Source: a virus
Direction: 5' to 3' (one strand)
Length of the DNA: 38,172 nucleotides
IMG/VR virus record: IMGVR_UViG_3300036790_000123
Location: 1 to 38,172 of that record
Shown here: positions 1-38,172 of the stretch, piece by piece
Position numbering within the stretch: the stretch's first letter is position 1
How the letters are laid out: each line of letters starts with the position of its first letter
Translations under genes and position numbers: made by a program
The notes under the pieces: generated by a model
What the model saw: the letters and a program-made list of their open reading frames with translations, nothing else
Databases searched by the model: none
Told to the model about the DNA's origin: nothing

Positions 1-641
1 AGATCAGCCACAATAGCCTGATCCTGATTTGTCGTACCGTTATTCGGAATGGTGGCATCAGTACACACCGGCAGACCGCCGAAACGGTAACCAGTGAACC
101 CTTCGATGCCCTCGTCACCATCAGACGCACCAGCACCCCACGCATTATACGGACCCTGATAATCAGCCGTAATCAACGGACGACCATTACCGTCAGCATA
201 CGAGTCAATGAACCCCCAACGCTGCGGAGTCATAAACAAATGGGTCGGATTCAAGAACGTACCAGCCGTGGTACGAATTGATGCCTTCGCCTTATTCACC
301 TGACCAGCAAAACCACCAGAACCACTCGCAGAGTACAACACGAAGTTGTTGCCTTCGCCACCCCACGTCTGCACCGTGGCACCCGAAAGCGCCGTGCTCA
401 ACACATACGCATCGAACTTCGGATTATAGTCACGATTCAACTGGTCAAAAATCAGCCGGTCAAACGCGAAACCCGGTCCAGCACGATCAAGCTGCTGCTG
501 CGACACAGTAACCTCACCCGCAAGAGTGATAACCGCAGCATTCAGGTACCCAAACGTCGGATCTGTTTCCTGAATAGCCTGACCCTCAGTCTGCGTCGCG
601 ATACCCGCCGGCCCAGTCACGTGAGGAATGTACAGATTCAT
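1..641 (-). CDS. Major capsid protein, exon 2 (HK97 fold, partial)
   Basis: This is the C-terminal part of an HK97-fold major capsid protein. It begins in frame directly after the intron with residues MNLYIPHVTG and runs off the left edge of the window after 213 codons. The text shows a shell-protein pattern: a segment of polar repeats and Q-rich helix (VTVSQQQLDRAGPGFAFDRL), an internal FLNPTHLFMTPQRWGFIDSY stretch typical of the P-domain region, and a late ...GLPVCTDATIPNN... motif. An internal ATG opens the segment, but there is no ribosome site before it, because the bases just upstream are the intron 3' end. I therefore read it as the second exon rather than a separate gene. Confidence 0.85.
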   Translation of the reverse strand, partial: MNLYIPHVTGPAGIATQTEGQAIQETDPTFGYLNAAVITLAGEVTVSQQQLDRAGPGFAFDRLIFDQLNRDYNPKFDAYVLSTALSGATVQTWGGEGNNFVLYSASGSGGFAGQVNKAKASIRTTAGTFLNPTHLFMTPQRWGFIDSYADGNGRPLITADYQGPYNAWGAGASDGDEGIEGFTGYRFGGLPVCTDATIPNNGTTNQDQAIVAD

Positions 642-917
642 CAAAATTGTTACTCTCACCCAAATGGTGAGGGCTACGTCATTTCTGCGTAGCTCTACAC
701 GTCGCCGTGTAGTTCGGACTATATCTTCCGTTTGAAAACTAACTTTCAAACAGCCTGGCGTGTAGTCTCTGAGGGGTCAATTACGACTTCCCTGCTGATT
801 GTCCGCACCGAACACATTGTCACTGCCGCAAGCGGCGAGTAGCGTCGGATTCACGGGGTTTCCAGCATACAGCCAGATTTTACTACGGCATGCAATCTAA
901 GCTGCGAGAGCAAGTCT
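642..917 (-). ncRNA. Group I self-splicing intron in the capsid gene
   Basis: This 276-nt intron has no open reading frame of its own. The 5' exon ends ACTACGGT and pairs perfectly over 8 bp with the guide GCCGTAGT at 889-882, giving the canonical U.G wobble at the splice site (P1). The three bases before the guide (CAT) can pair with the first exon-2 bases ATG (P10). The core contains GACTA and the conserved AAGATATAGTCC (about 730-715), which form P7 around a P8 hairpin GTTTGAAA/TTTCAAAC. Then come a P9 hairpin CTACACG-GCGA-CGTGTAG with a GNRA loop and two more P9-type hairpins. The intron ends in G (complement of 642). Splicing joins GGT and ATG codons without changing frame. Confidence 0.9.
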
Positions 918-1691
918 ACCGTAGTCAGGCAATACTTCCTTATGGCAAGCGTCCCCGAAGGCACGGCCCGCCTCACGCCAAGGAGCATACGGGTCCAAAA
1001 AGATAGCAGGCGACACAAACGCAGCACCACCCGACGCTGCTGACGCCGTAGCGCCACCACCCGTCGTAATACTCCGCTGCTCAACACCACTGTCCTTCTG
1101 ATCAATAGCCGTACGGCCGCGACCCTCAATCTCCCTAATCGCACGCCGAGTAACCTCAGCACTATCCGCATCGTTACCACGATAATGCGTGCGCAAACTA
1201 TCAACCGCACGCTTACCCTCATCAGTGCCGTCCGCGACCTCACGCTCAACCTGATGCGCCCAAATCGACAGACGCTCCGAAGCCTGCGTAAACCCAGGCA
1301 TGATCACACCATGCGCAGTACGCATAATGTCAGCATAATACGAATTGTCAGGATTGTCGGGGCCGTAGATCATCGGCTCCTTCACAACCTCAACCTCGGC
1401 ATCCGACACGACCGGGGCGATCAGCTTCCGTGCCTCAGCAATAGCCTTGCTCCGCTTCTCGTCCTTCGCCTCATCCTTGATGCGCTTATCCAACTCGTCG
1501 ATTTCCTTGTTACGGGCCTCAATAGCGTCCGCAACATCGCCCGGAACCTCAGGCTCCGGCACAGTCTCGCGCTCCTCATCAGAAAGGTCCTTCCATTCCT
1601 GATGGCGCGTCTCATGTTCGACGAGATCGCTTTCGTTTTCTGCGACCTTCGCATCGCGGGACTCCAAAAGACCCGCCAATACCTTGCTCAT
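918..1691 (-). CDS. Major capsid protein, exon 1 (HK97 fold)
   Basis: The first 258 codons of the capsid protein start at ATG 1691. Residues 1-100 are highly charged, acidic and helical, like the delta (scaffold) domain that the prohead protease removes in HK97-type phages. The middle ends with PYAPWREAGRAFGDACHK and VLPDYG, the region before the N-arm/E-loop join in this family. Without splicing, translation would continue eight codons into the intron and stop at 897-899, giving a 264-aa truncated product. Together with exon 2 the reading is continuous and of ordinary capsid character. The protease gene lies upstream in the same direction, separated by a rightward gene island. Confidence 0.88.
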
Positions 1692-1939
1692 ACCAACCAG
1701 CTACCTTCATTTCGGGATTGTCCTGTAACCTCGCGCCCGTGGGTGATCCCGAACCGTCGGTGAGGACGACACATCAAAACGCTATGTGCTGCGGGTAGCC
1801 CCGTCGGGCGCATCCAGACCAGCAGCGGCTTGGTGTGTCTGTGTTGGATCGCGAACGTTCATGCGATCCAAGGCTGTGCGACGGGATCTAGCCCTGTAGG
1901 GCGATCTTGAACCGTCGAAAAGAATTTGGCGTGGAGGGC
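1692..1939 (-). other. Structured leader upstream of the capsid gene
   Basis: About 250 bp without a convincing gene lie between the capsid start and the divergent promoter at 1940. The stretch holds several dyads: GGATCGC/GCGATCC (1846-1869), GCCCT/AGGGC (1891-1902) and GCCC/GGGC (1798-1809). It also holds two copies of GATCNNGAACCGTCG (near 1746 and 1904), about 155 bp apart. It may be a leader or terminator region for capsid mRNA. No group I core was found here. Confidence 0.4.
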
Positions 1940-1968
1940 TTGACAAGGGTTGCATAGCGCGCTATCGT
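1940..1968 (+). promoter_or_regulatory. Sigma70-type promoter of island 1
   Basis: TTGACA (1940-1945), a 17-bp spacer and TATCGT (1963-1968) face rightward. The expected start of transcription is near 1975, which is also the first possible ATG of the next gene. Confidence 0.7.
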
Positions 1969-1974
1969 TGTCCC

Positions 1975-2301
1975 ATGCAGTCAATCAACACCAACGCACG
2001 GGAGGCCGCAATGCACGTTTCCGAGATGAACACTCGCACGCAGGTTTTCTCTCCCAAGGTGGGCCACAACCTTACCGTCGCCCAAGTGTCCTACGGCAAA
2101 GTGGCCGTCGAGGACGTTCTCTCAGGGAAGGCTAAGGCAATCGAAGCTCGCCTCTCGGCCGACGGTCGCTCATGGTGGAGCGAATGGCATCAGGGCGAGT
2201 CGTCAGGCCGTGAGTGCTATGTGGAGCGCTACGACGAAACGGGTCTTGTTTTCCATGGTTGGATTGACCAAGACTCGCGTCGGATCGTGCAGGCGGGATG
2301 A
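1975..2301 (+). CDS. Hypothetical protein, island 1
   Basis: A 108-aa protein I do not recognise. It has a hydrophilic start, then residues such as RSWWSEWHQGESSGRECYVE, with no membrane segment. Two starts are possible. ATG 1975 falls at the predicted transcription start, which would make it leaderless. ATG 2011 has a GGGAGG ribosome site 5-7 nt upstream and would give 96 aa. The second is mechanically the safer choice, but both may be used. It is the first gene of a five-gene rightward island wedged between the protease and capsid genes of the leftward head operon. Confidence 0.65.
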   Translation: MQSINTNAREAAMHVSEMNTRTQVFSPKVGHNLTVAQVSYGKVAVEDVLSGKAKAIEARLSADGRSWWSEWHQGESSGRECYVERYDETGLVFHGWIDQDSRRIVQAG

Positions 2302-2340
2302 TCCATGAACCAAAACACACTAGACAGAGAGGCAAAGTAA

Positions 2341-2601
2341 ATGGCCATATGGAAGGAGCAGGTTTACGGAATACACGCGCTCCAAGAACGGCAAGCCAAC
2401 GGCACGATCACGCTTGAAGAAATGCGGGACCGTATCGTCTCGCGACTCCGTAAGTTACGCCCCGAAGGCGAAGACCTTGAACTAGATGAAATTCTCGACG
2501 AACTCGCAGAAGTTGATACCGTCCACTGGTACGATTCGGTCAAGGATGCCCTATACGATTGGGCTGACGCAAAGCGCGTATGGATCGACCCGACGCGATG
2601 A
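2341..2601 (+). CDS. Hypothetical protein, island 1
   Basis: An 86-aa acidic, mostly helical protein with a leucine- and charge-rich middle (LRPEGEDLELDEILDELAEV). It may form a coiled coil or an interaction surface. I recognise no family. The start follows a short reading frame of 11 codons (ATG 2305) that ends in TAA touching this ATG, with GAGAGGC as ribosome site. Its last codons overlap the next gene, so translation is coupled. Confidence 0.7.
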   Translation: MAIWKEQVYGIHALQERQANGTITLEEMRDRIVSRLRKLRPEGEDLELDEILDELAEVDTVHWYDSVKDALYDWADAKRVWIDPTR

Positions 2602-2846
2602 CTCTCGCTGATCTACAGCACTACGCGGACACCGCGCGCATCCTCAAAGATGGCCTAATTGACCTTGAGGAATACCAGTTCGTACTAGATGACCATCTAG
2701 CGTGCGCTGAGATAGCTCGCGAAAACCGTGACCGTGCGATCCTCCACGCGCTGTCCGAGGGATACACTCACCAGCAGATAGCGGACGCCACCGGACTCAC
2801 ACGAGGCCGTGTAGGACAAATAGCAAACCGAAAGGACGGTAAGTAA
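2598..2846 (+). CDS. Small helix-turn-helix protein
   Basis: An 82-aa protein starting at ATG 2598, overlapping the previous stop as ATGA. The C-terminal 25 residues (YTHQQIADATGLTRGRVGQI) form a helix-turn-helix like region 4 of sigma factors or resolvase-type DNA-binding ends. The N-terminal part is an acidic helical region. It is likely a DNA-binding protein, possibly the regulator of this island. It is followed directly by the next gene (A of TAA shared with ATG). An in-frame upstream ATG at 2580 is possible but lacks a better ribosome site. Confidence 0.75.
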   Translation: MTLADLQHYADTARILKDGLIDLEEYQFVLDDHLACAEIARENRDRAILHALSEGYTHQQIADATGLTRGRVGQIANRKDGK

Positions 2847-3328
2847 TGGGAGATCGTGGAAATATCGTCATACGCAGCGAATGGCCTGAGGACCTTGGGG
2901 ACAAGGAAGCCGTATTTCTCTACGGTCATTGGTCGGGATCTGAACTGCCCGAGACGCTACGCGCGGCCCTCGACACACCGCAGGCGCGTGACCGTTGGAC
3001 CGATGCGCCTTACCTAGCGCGCATTATTTTCGATCAGATGGTGGGGGAATCGCAGGGAAGCGCAACGGGCTATGGGATTAGCTCGCGGTTGACTGACAAC
3101 GAGTACGATCTACTCGTGCTCAGGGTCGGTCGCGTATACGTGCTCCGCGAGAGCGAGTACAACAAGGCTGGTTTTACTGCGCTTGACGAGAGGGCATCGC
3201 TCTCTATTGAGGATTATATCGACGCGACGGAACGCACCTGGGACAATCTCGCATCCGAGTTTGGAATGCCGATGTCAGGCGATAGTAGCGACTGGTGGGA
3301 CGAAGCAAGGCTCGCCGAAGAAGTATAG
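2846..3328 (+). CDS. Conserved phage protein of unknown function
   Basis: A 160-aa protein beginning MGDRGNIVI, with VFLYGHWSGSELP and RWTDAPYLARIIFDQMVG. This combination occurs in a widespread family of small soluble phage and archaeal-virus proteins of unknown function, often called a GNIxI-type hypothetical protein. No catalytic motif is obvious. The start overlaps the preceding gene by one base. It is the longest protein of island 1. Confidence 0.75.
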   Translation: MGDRGNIVIRSEWPEDLGDKEAVFLYGHWSGSELPETLRAALDTPQARDRWTDAPYLARIIFDQMVGESQGSATGYGISSRLTDNEYDLLVLRVGRVYVLRESEYNKAGFTALDERASLSIEDYIDATERTWDNLASEFGMPMSGDSSDWWDEARLAEEV

Positions 3329-3373
3329 TCTAACTTCCCTTCCCTGAACACAACACAGAAAAGGAAACCCAAA

Positions 3374-3556
3374 ATGCGAACAGCCGCCGAGGACAACGAA
3401 GCCACACGCCTAATGCGACTTTACGATCAGCAAGTCGCTAAGCTTGACGCGACCTACCGTAGCCTACGCGAACTCGGAGTGGACATTGGGCTGCTCGACC
3501 GACGAGTGTTGCGCCACCCCCCGAAAACGCTAACCGCTGAGGACTGGAACGCCTAG
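3374..3556 (+). CDS. Small helical protein, island 1
   Basis: A 60-aa protein with an amphipathic helix (RLMRLYDQQVAKLDATYRSL). Its family is not recognised. AAAAGGAAA precedes the ATG. It ends in TAG inside CTAG at 3553-3556, where the stop codon of the leftward protease gene overlaps it. The two convergent genes therefore share four bases, with no room for a separate terminator. Confidence 0.6.
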   Translation: MRTAAEDNEATRLMRLYDQQVAKLDATYRSLRELGVDIGLLDRRVLRHPPKTLTAEDWNA

Positions 3557-5364
3557 GCTACCCTGCGCCGCTTCCTAGCCTCAAGCGCCAAGCGCAAATC
3601 ACGCACCGAACGTCCCTGAACCACAGGCACACTCGCAGCAGGCTCCCCGACAGGCACAAACGACGTTTGCGCAGCAACCTGCGCACAGTCATCAGCGAAA
3701 GTAACCACACCATCCGTCAATGTGTAACTCACCTTCCACAACCCGCAAGGATCGCCCCAAGACTCAAACACCACCCAATCGTCGCTAGCGTCACGGATCC
3801 ACAGATCACACTCAATCCACGGATTCGCCTCAAACTTAGCGACAAGAGCAGCGTAAATCAGTGACTCCTGATCACCGAAAGACATGGACGCCGTAGCGCG
3901 CTCCTCCTTCGTTGCAGGCGCAGCCCGTAGTCCCGAGCCGTCCGCATAACCCGGATACCCGTCGCCACCCATAGTAGCACCACCCTGCGACCCGTCACCA
4001 AACACCACAGACTGCAACCCCGAAGGATCGTCCCCAAGGTCCTGCACGTCATCCACATTACCAACCTCAGTCACCGTGGACTCCACACCATCCACAGGCG
4101 TAAGCGCATCCGCGTTAGTCTCACCGCGAGAATCCGGGCCGTTACCCGCATCACCATCCTGGCCGATACTCCCGTCAGGATCCATCGGAGACACCGAAGG
4201 AAGATGCGCCCCAGCATCACTCAACGCCGAATGCAACCCCATGAACGCGTCCGCAAGCATTTTCTGTGTTTGGCTTGACATTTTCGCGCCAGCACGCGTG
4301 TCAATATACATTTTGCGGATACGCGCCGCCGACTCAACCGGAACCATCTCAGCATACCGACGCATAATGTCAACGGTCGTGGACTCTGAAGCAGGAAACG
4401 ACACGATTGACACGTCCAAAAGTGAATCGAATGAGTGAATAGTGCGCTCGTCCCAGCCGTCACTCCACTCGTCCTTACCCACCCTGAATCCCACGCTCAT
4501 CTGAGATGAATCACCACGTTCCAAACTGATAGCCACGTCATTAGCTAACTGCTGACGCAAATCAAGGCAAGCCTCAAACCGCAAACCCTCAGGTGAATCC
4601 GCCAAGGTCATCGTCGGCGGCAGCCCACGATCATTCCGCGTCCGGGCTAGGCTCAAACCATCATGGTTATAAAGGAGCCTAGTGTCGCAACCTGCGGCCA
4701 ACACATCGTTTGCAACGCCCGGAGCCATACGCTCAGAGAACGAACCCAGCGCATCGGTCACGGTATATGGTGTGTCGTACACCACAGGCATCCCACTAAT
4801 CCAAAGTTCGTTAGTGTTGCTCTTTTCACGATATTCAATGCCTTCGGCATGCCAAAAGCGAACTTCTGGCATCAAAGGAACCGCGCGATGACGTGAACGC
4901 TTACGGACGTTCGGCGTAGCGGAACGCGAAGCATCATCCGTCGTGTCACCATCCACCGTGCCCGTACCGTCACAGTCAGGACAATCCCTGTTCCCGTCGA
5001 GAATCGTTCCCGTACCCTTACATGTCGGGCACTTAGCACGCTCCTCAACATCGGCAACGTCGGATTTTGCCTCAGACTTACTGCCATCAGCATTCCACGC
5101 CTCAGGCAACTTCGCCTCAAGCCCCAAAGCCTTCGCGCGCTTCACTATATGAGCACGAATCGACTTATCCGAAGCATTCCCGAGCCCGACAGTCGAAATA
5201 GCATTTTCCAAATCCTCAGCATCAGCGATCGGATACGCACCATCGGGCATCGCTTCGCCCGACTTCGCCATCCGGTCACGGTCCGCCTGCGTGTACTTGT
5301 CGCGCAACTCGGCCTCATATGCGGCCATGCGCTCCTCAACCTCAGAGGTCTGATCGATCTTCAT
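3553..5364 (-). CDS. Prohead protease with N-terminal extension (S78-type)
   Basis: A 603-aa protein expected to mature the head by cleaving the capsid delta domain. Residues 1-90 contain a small domain (DLENAISTVGLGNASDKSIR) often fused to phage proteases. At about 110-140 there are two CxxCxGxG motifs like a DnaJ zinc finger. Residues about 165-350 are the HK97-type serine protease: LLYNHDG supplies the His, and SSQMSVGF the Ser region, after FSERMAPG. The last 200 residues are acidic and Gly-rich, then end basic (ARKRRRVA). This is longer than usual (about 200 aa for the minimal enzyme), so the C-terminal part may serve as scaffold. It lies between the HAD protein and, past island 1, the capsid gene. 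Confidence 0.85.
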   Translation of the reverse strand: MKIDQTSEVEERMAAYEAELRDKYTQADRDRMAKSGEAMPDGAYPIADAEDLENAISTVGLGNASDKSIRAHIVKRAKALGLEAKLPEAWNADGSKSEAKSDVADVEERAKCPTCKGTGTILDGNRDCPDCDGTGTVDGDTTDDASRSATPNVRKRSRHRAVPLMPEVRFWHAEGIEYREKSNTNELWISGMPVVYDTPYTVTDALGSFSERMAPGVANDVLAAGCDTRLLYNHDGLSLARTRNDRGLPPTMTLADSPEGLRFEACLDLRQQLANDVAISLERGDSSQMSVGFRVGKDEWSDGWDERTIHSFDSLLDVSIVSFPASESTTVDIMRRYAEMVPVESAARIRKMYIDTRAGAKMSSQTQKMLADAFMGLHSALSDAGAHLPSVSPMDPDGSIGQDGDAGNGPDSRGETNADALTPVDGVESTVTEVGNVDDVQDLGDDPSGLQSVVFGDGSQGGATMGGDGYPGYADGSGLRAAPATKEERATASMSFGDQESLIYAALVAKFEANPWIECDLWIRDASDDWVVFESWGDPCGLWKVSYTLTDGVVTFADDCAQVAAQTSFVPVGEPAASVPVVQGRSVRDLRLALEARKRRRVA

Positions 5365-5421
5365 AACAGACCCCTCCCAAGGGTCGAAACCGCACGGTTC
5401 TAGAAGCCGCGCAGCGGGGTA

Positions 5422-6036
5422 CTACTCTTTGGAGTTCCAGAGAAGCAAAGCGACACAATAAGGTGCAGCCGCTTTGATATTTTGCTTGTCGTTATCCAGC
5501 AACACACCAATATGGTTGTCCTGGATAGCCTTAGCCTTGTTCTCCGGATGAGGCTGAGGACACACGATCACGTCCGTGTAACACTCAGGCCCAATCCCCA
5601 AGTTCGTGAGATACTGCACCTTCGCCGCACGATCCGCGGCCGTCGCGGCATCCGCGTCCACCCCAGTGATAACAAACACGTGATGCCCTGCTGCCATCAG
5701 CGCCGACATGAGGGACTGCGTGACACGCGGAAACGCATCCGCCACGCCGTCCACGTCAACGGCCCAATTAGACGTGGAGGTAGATTCCCCCTCTGGCTGC
5801 GTCTTTGCGCGGGAGGACGGCTCCCATACGCTCACAGACCCATGTGCGCGACGCTGCGTGCGCTGCAACGGCGTGCCCCCACGAACCCCAATCAATACAT
5901 CGCCGCTAAACGCATCGGCACCAAGCGGACCACGATGTTCGCAACCGCCCGTCCCCGCATCGTATTCGGATCCGCATTCAGGGCAATTGGGAAGCAGCGG
6001 TTCGCGGTCCTTGTATCGGTGGGCGGGAAGATTCAC
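5422..6036 (-). CDS. Zinc-ribbon plus HAD-like phosphatase protein
   Basis: A 204-aa protein starting at GTG 6036, overlapping the upstream stop. Residues 18-35 have CPECG and a later Cys/His pair, as in a zinc ribbon. From about 90 onward it shows the HAD superfamily order: VDVDGVADAF (DxDG, motif I), VFVITGV (motif II Thr), a Lys in NKAKAIQDN, and GVLLDNDKQN (motif III/IV acidic pair). It is likely a small phosphatase or nucleotidase, though the substrate cannot be read. It sits between portal and protease, where a structural role is also possible. Confidence 0.65.
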   Translation of the reverse strand: MNLPAHRYKDREPLLPNCPECGSEYDAGTGGCEHRGPLGADAFSGDVLIGVRGGTPLQRTQRRAHGSVSVWEPSSRAKTQPEGESTSTSNWAVDVDGVADAFPRVTQSLMSALMAAGHHVFVITGVDADAATAADRAAKVQYLTNLGIGPECYTDVIVCPQPHPENKAKAIQDNHIGVLLDNDKQNIKAAAPYCVALLLWNSKE

Positions 6037-6143
6037 AACGCAGCACCCTCACAACACGACTCCAACTTCTGACGGCAATCAGCGCACCACACAGCAGCAC
6101 GAAACCAAAACCGGCGATGATCGCGACCCGTCAAAGGACACAT
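6033..6143 (-). CDS. 36-aa cysteine-rich peptide
   Basis: A tiny gene tightly fitted between the portal stop (TGATG overlap) and the HAD gene (TTGTGA overlap with its GTG). It encodes 36 residues with CADCRQ and ESCCEG, possibly metal binding. The exact junctions at both ends are the main support. It is too short to assign a family. Confidence 0.55.
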   Translation of the reverse strand: MCPLTGRDHRRFWFRAAVWCADCRQKLESCCEGAAL

Positions 6144-7471
6144 CACCCCTGTGTCCCCGTAGCACCCTTCGCCGGTTTCGGTACAGGCGATTTCGCGGCA
6201 TCCGTCTGAGACGGAGCGACATTCGATGCAAGAGGCGCCAAAACCTCATCTCCCCCAAGAACGGGCTTCAGGCCAAGCTCGCGCGAACGAATCTCGTTAA
6301 TCGACATGACGTTAGACGTGCGCAACGCAGTAATACGATCAGCCTGAGCCATCGCGTTCGGTCGCGTCAACTTGCCCTCATCCCACGCCGCGCCAATTCC
6401 CTTCGGAAGCAAACTAGTCATAGCCTCTTCCAAGGGCACCATGTAGCCGCTCAAACAGTTCTGAAGGAAATCCTGAGCGCTTTCCTGACGAGAACCCACA
6501 GGCGGCGGTGTCGCGCGCTGCAAAGTATTAGCGACCGCGCTCTCGGGAATCCCAAACCAACTCGCCACAACAGACCGAGCATACTCAAGCGAATTCAGGT
6601 ACTGCGCTTCATCCGGAGAAGCCATAACCTTCTCGGCCTTCAGCCCACGGTCAAGCACAAGCGGAAGATGCGACTGCGACAAACCGCCGTGCTCGATAAG
6701 GAACTTCTGCGCAATCCGCTGCACTTCCTCCTGACCCAACTTCGCGTCCGTCGTCAAAATGAAATCTGGCGAAGCGCCCTGGCTAAACCAAGTTGACCCG
6801 AACTCATACGCGGCAAGTGCAAGAGCGCTCGCGATGCTCGCATACTCGACAGGATTCAGCGCGCGGCGTGCCGCAGGAAGCGACTTGAACGGAACATGAA
6901 TAACGTCCTCGGGATTGAGGATAACCTTGTTGTTACCCGACCCGTACTCGTAAATCGGATCGCCGTTCTTGTCGGTTTTGATATTTAGGAACGCGGCGTT
7001 CAGGACTTCCAGCACCCAAGGCATCTGCAACTCGTCCCTGAGGACGACATACCAGAAAACTTCCCCCATAAGACCCATACTGAAAATTGTGCGGTTCCAG
7101 CCAGTGCTTTGCAGCATGGCCTTCGGTCCGCCCCAGGTTTCAACCAAAATATCGGGCTGAGTAGACTGCCAAACCCTATACGGAATATTGTCAGGCGACA
7201 ACTTCTCCTTATAGGCCCGCATGTTCCCCATCTTGATAACGTTGTTGCTAATGATGCGCAAAGCGGTGAACACCACGTCCACCATAAGCATGTTGTGCTC
7301 GTTTATTAGCACACCAGCTTTTTGCTGCATCAAATTTAGGCCCGGAGGCGGTATCGCGCTAAGCTAAGGATCAACCAAGGAGTAGCCGCTCGGCCACGAA
7401 CTTTGCATGCCTACACGGACTTCCTTCCCTCGCGCTTGGCGACGGGACTCTAGGAGTCGGTTGATTGTCAT
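6143..7471 (-). CDS. Portal protein, with an in-frame amber codon
   Basis: HK97-type portal, the dodecameric DNA gate at the head vertex. Readable family features include LMVDVVFTALRIISNNVIKM, ILNPEDVIHVPFKSL, a SWFGIPESAVANT segment and a Q-rich PPVGSRQESAQDFLQN region. The best start is ATG 7471, with AGGTAGGTGAG just upstream. It gives MTINRLLESRRQARG..., which reads smoothly into the portal except for a TAG at 7364-7366 (codon 36). Downstream TTG 7333 or ATG 7330 could restart translation but have no ribosome site. The product is either made by restart or readthrough, or the codon is an error. Confidence 0.85.
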
Positions 7472-7512
7472 ATCTCACCTACCTCGGGCGAACGCAGGCT
7501 AGCGCTCTAAGT

Positions 7513-8439
7513 TTAGACTTTTTGCGGATATTCGCCCAAGGCCGTGAGTAATGCTTCAACCTGTTCAGGTTCAAGAATACTCTGCGCCGCTTCGGTGATT
7601 ACATCAAGAGTAAATCGTGGACGCCGGTTTGCGTTCTGTTCCGCAATCGTAGCCCACCGGCAGTTCGATGGTTCGTAGTTACCGTTTACGTTCACCCTGT
7701 CAAGGGAATATTCAGCCTTCCCACTAGGCCGCTTCCCTTCCGGACGCAAACCCATGTCCTCCAAGAAGTTTTCAAAACTTCCACCCATCTCGGGATTCCA
7801 ACGCTCACAGACCTTGATGCCGCGACCACCATAATTCGGATAGTCAAGGCTGTTGACATTAGTACAGCGATTTAACATCGAACTCCAAGTTACATGAGTC
7901 GGTGTGCCAGTGTACCCGTGACGTTTCGCATAATCGTTACCGATTATCTTCTCCATCCCTATGCAGCCGCAACTCTTACTGTTGCCACACTTGAGATTCC
8001 AACTATCCACACCATGCACAGTCGTTCCGCAATCGCATAAACACTCATACGTACGTTGGTTCGACTTACTGCGACCGTCCTCGGCGACTATGGTCAAGCG
8101 ACCATACCGTCCGTCAATTTCCACCACGCGCGGTTTACGATTACATCCACACGACTGGGACTTGCCCGCCTTGAGGCGTCCAGCAAAGACCAATCTTTCT
8201 GTGCCACAATCACATACGCAGTGATACTGGTGGTCTTTCGTGTCGGCTCGCTTGCCGACCGTCCATAGACCAATTCGCGTTCCTGCGGGGATACGCGTTT
8301 CGCGATCCGTCAAGAGCGGCGGCAACGTGCCGCGAATGCGATGATGTTCGTAGTGCTTCTTACAAACGCCGCGAGCTATCGCAAACTCGTCGCAGCCCTC
8401 CTCGATGCAGATCCTTGTCGGCCTGCTATTCTCGGTCAA
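7513..8439 (-). CDS. HNH-type homing endonuclease-like protein
   Basis: A 308-aa protein from TTG 8439, with AGAGGA 5 nt upstream. Residues 10-30 form a CxxxCDExxxxxxVCxxHY zinc motif. Two central blocks of CDCGT...CGCN type are probable zinc-binding DNA-contact units. The C-terminal third has TWSSMLNRCTN, NYGGRGIKVCERW, SFENFLEDMG and SLDRVNVNGNYEPSNCRWA. That arrangement is common to free-standing phage HNH/AP2-type homing endonucleases. It lies just upstream of the portal gene and is not inside a recognisable intron. It is likely a selfish insertion between structural genes. Confidence 0.8.
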   Translation of the reverse strand: MTENSRPTRICIEEGCDEFAIARGVCKKHYEHHRIRGTLPPLLTDRETRIPAGTRIGLWTVGKRADTKDHQYHCVCDCGTERLVFAGRLKAGKSQSCGCNRKPRVVEIDGRYGRLTIVAEDGRSKSNQRTYECLCDCGTTVHGVDSWNLKCGNSKSCGCIGMEKIIGNDYAKRHGYTGTPTHVTWSSMLNRCTNVNSLDYPNYGGRGIKVCERWNPEMGGSFENFLEDMGLRPEGKRPSGKAEYSLDRVNVNGNYEPSNCRWATIAEQNANRRPRFTLDVITEAAQSILEPEQVEALLTALGEYPQKV

Positions 8440-8467
8440 TCGAATCCTCTCACTAGGGTTCGGTCAC

Positions 8468-8496
8468 GCGCCCGGAGGTTCCAGCCTCGCGGGCGC
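8468..8496 (-). terminator. Strong hairpin before the HNH gene
   Basis: GCGCCCG pairs with CGGGCGC, and inside this GAGG pairs with CCTC around a six-base loop. There is no T-tract. It could be an attenuator, an RNA-processing site or a terminator after the upstream 70-aa gene. Confidence 0.5.
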
Positions 8497-8501
8497 ACAC
8501 T

Positions 8502-8714
8502 CTAATACGCGGTGTTCTCCACACGCCAAGCCGCACGCTCACGACGACGGTCCTCCGCGCGTTTCCACAATCTGCGACCCCAGCAACCACAGTTGATATG
8601 GCTGTCGAGGACACGGCTATCGCGGTCGCCAAGATAGTCGGACCGACAGTCGAGGATGCGAAGCTGTGATTCGATTTTGCGCTGCTTATGATGTCTGCGT
8701 TGTGCTCTAGTCAT
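8502..8714 (-). CDS. Small basic protein next to tRNA-Leu
   Basis: A 70-aa very basic protein (MTRAQRRHHKQRKIESQLRI at the start), also containing a CGCWGRRLW segment. It starts 2 nt after the tRNA-Leu 3' end, with no good ribosome site, so expression would depend on the shared transcript. It could bind nucleic acid. No family is recognised, and it might be an HNH-flanking remnant. Confidence 0.45.
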   Translation of the reverse strand: MTRAQRRHHKQRKIESQLRILDCRSDYLGDRDSRVLDSHINCGCWGRRLWKRAEDRRRERAAWRVENTAY

Positions 8715-8716
8715 AA

Positions 8717-8801
8717 TGCCCGGGGCGAGAGTCGAACTCGCAAGCAACAAAGTTGCGGCGGCTTTTGAGGCCGCTCCCTATACCAATTTGGGCACCCGGG
8801 C
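8717..8801 (-). tRNA. tRNA-Leu (anticodon CAA)
   Basis: An 85-nt type II tRNA read leftward. The acceptor is GCCCGGG/CCCGGGC with discriminator A. The anticodon stem GCGGC/GCCGC holds the loop CTCAAAA (anticodon CAA, decoding UUG). There is a long variable arm GCAAC/GTTGC and a T-arm GCGAG-TTCGACT-CTCGC. CCA is not encoded. All stems pair and the invariant T-loop is intact, so it should be functional. Confidence 0.92.
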
Positions 8802-8805
8802 GGAG

Positions 8806-8890
8806 GGTGGCGTGCCGCCTGCCCGATACGCACCAGCCGAGGCAGGCCCACATTCTTAGACCCAGGCCGATCTCCGCTCGGCACGCCACC
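8806..8890 (-). ncRNA. 85-nt structured tRNA-like element
   Basis: A perfect 12-bp inverted repeat (GGTGGCGTGCCG and CGGCACGCCACC) encloses two further hairpins, CCGA/TCGG and GCCTGCC/GGCAGGC. This gives a multi-way junction of the same length as the tRNA-Leu four bases downstream. The 5' part (GGTGGCG, TG, CCGAGCGG) looks like the acceptor and D-arm of a type II tRNA, and CTAAGA resembles an anticodon loop. There is no TTCRA T-loop. It may be a decayed tRNA or a separate structured RNA, and the outer stem is symmetric, so the strand is inferred from the tRNA. Confidence 0.5.
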
Positions 8891-8912
8891 ACAACGCATC
8901 GTAGCACGACCC

Positions 8913-8942
8913 TTGACACCGTGGGGTAGGCGCTGATATCAT
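8913..8942 (+). promoter_or_regulatory. Promoter of island 2 with operator-like repeat
   Basis: TTGACA (8913-8918), 18-bp spacer, TATCAT (8937-8942). The 18-mer from GACACCG to TAGGCG at 8915-8932 recurs exactly at 37508-37525. There it is offset four bases relative to the -35 box, which suggests a protein-binding site rather than simple promoter similarity. Confidence 0.75.
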
Positions 8943-8970
8943 CGCGCGCAAACACCGAAAGGAAGGCGAA

Positions 8971-9300
8971 ATGAGCCGGATTGTTCTCACCAAATACGAC
9001 GGCGGACAAGACCGTGTTGTCATAGGATATGACCATCCCTGTGGCGGGGCGTTCTGGCAGGAGTTCTCACCAGAACCAACCGAAAAAGACGCTGAGGGAT
9101 GGCCTGTCTATCCCGACGATTGGGAGGAAGTCATTCGCGATGGCGGGTTCATGCCCGGTATTCCGCTCGACAAGTTGATTGAGTCAATGCCAGCAGACCT
9201 GCGAAGTCTTATGACCGCCGAGGTTATGGTCTTACTGCACGCCCACATGGACGATCCTGACTCGGGGTACCACGCACAACCAATCGACCTAACGGCCTAA
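8971..9300 (+). CDS. Hypothetical acidic protein, island 2
   Basis: A 109-aa acidic protein, with AAGGAAGG ahead of its ATG. It begins MSRIVLTKYDGGQDRVVIGY and includes HPCGGAFWQEF and a helical MPADLRSLMTAEVMVLL segment. The fold looks small and compact. No family is recognised and there is no membrane segment. It is first in a four-gene rightward unit that opposes the head operon. Confidence 0.75.
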   Translation: MSRIVLTKYDGGQDRVVIGYDHPCGGAFWQEFSPEPTEKDAEGWPVYPDDWEEVIRDGGFMPGIPLDKLIESMPADLRSLMTAEVMVLLHAHMDDPDSGYHAQPIDLTA

Positions 9301-9326
9301 AGTACTACTCACCGAAGGAGTGACGA

Positions 9327-9689
9327 ATGTCTGTCTCACAAACACTGGAACGTGCTCTTGCTGTGATTGACACACCCGAAAAGTGGTGTGTAGGGAAGCG
9401 CGACGACGGGTTTGGCCGCCATTGCGCGTTAGGTGCTATCGATGCGGCGGGCGTCCCTTCCTACGAAGGCGTCGACGAAGCTATTGTGGCCCTCGCGAAA
9501 GCGCTGCCATCCGACGCACCCGAGCCCGAATTCGACACACACCCATGGTGGGTTGCCACCTACAACAACACGTCGGATTATCCGACTGTGCGCGCATGGT
9601 TTCAAAGGGCGATCCGTAACGCCAAAACAGCCGAAGCCGAACCCCTCGCGATACCTAGTCCTGTGACCGATCCTGTGCTAGCAGCATAA
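9327..9689 (+). CDS. DUF6197-like protein
   Basis: A 120-aa protein. The order TLERALAVIDTPEKWCVGKR, HCALGAIDAAG and VATYNNTSDYPTVRAWF matches the pattern of the DUF6197 family (WCqG..., CALGA..., a late N-D/S-P-T helix), which is found in actinobacteria and their phages with unknown function. AAGGAG lies 7 nt before ATG 9327. The final 20 residues are Pro/Ala-rich and probably disordered. Confidence 0.75.
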   Translation: MSVSQTLERALAVIDTPEKWCVGKRDDGFGRHCALGAIDAAGVPSYEGVDEAIVALAKALPSDAPEPEFDTHPWWVATYNNTSDYPTVRAWFQRAIRNAKTAEAEPLAIPSPVTDPVLAA

Positions 9690-9713
9690 ACAAGGAAAGG
9701 AAAAACCGACGAA

Positions 9714-10031
9714 ATGGCGCCAGACAGCAAGAAGCGTTTTACCGTCACACAAGACCATCTCGCTCTACTAGCGGAAATGGAAACAAGCTGGGATGACTGC
9801 GAATTCGGGGCACCCGAGATAGACCCGAAACGACCATACGGCAACTCGGACGTAATCAATGACATGCGCGACATTCTCGGAGAGGGTTATACCGACGAGC
9901 AGCTGCATGCGCTTCATCGTGAGATGCAAACAGTGCTCGCATGCTTGTTGCGCGGCCACGGTCTGCGCCTTGGCGAGTACACGGCTGACGAATATCGATC
10001 CAACTGGCATATCGTGGAGCAGGTCGCATGA
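9714..10031 (+). CDS. Hypothetical protein, island 2
   Basis: A 105-aa soluble helical protein (DVINDMRDILGEGYTDEQLH is a clear helix-turn segment) with no recognised family. AAGGAAAGG stands upstream of ATG 9714. The TGA overlaps the next ATG (ATGA), so translation is coupled. Confidence 0.7.
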   Translation: MAPDSKKRFTVTQDHLALLAEMETSWDDCEFGAPEIDPKRPYGNSDVINDMRDILGEGYTDEQLHALHREMQTVLACLLRGHGLRLGEYTADEYRSNWHIVEQVA

Positions 10032-10207
10032 TTACTACTCGGTCGCTTCAACCCGACGACGAACTAGCGGACACATACGAACAATTCGTTGCTCGGCTCA
10101 AAAAGCGCCCTGACGGAATGTCGCCCCTACGCTACATGGCGACAAACGGCCTCGGACGCAAGCCTTACTCCGAATGGGTTCTGCGCTGGCTACGAGAAAG
10201 GGACTAA
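10028..10207 (+). CDS. 59-aa hypothetical protein, island 2
   Basis: Starts at ATG 10028 by ATGA overlap and ends TAA at 10207. It encodes 59 residues with a basic C-terminal helix (YSEWVLRWLRERD), perhaps nucleic-acid binding. A further 15-codon frame (ATG 10212 to TAG 10259) follows and is the last candidate of the island before the convergent leftward gene. The latter is too short to trust. Confidence 0.6.
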   Translation: MITTRSLQPDDELADTYEQFVARLKKRPDGMSPLRYMATNGLGRKPYSEWVLRWLRERD

Positions 10208-10299
10208 GCCCATGGACCACGAACTATACGTAGAACGCGCGATTATTACTGCTGCCTAGCCCGTGCAGCGCTTAGCACCATTCACCATAGTTGTGGCTG

Positions 10300-10680
10300 C
10301 TAGCCCCACAGTCGGAAGCGGTCCTTCCGAGACACAACAGGCTCCTCATACCCTCGCGGACGCCACGACGCAACCTCAGCCGTAGACGGCAAAACCACCA
10401 CCCTATTCTCCGGCAACTGCTTCTGCACATACGCCTGAGTAGCCGCGAACTCCTCCGGCTCCAACGACGCAGGAACCCTGATCAACACCGTGTCACCAGC
10501 ACGAATACTCAGATTCGCTAGTGACCGCATTCCTTGGGTGCCCGTGTCCGCATACACCTGAGCCAAATAAAACACTGAAACGGCGGCGACGATGAGGGCG
10601 AGCCAGAAGCCTACCTTGTACCAAGCGGCGGCCGTAGCAAGCGTGCCCGCGACAACCTCAAGGATATCCCCGACCTTCAT
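10300..10680 (-). CDS. Single-pass membrane protein of the head block
   Basis: A 126-aa protein with one strong hydrophobic stretch near residues 22-45 (VGFWLALIVAAVSVFYLAQV). A soluble C-terminal part follows, containing SIRAGDTVLIRVP and RVVVLPSTAEVASW. The topology suggests a membrane-anchored protein. A lysis or superinfection role is possible, but nothing specific shows it. Its ATG overlaps the upstream stop (ATGA). Confidence 0.7.
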   Translation of the reverse strand: MKVGDILEVVAGTLATAAAWYKVGFWLALIVAAVSVFYLAQVYADTGTQGMRSLANLSIRAGDTVLIRVPASLEPEEFAATQAYVQKQLPENRVVVLPSTAEVASWRPRGYEEPVVSRKDRFRLWG

Positions 10681-10844
10681 CGGGCGGTCGCCGGTAGCTC
10701 GGTGGTTACCCCAATCTCGTCGGCATAAGAACGCAAATCATCGCACTCGCGAACATACTGAAATCCAGTCACCTCATCTACTAGTGCCCGCATCCCCACC
10801 TTGGCAAGCCGAACCTGCTCGGCCAATTCGGTACCGTCTCTCAC
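10677..10844 (-). CDS. 55-aa hypothetical protein
   Basis: Starts at GTG 10844 by GTGA overlap and ends by ATGA overlap with the membrane-protein gene. It has 55 residues, mostly helical (RLAKVGMRALVDEVTGF). The tight coupling at both ends supports a real gene in a three-gene unit (11344 to 10300). Family unknown. Confidence 0.65.
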   Translation of the reverse strand: MRDGTELAEQVRLAKVGMRALVDEVTGFQYVRECDDLRSYADEIGVTTELPATAR

Positions 10845-11344
10845 GCCTCGTCCACCAAGAAATCGTCGTCGTCATCGTCGTCGCTCACATAAGCGTCAGC
10901 GACCGCGAACAACGCCGAAGCCAACCTGTCACCATGCTCCTCGCACAACCCGTCAATCCCCACCCTCACACCGTGATCACCGATCACCAACGTAGCAACC
11001 ACATCATCCTCCGACGGCGACAGGTCCGCGCCGCAATCCTCGCACACGGCTGCGTCGTCACCATGGCACTCGCAGTCGGGATCGTCGCACACCGGATTGT
11101 CCACGCGCTCCAAAAACTCCTCCACCATCTCCGGGGGAAGCCAGCCCGCATCAAACGCTGTTTCAACCCACGACTCGTCATCGTCACCGAACGGCAGCAA
11201 GCCCGCGTCCGCAAGCATGACCGCAACCTTCGTGAGTTTCCGTGCGATCCTCGCCGCATCATCGGCGCGCCCAAGGCGACCCTCGCTGGCCGCTTCGCTC
11301 TCCGCAAGGTCGATAAAGGTCTGGATAGCCTCAAGAATGCGCAA
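10841..11344 (-). CDS. Acidic cysteine-rich protein
   Basis: A 167-aa strongly acidic protein from TTG 11344, with AGGAGA just upstream. The N-terminal half is helical. Around residues 84-105 there are CDDPDCECHGDD and CEDCGADL, followed by a Cys-Glu-Glu-His, so a zinc site is likely. The end is a run of seven aspartates. A nucleic-acid-mimic or metal-binding role is possible but unproven. The start diverges from the promoter pair of the RNA-repair island only 25 bp away. Confidence 0.7.
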   Translation of the reverse strand: MRILEAIQTFIDLAESEAASEGRLGRADDAARIARKLTKVAVMLADAGLLPFGDDDESWVETAFDAGWLPPEMVEEFLERVDNPVCDDPDCECHGDDAAVCEDCGADLSPSEDDVVATLVIGDHGVRVGIDGLCEEHGDRLASALFAVADAYVSDDDDDDDFLVDEA

Positions 11345-11368
11345 TGTTCTCCTTCGCTGAAGCAGGGG

Positions 11369-11398
11369 TTGACAGACACTACGGGGTAGCGATAGAAT
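11369..11398 (+). promoter_or_regulatory. Upstream promoter of the RNA-repair island
   Basis: TTGACA (11369-11374), 18-bp spacer, TAGAAT (11393-11398), followed by CGCGCGAAA as at the 8913 promoter. The spacer GACACTACGGGGTAGCGA is a variant of the operator-like repeat and contains CTAC-GGG-GTAG. Confidence 0.7.
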
Positions 11399-11437
11399 CG
11401 CGCGAAACGACCAAAGGACGGCGGCTAAAAGTGCCCC

Positions 11438-11466
11438 TTGACAAACGCCACAAGACCCGATACGGT
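11438..11466 (+). promoter_or_regulatory. Downstream promoter abutting the tRNA-like element
   Basis: TTGACA (11438-11443), 17-bp spacer, TACGGT (11461-11466). Transcription would start near 11473, within a few bases of the 5' end of the tRNA-like element, giving an RNA with almost no leader before it. Confidence 0.65.
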
Positions 11467-11475
11467 CTCCATACC

Positions 11476-11551
11476 TTCGCTGTAGCGCTCAATTCAGAGC
11501 ACCTGGCTCTTGCTTTCCGGGTGGATGCGGGTTCAAGTCCCGCCAACGAGG
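11476..11551 (+). tRNA. Degenerate tRNA-Lys-like element
   Basis: A cloverleaf can be drawn. The acceptor is TTCGCTG/CAACGAG (one C.A mismatch, extendable by two G-C pairs to 11474/11552). TA follows, then a D-arm with GAGC, and an anticodon stem CCTGG/CCGGG. The variable region is 5 nt and the T-arm GCGGG-TTCAAGT-CCCGC is perfect. The anticodon loop is CTCTTGCTTT, ten bases instead of seven. It starts like the CTCTT of tRNA-Lys(CUU) but carries three extra bases. The D-loop lacks GG. It is therefore unlikely to be a normal translator. Its 3' strand holds the GAGGG ribosome site of the next gene. Confidence 0.5.
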
Positions 11552-11560
11552 GACATCACA

Positions 11561-12925
11561 ATGTCTGACCGCGAATGGCTGGCAAACAGCCTTACACGTC
11601 GCGAGCCGACACACGCAGTAGCGAAGCACATCGCCTCACTTGATCTCGCGCTGCCAGTATCACTCGGACGACAGGTTTCGTCACTAGGACGCTCCCGCGA
11701 ATGGTACATGAACGACGACTTTGATGTTGTCGTTCCCGCACAGCATCAAGTGGACACGTTCGATACGTTGTTCGGTATTCGCTCCGCTGACCCGACAAGT
11801 CCGCAAGCGCTACGTCAACTAGTCGCAGACGGCATGCGTTACCTCGGGTATGGTGACGAGCACCCGACCGCGATTCTCGCAGCATGCACACGCCTCAAGA
11901 CATACGCCCACAAGCGCGTGCGGTTCCTGCGGCGACTAGACGAAAAGGCTGACCGCCTTGAGGCGAACTGGCGACTCCGACACGCACAAATGCAGGCTAA
12001 GAGCCGTCTGGCGTACCGAATCGACGCTGACCGTTGCGACGACCTGACACTCGCTTGCTGCGCATATTGGGCAGCGCGAGCAAACCGACGCTCCATCTTT
12101 ATGGTCGGGTCACAAAGCCGCGCAAAGGACGAGATAGCCGAAGGACTAGGCGCGCTTCTTGCGGACAATGAACGTACCGACTGGTACTCCGTCGCGCTTA
12201 TTCACCCCACAAAGGACGTGATCGAACAACTAGCGGCCGAAGAACGCGGGCGACTGCTCAGCACATTCCACTCTGAAATGGCTATCGCTGCGCGCGAGCT
12301 TGCAAAGCTCTGGCCGACATTGCCAGTTCGAATGCGTGCCGAGATGGTTGTCGTGCGCGGCATCGACTCGTCGCGATGGAATGCCTACGCCGGAGCGCTC
12401 AACACAATGCGTCAGGCGTGGATCAGCGCTGTTGTAGCGTCCAATCTAGACGCAATCCTAGAAAGCTACCTACCAGGCAAAACGCCCCGCCTCATGGCGT
12501 CAGACGTTGCGTGGATGTATCGCGGACATGGCATGGAGTTACACGAAGATACGCGCATGTTCGTGCGCCTAGAATCCCCGTGGGATGTAGTCAACGGCGT
12601 GCGCACTCAAGGACGTGCTCAAGTTCTCGCGGCCGCGAAGCTTGCCAACGTAAACGCAACGGAGACGGGATGGATAGGCCCACACAAGTCGATAGCGGCC
12701 GAAGCACCCACGCCCGAACCTGCGCTAGTACACGGTGTGGTAGTTACCGATCCCGAACTAGCGGAAACACTCAAGCGGTGCGGTGTGTTCAGCGGCAAAG
12801 AACTCAAGCACCTAGACGAACTACTTGCAGCCCCGTCGATTAGGCGTCGTGAGATTCGCGATGGTGACTCGATATTGCCGTATGTAGAGCCCGCAGACAA
12901 GTCGCCACTATACGGTAGGATCTAG
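11561..12925 (+). CDS. Unrecognised 454-aa protein leading the RNA-repair cassette
   Basis: Starts at ATG 11561 (MSDREWLANSLTRREPTH), with GAGGG 8 nt upstream inside the tRNA-like element. It has 454 residues. It is soluble, Arg- and Ala-rich and mostly helical, with a basic helical middle (AHKRVRFLRRLDEKADRLEA) that may contact RNA. There are no transmembrane segments. I see no P-loop, KxDG, HAD or nuclease motif. It lies five bases upstream of the RNA ligase GTG, so it is probably translated with it. By position it is a candidate extra component of the tRNA-repair system, such as an RNA-binding or chaperone subunit, but this is inference. Confidence 0.75.
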   Translation: MSDREWLANSLTRREPTHAVAKHIASLDLALPVSLGRQVSSLGRSREWYMNDDFDVVVPAQHQVDTFDTLFGIRSADPTSPQALRQLVADGMRYLGYGDEHPTAILAACTRLKTYAHKRVRFLRRLDEKADRLEANWRLRHAQMQAKSRLAYRIDADRCDDLTLACCAYWAARANRRSIFMVGSQSRAKDEIAEGLGALLADNERTDWYSVALIHPTKDVIEQLAAEERGRLLSTFHSEMAIAARELAKLWPTLPVRMRAEMVVVRGIDSSRWNAYAGALNTMRQAWISAVVASNLDAILESYLPGKTPRLMASDVAWMYRGHGMELHEDTRMFVRLESPWDVVNGVRTQGRAQVLAAAKLANVNATETGWIGPHKSIAAEAPTPEPALVHGVVVTDPELAETLKRCGVFSGKELKHLDELLAAPSIRRREIRDGDSILPYVEPADKSPLYGRI

Positions 12926-12929
12926 TGCG

Positions 12930-13946
12930 GTGTTCGACCGTGAGCAGTTAGACTCACTCGTCGCTGAAGGGTGGCTGCGATCACAACGCCACCCCGAAGC
13001 CGACCTTTGGATCTACAACTACACTGAACACACACAATTCGAATCGCACTGGACACCCGAAACGCTCGCATGTCGCGGCTTGGTTCTCGACACGGACGGC
13101 AACGTGATCGCCCGGCCGTTCCCAAAGTTCTTCAACTACGGTGACCCGCAAATCGGTGAAATCCCGATAGAACCATACACCGTCACCGAAAAGCTCGACG
13201 GCAGCCTAGGCATCGTCTACCGCTTGGAAGGCGTCCCGCACATCGCGACACGCGGATCATTCACAAGCGACCAAGCAATAAAGGGAACCGCGATGCTGCG
13301 AGAACAAGAACTCGCGCACTTCGACGGAATCACGGCGCTCTTCGAAATCGTGTACCCCGAAAACAGGATCGTCGTGGACTACGGCGGCCAAACAGCACTC
13401 ACCCTACTCGCCGCCATCGACAACGCTACGGGCCTCGACACGGCACTACCGTACTACACTGGCCCGAAGGTCCAACACCACGGCGAAGTCTCGTTAGAAA
13501 CGCTCACAACGCACGACAGGCCCAACTGTGAAGGCTACGTCGTCGCGTTCCAATCTGGTTTGCGCGTAAAAGTCAAGCACGCAGAATACGTGAGACTCCA
13601 CAAGATCGTCACAGGCATCAACGCCAGGTTCGTCTGGGAATCAATGCGCGCAGGCGATGACCTCACTACGCTACTCACTGGCATACCCGACGAAATCTAC
13701 CAATGGGTAGATAATACACGCAGACAAATTCAGTTCGATTACGACGAACTAGAGGCAGCCGCGCTAACCGTATTCACTCAGCGACCGCTTGACGTTGAAC
13801 GTAAAGAGATCGCCGCATATTTTCTCGGATCGTCTGCTAGCCCATCGGTGATGTTCAGCATGCTGGACGGCAAAGACTACGCTGACATAATCTGGAAAGC
13901 CATCCGACCAGAAGCACTCACACCAACCTATGGGGACATCGCATGA
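12930..13946 (+). CDS. RNA ligase, T4 Rnl1-like
   Basis: A 338-aa ATP-dependent RNA ligase that would seal 3'-OH and 5'-phosphate ends. Nucleotidyltransferase motifs in order: TLACRGLVLD upstream, EKLDGSLG with the adenylated Lys at about residue 88 (motif I), ATRGSF (motif Ia-like), LFEIVYPENRIVVDYG (motif III/IIIa), CEGYVVAF (motif IV) and RVKVKHAEYVRLHK (motif V). The length is close to T4 Rnl1 (374 aa). It starts at GTG 12930 after TAGGA and overlaps the kinase gene by ATGA. In T4, Rnl1 and Pnkp together repair tRNA cut by host anticodon nucleases. Confidence 0.9.
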   Translation: MFDREQLDSLVAEGWLRSQRHPEADLWIYNYTEHTQFESHWTPETLACRGLVLDTDGNVIARPFPKFFNYGDPQIGEIPIEPYTVTEKLDGSLGIVYRLEGVPHIATRGSFTSDQAIKGTAMLREQELAHFDGITALFEIVYPENRIVVDYGGQTALTLLAAIDNATGLDTALPYYTGPKVQHHGEVSLETLTTHDRPNCEGYVVAFQSGLRVKVKHAEYVRLHKIVTGINARFVWESMRAGDDLTTLLTGIPDEIYQWVDNTRRQIQFDYDELEAAALTVFTQRPLDVERKEIAAYFLGSSASPSVMFSMLDGKDYADIIWKAIRPEALTPTYGDIA

Positions 13947-14835
13947 CCATCGTACACCTGATGCAAGGCTTACCAGCGAGCGGCAAAACCACGTTCGCGC
14001 GCACACTCGACACTATGCGCTTCAGCCTTGACGATTACCGAGCGATGATGTGGAACACCGAATGGTCAAAAGAAAAAGAACACGTCGCCGTTCGGGCACT
14101 CATCGGCTCAGCAACAGAAGCAATCAAACTCAGCCGAGATATAGTGATCGACAATACACACCTGTCGCCAAGCACGCCAAAACTGTACCGCAAGGAATTC
14201 GCGCGACTATGCGTCACATTCGAGGTTCACAGTTTTGCAAGTGTGAGTATCAACGAATGTATCGCGCGAGATTCCATGCGAGCAGCATCCGTTGGTGAGG
14301 ATGTGATCCGTAGGCTCGCAGCTAACTACGAGAAAGCGTCGAAGAACGGGTGGCGACTAACCGACAAATGGATGAACGGTGAACCGTACACACCACCAGA
14401 ACCATATGTGGTCGATTCGTCGCTACCGTCAATAGTGATCGTGGATAATCGACGGGGACCATAGCGATCAACGATGGGCACCGAGGCCGAGAAAGTCGCA
14501 GACGACAAACCAAACCCGAACGTGATCAAGTTAGTGTGGACGCTGGCCGACCAGTTTAATATTGTGTTTATGTCAGGTCGCGAGGATCGGTGCCGAGAAG
14601 ATACGGAGTTTTGGCTTGCAGATAATGTAACCGAAGGGATCATGGGGTATGATCTTTACATGCGTACGACGGGTGACCATCGTCCCGATTACATCATCAA
14701 AGGCGAACTCTTCGACCAACACATACGCGGTCGATACAACGTCATCGGTGTTCTCGATGACCGCAACCAAGTGGGTCAAACTCTGGCGTGATATGGGTTC
14801 TAACATGTTTGCAGGTGGCTGATGGCGAATTTTGA
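13943..14835 (+). pseudogene. Polynucleotide kinase/3'-phosphatase, frameshifted
   Basis: A T4 Pnkp-like enzyme that would phosphorylate 5'-OH ends and remove 3' or 2',3'-cyclic phosphates. The kinase half (to 14464) is intact: GLPASGKTT P-loop, IDNTHLSP, and RDSMRAASVGEDVIRRL lid. The phosphatase half is readable only after removing one base at each of five short homopolymers: AA 14447-14448, GGGG 14454-14457, AAA 14492-14494, GGG 14773-14775 and TT 14798-14799. That restores VDIDGTIAINDGH (the HAD nucleophile), the intact FMSGREDRCREDTEFWL, LDDRNQVVKLWRDMGLTC and QVADGEF ending at TGA 14835. As written, a separate kinase (stop 14464) and phosphatase fragment (14474-14791) lacking DxDGT would be made. 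Confidence 0.85.
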
Positions 14836-15232
14836 GGCAGGGCACACAGACCAAACGGTAATCACTCGTGTCCTCGTCGGCTCACGCCTCCACGGCGTAC
14901 ACAACGACCAGTCCGACCATGACTGGCGCGGCATCCACGTAAGCCCACTAGGCAACCTGATCTCGCCATTCGCGAAAACCGCTAACACCATCTGGATCGA
15001 AGGCGACCAAGACAACACCAGTTACGAACTCAACGAGTTTACGAAACTCGCTACGCACGGTAACGCCACGATCCTCGAAGTATTCTTCAGCGATCAAATA
15101 GCCGAAACATCCGACACCGCTGACGAAATGCGCACAAACTGGCGCAACTTTATCGACACCGACAAATTCGTGATGGCATCCCCAACATTCCGTGGATCGA
15201 AGAACTTCCTGTTGCGCGCGTACTTGCGCTAA
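14822..15232 (+). CDS. RlaP-like nucleotidyltransferase, C-terminally short
   Basis: A 136-aa protein with the polymerase-beta-type nucleotidyltransferase signature VLVGSRLHGVHNDQSDHDWRG (GS...DxD, residues about 20-40), then ANTIWIEGDQDNTSYELNEF. This matches the N-terminal catalytic half of the PF10127/RlaP family, a group found with RNA ligases and kinases in repair operons. Family members are usually about 250 aa. Here the protein ends at ...NFLLRAYLR, exactly where the convergent terminase gene stops, so the C-terminal half is probably lost. Its ATG follows AGGTGG and overlaps the restored kinase/phosphatase end. Confidence 0.75.
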   Translation: MANFEAGHTDQTVITRVLVGSRLHGVHNDQSDHDWRGIHVSPLGNLISPFAKTANTIWIEGDQDNTSYELNEFTKLATHGNATILEVFFSDQIAETSDTADEMRTNWRNFIDTDKFVMASPTFRGSKNFLLRAYLR

Positions 15233-16812
15233 TACCGTCCGTGTGACGGCATATCGTCCAGGGCAACAAACCGCGTACCCGCAGCAGGACTAGACACGGA
15301 CGCAGCCTCCGCCATGTCCCCAAGGACTTCGCCGTTCCCGGCAGCCCGCAACTGTGCGGCAACCTCGTTCAAATCCCACACCGTAGGCGCACCAAGCATC
15401 CGCGCGCCCCACAACGCAACCGTCACCGCACACAACGGCGTGATATCCGCCGAAGTCGCCGACCGGCGCGCCCACTTCCACAAATCCCCAAAACCCTTGC
15501 GACGCCCAGCCGCAAGAGCCTCATCCAAATCCGGCTGCGGAAACGGATACCTTAGCTCCTGGCGGTCCGTCGCATCATAAAACTGTGCGCACGCATCCCC
15601 GTAATCACGGCCATCCAACAACGTCGGATACACGCCCGCCGCTTCAAGCTCCGGCAACAACGGTGCGGCAGGACCACCCGCGTCCAACACAAACTGTGCG
15701 CTACCGCCAAGCAGTCCCGCGCAAAAACTGGCAACCCAAGACGTTCCGCGACGATGATCCACCACCGCAACCTGAAACAACCCGTCATCACGCTCACCAG
15801 CAACCGCAACACTAGCCCACGTACGATCCGGGTTCACATCCACCGCGTACGTCAAACCAGACGTAATCCGGTTCTCACGATCGCGCTCCGCGCACAACCC
15901 CCACACAGCAGCAGAAATCACGCGGCCCGCATCCTCCGACGTGTCAGGCCAATCCCCCACACCAAGACGCTCCACAGCAAACTCGCGCGGACCCATCTCC
16001 ACCGTGCGCTCCTGCTCCACACGATCCTCACTAATCCGCAGATTCAACCCCGGATTCGCGAGCGGCCACAAATCACGATCAGCCGCACCCTCACCAACCC
16101 TAGCCGGATCATCCCCCGGCACCGACCACTCAAACAACGCCACCCCACGAGCCCGCTGCATCCCCGACTCACGAATACGAGCCAACACAAGCGGACGATG
16201 ACGCGGATTCAACTGATCCCCCGCCGACGCCGTATACCACGTCTGCAAATTCCCCAACATCGACCGGGCAGCCATCGTCGGAGCAAGCGCACTCCGATCC
16301 TGCTCCGACAAAATATGCGCCTCATCATACACAATCATGTCCGTTGTGAAACCAAGACCACCCTGCCCCGTCCTCGGGATAAACAGGATGCGCTTCCCAT
16401 TCCGCAAAATGATCGCCTCAGACCCCTTCCCACGAGGAGCCGACTCAACCTCCGCCCACAAATCCGGGGACTGCTTGATCCGCGCCAACAACCGATCATA
16501 CTGCAACGTAGCCGTCTTAGCCTCATGCGCAGAATGAATAATCGTTCGCTCATGCTCAAACAAAAACAATCCAGCAAGCTCACGCGCCTCAACAACCGCG
16601 TTCTTCCCGTTCTGTCTCCCAACAATCAAACAAACAGTGCTCGACGCCCAACTACCATTCGGCAACTCGCCAAGCGCGTTACGAAGAACAAAATCCTGCC
16701 AATCATCCAGAACAAGCCCCGCCATCCCAGCAAGCGCGACAACCTCATCAGCCGACGACGACACATACTCCGGAATATGACAAAGCCTAGGACGCTGATC
16801 CCCTACCCGCAA
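15229..16812 (-). CDS. Terminase large subunit
   Basis: The DNA-packaging motor and nuclease, 527 aa from TTG 16812 (GGGAGG 6 nt upstream; GTG 16833 is an alternative). The ATPase half shows VCLIVGRQNGKNAVVE (Walker A, variant with RQNGK), MIVYDEAHIL (Walker B, DE pair) and TWYTASAG (coupling motif). The nuclease half shows YAVDVNPDRTWASVAV, VLDAGG and LDGRDYGDACAQF, supplying acidic residues. The size is normal for actinophage TerL. It overlaps TerS by about 25 bases. Its stop overlaps the stop of the rightward nucleotidyltransferase gene. Confidence 0.93.
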   Translation of the reverse strand: MRVGDQRPRLCHIPEYVSSSADEVVALAGMAGLVLDDWQDFVLRNALGELPNGSWASSTVCLIVGRQNGKNAVVEARELAGLFLFEHERTIIHSAHEAKTATLQYDRLLARIKQSPDLWAEVESAPRGKGSEAIILRNGKRILFIPRTGQGGLGFTTDMIVYDEAHILSEQDRSALAPTMAARSMLGNLQTWYTASAGDQLNPRHRPLVLARIRESGMQRARGVALFEWSVPGDDPARVGEGAADRDLWPLANPGLNLRISEDRVEQERTVEMGPREFAVERLGVGDWPDTSEDAGRVISAAVWGLCAERDRENRITSGLTYAVDVNPDRTWASVAVAGERDDGLFQVAVVDHRRGTSWVASFCAGLLGGSAQFVLDAGGPAAPLLPELEAAGVYPTLLDGRDYGDACAQFYDATDRQELRYPFPQPDLDEALAAGRRKGFGDLWKWARRSATSADITPLCAVTVALWGARMLGAPTVWDLNEVAAQLRAAGNGEVLGDMAEAASVSSPAAGTRFVALDDMPSHGRY

Positions 16813-17074
16813 GCCTAGCCTCCCGCAACGCACGCTGCCTCGTCAAATCATTCGCAACACGCTCAGGCGGAGCCAACTCACGCAACCTATTCAAAGTATC
16901 CAACAACGCCTTCGCACACATCGACTTCGACGTAGCCGAATTACGATCATCCATCTCCGACGCCAACGCCAACGCACTCGCCGCCAACGCCCCCGAAGCC
17001 AAATCCTCCGGCAACCTCGCCAAATCCCTTCGAACCGCCGCAACCACAGAAACCGCCTGGCCATCCATAGTCAC
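16787..17074 (-). CDS. Terminase small subunit-like protein
   Basis: A 95-aa helical protein. It starts at GTG 17074 by GTGA overlap with the HNH gene and runs into terL. The central part (MDDRNSATSKSMCAKALLDT, then LNRLREL) has the S/T-S-K and alternating Leu pattern common in small actinophage TerS-like proteins that sit between HNH and TerL. It would recognise the packaging site. It has no long DNA-binding domain, so confidence rests on position. Confidence 0.7.
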   Translation of the reverse strand: MTMDGQAVSVVAAVRRDLARLPEDLASGALAASALALASEMDDRNSATSKSMCAKALLDTLNRLRELAPPERVANDLTRQRALREARLAGRGSAS

Positions 17075-17610
17075 CACCAATCCGCGCGAACCAAACCACC
17101 ACGACGCAAAGACTTCTCCAACCGCGTATCCCGATTACACTTCCGATGCATCGGACCAAGATAAACCCCACGATCAAACGGAGAATGCGCAAGATCCCAC
17201 GGCTCATCCGGATGAATCCAACGATTGCACCGAGCACAAAACGCTTCACCACAAGCCACCACTGGGATCCATTCGTCACGCACTCGCTGGTGTGCAGCGC
17301 CATACCCCCGCTCAGTCGTAGACTGAGCGTGAGGACGCCTCGGACGCCCAGTTCTCCGCATCCTAGCCCACTCCCCGCACGACTCGCAATATCTGTGGCG
17401 ATTACTTACAGCCACGGCCCCACAACGAACACATTTCCGTGTCACCCCACCACCACGTGCCGCCTTGCGCCGTTCGTGCTTACGGCGATCATGTTCACGT
17501 CGGTCGCGCGTCTTATCCCGTTCACGATCCCGCTCACGACATCCCTCACAGCACCCAAAGCCATCGTCAGGCTTCGCCGCACGGCATCGTGAACATCTCA
17601 TTTGCGCCAC
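17071..17610 (-). CDS. HNH endonuclease of the packaging module
   Basis: A 179-aa protein. The N-terminal two zinc knuckles (CSRCRAAK...CCEGC and CVRCG...YCESC) flank a very basic Arg-rich linker. The C-terminal part has TTERGYGAAHQRVRDEW, CGEAFCARCNRWI, PWDLAHSPFDRG and GPMHRKCNR, which together make an HNH site with structural cysteines. HNH proteins at this position assist terminase in cos-type packaging in HK97-like phages. It overlaps the TerS start. Confidence 0.88.
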   Translation of the reverse strand: MAQMRCSRCRAAKPDDGFGCCEGCRERDRERDKTRDRREHDRRKHERRKAARGGGVTRKCVRCGAVAVSNRHRYCESCGEWARMRRTGRPRRPHAQSTTERGYGAAHQRVRDEWIPVVACGEAFCARCNRWIHPDEPWDLAHSPFDRGVYLGPMHRKCNRDTRLEKSLRRGGLVRADWW

Positions 17611-17632
17611 TTTTTGATTCGAGGGGGGGCGA

Positions 17633-18712
17633 TTAGACTGAGCGGGTCGAGCAGGTCGAGGTCGTTGGTTGACCGCCCCGGGATAGGTCTATAGAGCCAT
17701 ATAGAAGTAACTGTGACTCGCCGCTACTGCCCTTGAGTGTGTTACAGTAATGGTGTGCTAGTGAAACGTTCTCTGGGGTGTGTAGACCGCCGCGCTCGAT
17801 GGGTATGAGATGGTCCATGCTCGCGTCATCGAGTGATATGACCTTACGGGTGCAGAGATGGCATCGCCATGCGTCACGTTGCGCTATCTGCCGCGTGGTA
17901 AATAATGGGACGCTAAGGTCTGCGTTGGGTACTGTCCGTGCTAGATGTCGCTCGTGTCTGTCGCGAGCGCGTTTACCACCACGAGGTTTTGCACCACTTG
18001 CGTTGTTTACCAGTTAGTTGGCTGCCGCACTCTTGGCATTGCTCATAAAAGATCGGATCGTAGACACGTTCGCGGTCTAATATCGCGAGCGCTACGCGTT
18101 CGTTATGCCTACGGTGTCGGCGCTGTGCCCGTGTGGCACATTCGTCCTTGCAGTACTTTGGCCGACTACTCGGGAGTGGATCACCACACTCCTGGCATAC
18201 CACATACTGTCGCTGCCGAACGGGCTTAGGCGCGTTGCAGTGTGATCGCTTCTTGCGTGCGATGTACTGCTCGTGACACACAGCGCATGATGCCAGCGGT
18301 ACGTCGCTGGACTGACCATTGATGATGTGTCCTGACGCGCTGCCGTTCTCGCGTCGCCGCAGTTCTATCCCGCACGTACGACCACAAGTGCGCTGCTCAC
18401 CATACGTCGGTCGGTACTCGTTACCACATACTTCGCAGGTTCGCGGTCTACGGCCGTTATTAGGTCGCTGCCGACCCTTGGCTAGTTCCTGTTCCCGTTA
18501 GCACGTTGCGTGCGTTGGCTTTCAGCATTCCGTTTCCTCGCACATTCGACCGCAAGGCAGTAGGTACGTTTCCGCACATCGTAGAATTCGTTTTCGCAGT
18601 ACTGACATACTTGCGGAGTCGCAAGCCGATCCGCACGACGTTGTTCTCTTACGGAGTCGCGTCGGTCAGTCCATCGCTTGCGGTCTCGCTTGGTGGTTAC
18701 GGTGCTACTCAT
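17633..18712 (-). pseudogene. Multi-zinc-finger HNH protein, frameshifted
   Basis: The reading is broken into three frames, but they join into one protein of about 360 aa. The first part (ATG 18712) has CQYCENEF...YCLAVEC. The middle has CEVCGNEY, CAVCHEQY, CQECGDPLP...YCKDEC and CQECGSQL. The last has WRCHLCTRKVISLDD and MDHLIPIERGG with LAHHYCNTLKG, a typical HNH end. The shifts fit extra bases in GGG 18494-18496 and GG 18488-18489 (first junction) and CC at 17985-17986 (second), named by the coding strand. As written, no HNH product can be made except from internal restarts. The repeated zinc ribbons are unusual. Confidence 0.75.
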
Positions 18713-19175
18713 GTTCTGTGTCACTGTCGGTAAGGTGGCTTACGCGTTCTTGTGCGGCTCGAAACATCGCTAATGACGCTAGGCCGATAAGGGATCGTGA
18801 TGCTGCGTAGGCTTCACCTTCGTCTAGGTCGGTGCGGGCTTGTTTCTGCCGATCTTCGATTATCTCCCAGTGTGGGAGTCCGTACCACTGTCGGTCCTGT
18901 TTCAATTGTTCGACGGTTTCGCTGATGATTTGGTCGAAGGCGTCTACGACTTCGACCATTACACTGTCGATGACGCCTGCCCTGCGGCCAGGTGATCTAG
19001 CTGGAATGCCGTGTCTAGCAAGTGCACGCACAACGCTCGGCTGACTGCATCCGAGTTCGCGAGCAAGATCGCGCGTCGTGCGTTCCTTGGCGACATACTC
19101 AGTATGTAGCCAGTCGCGTGAAGTGAGACTAGGCGTAAGTAGGTCCGTCCCAACAGCCGCACCCGGTGAACTCAA
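18705..19175 (-). CDS. Helix-turn-helix DNA-binding protein
   Basis: About 156 aa. The N-terminal half carries a helix-turn-helix (YVAKERTTRDLARELGCSQP, then SVVRALARHGIPA) of the type in Hin-like and homeodomain-like phage proteins. The rest is helical (DAFDQIISETVEQLKQD). The start is uncertain: TTG 19175 and TTG 19184 are in frame inside the overlapping upstream gene, and neither has a good ribosome site. A DNA-packaging recognition role upstream of the HNH/Ter block is possible, as is regulation. Confidence 0.65.
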   Translation of the reverse strand: MSSPGAAVGTDLLTPSLTSRDWLHTEYVAKERTTRDLARELGCSQPSVVRALARHGIPARSPGRRAGVIDSVMVEVVDAFDQIISETVEQLKQDRQWYGLPHWEIIEDRQKQARTDLDEGEAYAASRSLIGLASLAMFRAAQERVSHLTDSDTEHE

Positions 19176-19407
19176 GAACCTCAAGATCGCACCGCGTGCA
19201 AACACCGACCACGAACTCGGTTGTATCGGGTTCTGCATCCTCTTCGAGGATCGGCGGCAGCGCGTACCAGCCGTCGTCGTCTGTCGAGCGCACACGACCG
19301 TAGGGCGCTTCGTGGCGACTGCCTGACGATACTTTGCTCGGGCCATAGTCCACGCTTTGGTGAACCAATTGGCCGTCTTTGTTTTGGACCAAGCGTTGAC
19401 GTTCCAA
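19129..19407 (-). CDS. Small cysteine-containing protein
   Basis: A 92-aa acidic protein from TTG 19407, with AGGAGA 4 nt upstream. The C-terminus has VCTRCDLEVLEFTGCGCW, so metal binding is likely. It overlaps the start of the helix-turn-helix gene. A gap of 87 bp precedes it, which could hold a leftward promoter (TTTACG ... TAGAAC), but the match is weak. Confidence 0.6.
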   Translation of the reverse strand: MERQRLVQNKDGQLVHQSVDYGPSKVSSGSRHEAPYGRVRSTDDDGWYALPPILEEDAEPDTTEFVVGVCTRCDLEVLEFTGCGCWDGPTYA

Positions 19408-19494
19408 CGGTTCTCCTTGGTTTAGCGTGTTCTATCCGTAACACGTAAACTAGCACCGTGGCGTAATTGATACGCGGTTTTGATTCGCAAATTG

Positions 19495-19899
19495 TCATGG
19501 CGTCAACGCTGATGTGAACCGTGATTCAAGCCAACGACCCTCAGACTGTAGCCGCGCGATATTATCCGCGACCCTGACAACCTCAGCGCTAACCCCGTAA
19601 AACCAACCGCTAGGCAGTCTAGTATCAGCCCACTTCTCCCACAACGCGTCCCTGAGCGCCTCGTCACCGCATACGACCTGTAGTACGATTAGTTCGTTGG
19701 GGTTGCGTCGCTGCAACGCTGCGATACGCCTAGCCAAGTCTTGTCGTGTCATCGTGATTAGCAGCAGGTCGCTGGCTACTTGGCGTTGTTCGGCGACGAA
19801 AAGGATGATCGGTTCGCCACGTTTGTTCACACGCACATTTAGATACGAAGACCAAGCATTATCCGTAAAACAAGCACGACTCTCAGTGTACGAGGTCAT
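19495..19899 (-). CDS. T5orf172-like (GIY-YIG superfamily) protein
   Basis: A 134-aa protein from ATG 19899 (ATGA overlap). ARRIAALQRRNPNELIVLQV, a DEALRDALWEKWADTR helix and SGWFYG follow the T5orf172/Meiotically-upregulated-113 order (L..Lq.gnP..L.ll, E..lH..F, GEWF). The first Tyr/Lys-containing strand of the active site is poorly preserved, so it may be a degenerate copy of its upstream neighbour. Confidence 0.6.
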   Translation of the reverse strand: MTSYTESRACFTDNAWSSYLNVRVNKRGEPIILFVAEQRQVASDLLLITMTRQDLARRIAALQRRNPNELIVLQVVCGDEALRDALWEKWADTRLPSGWFYGVSAEVVRVADNIARLQSEGRWLESRFTSALTP

Positions 19900-20348
19900 A
19901 CCAAGATTGGTCCATTGGCTAGCGACTCTATGGCCGCCTCCATAATAGAAGTCCACGCCATCCTCGCACCTATACACTGCTCGTTTGCTATAAGGTCAGC
20001 ATACGTAAGGATCTCCGCTTGATACCCATTACCGAACCACTCACCGCCAACGTGTGCTTCCTCAAATCGTCTGTGCAGCCTTTTCTCGTCATCAACTAGA
20101 CCACGAATAATTTGCCGTACGATCAGCCGACGCGGATTACCGCTCTGCATTCCGGACAGTCGCAAAAACAGGTTTCGTGTAACACCGATCTTGATGGCGC
20201 TTTCTTGGTTGTCGCGTTCCAAGACAAAATAGACACAAGACTTCACGGATAGATCGCCTATCCACATAGCCGTTTCCGTCGCTTCACGCGATAACCATCG
20301 ATCAGCCGCAGCAGGCAGGCCTCTCATTTGAGGATCGTATCTCTTCAC
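19896..20348 (-). CDS. T5orf172/MUG113 domain protein (GIY-YIG superfamily)
   Basis: A 150-aa protein from GTG 20348 with AGGAG upstream. SCVYFVLERD, AIKIGVTRNLFLRLSGMQSG, NPRRLIVRQIIRG, DEKRLHRRFEEAHVGGEWF contain the full pattern of this nuclease-related domain (Y-x-F, K-x-G-x-T, L-H-x-x-F, GEWF). Function in phages is unproven: nuclease, homing or regulatory. It is followed by a second, weaker copy, suggesting tandem duplication. Confidence 0.8.
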   Translation of the reverse strand: MKRYDPQMRGLPAAADRWLSREATETAMWIGDLSVKSCVYFVLERDNQESAIKIGVTRNLFLRLSGMQSGNPRRLIVRQIIRGLVDDEKRLHRRFEEAHVGGEWFGNGYQAEILTYADLIANEQCIGARMAWTSIMEAAIESLANGPILV

Positions 20349-21034
20349 TTCGGTTCTCCTGTCGTGGGCTTCAACTTTGCCTCAGACCTAATCCGCGAAA
20401 TCGTCCTCGCTGACCCGAACCACGGTGCGATCTTCTCAACCTCACGGGAATGCACACCAACATACTTCGACAACAGCTCGCGGTTCTTCTCCTCCGTGCT
20501 CGCCGTAATCCACGACCTCGACGCGCCACGGCCAAGAAACTCGTCCCAGTCGTTTTCGATCAGTTCGATATGCCTTAGAAACCAGATCCAGTGCGCTTCC
20601 ATTCGCATATCCAACGTCGTGCGAAACAACGCGGGGTCAGGTGGAGCACCATCACTCTCACCGCCCTTGATTTTCGTTGACCCTAACGCTGCTACACCAG
20701 GACCCGGTTCAAGTACGGCTTCGGCCCTGAGAGCGTCTAGGCGCTGTCCTAACGTCATTCGCTCGCGCGCCGCACGCCGACTAGCCGCGTGGTCGCGTTG
20801 CAGGTCAGCATGCCTCTCGTTCGATTCGACAGCGTTCTGGTTGAGCCACCGACGCTCGTCGGACGCGAGAATGCTGCGCTCGTGTTTCTTGTACTGTCGT
20901 TTCCAACCGCGCAACAATTCGCGCTTGTCATCGGCTGCCTCGACAGCGTTTTTGATGTCGAAGGGTTTGATGCCGAGTTTGAATCCTAGGTTGTACAGGT
21001 CGTCGATTACTGCCTCGTCGGTGTCTACACTCAC
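20345..21034 (-). CDS. Conserved hypothetical protein
   Basis: A 229-aa soluble helical protein from GTG 21034 with GAGGAG five bases ahead, overlapping the previous stop. The middle is very charged (RELLRGWKRQYKKHERSILA). The C-terminal half has RMEAHWIWFLRHIELIENDW and RSWITASTEEKNRELLSKYV. I do not recognise a family. Its position upstream of the packaging block hints at a DNA-related role. Confidence 0.65.
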   Translation of the reverse strand: MSVDTDEAVIDDLYNLGFKLGIKPFDIKNAVEAADDKRELLRGWKRQYKKHERSILASDERRWLNQNAVESNERHADLQRDHAASRRAARERMTLGQRLDALRAEAVLEPGPGVAALGSTKIKGGESDGAPPDPALFRTTLDMRMEAHWIWFLRHIELIENDWDEFLGRGASRSWITASTEEKNRELLSKYVGVHSREVEKIAPWFGSARTISRIRSEAKLKPTTGEPK

Positions 21035-21447
21035 ACGGTCTCCTCGTCGTAATCGGCTCGCAACTGTTGAACAGCATCGACAGTCTCGGCAACCATGCGG
21101 CTCGCTGAGCGCATTCTCGTCCACTGCTCGAATCCTGTGTCAAGCGATTCGGCGGGTGTGCCAGTCCAGAACGGGTCGGTTGGTCCGCCGCGACAGTAGT
21201 CGCTTACGTCGGCACCGGAGGCGACTAGACAGTCCCATAGTCCGCGTGTCAATAGAATGTTTGTGGTGTCTTTCTCCCGGCTTTGAAGGAACGGCAAAGC
21301 AGCCGTGACGGCAGCCTCAGCCTGCGCAAGATAACCAACCCTGATTGCTTCCCATTCCGCTACTGGATAGTCGTTAGGGTTGTAACTGTCGATGCGTGCG
21401 ATTTCGCTTGCTGCCATGTCGATAGCGTCTTGTGGTATCTCGCTCAC
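21031..21447 (-). CDS. Hypothetical protein
   Basis: A 138-aa protein from GTG 21447 by GTGA overlap. Helical N-terminus (DMAASEIARID, LAQAEAAVTAALPFL). This Ala-rich pattern recurs in actinophage early proteins of unknown function. No motif is visible. Confidence 0.65.
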   Translation of the reverse strand: MSEIPQDAIDMAASEIARIDSYNPNDYPVAEWEAIRVGYLAQAEAAVTAALPFLQSREKDTTNILLTRGLWDCLVASGADVSDYCRGGPTDPFWTGTPAESLDTGFEQWTRMRSASRMVAETVDAVQQLRADYDEETV

Positions 21448-21710
21448 GACACATCCTCCAAATCAACATATGCGTACAGCTGGTAGCGATCCCACCAGAA
21501 CGTTTCACCTGTTTCAAGGTCAACGCCTTCGATACGGAGCGGGCCACGCTCAACGGGCGGCACACTGACCGCAAGCACATCCCAATGGTTCTCGTCTGCT
21601 ATGCGGTCGATTTCCTGTCCTAGTTGCCAGATTGACACGGGAAACACTTGCAGTAGTTTGCTAGCTTCGGGGTTCATATCAGCCCATGCTGCGACTGTTC
21701 GTGTGTTCAT
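21444..21710 (-). CDS. Hypothetical protein
   Basis: An 88-aa protein from ATG 21710 (ATGA overlap). It contains FPVSIWQLGQEIDRIADENH and an acidic end, VDLETGETFWWDRYQLYAYV. It resembles small phage proteins seen beside the frameshifted upstream gene, but no domain can be named. Confidence 0.6.
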   Translation of the reverse strand: MNTRTVAAWADMNPEASKLLQVFPVSIWQLGQEIDRIADENHWDVLAVSVPPVERGPLRIEGVDLETGETFWWDRYQLYAYVDLEDVS

Positions 21711-22101
21711 GCGGCCTCCTTGACGAACAAGCCGTCAGGCTCACTCTCAATCACAGACGCGATCTCGTCGAAGGTTTTACCGTTATCGTTGAGTTCCGTT
21801 AGTGACTCGTAGTACGACCCAAAATCACCCGATTCACTTGTGAGCGCCAACCAAACCTGCACTAGTGGAGGCAAGACGGCAATCCTATCATCGAAGTTCC
21901 CAATGTCCCACAGAGGCACGCCGGATCGACAGACCTTTGATCTCACGTTGGTATAGTTCGCATGCTACGCCCAAGCAACAGTAAGTGTTCTTATCTCCTA
22001 AGCCACCACCGCCGATGCTGTGTCTGTTTCAGATATCCTCGTCCTTGCTTGTACTTGCCGCCGCGTAGTGCTTCAACCCACAGTTTAGCGTTATCGTTCA
22101 C
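21707..22101 (-). pseudogene. Phage conserved protein (CCLGVAC family), frameshifted
   Basis: This belongs to a common actinophage family with LWVEALRGGKYKQGRGYL, NTYCCLGVACELYQ and LPPLVQVWLAL...LTELNDNGKTFDEIASVIES. Here the three segments lie in three frames. Removing one G from GG (22012-22013) and one from GGG (21899-21901, coding strand) rejoins them into about 131 aa. The GTG 22101 start overlaps the upstream stop. As written, a 36-aa peptide is made, and the last 79 codons could only come from an internal GTG. The function of the family is unknown. Confidence 0.75.
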
Positions 22102-22307
22102 ACGTTCTCCCTAAGAGCCTCGGACGCGATACGCCGCAAAGCCGTCGTAGTCGGGTTCTCGCGAGGCGCGATCGGACTACCCTGAAACTCGTCGTAACTA
22201 CGAATCGTGTGAAGAGCATCAGCGTACTTGTCGCGTTCCGCTTCCACCGAACTAAACCTGTCACGCCAATACGCTAAGTCGTTCTCACATAAAGCTGTTT
22301 GGTTCAT
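22098..22307 (-). CDS. Small helical protein
   Basis: A 69-aa protein. A coiled-coil-like N-terminal helix (LAYWRDRFSSVEAERDKYAD) is followed by a short basic helix. Small EAxRD proteins like this are common in phage early regions, with no known role. The stop overlaps the next GTG. Confidence 0.65.
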   Translation of the reverse strand: MNQTALCENDLAYWRDRFSSVEAERDKYADALHTIRSYDEFQGSPIAPRENPTTTALRRIASEALRENV

Positions 22308-22311
22308 GGTT

Positions 22312-22584
22312 TCACACTCCTACCTCAACCGGGTCAAGACCAAGAGCCCTAGTCACCAAAACCGCGTCATCATAACTCAACGTGCGACGCTGACACACAT
22401 ACCGGCCAGACGAATAGCTTTTCACCCCCAACAACCGCAACACGTGCGTCCCATCACCACGACCACCAGGCTTCACCCAACCACAACACGTCGCAACCGC
22501 CGCTGCAGACATATCGGACCGTAAAAACGCTTCGCGCAACACCGTATTATCCACACGATCCGCATCGTTCTTGACGCCCTTCAC
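22312..22584 (-). CDS. Probable DNA-binding protein
   Basis: A 90-aa protein from GTG 22584. AAAVATCCGWVKPGGRGDGT and LSYDDAVLVTRALGLDPVEVGV look like a helix-turn-helix with a wing. This family of small regulators recurs near WhiB-like and zinc-finger genes in actinophages. It overlaps the upstream 241-aa gene. Confidence 0.6.
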   Translation of the reverse strand: MKGVKNDADRVDNTVLREAFLRSDMSAAAVATCCGWVKPGGRGDGTHVLRLLGVKSYSSGRYVCQRRTLSYDDAVLVTRALGLDPVEVGV

Positions 22585-23306
22585 GCCGCCACCAAACCAA
22601 ACACTTCCGCAGCCCTCGCCTGCGAAACATCAAACCGCACATTAGGATAAAGGTCGTCCAAGGTGAAAACCGGGACACCATTCACTACCACAAGTTTTTC
22701 GTGCGCCATCAAAAGCCGGTCAACCGTGTCAACCGACACGTACGCTTGGCCTTCACGCATAATCCGGCGAATCGTGCGGTCTGTCAACCCTGCGTTGCGC
22801 GCATACTCGTGCAGGTTTTCCACGCTAGGAATCGCCTGTTCCAACCAGTCCACGAACGGGTTAGCTGGGATGATCGCCTCAGCGATCGTCTTGCGAATCC
22901 GTGCAGGCTTGCCCAAACGCATCTGTCGCAAACGATAGTCCATGCGAGCAGTCTCAAGTTTTATAGCCCACTTTTCCGGGTCGGCTTTCACTCGATAATA
23001 GTGGCGTCGCGAATACTCGCGTGACATTTCACGGTTCTTATCGCGCCAGTTCGCCTGCCAGTCACGCCGCTGCTGTTTCAACCGCTCATGCTCACTGGGC
23101 TCCTTGTACCTCTCTTTCACTCGCGCACCAATTTGGTCGATCTGACACCGCTTACAATGCCATTGGCGAATCTTCTCTCCGAACGTGTCAGGCTTGTTTT
23201 TCGACGCGTAGAAGCCGTCAACAAGGTTTTTCACTTCTTTGCATCGAGAGCACCGGCGAACCCACTCGCCGTTTTTGTCCTTGAACGTTGCTGCCTCACG
23301 CTTCAC
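22581..23306 (-). CDS. Zinc-ribbon protein with C-terminal HTH
   Basis: A 241-aa protein from GTG 23306. Residues 18-55 hold CSRCKEVKNLVDGFYASK and later WHCKRCQ, a zinc ribbon of the kind found in HNH-related phage proteins. The centre is a highly charged helix. The C-terminal third (LHEYARNAGLTDRTIRRIMR, then EGQAYVSVDTVDRLLMA) is an XRE-like helix-turn-helix. It is likely a DNA-binding regulator. No nuclease motif is seen. Confidence 0.7.
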   Translation of the reverse strand: MKREAATFKDKNGEWVRRCSRCKEVKNLVDGFYASKNKPDTFGEKIRQWHCKRCQIDQIGARVKERYKEPSEHERLKQQRRDWQANWRDKNREMSREYSRRHYYRVKADPEKWAIKLETARMDYRLRQMRLGKPARIRKTIAEAIIPANPFVDWLEQAIPSVENLHEYARNAGLTDRTIRRIMREGQAYVSVDTVDRLLMAHEKLVVVNGVPVFTLDDLYPNVRFDVSQARAAEVFGLVAA

Positions 23307-23497
23307 GCTGCCGCGTCCCCAAACACAACAGGCTTAGCACCAGTAATGTTCTTCTTGCCCCACCCTATCTTCGACTGAAACTGCACAGCCAGCCTCGCTA
23401 GCTCCGCGCCGTGAACCTCACAAAACGGCGGGTACTTTTCCGATACAGGGCGCGCACACCTGTCGCCGCTCCTACAAGTCGCCTTACGCTTCACCAT
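23303..23497 (-). CDS. Small zinc-binding-like protein
   Basis: A 64-aa protein from ATG 23497 (TGATG overlap). CRSGDRCARPVSEKYPPFCEVHG is a Cys/His cluster as in small phage zinc fingers. Function unknown. Confidence 0.65.
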   Translation of the reverse strand: MVKRKATCRSGDRCARPVSEKYPPFCEVHGAELARLAVQFQSKIGWGKKNITGAKPVVFGDAAA

Positions 23498-24135
23498 CAA
23501 TGTTCTCCTTTACCGTGCATTCTCACATGGTCACCAACAAGCATGAAATGAAAATCGAGAAACGCCTCCTTAGCCTCAACAGGTGACAAACAGCGAATCA
23601 TATCATCATCGTCCGTCGGAATAGGCGGCATACTCTCACCGTTATCCGGCAGCCACCCTTCACCTTGCGAACGCATCAGATGCTTAGCCTCAAACCGTTT
23701 AGCCCAATTATCCGCGCGTTTCACCAACGGGTCATGTAACTGGTCAACCGTCCACAACGGAAGACCGTCCAACCATCCTATCGCCAGACAGATAGCCTCC
23801 TCGATCCGTGAGACACGCTCATGGTAATCCGGTGGCAGCAACGACTTCGCAGGTGCCTGAATGTCGCCGAACCCGTCGATGCCCTCATGGTTGTCGTGAT
23901 GTAGTCCTGCAAACTGGATTGACAATGGCGCGTTGATCTTCCGCAGCTTGTTTGCCACGAGGACAGCGTGTTCGGCGTCCGAGAAATATTCGCAATGTCC
24001 GCCGTAGCGGCACACGCACGATAGTGCTTGTGCGATAGAGCCAAGGTCGATTGCGCTTGCGTCTGGCGCCGAGGGGTCGAATGCGGCCCCTGAGTACAAT
24101 TCGATCTCGTGCGTGGAGAAAGCGTGTTGGGTCAT
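23497..24135 (-). CDS. HD-domain phosphohydrolase
   Basis: A 212-aa protein from ATG 24135. IDLGSIAQALSCVCRYGGHC, YFSDAEHAVLVANKL, AGLHHDNHEGIDGFGDIQAP and a late PLVKRADNWAKRFEAKHLM follow the pattern of YfbR/HDDC2-type HD hydrolases that act on nucleotides: H...HD...D, here with an HHDN version. A phage nucleotide-pool role is likely. Confidence 0.8.
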   Translation of the reverse strand: MTQHAFSTHEIELYSGAAFDPSAPDASAIDLGSIAQALSCVCRYGGHCEYFSDAEHAVLVANKLRKINAPLSIQFAGLHHDNHEGIDGFGDIQAPAKSLLPPDYHERVSRIEEAICLAIGWLDGLPLWTVDQLHDPLVKRADNWAKRFEAKHLMRSQGEGWLPDNGESMPPIPTDDDDMIRCLSPVEAKEAFLDFHFMLVGDHVRMHGKGEH

Positions 24136-24270
24136 CCGTGACCCTCCACACCTAAGCCGTTCTCAGCCGTTGTAAAGCCATCCCAAGGCGATCCCACCAA
24201 CCCAGCGCAGGATCGCCCCAGAACGCCTGACAACGCACCACAGGGCATTGTGCGCGACCCGTGCCGCCGC

Positions 24271-24528
24271 TCAGTCGACGAACTCACCGTCAACCTCAAC
24301 CTCGCACGCCGACGTCAAATCCAACGCCAAAGCCATATTCGACTTCACCCACGAACCCGAAACCAGGCACGCCTCCGCATTCCACCCATCGCTACCATCG
24401 TCCTCACGGCCCACTAGTTCGCACACCTTCTCGAACGGTAGCGTCACCGTGTAATGCACACCCACATCGAAACTCTGAGCGGTGTCCTCTATTGCGTCCT
24501 GAAGCAATTCCACTGTGTTCTCCTTCAT
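24271..24528 (-). CDS. Hypothetical acidic protein
   Basis: About 85 aa from ATG 24528 (ATG-AAG-GAG), or 89 from the upstream GTG/ATG at 24540. It contains SFDVGVHYTVTLPFEKVCEL and is acidic throughout. No domain is recognised. The roughly 135 bp between this stop and the HD gene holds only short frames without good ribosome sites. Confidence 0.6.
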   Translation of the reverse strand: MKENTVELLQDAIEDTAQSFDVGVHYTVTLPFEKVCELVGREDDGSDGWNAEACLVSGSWVKSNMALALDLTSACEVEVDGEFVD

Positions 24529-24542
24529 CGTTAGTGACAAGA

Positions 24543-25466
24543 TTAGAACATCGCTGGCGTGACGCCAGCTAGTCGCCTACGGGCCATCGTCGCATACTCT
24601 GGGTTCAACTCTATGCCGATCGCCGAACGACCTAAGCCCACCGCAACTTTCAACGTAGTACCCGCACCCGCAAACGGGTCAAGAACCAGGCTACCATAGG
24701 GAGATCCCGCAAGAACCATAGGCTCAACCAACTTTGTTGGAAATGTCGCGAAATGTGCTTCCGCGTAAGGTTGAGTAGTAATTTCCCACACCGAACGCTT
24801 ATTGCGACGCTCGTTTGTTGGTTCCGATCTTTCGGTTTGACTCTTATATCCAATACGTTGCGCAACCGTATTGTCCGTGCGAGCACGCCTGTCATCGCCC
24901 GCATACTGAGCGACCTCGCTAATCGCATTCGCATCGTAAAAGTAAAACCGAGACTTCGCCAACAGAAACACTTGCTCGTGCGCCTTCGTCGGCCGATCGG
25001 TCACACTCTCTGGCATCGGATTAGGCTTTGACCAAATAATCTCGGACCGTAAATACCAGCCGTCAGCGCGAAGGGCGAACGCAACCATCCACGGAATACC
25101 GATGAGATCCTTCGGCTTATACCCCACCATCGGCCAATCCTGCGGTCGCGTCCACCCTCGCCGCGCGGGCGGCTTGCCGTCACTGCTATTTGAACTGGGA
25201 TTTCCCAGAGCGCTGCAGTAACTGTCGCCAAGGTTTAGCCAGAGCGTGCCGTCATCGCGGAGCACCCTACGAACCTCGGCAAACACCGCAACCAAGGAAT
25301 CCACGTATGCAGTGGGCGTAGCCTCAAGTCCCAATTGCCCATCCTGACCATAGTCTCGAAGTCCATAGTACGGCGGGGACGTGATACACGTCTGAACGCA
25401 ACCACTATCCATGAGCGCCAACTGTTCGAGTGCGTCACCTTCGTATATTTCCCATGAACATGTCAT
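24543..25466 (-). CDS. DNA methyltransferase (TSPPY type)
   Basis: About 307 aa from ATG 25466. Motif IV TSPPYYGLRDYG at about residue 29 precedes motif I DPFAGAGTTLK near the C-terminus, the order of beta-class N6-adenine/N4-cytosine enzymes. EGDALEQL near the start supplies the motif III-like aspartate. Phage copies like this modify genome DNA against host restriction. No restriction partner is present. Confidence 0.88.
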   Translation of the reverse strand: MTCSWEIYEGDALEQLALMDSGCVQTCITSPPYYGLRDYGQDGQLGLEATPTAYVDSLVAVFAEVRRVLRDDGTLWLNLGDSYCSALGNPSSNSSDGKPPARRGWTRPQDWPMVGYKPKDLIGIPWMVAFALRADGWYLRSEIIWSKPNPMPESVTDRPTKAHEQVFLLAKSRFYFYDANAISEVAQYAGDDRRARTDNTVAQRIGYKSQTERSEPTNERRNKRSVWEITTQPYAEAHFATFPTKLVEPMVLAGSPYGSLVLDPFAGAGTTLKVAVGLGRSAIGIELNPEYATMARRRLAGVTPAMF

Positions 25467-25473
25467 TTTCGAT

Positions 25474-26718
25474 TCACATTTCAACCGACGCGGGAACAAA
25501 CCTCATACGCGCCGTATCCAAAACAACCTTCACGCCGCCAAGCTCACCATCCCGCGTCTTAGCAAACCACACCCCACCATCCCGCGTCATCTCCGCATGA
25601 CCATCCACAACCTCATACTCACGATTCACAAACAACACAAACTCAGTGCCATTCTTGATCATGCCACTATTTCGGATGTCCCTTAGGGCAGGCGCAGGCG
25701 GCCGGTCACTCACCGAACGCGCCTCATTCAAATGTGCGGTAGCAATCAAATGCGTTTCACCAGCAGCAGCCTTCAACGTCGTCCAATTCGACGCGAGCGC
25801 ACGCTCATCGGCAAAATCGATCTCGTGCAAAATGTCGATCGCGGTAACGTCACGCGGATGCCATCGCATGTCACGCGAAATGTCTGCTGCTGACCATCCG
25901 CGCGCCTCAACAACCTCAAACGGCAAACCGTTCGCCAACGACGTAGTGGCAGCCTTAGCCTGCTCGGTTGTCAAATCACGGGCACGCAACTTGCGAAACG
26001 GCACACCCGTATCGCGAGCCACACCGCGCAACACGCGCATCACATCCTGGCCCTCATTGATGTACAGTCGTGCGGTAAACCCCTTCATCGTCGCATGATG
26101 CAAGATTTGGTCGGTGAAAATCGACTTGCCGTGCGAACTCCATCCCGCGATAACCGTCGTTTCGCCAGGCATCATTCCGCCATTCGCCAACTGACCCAAC
26201 CGCCTGAATGGCCACGGCACACCCGCAAGCCCCTGCTGCGACAAATAGTCGAAAGTCCTTGACTGCACCGACGCACGATCACGCCGACGCTCATCCGGAG
26301 CAAGCAAACGCTCCGCATCCGCAACCAGTCCCTCATCCTCGCCGTCCGCCGCTTCAAGCAACCGCTGACCAGCCTGTGCGACACGCGCCCACCGAGCAAC
26401 CTCAACCACACGCCGCGCGTACGCCCTCACATGCCCCACGTTCGGCACAGGACCCGCAAGCCCCTCCAACACCATCTCACCGCCAGCATCCGCCAAACCC
26501 CTTGACCGCTTTAGCTCCGACAGCAACGTCTGGCCGTCCACCGGCTCAGCACGCTCCGCAAGAGATAGCATCGCCGTGAAAATCGTTCGATGCTGCGCAC
26601 TAGCAAAATGCTCCGGCCTCAGTCCCTCCTCAGCGAGCGCGGGCAACACACGGTCACTAAGGAGCACCGTCCCGAGAACGGCTTGTTCAGCTTCACGGTC
26701 GATCTTACGGACGCTCAT
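25474..26718 (-). CDS. DnaB-like replicative helicase
   Basis: A 414-aa protein. The N-terminal DnaB domain (AEQAVLGTVLL, HRTIFTAMLSLAE) is followed by the RecA core: GWSSHGKS (Walker A, about 192-199), TAIDILHEID (Walker B), HLNEARS, and ALRDIRNSGMIKNGTEFVLF (DnaB4-like motif). The arginine finger region is present. It lies next to the replication initiator and would unwind phage DNA. Confidence 0.9.
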   Translation of the reverse strand: MSVRKIDREAEQAVLGTVLLSDRVLPALAEEGLRPEHFASAQHRTIFTAMLSLAERAEPVDGQTLLSELKRSRGLADAGGEMVLEGLAGPVPNVGHVRAYARRVVEVARWARVAQAGQRLLEAADGEDEGLVADAERLLAPDERRRDRASVQSRTFDYLSQQGLAGVPWPFRRLGQLANGGMMPGETTVIAGWSSHGKSIFTDQILHHATMKGFTARLYINEGQDVMRVLRGVARDTGVPFRKLRARDLTTEQAKAATTSLANGLPFEVVEARGWSAADISRDMRWHPRDVTAIDILHEIDFADERALASNWTTLKAAAGETHLIATAHLNEARSVSDRPPAPALRDIRNSGMIKNGTEFVLFVNREYEVVDGHAEMTRDGGVWFAKTRDGELGGVKVVLDTARMRFVPASVEM

Positions 26719-27530
26719 ACAACACCCCTCGGGTAACTCGCAGGAGCCTCAACCGCTTTGCGCCGATCCTTTTCGGCTTTGATCTTTGCGGCCATCTTGT
26801 CGAAGTTCTTGCGCAGGGCATCGGGAGACAACACCACCTGCTGCCAAAACGAATCGCGATGCGCCCAGCCAATCACAAAGCGCACTCGCTCCACACTTCG
26901 TTCATCACGATCCAAGGTCAACCGCATATCTTTCAACCACGCCTCAGACCGAGGCTTGACCCTAGCATCAGGAACGTTTCCCAAGATCGCGTTCGCGAGC
27001 TGATCGCACAACTCTCCGATCTCGGGCCGGTCCGCTGCCTTCGATGCTTCTTTTAAGTCTTTCTGTATGGGTATGGGTATGGGTGTCGAACTGTCACGCT
27101 CTGTCACGCTCGCGTCACGCCCTGTCACAAGAGCATCACGAACGCGCTTCGCGGCCTGTCTTTCCGCTGCATTTGCGCGAATATTGACAATCCCAGCACC
27201 CTCCCGATCCGCCGCCCATCCGCTGATTCGACACGTAAATCGGCTGTTATCGCCAAACCACTCAAAATCGTCCAACACGCCCTCAGCGGCGGCCTGGTCG
27301 ATCACGTCGTGGATCGCGTCACGCTTCGCATAAAGTGCCTTAGCGATCCCCCGACAGCCACCCACAACCGTACCCTCCTTGAATCCATCCTGCTGGTTTG
27401 CGAGAGCACACAGGTAGAGGATCGTCGCTGGTCCAAGGGGTCCGTGGGTCATGGTTAGCGCGCTCACTCCGTCGCGTTCAAACCAGCCACAGTGCAGTGG
27501 GAAATACCCGTGACCAAGACCGCTACTCAT
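26715..27530 (-). CDS. Replication initiator-like protein
   Basis: A 271-aa protein from ATG 27530 (ATGA overlap). The N-terminal half has a winged-helix character (TVVGGCRGIAKALYAKRDAI, then HDVIDQAAAEGVLDDFEWFG). A linker TPIPIPIQ from three TATGGG repeats separates it from a C-terminal part with SEAWLKDMRLTLDRDE and EVRFVIGWAH-like text. This matches DnaD/lambda-O-like initiators that load DnaB, which follows directly. Iteron-like repeats lie inside the gene. Confidence 0.75.
   Translation of the reverse strand: MSSGLGHGYFPLHCGWFERDGVSALTMTHGPLGPATILYLCALANQQDGFKEGTVVGGCRGIAKALYAKRDAIHDVIDQAAAEGVLDDFEWFGDNSRFTCRISGWAADREGAGIVNIRANAAERQAAKRVRDALVTGRDASVTERDSSTPIPIPIQKDLKEASKAADRPEIGELCDQLANAILGNVPDARVKPRSEAWLKDMRLTLDRDERSVERVRFVIGWAHRDSFWQQVVLSPDALRKNFDKMAAKIKAEKDRRKAVEAPASYPRGVV
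27091..27140 (-). repeat. Iteron-like 10-bp repeats inside the initiator gene
   Basis: CTGTCACGCT occurs twice in tandem (27091-27110). It is followed by degenerate units around GTCACGC, GTCACAA and ATCACG at about 10-bp spacing. The arrangement recalls origin iterons inside the initiator gene of lambda O. It also encodes a Thr/Arg/Asp-rich linker, so coding constraint could explain part of it. Confidence 0.5.
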
Positions 27531-27889
27531 GCCTTTTCCCCATACAACCAAAGCGCTTGCAGCCAGTCAACGCTCTGTATTTCCATAATAGCAGCCAATG
27601 AATTGAGCAGTTCCCAGCACGCCTTTGTACTGAACCATTCTCCGCGTATCCGATGCGCTCGAAGTGCCGAATGAACTATTTGTTCGTCCATTATGTCTAT
27701 GCCTGGCAGCGCAATGTCAAGTACAATCTCCAACGGACAAGACCCTTGGATTTGTTTAATCCGCGCCTCGGGATCGTGCGTCCACCCGACCTTTGTTGCG
27801 TCGCTTCCTATGGCGGTTGCGAAGTAAACATACCCCTGAATCGTGGGTGTGCGCCTTAGGGTCGGTGTGCTATTCTCTGCTTGCGTCAT
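27527..27889 (-). CDS. T5orf172 (GIY-YIG superfamily) protein
   Basis: A 120-aa protein from ATG 27889. GYVYFATAIGSDATKVGWTH, DPEARIKQIQGSCPLEIVL, DEQIVHSALRAHRIRGEWF match the whole pattern of this domain. It is the third copy in the window. It heads the replication unit, with its own leftward promoter about 100 bp upstream. Confidence 0.82.
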   Translation of the reverse strand: MTQAENSTPTLRRTPTIQGYVYFATAIGSDATKVGWTHDPEARIKQIQGSCPLEIVLDIALPGIDIMDEQIVHSALRAHRIRGEWFSTKACWELLNSLAAIMEIQSVDWLQALWLYGEKA

Positions 27890-27911
27890 GAAGTGCCTTT
27901 CGTGATGCCAC

Positions 27912-27940
27912 GGCCCTGGGCGCTACAACGTCGCAGGGCC
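27912..27940 (-). ncRNA. Leader hairpin of the replication unit
   Basis: GGCCCTG pairs with CAGGGCC around a 15-base loop, 23 bp upstream of the T5orf172 start. No T-run follows. It could regulate translation or stabilise the mRNA. Confidence 0.5.
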
Positions 27941-27994
27941 AACCTATATGTACGGACGGGAGCGTTAAAACGATGGCTCTTCCTTCCTGACGGA

Positions 27995-28003
27995 ATTATA
28001 CCA
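27995..28003 (-). promoter_or_regulatory. Extended -10 promoter of the replication unit
   Basis: On the minus strand, TGG directly precedes TATAAT (28000-27995), an extended -10 element. No good -35 box is seen 17 bp upstream. It points toward the T5orf172, initiator and helicase genes. Confidence 0.65.
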
Positions 28004-28049
28004 TAAACCCGTGTTGTGTTTCTAGAGCACACGATTGCGCGGTGTTGGT

Positions 28050-28075
28050 TTACCGTTAGTGTTGTGTTACGGTAA
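28050..28075. promoter_or_regulatory. Inverted repeat upstream of the replication promoter
   Basis: TTACCGT at 28050-28056 and ACGGTAA at 28069-28075, 12 bp apart, form a perfect 7-bp dyad just after the methyltransferase stop and about 50 bp upstream of the extended -10 box. It is a candidate operator. Confidence 0.5.
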
Positions 28076-28076
28076 G

Positions 28077-28742
28077 TCATGCGACATCACCGAAGTCTAA
28101 AACCTCCTGCCCCAACCGGCGTGCAGCAACCTCACAATAACGCTCCTCAATCTCAATACCGATAGCCTTACGGCCAAGGTCTTTCGCTGCACGTAACGTG
28201 CTACCGCTGCCCATAAACGGATCAAGCACTGTGCCTGCGGGACACTTGCTTAGGATGTCTCTCATGAGCCCTAGTGGCTTAGTATGAGGGTGTCCCGTTT
28301 CAGATGCAACCGCTGATATACCGCCTGCACCCGCGCGGAACGCAGCACTCCATCGAACTGTTCGTTGCGGCCACGGACCTACTAAAAACACGGGTTCGAT
28401 GTCACGCCGAAAGCCTGTCGTGGAACCTACCACACCAGCGTCAGGTGGCTTGACCCAAACAAGAACTTGTTTCAAGTTAGCAGGAAAGGGAGCGTAAAAT
28501 GACCCGAACACGACGCCGGGCATTGTTGAAGTAGCTACGAGGATAGCGTCACGAATGGAGGTATCATGATCGTTCAGAATGCCTGCGTGGGCTTTGCTGG
28601 CACGTGCCTCATTGATACTACGGGTCCATTTAATTCCGTAAGGAGGATCTGTTACTAACAGATCGGCATCGAATGATGCGATTAGTGCAAGGCAGTCGCC
28701 GTGATAGATCGTCACCGCATCATCCTCGTAGTAAGGCTTCAC
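28077..28742 (-). CDS. DNA methyltransferase (DPPY type)
   Basis: A 221-aa protein from GTG 28742. DPPYGIKWT at residue 32 (motif IV) and DPFMGSGSTLRAAKDLG near 180 (motif I) give the beta-class order, probably N6-adenine specific. No target-recognition domain is clearly visible, and the enzyme is small. It is the second methyltransferase of the window. Confidence 0.88.
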   Translation of the reverse strand: MKPYYEDDAVTIYHGDCLALIASFDADLLVTDPPYGIKWTRSINEARASKAHAGILNDHDTSIRDAILVATSTMPGVVFGSFYAPFPANLKQVLVWVKPPDAGVVGSTTGFRRDIEPVFLVGPWPQRTVRWSAAFRAGAGGISAVASETGHPHTKPLGLMRDILSKCPAGTVLDPFMGSGSTLRAAKDLGRKAIGIEIEERYCEVAARRLGQEVLDFGDVA

Positions 28743-29032
28743 TCGATTTCCTCACCGAGTGCGAGCAAATGCCGCTCCAGCCGCCTGCACCTGTCGCCCA
28801 AGAGTCGAATGCGTCCCATCCTTGTCAAACGTCCGCCCCCCGTGCAAACCAACGGCACACGCTCATCCAACAACGCCTGATCGCACGCTGCTAACGCGAC
28901 CTCCAACGCCTCACAACGACGCGCTATCGCTGCTTCGGATGCTTCGGCACGAATGCACCGTGCTTCCAGCGTGTCATCATCGAAGGGGTTGAGGGTGACT
29001 GTGCGGTCACGGGATAGTACAGGATCAGTCAC
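28739..29032 (-). CDS. Hypothetical helical protein
   Basis: A 97-aa protein. Long helices rich in Ala, Arg and Leu (ARCEALEVALAACDQALLDE-type text, then RLLGDRCRRLERHLLALG) suggest a coiled coil. Family unknown. The stop overlaps the methyltransferase GTG. Confidence 0.6.
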   Translation of the reverse strand: MTDPVLSRDRTVTLNPFDDDTLEARCIRAEASEAAIARRCEALEVALAACDQALLDERVPLVCTGGGRLTRMGRIRLLGDRCRRLERHLLALGEEIE

Positions 29033-29373
29033 GATGGCCCAACCTCGATATAAAAGCCGTACTCAGCTGGCCCCCACGGTCCGCTCGGCGTCGAGTCATC
29101 GACGTAGGTCAGCTTGACCGGGATCGGCTCAGGGGTGCCGCAGTCCTCGGGGTAAAACTCCCAGCAGCAGACCGGCAAGCCGCCGCCGGGGGCGAACTGG
29201 TTCATGTCGCACGGGTCGGCACACTGAATAGAGAACTTGCCATCTTCAAGCCAAAGATGCCATGTGTGCGACTCCCATGTGCAGGTGATCTCACGCCATC
29301 CGCCTTCGGGTGGTTCGGGGTCTGGGAGTAGGTCAGTTTCGATCCACACGTCGCGACGAGGTTGTTTACTCAC
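29029..29373 (-). CDS. Hypothetical protein
   Basis: A 114-aa protein from GTG 29373, overlapping the preceding TGA. It is Pro- and Trp-rich (TWESHTWHLWLEDGKFSIQC, VCCWEFYPEDCG), with several Cys. This looks like a small beta-rich domain. Not recognised. Confidence 0.65.
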   Translation of the reverse strand: MSKQPRRDVWIETDLLPDPEPPEGGWREITCTWESHTWHLWLEDGKFSIQCADPCDMNQFAPGGGLPVCCWEFYPEDCGTPEPIPVKLTYVDDSTPSGPWGPAEYGFYIEVGPS

Positions 29374-29861
29374 AGTCCACCACCGCCCATGCGCTGCCAC
29401 GCCTCGCTAGCCTGCGCCCGCTCATAAGCGATATCGTGCGCCGTTAGGGGTGAACAGCATCGCTCACGACAACACTCGTGTCTCGCTAGTGAACGCTGGT
29501 CGCTAACAGAACGCCACGCCAAATCATCAGGATCAGGATGGCCCACCCCATGCTCGCACAACCGTTCCATGAAATGCTTGTCCTCACGGAAGTTCGTCGA
29601 CCAATCACGCATATGATGGTCTGACGGATTGTGAATCACACACGCGCGCCCGTCACATTGGTCAAGCGAATGAACGTTACGAATCACCTGGCCGGTCCCT
29701 GTCACGTATGGCGATTCAGAATCCGTCCACAACAACACTTCCGCTAGCGCGTCCTTGTCGCCGCCCGCTGCGCGGCATATCACACAATCACAGTCGTCTT
29801 GATGCGACAGCGCAACCGACGCGATGGCCTCTTGGGCCATGAATAGTCGTTGAAGGCTCAT
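29370..29861 (-). CDS. Conserved actinophage protein with Cys/His motif
   Basis: A 163-aa protein containing CDGRACVIHNPSDHHMRDW and CEHGVGHPDPDD, hallmark strings of a widespread actinophage family of unknown function. Many His and Cys suggest metal binding. It also has CDCVICRAAGGDKDALAE near residue 24 and CCRERCC near the end. Confidence 0.8.
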   Translation of the reverse strand: MSLQRLFMAQEAIASVALSHQDDCDCVICRAAGGDKDALAEVLLWTDSESPYVTGTGQVIRNVHSLDQCDGRACVIHNPSDHHMRDWSTNFREDKHFMERLCEHGVGHPDPDDLAWRSVSDQRSLARHECCRERCCSPLTAHDIAYERAQASEAWQRMGGGGL

Positions 29862-30058
29862 CGTCCTACCGCCTCAGCGAGCAAACGTGCGACCGCTTCA
29901 ACCGGAACCGACGCCAAAGGTGTGTCATCCGACGCGCGAGTAATATCAATCACACCATCATCCAACGCCAGTTTCAGGTCGGTTGATGCGGGCTCGGGGT
30001 CGCCTTCCTCGCTAATGTCGGGCCAGTGCCAACCATCACACAACACGAAAGGACTCAT
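29858..30058 (-). CDS. Small hypothetical protein
   Basis: A 66-aa acidic protein (SEEGDPEPASTDLKLALDDG), with a C-terminal helix AVARLLAEAVGR. Coupled by overlaps at both ends. Not recognised. Confidence 0.6.
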   Translation of the reverse strand: MSPFVLCDGWHWPDISEEGDPEPASTDLKLALDDGVIDITRASDDTPLASVPVEAVARLLAEAVGR

Positions 30059-30366
30059 ACGTGCCCCCGTGACGCGCTGTCAGACATTCTCAGCGCTTCA
30101 ATTGCGCGTCCCATGCTGATCGCCCGACCCAAACGTTTGCTGTAATTGTCGCGCTTAGAACACACCGCCGTTCCCTCAGCAACAGTCTCGCCGTACTCGT
30201 CCACAAGACGGCACGTCGTCAAACCGCCATGCGGCAAAATATCCTCCGGTTCCAGTCCCTCACGGCGCGCATCCCAATACGTGCCCAAAAACGTGTGGTT
30301 CGCCCACACGGCCCGCAGTCGGCGCTTATGTGTGAACCGTACCGTCAAACCATCAGGAATGTTCAT
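30055..30366 (-). CDS. Small hypothetical protein
   Basis: A 103-aa protein. FTHKRRLRAVWANHTFLG, then TCRLVDEYGETVAEGTAVCS, then a basic helix. The beta-rich middle with two repeats of ETVAEG-type text could form a small barrel. This family is common in actinophages beside HNH genes. Function unknown. Confidence 0.65.
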   Translation of the reverse strand: MNIPDGLTVRFTHKRRLRAVWANHTFLGTYWDARREGLEPEDILPHGGLTTCRLVDEYGETVAEGTAVCSKRDNYSKRLGRAISMGRAIEALRMSDSASRGHV

Positions 30367-30833
30367 ACGTTCTCCTTCCCGCCTTCGGGAAACTCACTAG
30401 GAATCGGCTGCCATCTACAGTTAGTGATTCTCTGTAACGCCGTAATAAGGCCCATTCTCTCGACGGCGAACGCAATCTCCGCACGATAATACGGCTCAAG
30501 ATACTCCAAAATCGACAGGTCGCCGTCATCGTATTTGCGGTGAAAGTCGCGGCGAAGGCCGACCGTAGCGCGCGGATCGTCCTGACCGACAGTTGTCATT
30601 CCCCGAGGAATGATGTGCGCGGCATCCACGTTCTCGTACTCACTGGAGATGACGCACCCTCGCGTGCGAGCGTTAAGCCGTTGTTCGTCCGTCGCGGGTG
30701 TGAACGTGTTGCGTTTTGGAACACCGATGCCCGAACGTCGAGCGTTATCCCCAGGCTTGCGAAACCCGCCCCGACGCAACGGCTTATCACCAGAACCCAA
30801 CGGTGTTTTCCTCAAAAGCTCAGTCCGCTTCAT
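30363..30833 (-). CDS. HNH endonuclease-like protein
   Basis: A 156-aa protein from ATG 30833 (MKRTELLRKTPLGSGDKPLR). It has a basic N-terminal third, then CVISSEYENVDAAHIIPRGM, VGLRRDFHRKYDDGDLSILE and YRAEIAFAVERMGLITALQR. This is the compact phage HNH family with DAAHIIPR and HRKYD. The second Cys pair of the zinc site is reduced to a single Cys, so activity is uncertain. Confidence 0.8.
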   Translation of the reverse strand: MKRTELLRKTPLGSGDKPLRRGGFRKPGDNARRSGIGVPKRNTFTPATDEQRLNARTRGCVISSEYENVDAAHIIPRGMTTVGQDDPRATVGLRRDFHRKYDDGDLSILEYLEPYYRAEIAFAVERMGLITALQRITNCRWQPIPSEFPEGGKENV

Positions 30834-31167
30834 GAACCTCAACCTCGATACCGCGCCTGCGCGCCTCAGCGATAGTGTCCGCTGTGCCACGCGAACCATT
30901 ACGGTGAAACGCGATCACCAAATCAGGATTCTCGTCAAGCATCAACCTGTTGCGAATCGGCCCTGCTGCTTTGTCGTGCGTTTTCCAATCCGCGGGAAAC
31001 GCTCGCACCGTGAACCCGAAATCCTCCGCAAGCCATTTCGCGATAGTGTCCGCACCCGGCGCGTCACCGTGCAATATCTCCGACGATGGTGGGAGTTTGA
31101 CCAAGCGCATGCGGATAGCGTGAATGTCCTGCCAATCACGACTACCACACACCAGCACGCGGCTCAC
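30820..31167 (-). CDS. SLOG/YspA-like nucleotide-binding protein
   Basis: A 115-aa protein. VLVCGSRDW at the start, ILHGDAPGADTIAKWLAEDF, FPADWKTHDKAAGPIRNRLM and RGTADTIAEARRRGI make up the DUF2493/YspA Rossmann-like family. It is thought to bind a nucleotide-derived ligand and is often seen near defence or counter-defence genes. A complete domain is present. Confidence 0.85.
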   Translation of the reverse strand: MSRVLVCGSRDWQDIHAIRMRLVKLPPSSEILHGDAPGADTIAKWLAEDFGFTVRAFPADWKTHDKAAGPIRNRLMLDENPDLVIAFHRNGSRGTADTIAEARRRGIEVEVHEAD

Positions 31168-31409
31168 GCTGCCACCGCCTTTACACGGATCGCTTCAGCA
31201 TGCTCGCGGTCCACATAGCCCTCGCCGTGCGGCCACAACTCCTCGGCATGCTTGTCGCAAACCTCGTAATGACGCTTCGGCGTGTCAGGCGCAGGCTGTC
31301 CTATCCCGACGTATTTCGCACGCCACGGGTCGAACACGTCGAACGCTTGGCGAGCAATGCGACGACACCGCTTTACGCAACACGCGGGCCTTATGTTCTG
31401 GCGGCTCAC
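31164..31409 (-). CDS. Small zinc-binding-like protein
   Basis: An 81-aa protein from GTG 31409 (GTGA overlap). It contains CCVKRCRRIARQAFDVFDPW and HYEVCDKHAEELW, a Cys/His set. Function unknown. Confidence 0.65.
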   Translation of the reverse strand: MSRQNIRPACCVKRCRRIARQAFDVFDPWRAKYVGIGQPAPDTPKRHYEVCDKHAEELWPHGEGYVDREHAEAIRVKAVAA

Positions 31410-31624
31410 GATTCGCCCCGCCGAAGCCACGGCACGTCCGCGTAGTCGAGCGCCATCGGGTCATGCCCCTTCGGGCAGTACGCCTCGACGTGGAAGACGC
31501 TGCCGATCACGCTCGCCGGATCGGGACCAGGATCGACCCACTCGCGATACTTGAGCTTCCGGCCGCAGTTCAGGCAATGACCAACCGGCACGCAGAGCCC
31601 TAGCACCCCGAATAGGCGGCTCAC
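31406..31624 (-). CDS. Small zinc-ribbon protein
   Basis: A 72-aa protein with CLNCGRKLKY and HVEAYCPKGHDP. The CxxC and later C/H suggest a zinc ribbon. Coupled to its neighbours. Confidence 0.65.
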   Translation of the reverse strand: MSRLFGVLGLCVPVGHCLNCGRKLKYREWVDPGPDPASVIGSVFHVEAYCPKGHDPMALDYADVPWLRRGES

Positions 31625-31914
31625 GACGACGCCTCCGGCTCGGCTGCCAGGAAGTACGCCATGCCGCCAACTCCGTACCGCTGATCTTCGACCCGCTCCA
31701 ACGTCGCCTCCTGCTCGGGCGTGAGTAGGAAGCCCTCGATACCAAGCCCAGGAGCGAACTTGACGAACGTCCCGTCGTTCTGCTTGAGCAGGATGTCGCC
31801 ACGTAGCAGCGGATACGTCGTGTGCATCGGATGCGCGCCTTCAATCGTCGCCGTAACCCGCAGTCCCGACACGGTGCCGGTATAGCTTGGTTGCGCCTCG
31901 TTCTGGCGGCTCAT
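31621..31914 (-). CDS. Hypothetical protein
   Basis: A 97-aa protein. The central text (LLRGDILLKQNDGTFVKFAP, GFLLTPEQEATLERV) resembles the small beta-barrel proteins of actinophage early regions. AGAAGGAG lies ahead of ATG 31914. Confidence 0.65.
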   Translation of the reverse strand: MSRQNEAQPSYTGTVSGLRVTATIEGAHPMHTTYPLLRGDILLKQNDGTFVKFAPGLGIEGFLLTPEQEATLERVEDQRYGVGGMAYFLAAEPEASS

Positions 31915-32084
31915 CGCTTCTTCTCCTTCTTGGGGATAGCCACAACCCGCGCCTTCGCCTGCGAAGACGACAACACGCGGTCATCAATGTGCAACCGGTG
32001 CGCCGCGCACCTCTCGCCCTTACGTTTCACGAACCGTTGGCAGCGAGCCCCGTCCGCTTTCAATGCGTTGCAACGGAAGGTCAC
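31911..32084 (-). CDS. 57-aa basic Cys-rich protein
   Basis: From GTG 32084 (GTGA overlap) to TGA at 31911 (ATGA overlap). FRCNALKADGARCQRFVKRK and RCAAHRL form a short zinc-knuckle-like motif, and the C-terminus is Lys-rich. This is the small finger type seen in many phages (CxxLKADGxRCxRxxxxGxxxCxxH). Confidence 0.65.
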   Translation of the reverse strand: MTFRCNALKADGARCQRFVKRKGERCAAHRLHIDDRVLSSSQAKARVVAIPKKEKKR

Positions 32085-32179
32085 AGCACACCGCGGGAGA
32101 ACACGTTGCGAACACGGAAAACGAGTGCTAGCACGCGGAGGAAAGCGCGAACAAAGAAATCACCGAGGGAACGCTTCAC
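32081..32179 (-). CDS. 32-aa hydrophobic/basic peptide
   Basis: GTG 32179 overlaps the RusA stop, and TGA overlaps the next GTG. The peptide MKRSLGDFFVRAFLRVLALV... is amphipathic with Arg, possibly membrane-associated. The precise junctions are the main support. Confidence 0.45.
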   Translation of the reverse strand: MKRSLGDFFVRAFLRVLALVFRVRNVFSRGVL

Positions 32180-32601
32180 AGGATTTCGCTCACTGTTATT
32201 TCGACTCGTTCAGGCTCACCAAAACGCTTGTGCAACACTTCATCCACGATCTGCGAGTCGTCCTTGTAAACAATACCCGACAAGGCGTCCTCAACCGCAC
32301 GAGATTGCTTTAACACGTCGGGTGATGTAACGACGTGCTTCGGAGCACTCTCTTTCACACGCCCATCCGCACGCAAATGGTTGATAGGACGCCTACGGTA
32401 AAACGTGAACTCTGCCGCCACTGGACCGAGAAACATCGGCGTAGCTCCCATAATCGCAATGGCCGCTCCAGCGACCTGTTGTTTCCAAGGAGCCGACTTG
32501 GGATTGGCGTCAACGATGATGGCTACACCACCGCGTACATACCCTTTTTTGCTGCCTGACGGTTCGGGTCTTCCATACACGGTAAAAGACACGGACGCCA
32601 T
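32176..32601 (-). CDS. RusA-like Holliday junction resolvase
   Basis: A 141-aa protein from ATG 32601 (TGATG overlap). It has FTVYGRPEPSGSKKGY, a central FYRRRPINHL, then TSPDVLKQSRAVEDALSGIV and YKDDSQIVDEVLHKRFGEPE. The PDxxK-R-DAL and DDSQI strings are the catalytic region of RusA. It would cut four-way junctions during recombination and packaging. The size is normal. Confidence 0.9.
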   Translation of the reverse strand: MASVSFTVYGRPEPSGSKKGYVRGGVAIIVDANPKSAPWKQQVAGAAIAIMGATPMFLGPVAAEFTFYRRRPINHLRADGRVKESAPKHVVTSPDVLKQSRAVEDALSGIVYKDDSQIVDEVLHKRFGEPERVEITVSEIL

Positions 32602-32849
32602 CAGGGCACCCAATCCAACGGCGTACAACCACGCGACCCGTTGCACTCACGATGAGCTAAACGCAGGTTCGACAGCGCATTAGAACCACCCTGGCTGCGA
32701 GGAACCAAATGGTCCAAAGTAATACGCCTAGGGCCAGCGTTCTTTTTGAGACTAACAGCCTCACCGCAAATATGGCACCACAGTCCGTACCGTTGCATAA
32801 GCGTATTGCGCTGTGCGCGCTTCCGTCGACTATTCACTTTCGCGGACAC
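32601..32849 (-). CDS. HNH endonuclease, small
   Basis: An 82-aa protein from GTG 32849. WCHICGEAVS, RRITLDHLVPRSQGGSNALS, LRLAHRECNGSRG contain a complete minimal HNH site with the four-Cys/His zinc pattern. It is very short, like the nicking HNH proteins of phages. It is located between lysis-like and recombination genes. Confidence 0.85.
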   Translation of the reverse strand: MSAKVNSRRKRAQRNTLMQRYGLWCHICGEAVSLKKNAGPRRITLDHLVPRSQGGSNALSNLRLAHRECNGSRGCTPLDWVP

Positions 32850-32852
32850 TAG

Positions 32853-33369
32853 TCAATACCAATCGTCTGCACGCTCATGCGCGAGAGCATCACACGCGTT
32901 CGCATACCTCGGGGGCACCATGTAATCCAACACCATCCACCGCAACTGCGTGCGAGGATCCGTCTGCCAATCAGCACCCGCCGAAGCCATCTGGTCGCCA
33001 GGTTGCGCCTGCGGAATACCATACGCACCCGACCCGCCAAGATTCCACTGCTCAGGATTGTACGTCCTGTCCTCAACGTCGATGACGCCCTCAGCGCACC
33101 CGGCTTCGGTCGCGCCGATGAGCCGCACAAGGTACCGTTGATCGCACGCGATACTGCCGCACGTCGTGTCAACGATCGCGGCGTGTGCTCGCGGATCGTG
33201 CCGACGCCAAATGCGGCAGTCACGGGCTGTGTGATGCGCCCAGCACTTCCAATGCGCGACACGAACCGCGCAAGCCTTAGTGTGACAATGCTTAGCATGA
33301 TGCTGCGGAAGGTGACTGAAAACCAAGGCACCAATAGTGGAGAATATCGCTAAAAGTCGGATTGGTCAT
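32853..33369 (-). pseudogene. Lytic transglycosylase-like protein, start frameshifted
   Basis: The C-terminal 80 residues contain TYNPEQWNLGGSGAYGIPQA, PGDQMASAGADW and a final DALAHERADDWY, typical of phage lysozyme-like transglycosylases that cleave peptidoglycan. An upstream ATG 33369 with GGGAGG encodes MTNP..., but the frame fails after a few codons. Removing one C from CC (33359-33360 on the plus strand) gives MTNRLLAIFSTIGALVFSHL, a perfect signal anchor joined to the rest. As written, only TTG 33326 is available, with no signal. Total about 171 aa. The catalytic Glu could be in the ATEAG or VEDRT segment. Confidence 0.7.
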
Positions 33370-33428
33370 TTGACCTCCCGCTCGTTTAGGCACGCCTTTG
33401 CGAACCCTTGCATGGACAGCACGCTCAT
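33366..33428 (-). CDS. 20-aa peptide between coupled genes
   Basis: ATG 33428 overlaps the preceding stop (ATGA), and the TGA overlaps the transglycosylase ATG. It encodes MSVLSMQGFAKACLNEREVK. It may exist mainly to couple translation. Confidence 0.4.
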   Translation of the reverse strand: MSVLSMQGFAKACLNEREVK

Positions 33429-33751
33429 GTCCGGCCCTGCGCACGGAGGATACTTTGACCCACCGAAGCTCTCTCACTCAAAGTAGTCATAACCGCTTTG
33501 AGTGCAACATACTCTGCTTCGGCCTCCTTGCCATCTAGCGCCGTGTCGCGGTCAGCGATAGCTGTCCGTTCCGCAACAGTTCCCTCGGCTTGTAGGAACG
33601 CGATAGCACGCGCTCGCTTTTGGTCACGAAGAGCGATCACCCAATTGCGTGCGGCAGACTCGTAAGTGTTTTGTCTTAGTGCCATGTCGTTTTCGATAGC
33701 GGCAAGTCGCACCATCACGCCACCGGGATCGCTGAATGTCGCTTCGCTCAC
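33425..33751 (-). CDS. Hypothetical coiled-coil protein
   Basis: A 108-aa protein from GTG 33751 (GTGA overlap). A continuous helix with DMALRQNTYESAARNWVIAL and ATFSDPGG at the start ends in EAEYVALKAVMTTLSERASV. This resembles small actinophage proteins of unknown function that follow RecT. Confidence 0.7.
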   Translation of the reverse strand: MSEATFSDPGGVMVRLAAIENDMALRQNTYESAARNWVIALRDQKRARAIAFLQAEGTVAERTAIADRDTALDGKEAEAEYVALKAVMTTLSERASVGQSILRAQGRT

Positions 33752-33990
33752 GTGAACTCCAAGGTGCGACCGCACCACACACAAACCGCACCGCCCTCAC
33801 ACACAACGTTAGGATGAAACATGCCCTCATACTCCAACCCGCCGCCCCCAGAATGCTTCACCCGTAGACGCTCATAACCGTGCGACCACGAGTACAATAT
33901 TTCGTCGCATTCCGCTATCGGCCCGAGCATCAAGTGGCCTAGACGTTCGGCTATGTCGACGTTGTGATAGCGCGACTCGCGGTCGGTCAC
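33748..33990 (-). CDS. Small hypothetical protein
   Basis: An 80-aa protein with AERLGHLMLGPIAECDEILY and VVCEGGAVCVWCGRTL. The last Cys cluster could bind zinc. It overlaps recT-like and downstream genes. Confidence 0.6.
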   Translation of the reverse strand: MTDRESRYHNVDIAERLGHLMLGPIAECDEILYSWSHGYERLRVKHSGGGGLEYEGMFHPNVVCEGGAVCVWCGRTLEFT

Positions 33991-35024
33991 TCCGCTTCCA
34001 AACGCTTTCTCGCTTCAGCGATATCAGCAGCAGGTAACTCCTCGTCAACGACCTCGGACGGGTCACCGTGCGCTGCCGCGACCTCAGCGTTCTTGCCCCA
34101 CGGCAAATCGTCCTCCGAATCATCGAAGGGCATCGGGGTTATCTCCGCAACCGCGTACGGGGCGTCAGTGGGCATCAGGTCCGCGAGCCGCCGGTTGCGA
34201 AGCGCGGCATCCAACGCCGCGAGCTGCTCCTTATCGAAGTCCTCACGGAAAGCATCCTTCGCACGCTCCGGCGGCGTCAAGCCCGCAACCACGTATGAGT
34301 CCTTGATCGCCGCCCACTTCAGTCCCGACGCAGCTTCCTTTAGTTCGGGACGTTGCGGGCGCGTATCCCGTCCCCCACGATCGATGTACGGTGCGGCATG
34401 ATCATCATCCCCGACGTACGGCTGATCGTCTGAGGATGGCTTAGAAACGCTCACAGACGACGACACGGCACCATCCACCACATCCGCATCAGGGATCGAC
34501 ACCACTTCGCCCGTCTCGCCGTCAACCTCCGCGCCAAGCTCATCCGGGCTGTACACCGGAGCACCACCAAACACGTCAGGGCAAAACCACTTCGCGCCGT
34601 TACTGATCGCCCGCGAAAACAGCATGTTCTTCGGGTACTTCCGGTAATTCTCGCTCGACGCCAATCCTGCCTGTTTCGCGTCGTCCATCGAAAACGACGA
34701 CTCGCCAACAATCTCGCCGGACTCGATAAAGTCGATCACGCAACGCTCGGCGGAATGCTCACGCAAACGGTACGTGTAATGCGGATGACGCTTGATCGCC
34801 GCTGCCATCAGATTCGCCGACAACGTGACACGGCCCTTGATGATGTTCACCCCGGTCATCGACGCGACCGGACCGAAACCAAGTTCTGCGCCAGCGAGAA
34901 TCTTTGCGACCGCTTGTGCCGCGCCACGCGAGTCTTGGAAAAACCCTGACTCGGCGAGCACCTTGCCGACGCTCATTGCCTCACCGACAGACGTGGGCGG
35001 CTTATATGGAACTAGATCGGTCAT
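33987..35024 (-). CDS. RecT-like recombinase
   Basis: A 345-aa protein from ATG 35024. Conserved text: AQAVAKILAGAELGFGPVAS, MTGVNIIKGRVTLSANLMAA, AIKRHPHYTYRL, AKQAGLASSENYRKYPKNML, FSRAISNGAKWFCPDVFGGA, PVYSPDELG. This is the single-strand annealing family often called RecT in actinophages. The C-terminal 160 residues are acidic and low in complexity (DDSEDDLPWG near the end). No exonuclease partner is in this window. Confidence 0.85.
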   Translation of the reverse strand: MTDLVPYKPPTSVGEAMSVGKVLAESGFFQDSRGAAQAVAKILAGAELGFGPVASMTGVNIIKGRVTLSANLMAAAIKRHPHYTYRLREHSAERCVIDFIESGEIVGESSFSMDDAKQAGLASSENYRKYPKNMLFSRAISNGAKWFCPDVFGGAPVYSPDELGAEVDGETGEVVSIPDADVVDGAVSSSVSVSKPSSDDQPYVGDDDHAAPYIDRGGRDTRPQRPELKEAASGLKWAAIKDSYVVAGLTPPERAKDAFREDFDKEQLAALDAALRNRRLADLMPTDAPYAVAEITPMPFDDSEDDLPWGKNAEVAAAHGDPSEVVDEELPAADIAEARKRLEAE

Positions 35025-35095
35025 CGGATCCACGTCACAGACTCACCCGTTTCATTATCTGTTACCGTAACCTCCGGTTTGGATGGTTTGGTCAC
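35021..35095 (-). CDS. 24-aa coupling peptide
   Basis: GTG 35095 overlaps the DUF6745 stop, and TGA 35021-35023 overlaps the recT-like ATG. The frame of 24 codons ([20 protein letters not shown]...) fits exactly, suggesting a translated linker that couples the two genes. GTTACCGTAAC at 35060-35070 lies inside it. Confidence 0.45.
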   Translation of the reverse strand: MTKPSKPEVTVTDNETGESVTWIR

Positions 35096-36123
35096 GAGGC
35101 AGCCGCCATCGACCGATATTCTTCCACAGGCAGATCAAACGTCCACCCCAACGCCTCAACCGGACTAGTCGAATCGGGCGGAACGCGCAACCAATAAACC
35201 TTCTCCGAACCATCAGCCTCCAGCGTAGAATTCACGCACTCAACCATCACCACATCCTCGTCACCAGCCACAGGCAAACGGTGCAGAGTCCCCCAATCAT
35301 CTGTAGCAACAACCTTAGATCCCGCCTCCACCAAATAGCGCTGTGCTGGAAACCGGTTGATCATGATGCGGCGAATCTCGGCGTTGGTCTCGTCGCGCAC
35401 TTGGCTAACGGTGAGAGTATCAGGATGTTCGATAACCTGCTGGCTAACCCTCACACCGTGAATCGCATACACACACCACTCGTCACGATAACGGACCGCA
35501 GGACCGTTATCGTTATGCAAGCGCCCGTCCGTGTCACGATAAAGTTCTGATGGTCGATCAGTTAGAACAACAGCACCATCAAGCGGCCACCACCAACCAG
35601 CAGATTTACCCACGTCACACAATCCACGGGTTCGCTCGCACGCATCAATGCCTAGTTCTCGAAAAGTGTCAAGCCAACTCCACGATCCCGCATCATGCTG
35701 ACCCCATATCACGGAGTTATAAGAAAGAAGATCCCCGACCTGACCCCAGACCTGACCCCGGACCTGATCCCAGACCTGATCCCCGACCTGATCCCAGACC
35801 TGACCCCAGACCTGACCCCGGACCTGACCCCCGACCTGATCCCCGACCTGACCCCGGACCTTCTTCACCCTAGTCGTCTTCTCTGGTTTGGTTGGAATCT
35901 GCTGCACCATCCATGTACCAATCGCCCCCTCCAAGGGCGACCGCAACCAAACAACAATCTTCGGAGGCTCCAATCCTGCCTCATGGTATGCGGCAGCAAC
36001 ACCAGCCTCCGCAGTCACGCGATCAGCAGGCTCCGTGCTCAACCCATAAGCAAGCCATTCATCGCGCTTCACTGCGAGCAGCGCTTCTTGTTTCCTCGTG
36101 AGTTTCTCAATTCGCCTTGCCAT
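35092..36123 (-). CDS. DUF6745 family protein with QV tetrapeptide repeats
   Basis: A 343-aa protein. Residues 1-85 are helical. Residues 90-131 are ten QV-x-G/D tetrapeptides ([12 protein letters not shown]...). From 140 on comes the DUF6745 core ([60 protein letters not shown]). The family is common in actinobacteria and their phages and often linked to the next gene. Its function is unknown. The repeat is unusual in being a perfect 12-bp DNA repeat. Confidence 0.82.
35731..35856. repeat. 12-bp tandem repeat inside DUF6745 gene
   Basis: About 10.5 copies of a unit such as GACCTGACCCCG over 126 bp, with a few substitutions (ATC for ACC). It encodes the QVxG/D tetrapeptides. It probably expands and contracts by slippage. 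Confidence 0.85.
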
Positions 36124-36125
36124 CG

Positions 36126-36449
36126 TTAGTCCGCCACATACAACGGGGCCTCAGGCGCATACTCACGCTGATGACGCACCACCCAATCACCCTTCGGAAT
36201 CGTCAGCGTATCGTGTTCGTCGTGCATCAACGCAACGTCCGACTCAACGCGCAAAAAACGGTCCGCCATTTCGTCCACGTCTACCTGACGGAACAGATCA
36301 CAGTCACGGTCAAGGATGCAATGCGCGTGACCCGTAACCTCACCCTCAGCGAGCACCACGCCACGCCTTGTGCGACGCACCTTCACCAAGCCGTCGGGGA
36401 GTTGCTTCGCGGGAAACAGAATGATGTCTCCCTGTCGTATCGGTCCCAT
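36126..36449 (-). CDS. DUF6745-partner protein (GEVTGHAH family)
   Basis: A 107-aa protein from ATG 36449 (AGGAGA, then 5 nt). [36 protein letters not shown] and [17 protein letters not shown] are the signature of a small beta-barrel family that accompanies DUF6745 proteins. An alternative start at ATG 36476 overlaps the upstream stop and would add nine residues. A metal site from GHAH and EH is likely. Confidence 0.78.
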
Positions 36450-36472
36450 CTTGTTCTCCTTTCGTTGATTAC

Positions 36473-36721
36473 TCATGACACCCACCCGTTTTCGACACCG
36501 TTCACGATCGGACGGAACTCGGGAAGGTCATTCTCGTCCAACCACAACCCTCGGCTAGCGGGCGTCGGAAACGCGATCACCGTCGCAGACGGACCGTCAT
36601 ACGGCATCGCGTGCGCGACAAGGCGCTGACGTTTCGCGTTGAACACGAACCGCAACATGAACACGACAATCGCAATCCAAGAAGCCGCGAGCCAAAACTC
36701 CCAAGGCAACAAGCCGAGCAT
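36473..36721 (-). CDS. Small membrane protein
   Basis: An 82-aa protein from ATG 36721 (TGATG overlap). One N-terminal hydrophobic helix (FWLAASWIAIVVFMLRFVF) is followed by a basic NAKRQR stop-transfer, so the C-terminus is probably cytoplasmic. It is encoded after another small membrane protein. Confidence 0.7.
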   Translation of the reverse strand: MLGLLPWEFWLAASWIAIVVFMLRFVFNAKRQRLVAHAMPYDGPSATVIAFPTPASRGLWLDENDLPEFRPIVNGVENGWVS

Positions 36722-36885
36722 CAGAACTTCTTCCACAAGGTGACGAAACCGCCGAGCATCAGCAGTTGAAGGGCGAGCAATACGGCGCACACCACCAAGA
36801 GAATGTCGCCAATGGTGTGCTGGCCCGCGAACCATCCGCTAGTGAGTCTCAGCACAAGCCCAGCAACAAGAAACGGAAGGAACAA
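36721..36885 (-). CDS. 54-aa two-helix membrane protein
   Basis: TTG 36885 lies 7 nt after AGGAGG. It encodes 54 residues with two hydrophobic segments (LFLPFLVAGLVLRL and ILLVVCAVLLALQLLMLGG) and a WKKF end. It is the first gene of the leftward transcript. Its size and topology fit an early phage membrane protein; a holin-like or exclusion role is speculative. Confidence 0.7.
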   Translation of the reverse strand: MFLPFLVAGLVLRLTSGWFAGQHTIGDILLVVCAVLLALQLLMLGGFVTLWKKF

Positions 36886-36920
36886 AGAGTTGCCTCCTAG
36901 GATTTAGCGCGCCCCGTCAA

Positions 36921-36946
36921 GCCGACCGGGATATATAAGGGTCGGC
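36921..36946. promoter_or_regulatory. Leader dyad GCCGACC/GGTCGGC
   Basis: A perfect 7-bp inverted repeat with a 12-bp A/T-rich loop (containing ATATATAA), between the leftward promoter and the first gene. It could be an mRNA leader hairpin or a repressor site. Confidence 0.5.
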
Positions 36947-36992
36947 CTAACGGAGCGCTGAGGGAGGGAGGATCCAACAGACTGCGAACGGC

Positions 36993-37021
36993 ACGCTACC
37001 GCTACACCGTAGGGTTGTCAA
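36993..37021 (-). promoter_or_regulatory. Main leftward promoter
   Basis: On the minus strand, TTGACA (37021-37016), 17-bp spacer and TAGCGT (36998-36993). The spacer contains CTACGGTGTAG, overlapping the operator-like site at 37002-37012. Confidence 0.65.
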
Positions 37022-37119
37022 GCCCCCAAGGCTACATAACCCCGCGCCCCCACCGTGTAGCGCACTACAGAGCCAAGAAAAACGATGCATGAAAACGCCC
37101 AAAATGCGGTAGACTACCG
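37002..37119. promoter_or_regulatory. Cluster of operator-like sites
   Basis: CTACACCGTAG (37002-37012), CACCGTGTAG with GTAG-CGCA-CTAC (37051-37068) and a perfect palindrome CGGTAG-A-CTACCG (37107-37119). They lie upstream of the XRE-like regulator and resemble the repeats in the 8913, 11369 and 37502 promoters. A matching rightward promoter for the regulator is not evident. The 305-bp gap 36886-37191 holds no gene. Confidence 0.6.
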
Positions 37120-37191
37120 TTCAGGAGCTAGAGGCCACGGAACAGGCGCACCAAACGAGACCCAACAACTCCTACACAAGAGGTTGCCGCC

Positions 37192-37497
37192 ATGAACACG
37201 ATCGAACAAGTCCGCCCGCAAAACCTTGGGCAACGCATTCGTGCCGCCCGAGCGCTCGCAGGGATCAGCGAAGTCCTCCTAGCCCAGCAATGCGGTATTA
37301 CCGTGGGGATGTTGAAGGGTTACGGTCGGTCTTTCGCTCAACCGTCCCCCGACATAGTGGACCGCATCGCTGACGCTTGTGGAGTACCGCGCTGGTGGCT
37401 GCATGAAGGCTTCGACGGCGAACCGTTTGTTCCGGATCGGCTGATACCGCGAAGGCGCGGCGACACGATCCTGCCCGTCAAACGTAAAGTCGTGTAG
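37192..37497 (+). CDS. XRE-family helix-turn-helix regulator
   Basis: A 101-aa protein. Residues 12-66 (LGQRIRAARALAGISEVLLA, QQCGITVGMLKGYGRSFAQP, SPDIVDRIADACGVPRWWL) form an XRE/Cro-type helix-turn-helix. AGAGG precedes ATG 37192. It lies beside the operator cluster and diverges from the leftward promoter, so it is the most likely regulator of the operator-like repeats. Confidence 0.8.
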   Translation: MNTIEQVRPQNLGQRIRAARALAGISEVLLAQQCGITVGMLKGYGRSFAQPSPDIVDRIADACGVPRWWLHEGFDGEPFVPDRLIPRRRGDTILPVKRKVV

Positions 37498-37501
37498 CCC
37501 C

Positions 37502-37531
37502 TTGACAGACACCGTGGGGTAGGCGTATAGT
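37502..37531 (+). promoter_or_regulatory. Rightward promoter with operator-like repeat
   Basis: TTGACA (37502-37507), 18-bp spacer, TATAGT (37526-37531). The spacer 37508-37525 is identical to 8915-8932. Transcription would start near 37538, at a GTG-initiated frame. Confidence 0.75.
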
Positions 37532-37538
37532 GTTGCGC

Positions 37539-37583
37539 GTGAACCGTGAACAGCAGCAACCACGCAAACTCAGCGGAGCATGA
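37539..37583 (+). CDS. 14-aa leaderless peptide candidate
   Basis: GTG 37539 sits at the predicted transcription start and runs 14 codons (VNREQQQPRKLSGA), overlapping the next ATG. It could be a leaderless coupling peptide. Weak. Confidence 0.3.
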   Translation: MNREQQQPRKLSGA

Positions 37584-37813
37584 GCTACACGGTCGGCATC
37601 CCTGCGACGCGTCGCGACGTTGACAGCGGCTACGCCCACGCCGCCTTCGGCGTGACGACCTTCGCGGGCGGCGCAGAGTACGGGCGCATGGTGCAGATCA
37701 CGATCGGTTCCGAGTATGCCCAACTCACGATGGAGCAGGTAGCGGATCTCATTGAGGTTCTGGCCTTCGCTAGGGATCGCAGCCTTGTCGATCACCCGAG
37801 GTGTGACGGATGA
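37580..37813 (+). CDS. Hypothetical protein
   Basis: A 77-aa protein with CGGAG ahead of its ATG. The C-terminal LTMEQVADLIEVLAFARDRS helix is clear and the rest is probably beta-rich. Not recognised. It is first in the rightward unit at the right edge. Confidence 0.65.
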   Translation: MSYTVGIPATRRDVDSGYAHAAFGVTTFAGGAEYGRMVQITIGSEYAQLTMEQVADLIEVLAFARDRSLVDHPRCDG

Positions 37814-37856
37814 CTCCCGCTAATCGGGCCAAAACAACTTAAGTGGGGTTCGACTG

Positions 37857-38153
37857 ATGTCTGATTCTCTTGTCGTATCAGTAGCCCGCTGTCCTGAGCA
37901 TGGTCTTCACGGTTGCCGTGATACGTGCTTCGAATGCGGCGGTCCAGTTGAGCAAGTGTCGATGATCGCTGTCGATGACCTCCTGACTGCCGACGAGTGC
38001 AAGGGGATTATGTGGGCGCTTCAAGGGATCGCTGACGACGATGGCATTGCATATCCGCGCGACAGCAATCGAGTGATATTGCGTTCGGCGCTTGCGAAGA
38101 TTGAGGCTTTGGGTTCTTCTATTACCGCAGCCAAAACGGAGACGAACGGATGA
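37857..38153 (+). CDS. Small zinc-binding-like protein
   Basis: A 98-aa protein. CPEHGLHGCRDTCFECGGP at residues 12-30 is a Cys/His cluster. The rest includes LLTADECKGIMWALQGIADD and a Leu-rich helix. Function unknown. It overlaps the next start by ATGA. Confidence 0.65.
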   Translation: MSDSLVVSVARCPEHGLHGCRDTCFECGGPVEQVSMIAVDDLLTADECKGIMWALQGIADDDGIAYPRDSNRVILRSALAKIEALGSSITAAKTETNG

Positions 38154-38172
38154 GACCGAAGATCACGATTAG
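38150..38172 (+). CDS. Start of a gene cut by the window edge
   Basis: ATG 38150 (ATGA overlap) opens a frame MRPKITI that runs off the edge. Too little is visible to name it. Confidence 0.4.

What the first reader, a model, noticed from the sequence alone, without database searches (positions are those of the whole stretch)
642..917. Compact group I intron in the major capsid gene without its own endonuclease
The sequence allows P1 (8 bp with U.G at the splice site), P10, P7/P8 around AAGATATAGTCC, and a GNRA-capped P9 to be drawn. The splice keeps the capsid frame. A 276-nt intron with no homing nuclease in an essential late gene suggests mobility in trans or long-term fixation.
Basis: partly seen in the sequence, partly recalled or inferred. 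Interest (0 to 1): 0.8.

Follow-up and report, generated by a model that had tools for sequence, protein, structure and literature searches.

The report
Self-splicing intron in phage capsid gene
The major coat-protein gene of this uncultivated, probably actinobacterial phage is interrupted by a small self-splicing RNA (a group I intron) without the DNA-cutting gene that usually spreads such introns; a related phage carries the same intron at the same site with that gene, so this is a real but ordinary member of a known kind, shaped by recent horizontal spread.

Summary
Window 642-917 (minus) is a 276-nt group I intron: Rfam RF00028 68.7 bits, E 1.5e-15. G642|A641), 8-bp P1, P10, P7, P8 and GCGA-capped P9 all hold; Rfam's own P1 is the worse one. 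Splicing rebuilds LPDYG|MNLYIP with no gap against about 16 intron-less relatives.

The decisive find is L122 (IMGVR_UViG_3300036893_000071): the same intron at the same site in a related MCP, carrying a 180-aa Endonuclease VII-type nuclease gene in P8. Exon and guide sequence change together between the two, and 14 of 65 pairs covary. The introns are 83-84% identical, exon 2 only 58%, and the site is empty in most relatives. This fits recent horizontal transfer with the nuclease gene absent or lost, not long-term fixation. Mobilisation in trans is plausible but unshown; no relative of that nuclease lies on this partial contig.

Capsid introns are known (LittleE, PMC3706429; Tuc2009, cited there). 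Side result: in a sample of 30 introns picked by a core motif, 14 neighbour MCP genes, all on contigs under 25 kb, so contig-selection bias is possible.

The parts
918..1691 (-). MCP exon 1 (258 codons, ends ..LPDYG, GGU|)
642..917 (-). 276-nt group I intron, no ORF of its own (5' A917, omega-G at 642)
1..641 (-). MCP exon 2 (AUG|MNLYIP..), cut off by the contig end
882..889 (-). P1 3' strand / internal guide GCCGUAGU, pairs exon 925-918 ACUACGGU, U.G at 918/889
   Evidence: pair 924/883 is C-G here and G-C in L122
890..892 (-). P10 strand CAU, pairs with 3' exon AUG 641-639 (same CAU/AUG in L122)
   Evidence: sequence
755..876 (-). P3 CUGGC 876-872 / GCCAG 759-755
   Evidence: two pairs with changes on both sides
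793..867 (-). P4 867-862/798-793, P5 856-854/805-803, P5a 848-845/811-808
773..792 (-). P6 792-790/775-773 and P6a 787-785/778-776
   Evidence: invariant
717..767 (-). P7 GACUA 767-763 / UAGUC 721-717 (in AAGAUAUAGUCC)
728..753 (-). P8 short hairpin 753-744/737-728; the nuclease gene of L122 sits in this loop
695..712 (-). P9 CUACACG-GCGA-CGUGUAG (GNRA loop)
   Evidence: 4 of 7 pairs change on both sides, all paired
673..693 (-). P9.1 GCUACG CAGAAAUGA CGUAGC (loop shared by many phage introns)
655..671 (-). P9.2 hairpin
7516..8439 (-). free-standing HNH protein upstream of the portal gene (PHROG 374); possible but untested helper for homing
   Evidence: no link to the MCP site shown

Best explanation
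The transcript of the MCP gene carries a compact, apparently complete group I intron. It folds from P1 to P9.2, uses an external guanosine to cut after U918 (P1, U.G), and joins U918 to A641 with the help of P10 and omega-G642, restoring the HK97-fold capsid frame (inferred from sequence and covariation, not shown by experiment). The intron came to this site by homing. The same intron in the relative L122 carries an Endonuclease VII-type gene in P8; the window copy lacks it, by loss or because it represents the nuclease-less form, and is now inherited passively or moved in trans by such nucleases in co-infecting phages (inferred; about 0.6 likely within this explanation).
For: RF00028 68.7 bits. 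Gap-free MCP reconstruction against intron-less relatives with LPDYG/M.. at the junction. L122 intron, 821 nt, same junction GGU|AUG, 83-84% identical outside its ORF. Structure test on three introns: 95.2% of cells paired against 30.8-42.5% when slid, 14 covarying pairs, 0/500 shuffles, including the exon-IGS pair 924/883. The L122 ORF is Pfam Endonuclease_7, E 2.9e-13. The site is empty in about 16 relatives, and another intron sits 8 nt away in L098. Intron 83-84% against exon 2 58% nucleotide identity.
Against: No RNA data. The covariation test rests on three sequences, two of them at one site, and the structure was drawn on one of them. Higher intron than exon identity may partly reflect structural constraint: a different-site intron (L106) is still 65% identical to the window's. 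Direction (loss against never gained) is not resolved with only two same-site copies. No helper nuclease is identified on the partial contig.
Confidence: 0.9

Rival explanations
1. Long-term fixation: the intron entered an ancestor of this MCP lineage, lost its nuclease and has since been inherited vertically.
For: Intact core, no nuclease remnant in P8; the MCP of the L122 lineage is related.
Against: Absent from the closest relative L089/L250 (62% identical MCP) and about 15 others; intron 83-84% against exon 2 58% identity.
Confidence: 0.12
2. Collaborative homing: a free-standing nuclease of this same phage (for example the HNH at 7516-8439) cuts intron-less MCP genes at the site, as F-CphI does for the psbA intron site of cyanophages. 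This is a variant of the best explanation, not exclusive of it.
For: A free-standing HNH is encoded about 6 kb away; the mechanism is documented with an Endonuclease VII-type enzyme (PMC6083498).
Against: HNH genes also lie near the portal in related contigs whose MCP has no intron (L089, L100); no target information; unlike the L122 nuclease it is not tied to the site.
Confidence: 0.2
3. No splicing: the gene is split or decayed and makes a 264-aa product plus a separate protein from AUG 641.
For: Exon 2 happens to begin with AUG; the unspliced frame stops after codon 264.
Against: AUG 641 is the conserved Met of intron-less homologues; the break is inside the capsid domain; intact core with covariation; splicing of a capsid intron in a phage with a related MCP was shown (PMC3706429).
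Confidence: 0.03

Closest known systems
L122 MCP intron, IMGVR_UViG_3300036893_000071 (uncultivated, found here)
   Same: same site GGU|AUG, same core, 83-84% identical, same P10
   Different: 821 nt with a 180-aa Endonuclease VII-type ORF in P8
LittleE MCP intron, cluster J mycobacteriophage (PMC3706429)
   Same: group I-like intron in the capsid gene of an actinophage with a distantly related MCP; splicing shown by RT-PCR and N-terminal sequencing
   Different: 819 bp, other site (near the maturation cleavage site), LAGLIDADG-like ORF on the opposite strand
BAKA/Optimus minor tail gene intron (PMC3706429)
   Same: 265 bp, no nuclease gene, virion gene, spliced
   Different: tail gene, other site
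Lactococcus phage LW81 nrdE intron (KY554777)
   Same: P4'-P6-P7-P3' stretch 95.7% identical over 46 nt; HNH ORF inserted in P8
   Different: ribonucleotide reductase gene; with nuclease gene
Lysinibacillus phage LysYB1 MCP intron (OP628075)
   Same: group I intron in an MCP gene with the same P9.1 motif
   Different: unrelated MCP family, followed by an HNH-like frame
S-PM2 psbA intron with F-CphI (PMC6083498)
   Same: group I intron that may be spread by an Endonuclease VII-type homing enzyme
   Different: psbA gene; helper tested there, not here

Membership tests
Group I intron (RF00028) | conserved catalytic core P3-P8 with P7 guanosine site | tested here: met
   68.7 bits, gathering score 50; P3-P9 pairs hold in three introns
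Group I intron (RF00028) | 5' exon ends in U paired to G of an internal guide sequence (P1) | tested here: met
   8 bp, U918.G889; covaries with L122
Group I intron (RF00028) | intron ends in omega-G; exon join restores the host gene | tested here: met
   G642; gap-free MCP
Group I intron (RF00028) | guanosine-dependent self-splicing | not testable with these tools
   needs in vitro transcription
Mobile (nuclease-encoding) group I intron | intron-encoded homing endonuclease | tested here: not met
   no such ORF in 642-917; present in the same-site intron of L122
Collaborative homing pair | free-standing nuclease cutting the empty site | not testable with these tools
   HNH candidate at 7516-8439, target unknown
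Group I subgroup IA | extra hairpins P7.1/P7.2 between P7 and P3' (definition from general knowledge) | tested here: not met
   only CAC lies between the P7 5' strand and P3' (762-760); subgroup left unassigned

The most novel reading that the evidence does not exclude
Major capsid genes of several unrelated capsid families are a preferred home of compact phage group I introns in uncultivated smaller phages, contrary to the published view that phage group I introns favour nucleotide and DNA metabolism genes; the window/L122 pair captures a nuclease-less and a nuclease-carrying form of one intron at one capsid site.
Probability: 0.45. Interest if true: 0.55.

Novelty: new member of a known kind. 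Interest (0 to 1): 0.38.

Why it matters
It adds a well-supported capsid-gene intron in a phage lineage whose relatives lie in Acidimicrobiaceae and Solirubrobacterales assemblies, and, with L122, a natural nuclease-plus/nuclease-minus pair at one site plus many empty alleles: a direct test bed for the homing cycle and for trans mobilisation. Gene callers would report this MCP as broken. If the capsid bias in the small sample holds beyond contig-selection effects, the accepted picture of where phage introns live needs revision.

Tried and rejected
Rfam's P1 (splice U at 913): rejected, mismatched and not covarying. L098 intron at first taken as the same site: it is a different intron type 8 nt downstream, below Rfam detection; its P1 could not be settled (only about 3 bp). 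First boundaries for the second L098 intron (13603-13843) replaced by 13585-13846, which restores TLQVILQQYSY. A supposed shared contig break with L089 was an artefact of the fetch length (retracted). L265 was suspected of an intron: it is two adjacent capsid paralogues. A single-protein MCP search and an exact 40-nt core search of viral contigs found no further same-site copies; the L122 nuclease search found only itself.

Full report
CHECK OF THE OBSERVATION. Rfam places a full-length group I intron (RF00028) at 922..695 on the minus strand, 68.7 bits, E 1.5e-15, the only one on the 38-kb contig. The unspliced frame stops six codons into the intron. P1 is ACUACGGU/GCCGUAGU, 8 bp with U.G at the cut; 170 of 20000 shuffles do as well. 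P10 is AUG/CAU. P3 to P9.2 can all be drawn; P9 has a GCGA tetraloop. No P7.1/P7.2 lies between P7 and P3', so it is not a standard IA phage intron; I leave the subgroup open.

SPLICE JUNCTION AGAINST RELATIVES. Mycobacteriophage capsid proteins align across the junction without a gap. Portal and MCP searches of IMG/VR gave close relatives. MCP is uninterrupted in L089 (62% identical; LPDYGMQIYIP), L090 (LPDYGMEVYIP), L091, L099, L100, L102 and others, about 16 distinct alleles. In the broader set, 90 of 92 loci with an MCP match span the site unbroken; the other two are the window itself and L098.

THE SAME-SITE RELATIVE. A scan with the P9.1 motif of the intron brought in L122. Its MCP (exon 2 56% identical in protein) is cut at exactly GGU|AUG by an 821-nt intron (reverse-strand 3165-3985) whose non-coding part is 83-84% identical to the window's. 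In its P8 lies a 180-aa ORF matching Endonuclease_7, E 2.9e-13. P1 covaries with the exon: window C924-G883 becomes G-C in L122. On window, L122 and the different-site intron of L106, 95.2% of structure cells are paired (30.8-42.5% when slid), 14 pairs change on both sides, and 0/500 shuffles reach this. Three sequences are few, but the changes are spread over P1, P3, P5a, P8, P9, P9.1 and P9.2.

MOVEMENT. Exon 2 of window and L122 is 58% identical in DNA with no shared run over 14 nt, while the introns are 83-84% identical, with long identical core stretches. An intron of the same type at another site in another MCP family (L106) is 65% identical to the window's, so structural constraint alone does not explain the value. 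With the patchy distribution this argues for recent horizontal transfer. No relative of the L122 nuclease is on the window contig, which is incomplete. The free-standing HNH at 7516-8439 is a possible helper, but similar HNH genes sit near the portal in intron-less relatives. Trans mobilisation of ORF-less introns is described in the literature (PMC3984707, PMC6083498).

A SECOND INTRON TYPE IN THE SAME GENE. L098 carries two ORF-less introns in its MCP: one 8 nt downstream of the window site (12602-12867) and one near the C-terminus (13585-13846); L122 has the latter too (reverse-strand 4711-4973). Removing them rebuilds full-length capsid proteins matching L099/L100/L102. Their cores are nearly identical, with compensating changes in P9.1 (GCUGAG/CUCAGC, GCUAGG/CCUAGC), and Rfam does not detect them.

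A WIDER PATTERN. Of the P9.1-motif loci, the interrupted genes recognised by PHROGs are mostly major head proteins of several unrelated families. In 30 of the resulting 3' neighbour ORFs scanned one by one, 14 are major head proteins, 2 tape measure, 1 each portal, terminase, PhoH, UvsX, exonuclease and carbamoyltransferase, 1 an HNH, the rest unassigned (whole-set tallies). The neighbour ORF was chosen by position and may not always be the interrupted gene. All 14 are on contigs under 25 kb (14 of 20) and none on larger ones (0 of 10; Fisher P 0.0003). So either smaller phages carry capsid introns, or short contigs enter IMG/VR because of their MCP. A recent paper states a preference of phage group I introns for nucleotide and DNA metabolism genes (PMC12350094).

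NOVELTY. A capsid-gene intron was shown to splice in LittleE, with an ORF-less tail-gene intron in BAKA, and a Tuc2009 capsid intron is cited there (PMC3706429). The window intron is a new member of a known kind. Splicing is inferred, not shown. Relatives of its MCP occur in an Acidimicrobiaceae and a Solirubrobacterales assembly, which suggests an actinobacterial host.

Noticed in passing
window 7471-6143 (minus), TAG at 7366-7364: The portal N-terminus (MTINRLLES..GYSLVDP) is cut off by an in-frame TAG from the conserved LSAIPPPGL.. that follows in the same frame; L089 has a TAG nearby at another position and L090 looks frameshifted there, while other relatives are open. Readthrough, recoding or sequence error is unresolved.
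   Followed up: partly
L098 12602-12867 and 13585-13846; L122 reverse strand 4711-4973: Near-identical ORF-less group I introns at two sites of one MCP gene, with compensating P9.1 changes; not detected by Rfam.
   Followed up: partly
L130-L164 sample: About half of the introns found by a core motif neighbour major capsid genes, only on contigs under 25 kb.
   Followed up: partly
L097 from 6906: The portal gene of this relative appears to hold an intein (ends ..FVPTHN|TLLQLDVV).
   Followed up: no
L102, L100, L099, L265 and others: A second, about 30% identical capsid-like gene directly follows the MCP in many relatives.
   Followed up: no
window 8717-8801 (minus): tRNA-Leu (CAA) near the HNH gene.
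   Followed up: no
window 3553-5364 (minus): The prohead protease carries a DnaJ-like CxxCxGxG zinc motif before the S78 domain.
   Followed up: no
L002 about 1382-2258 (Lactococcus phage LW81 nrdE): An intron core stretch 95.7% identical over 46 nt to the window intron despite a distant phage and gene; HNH in P8.
   Followed up: partly
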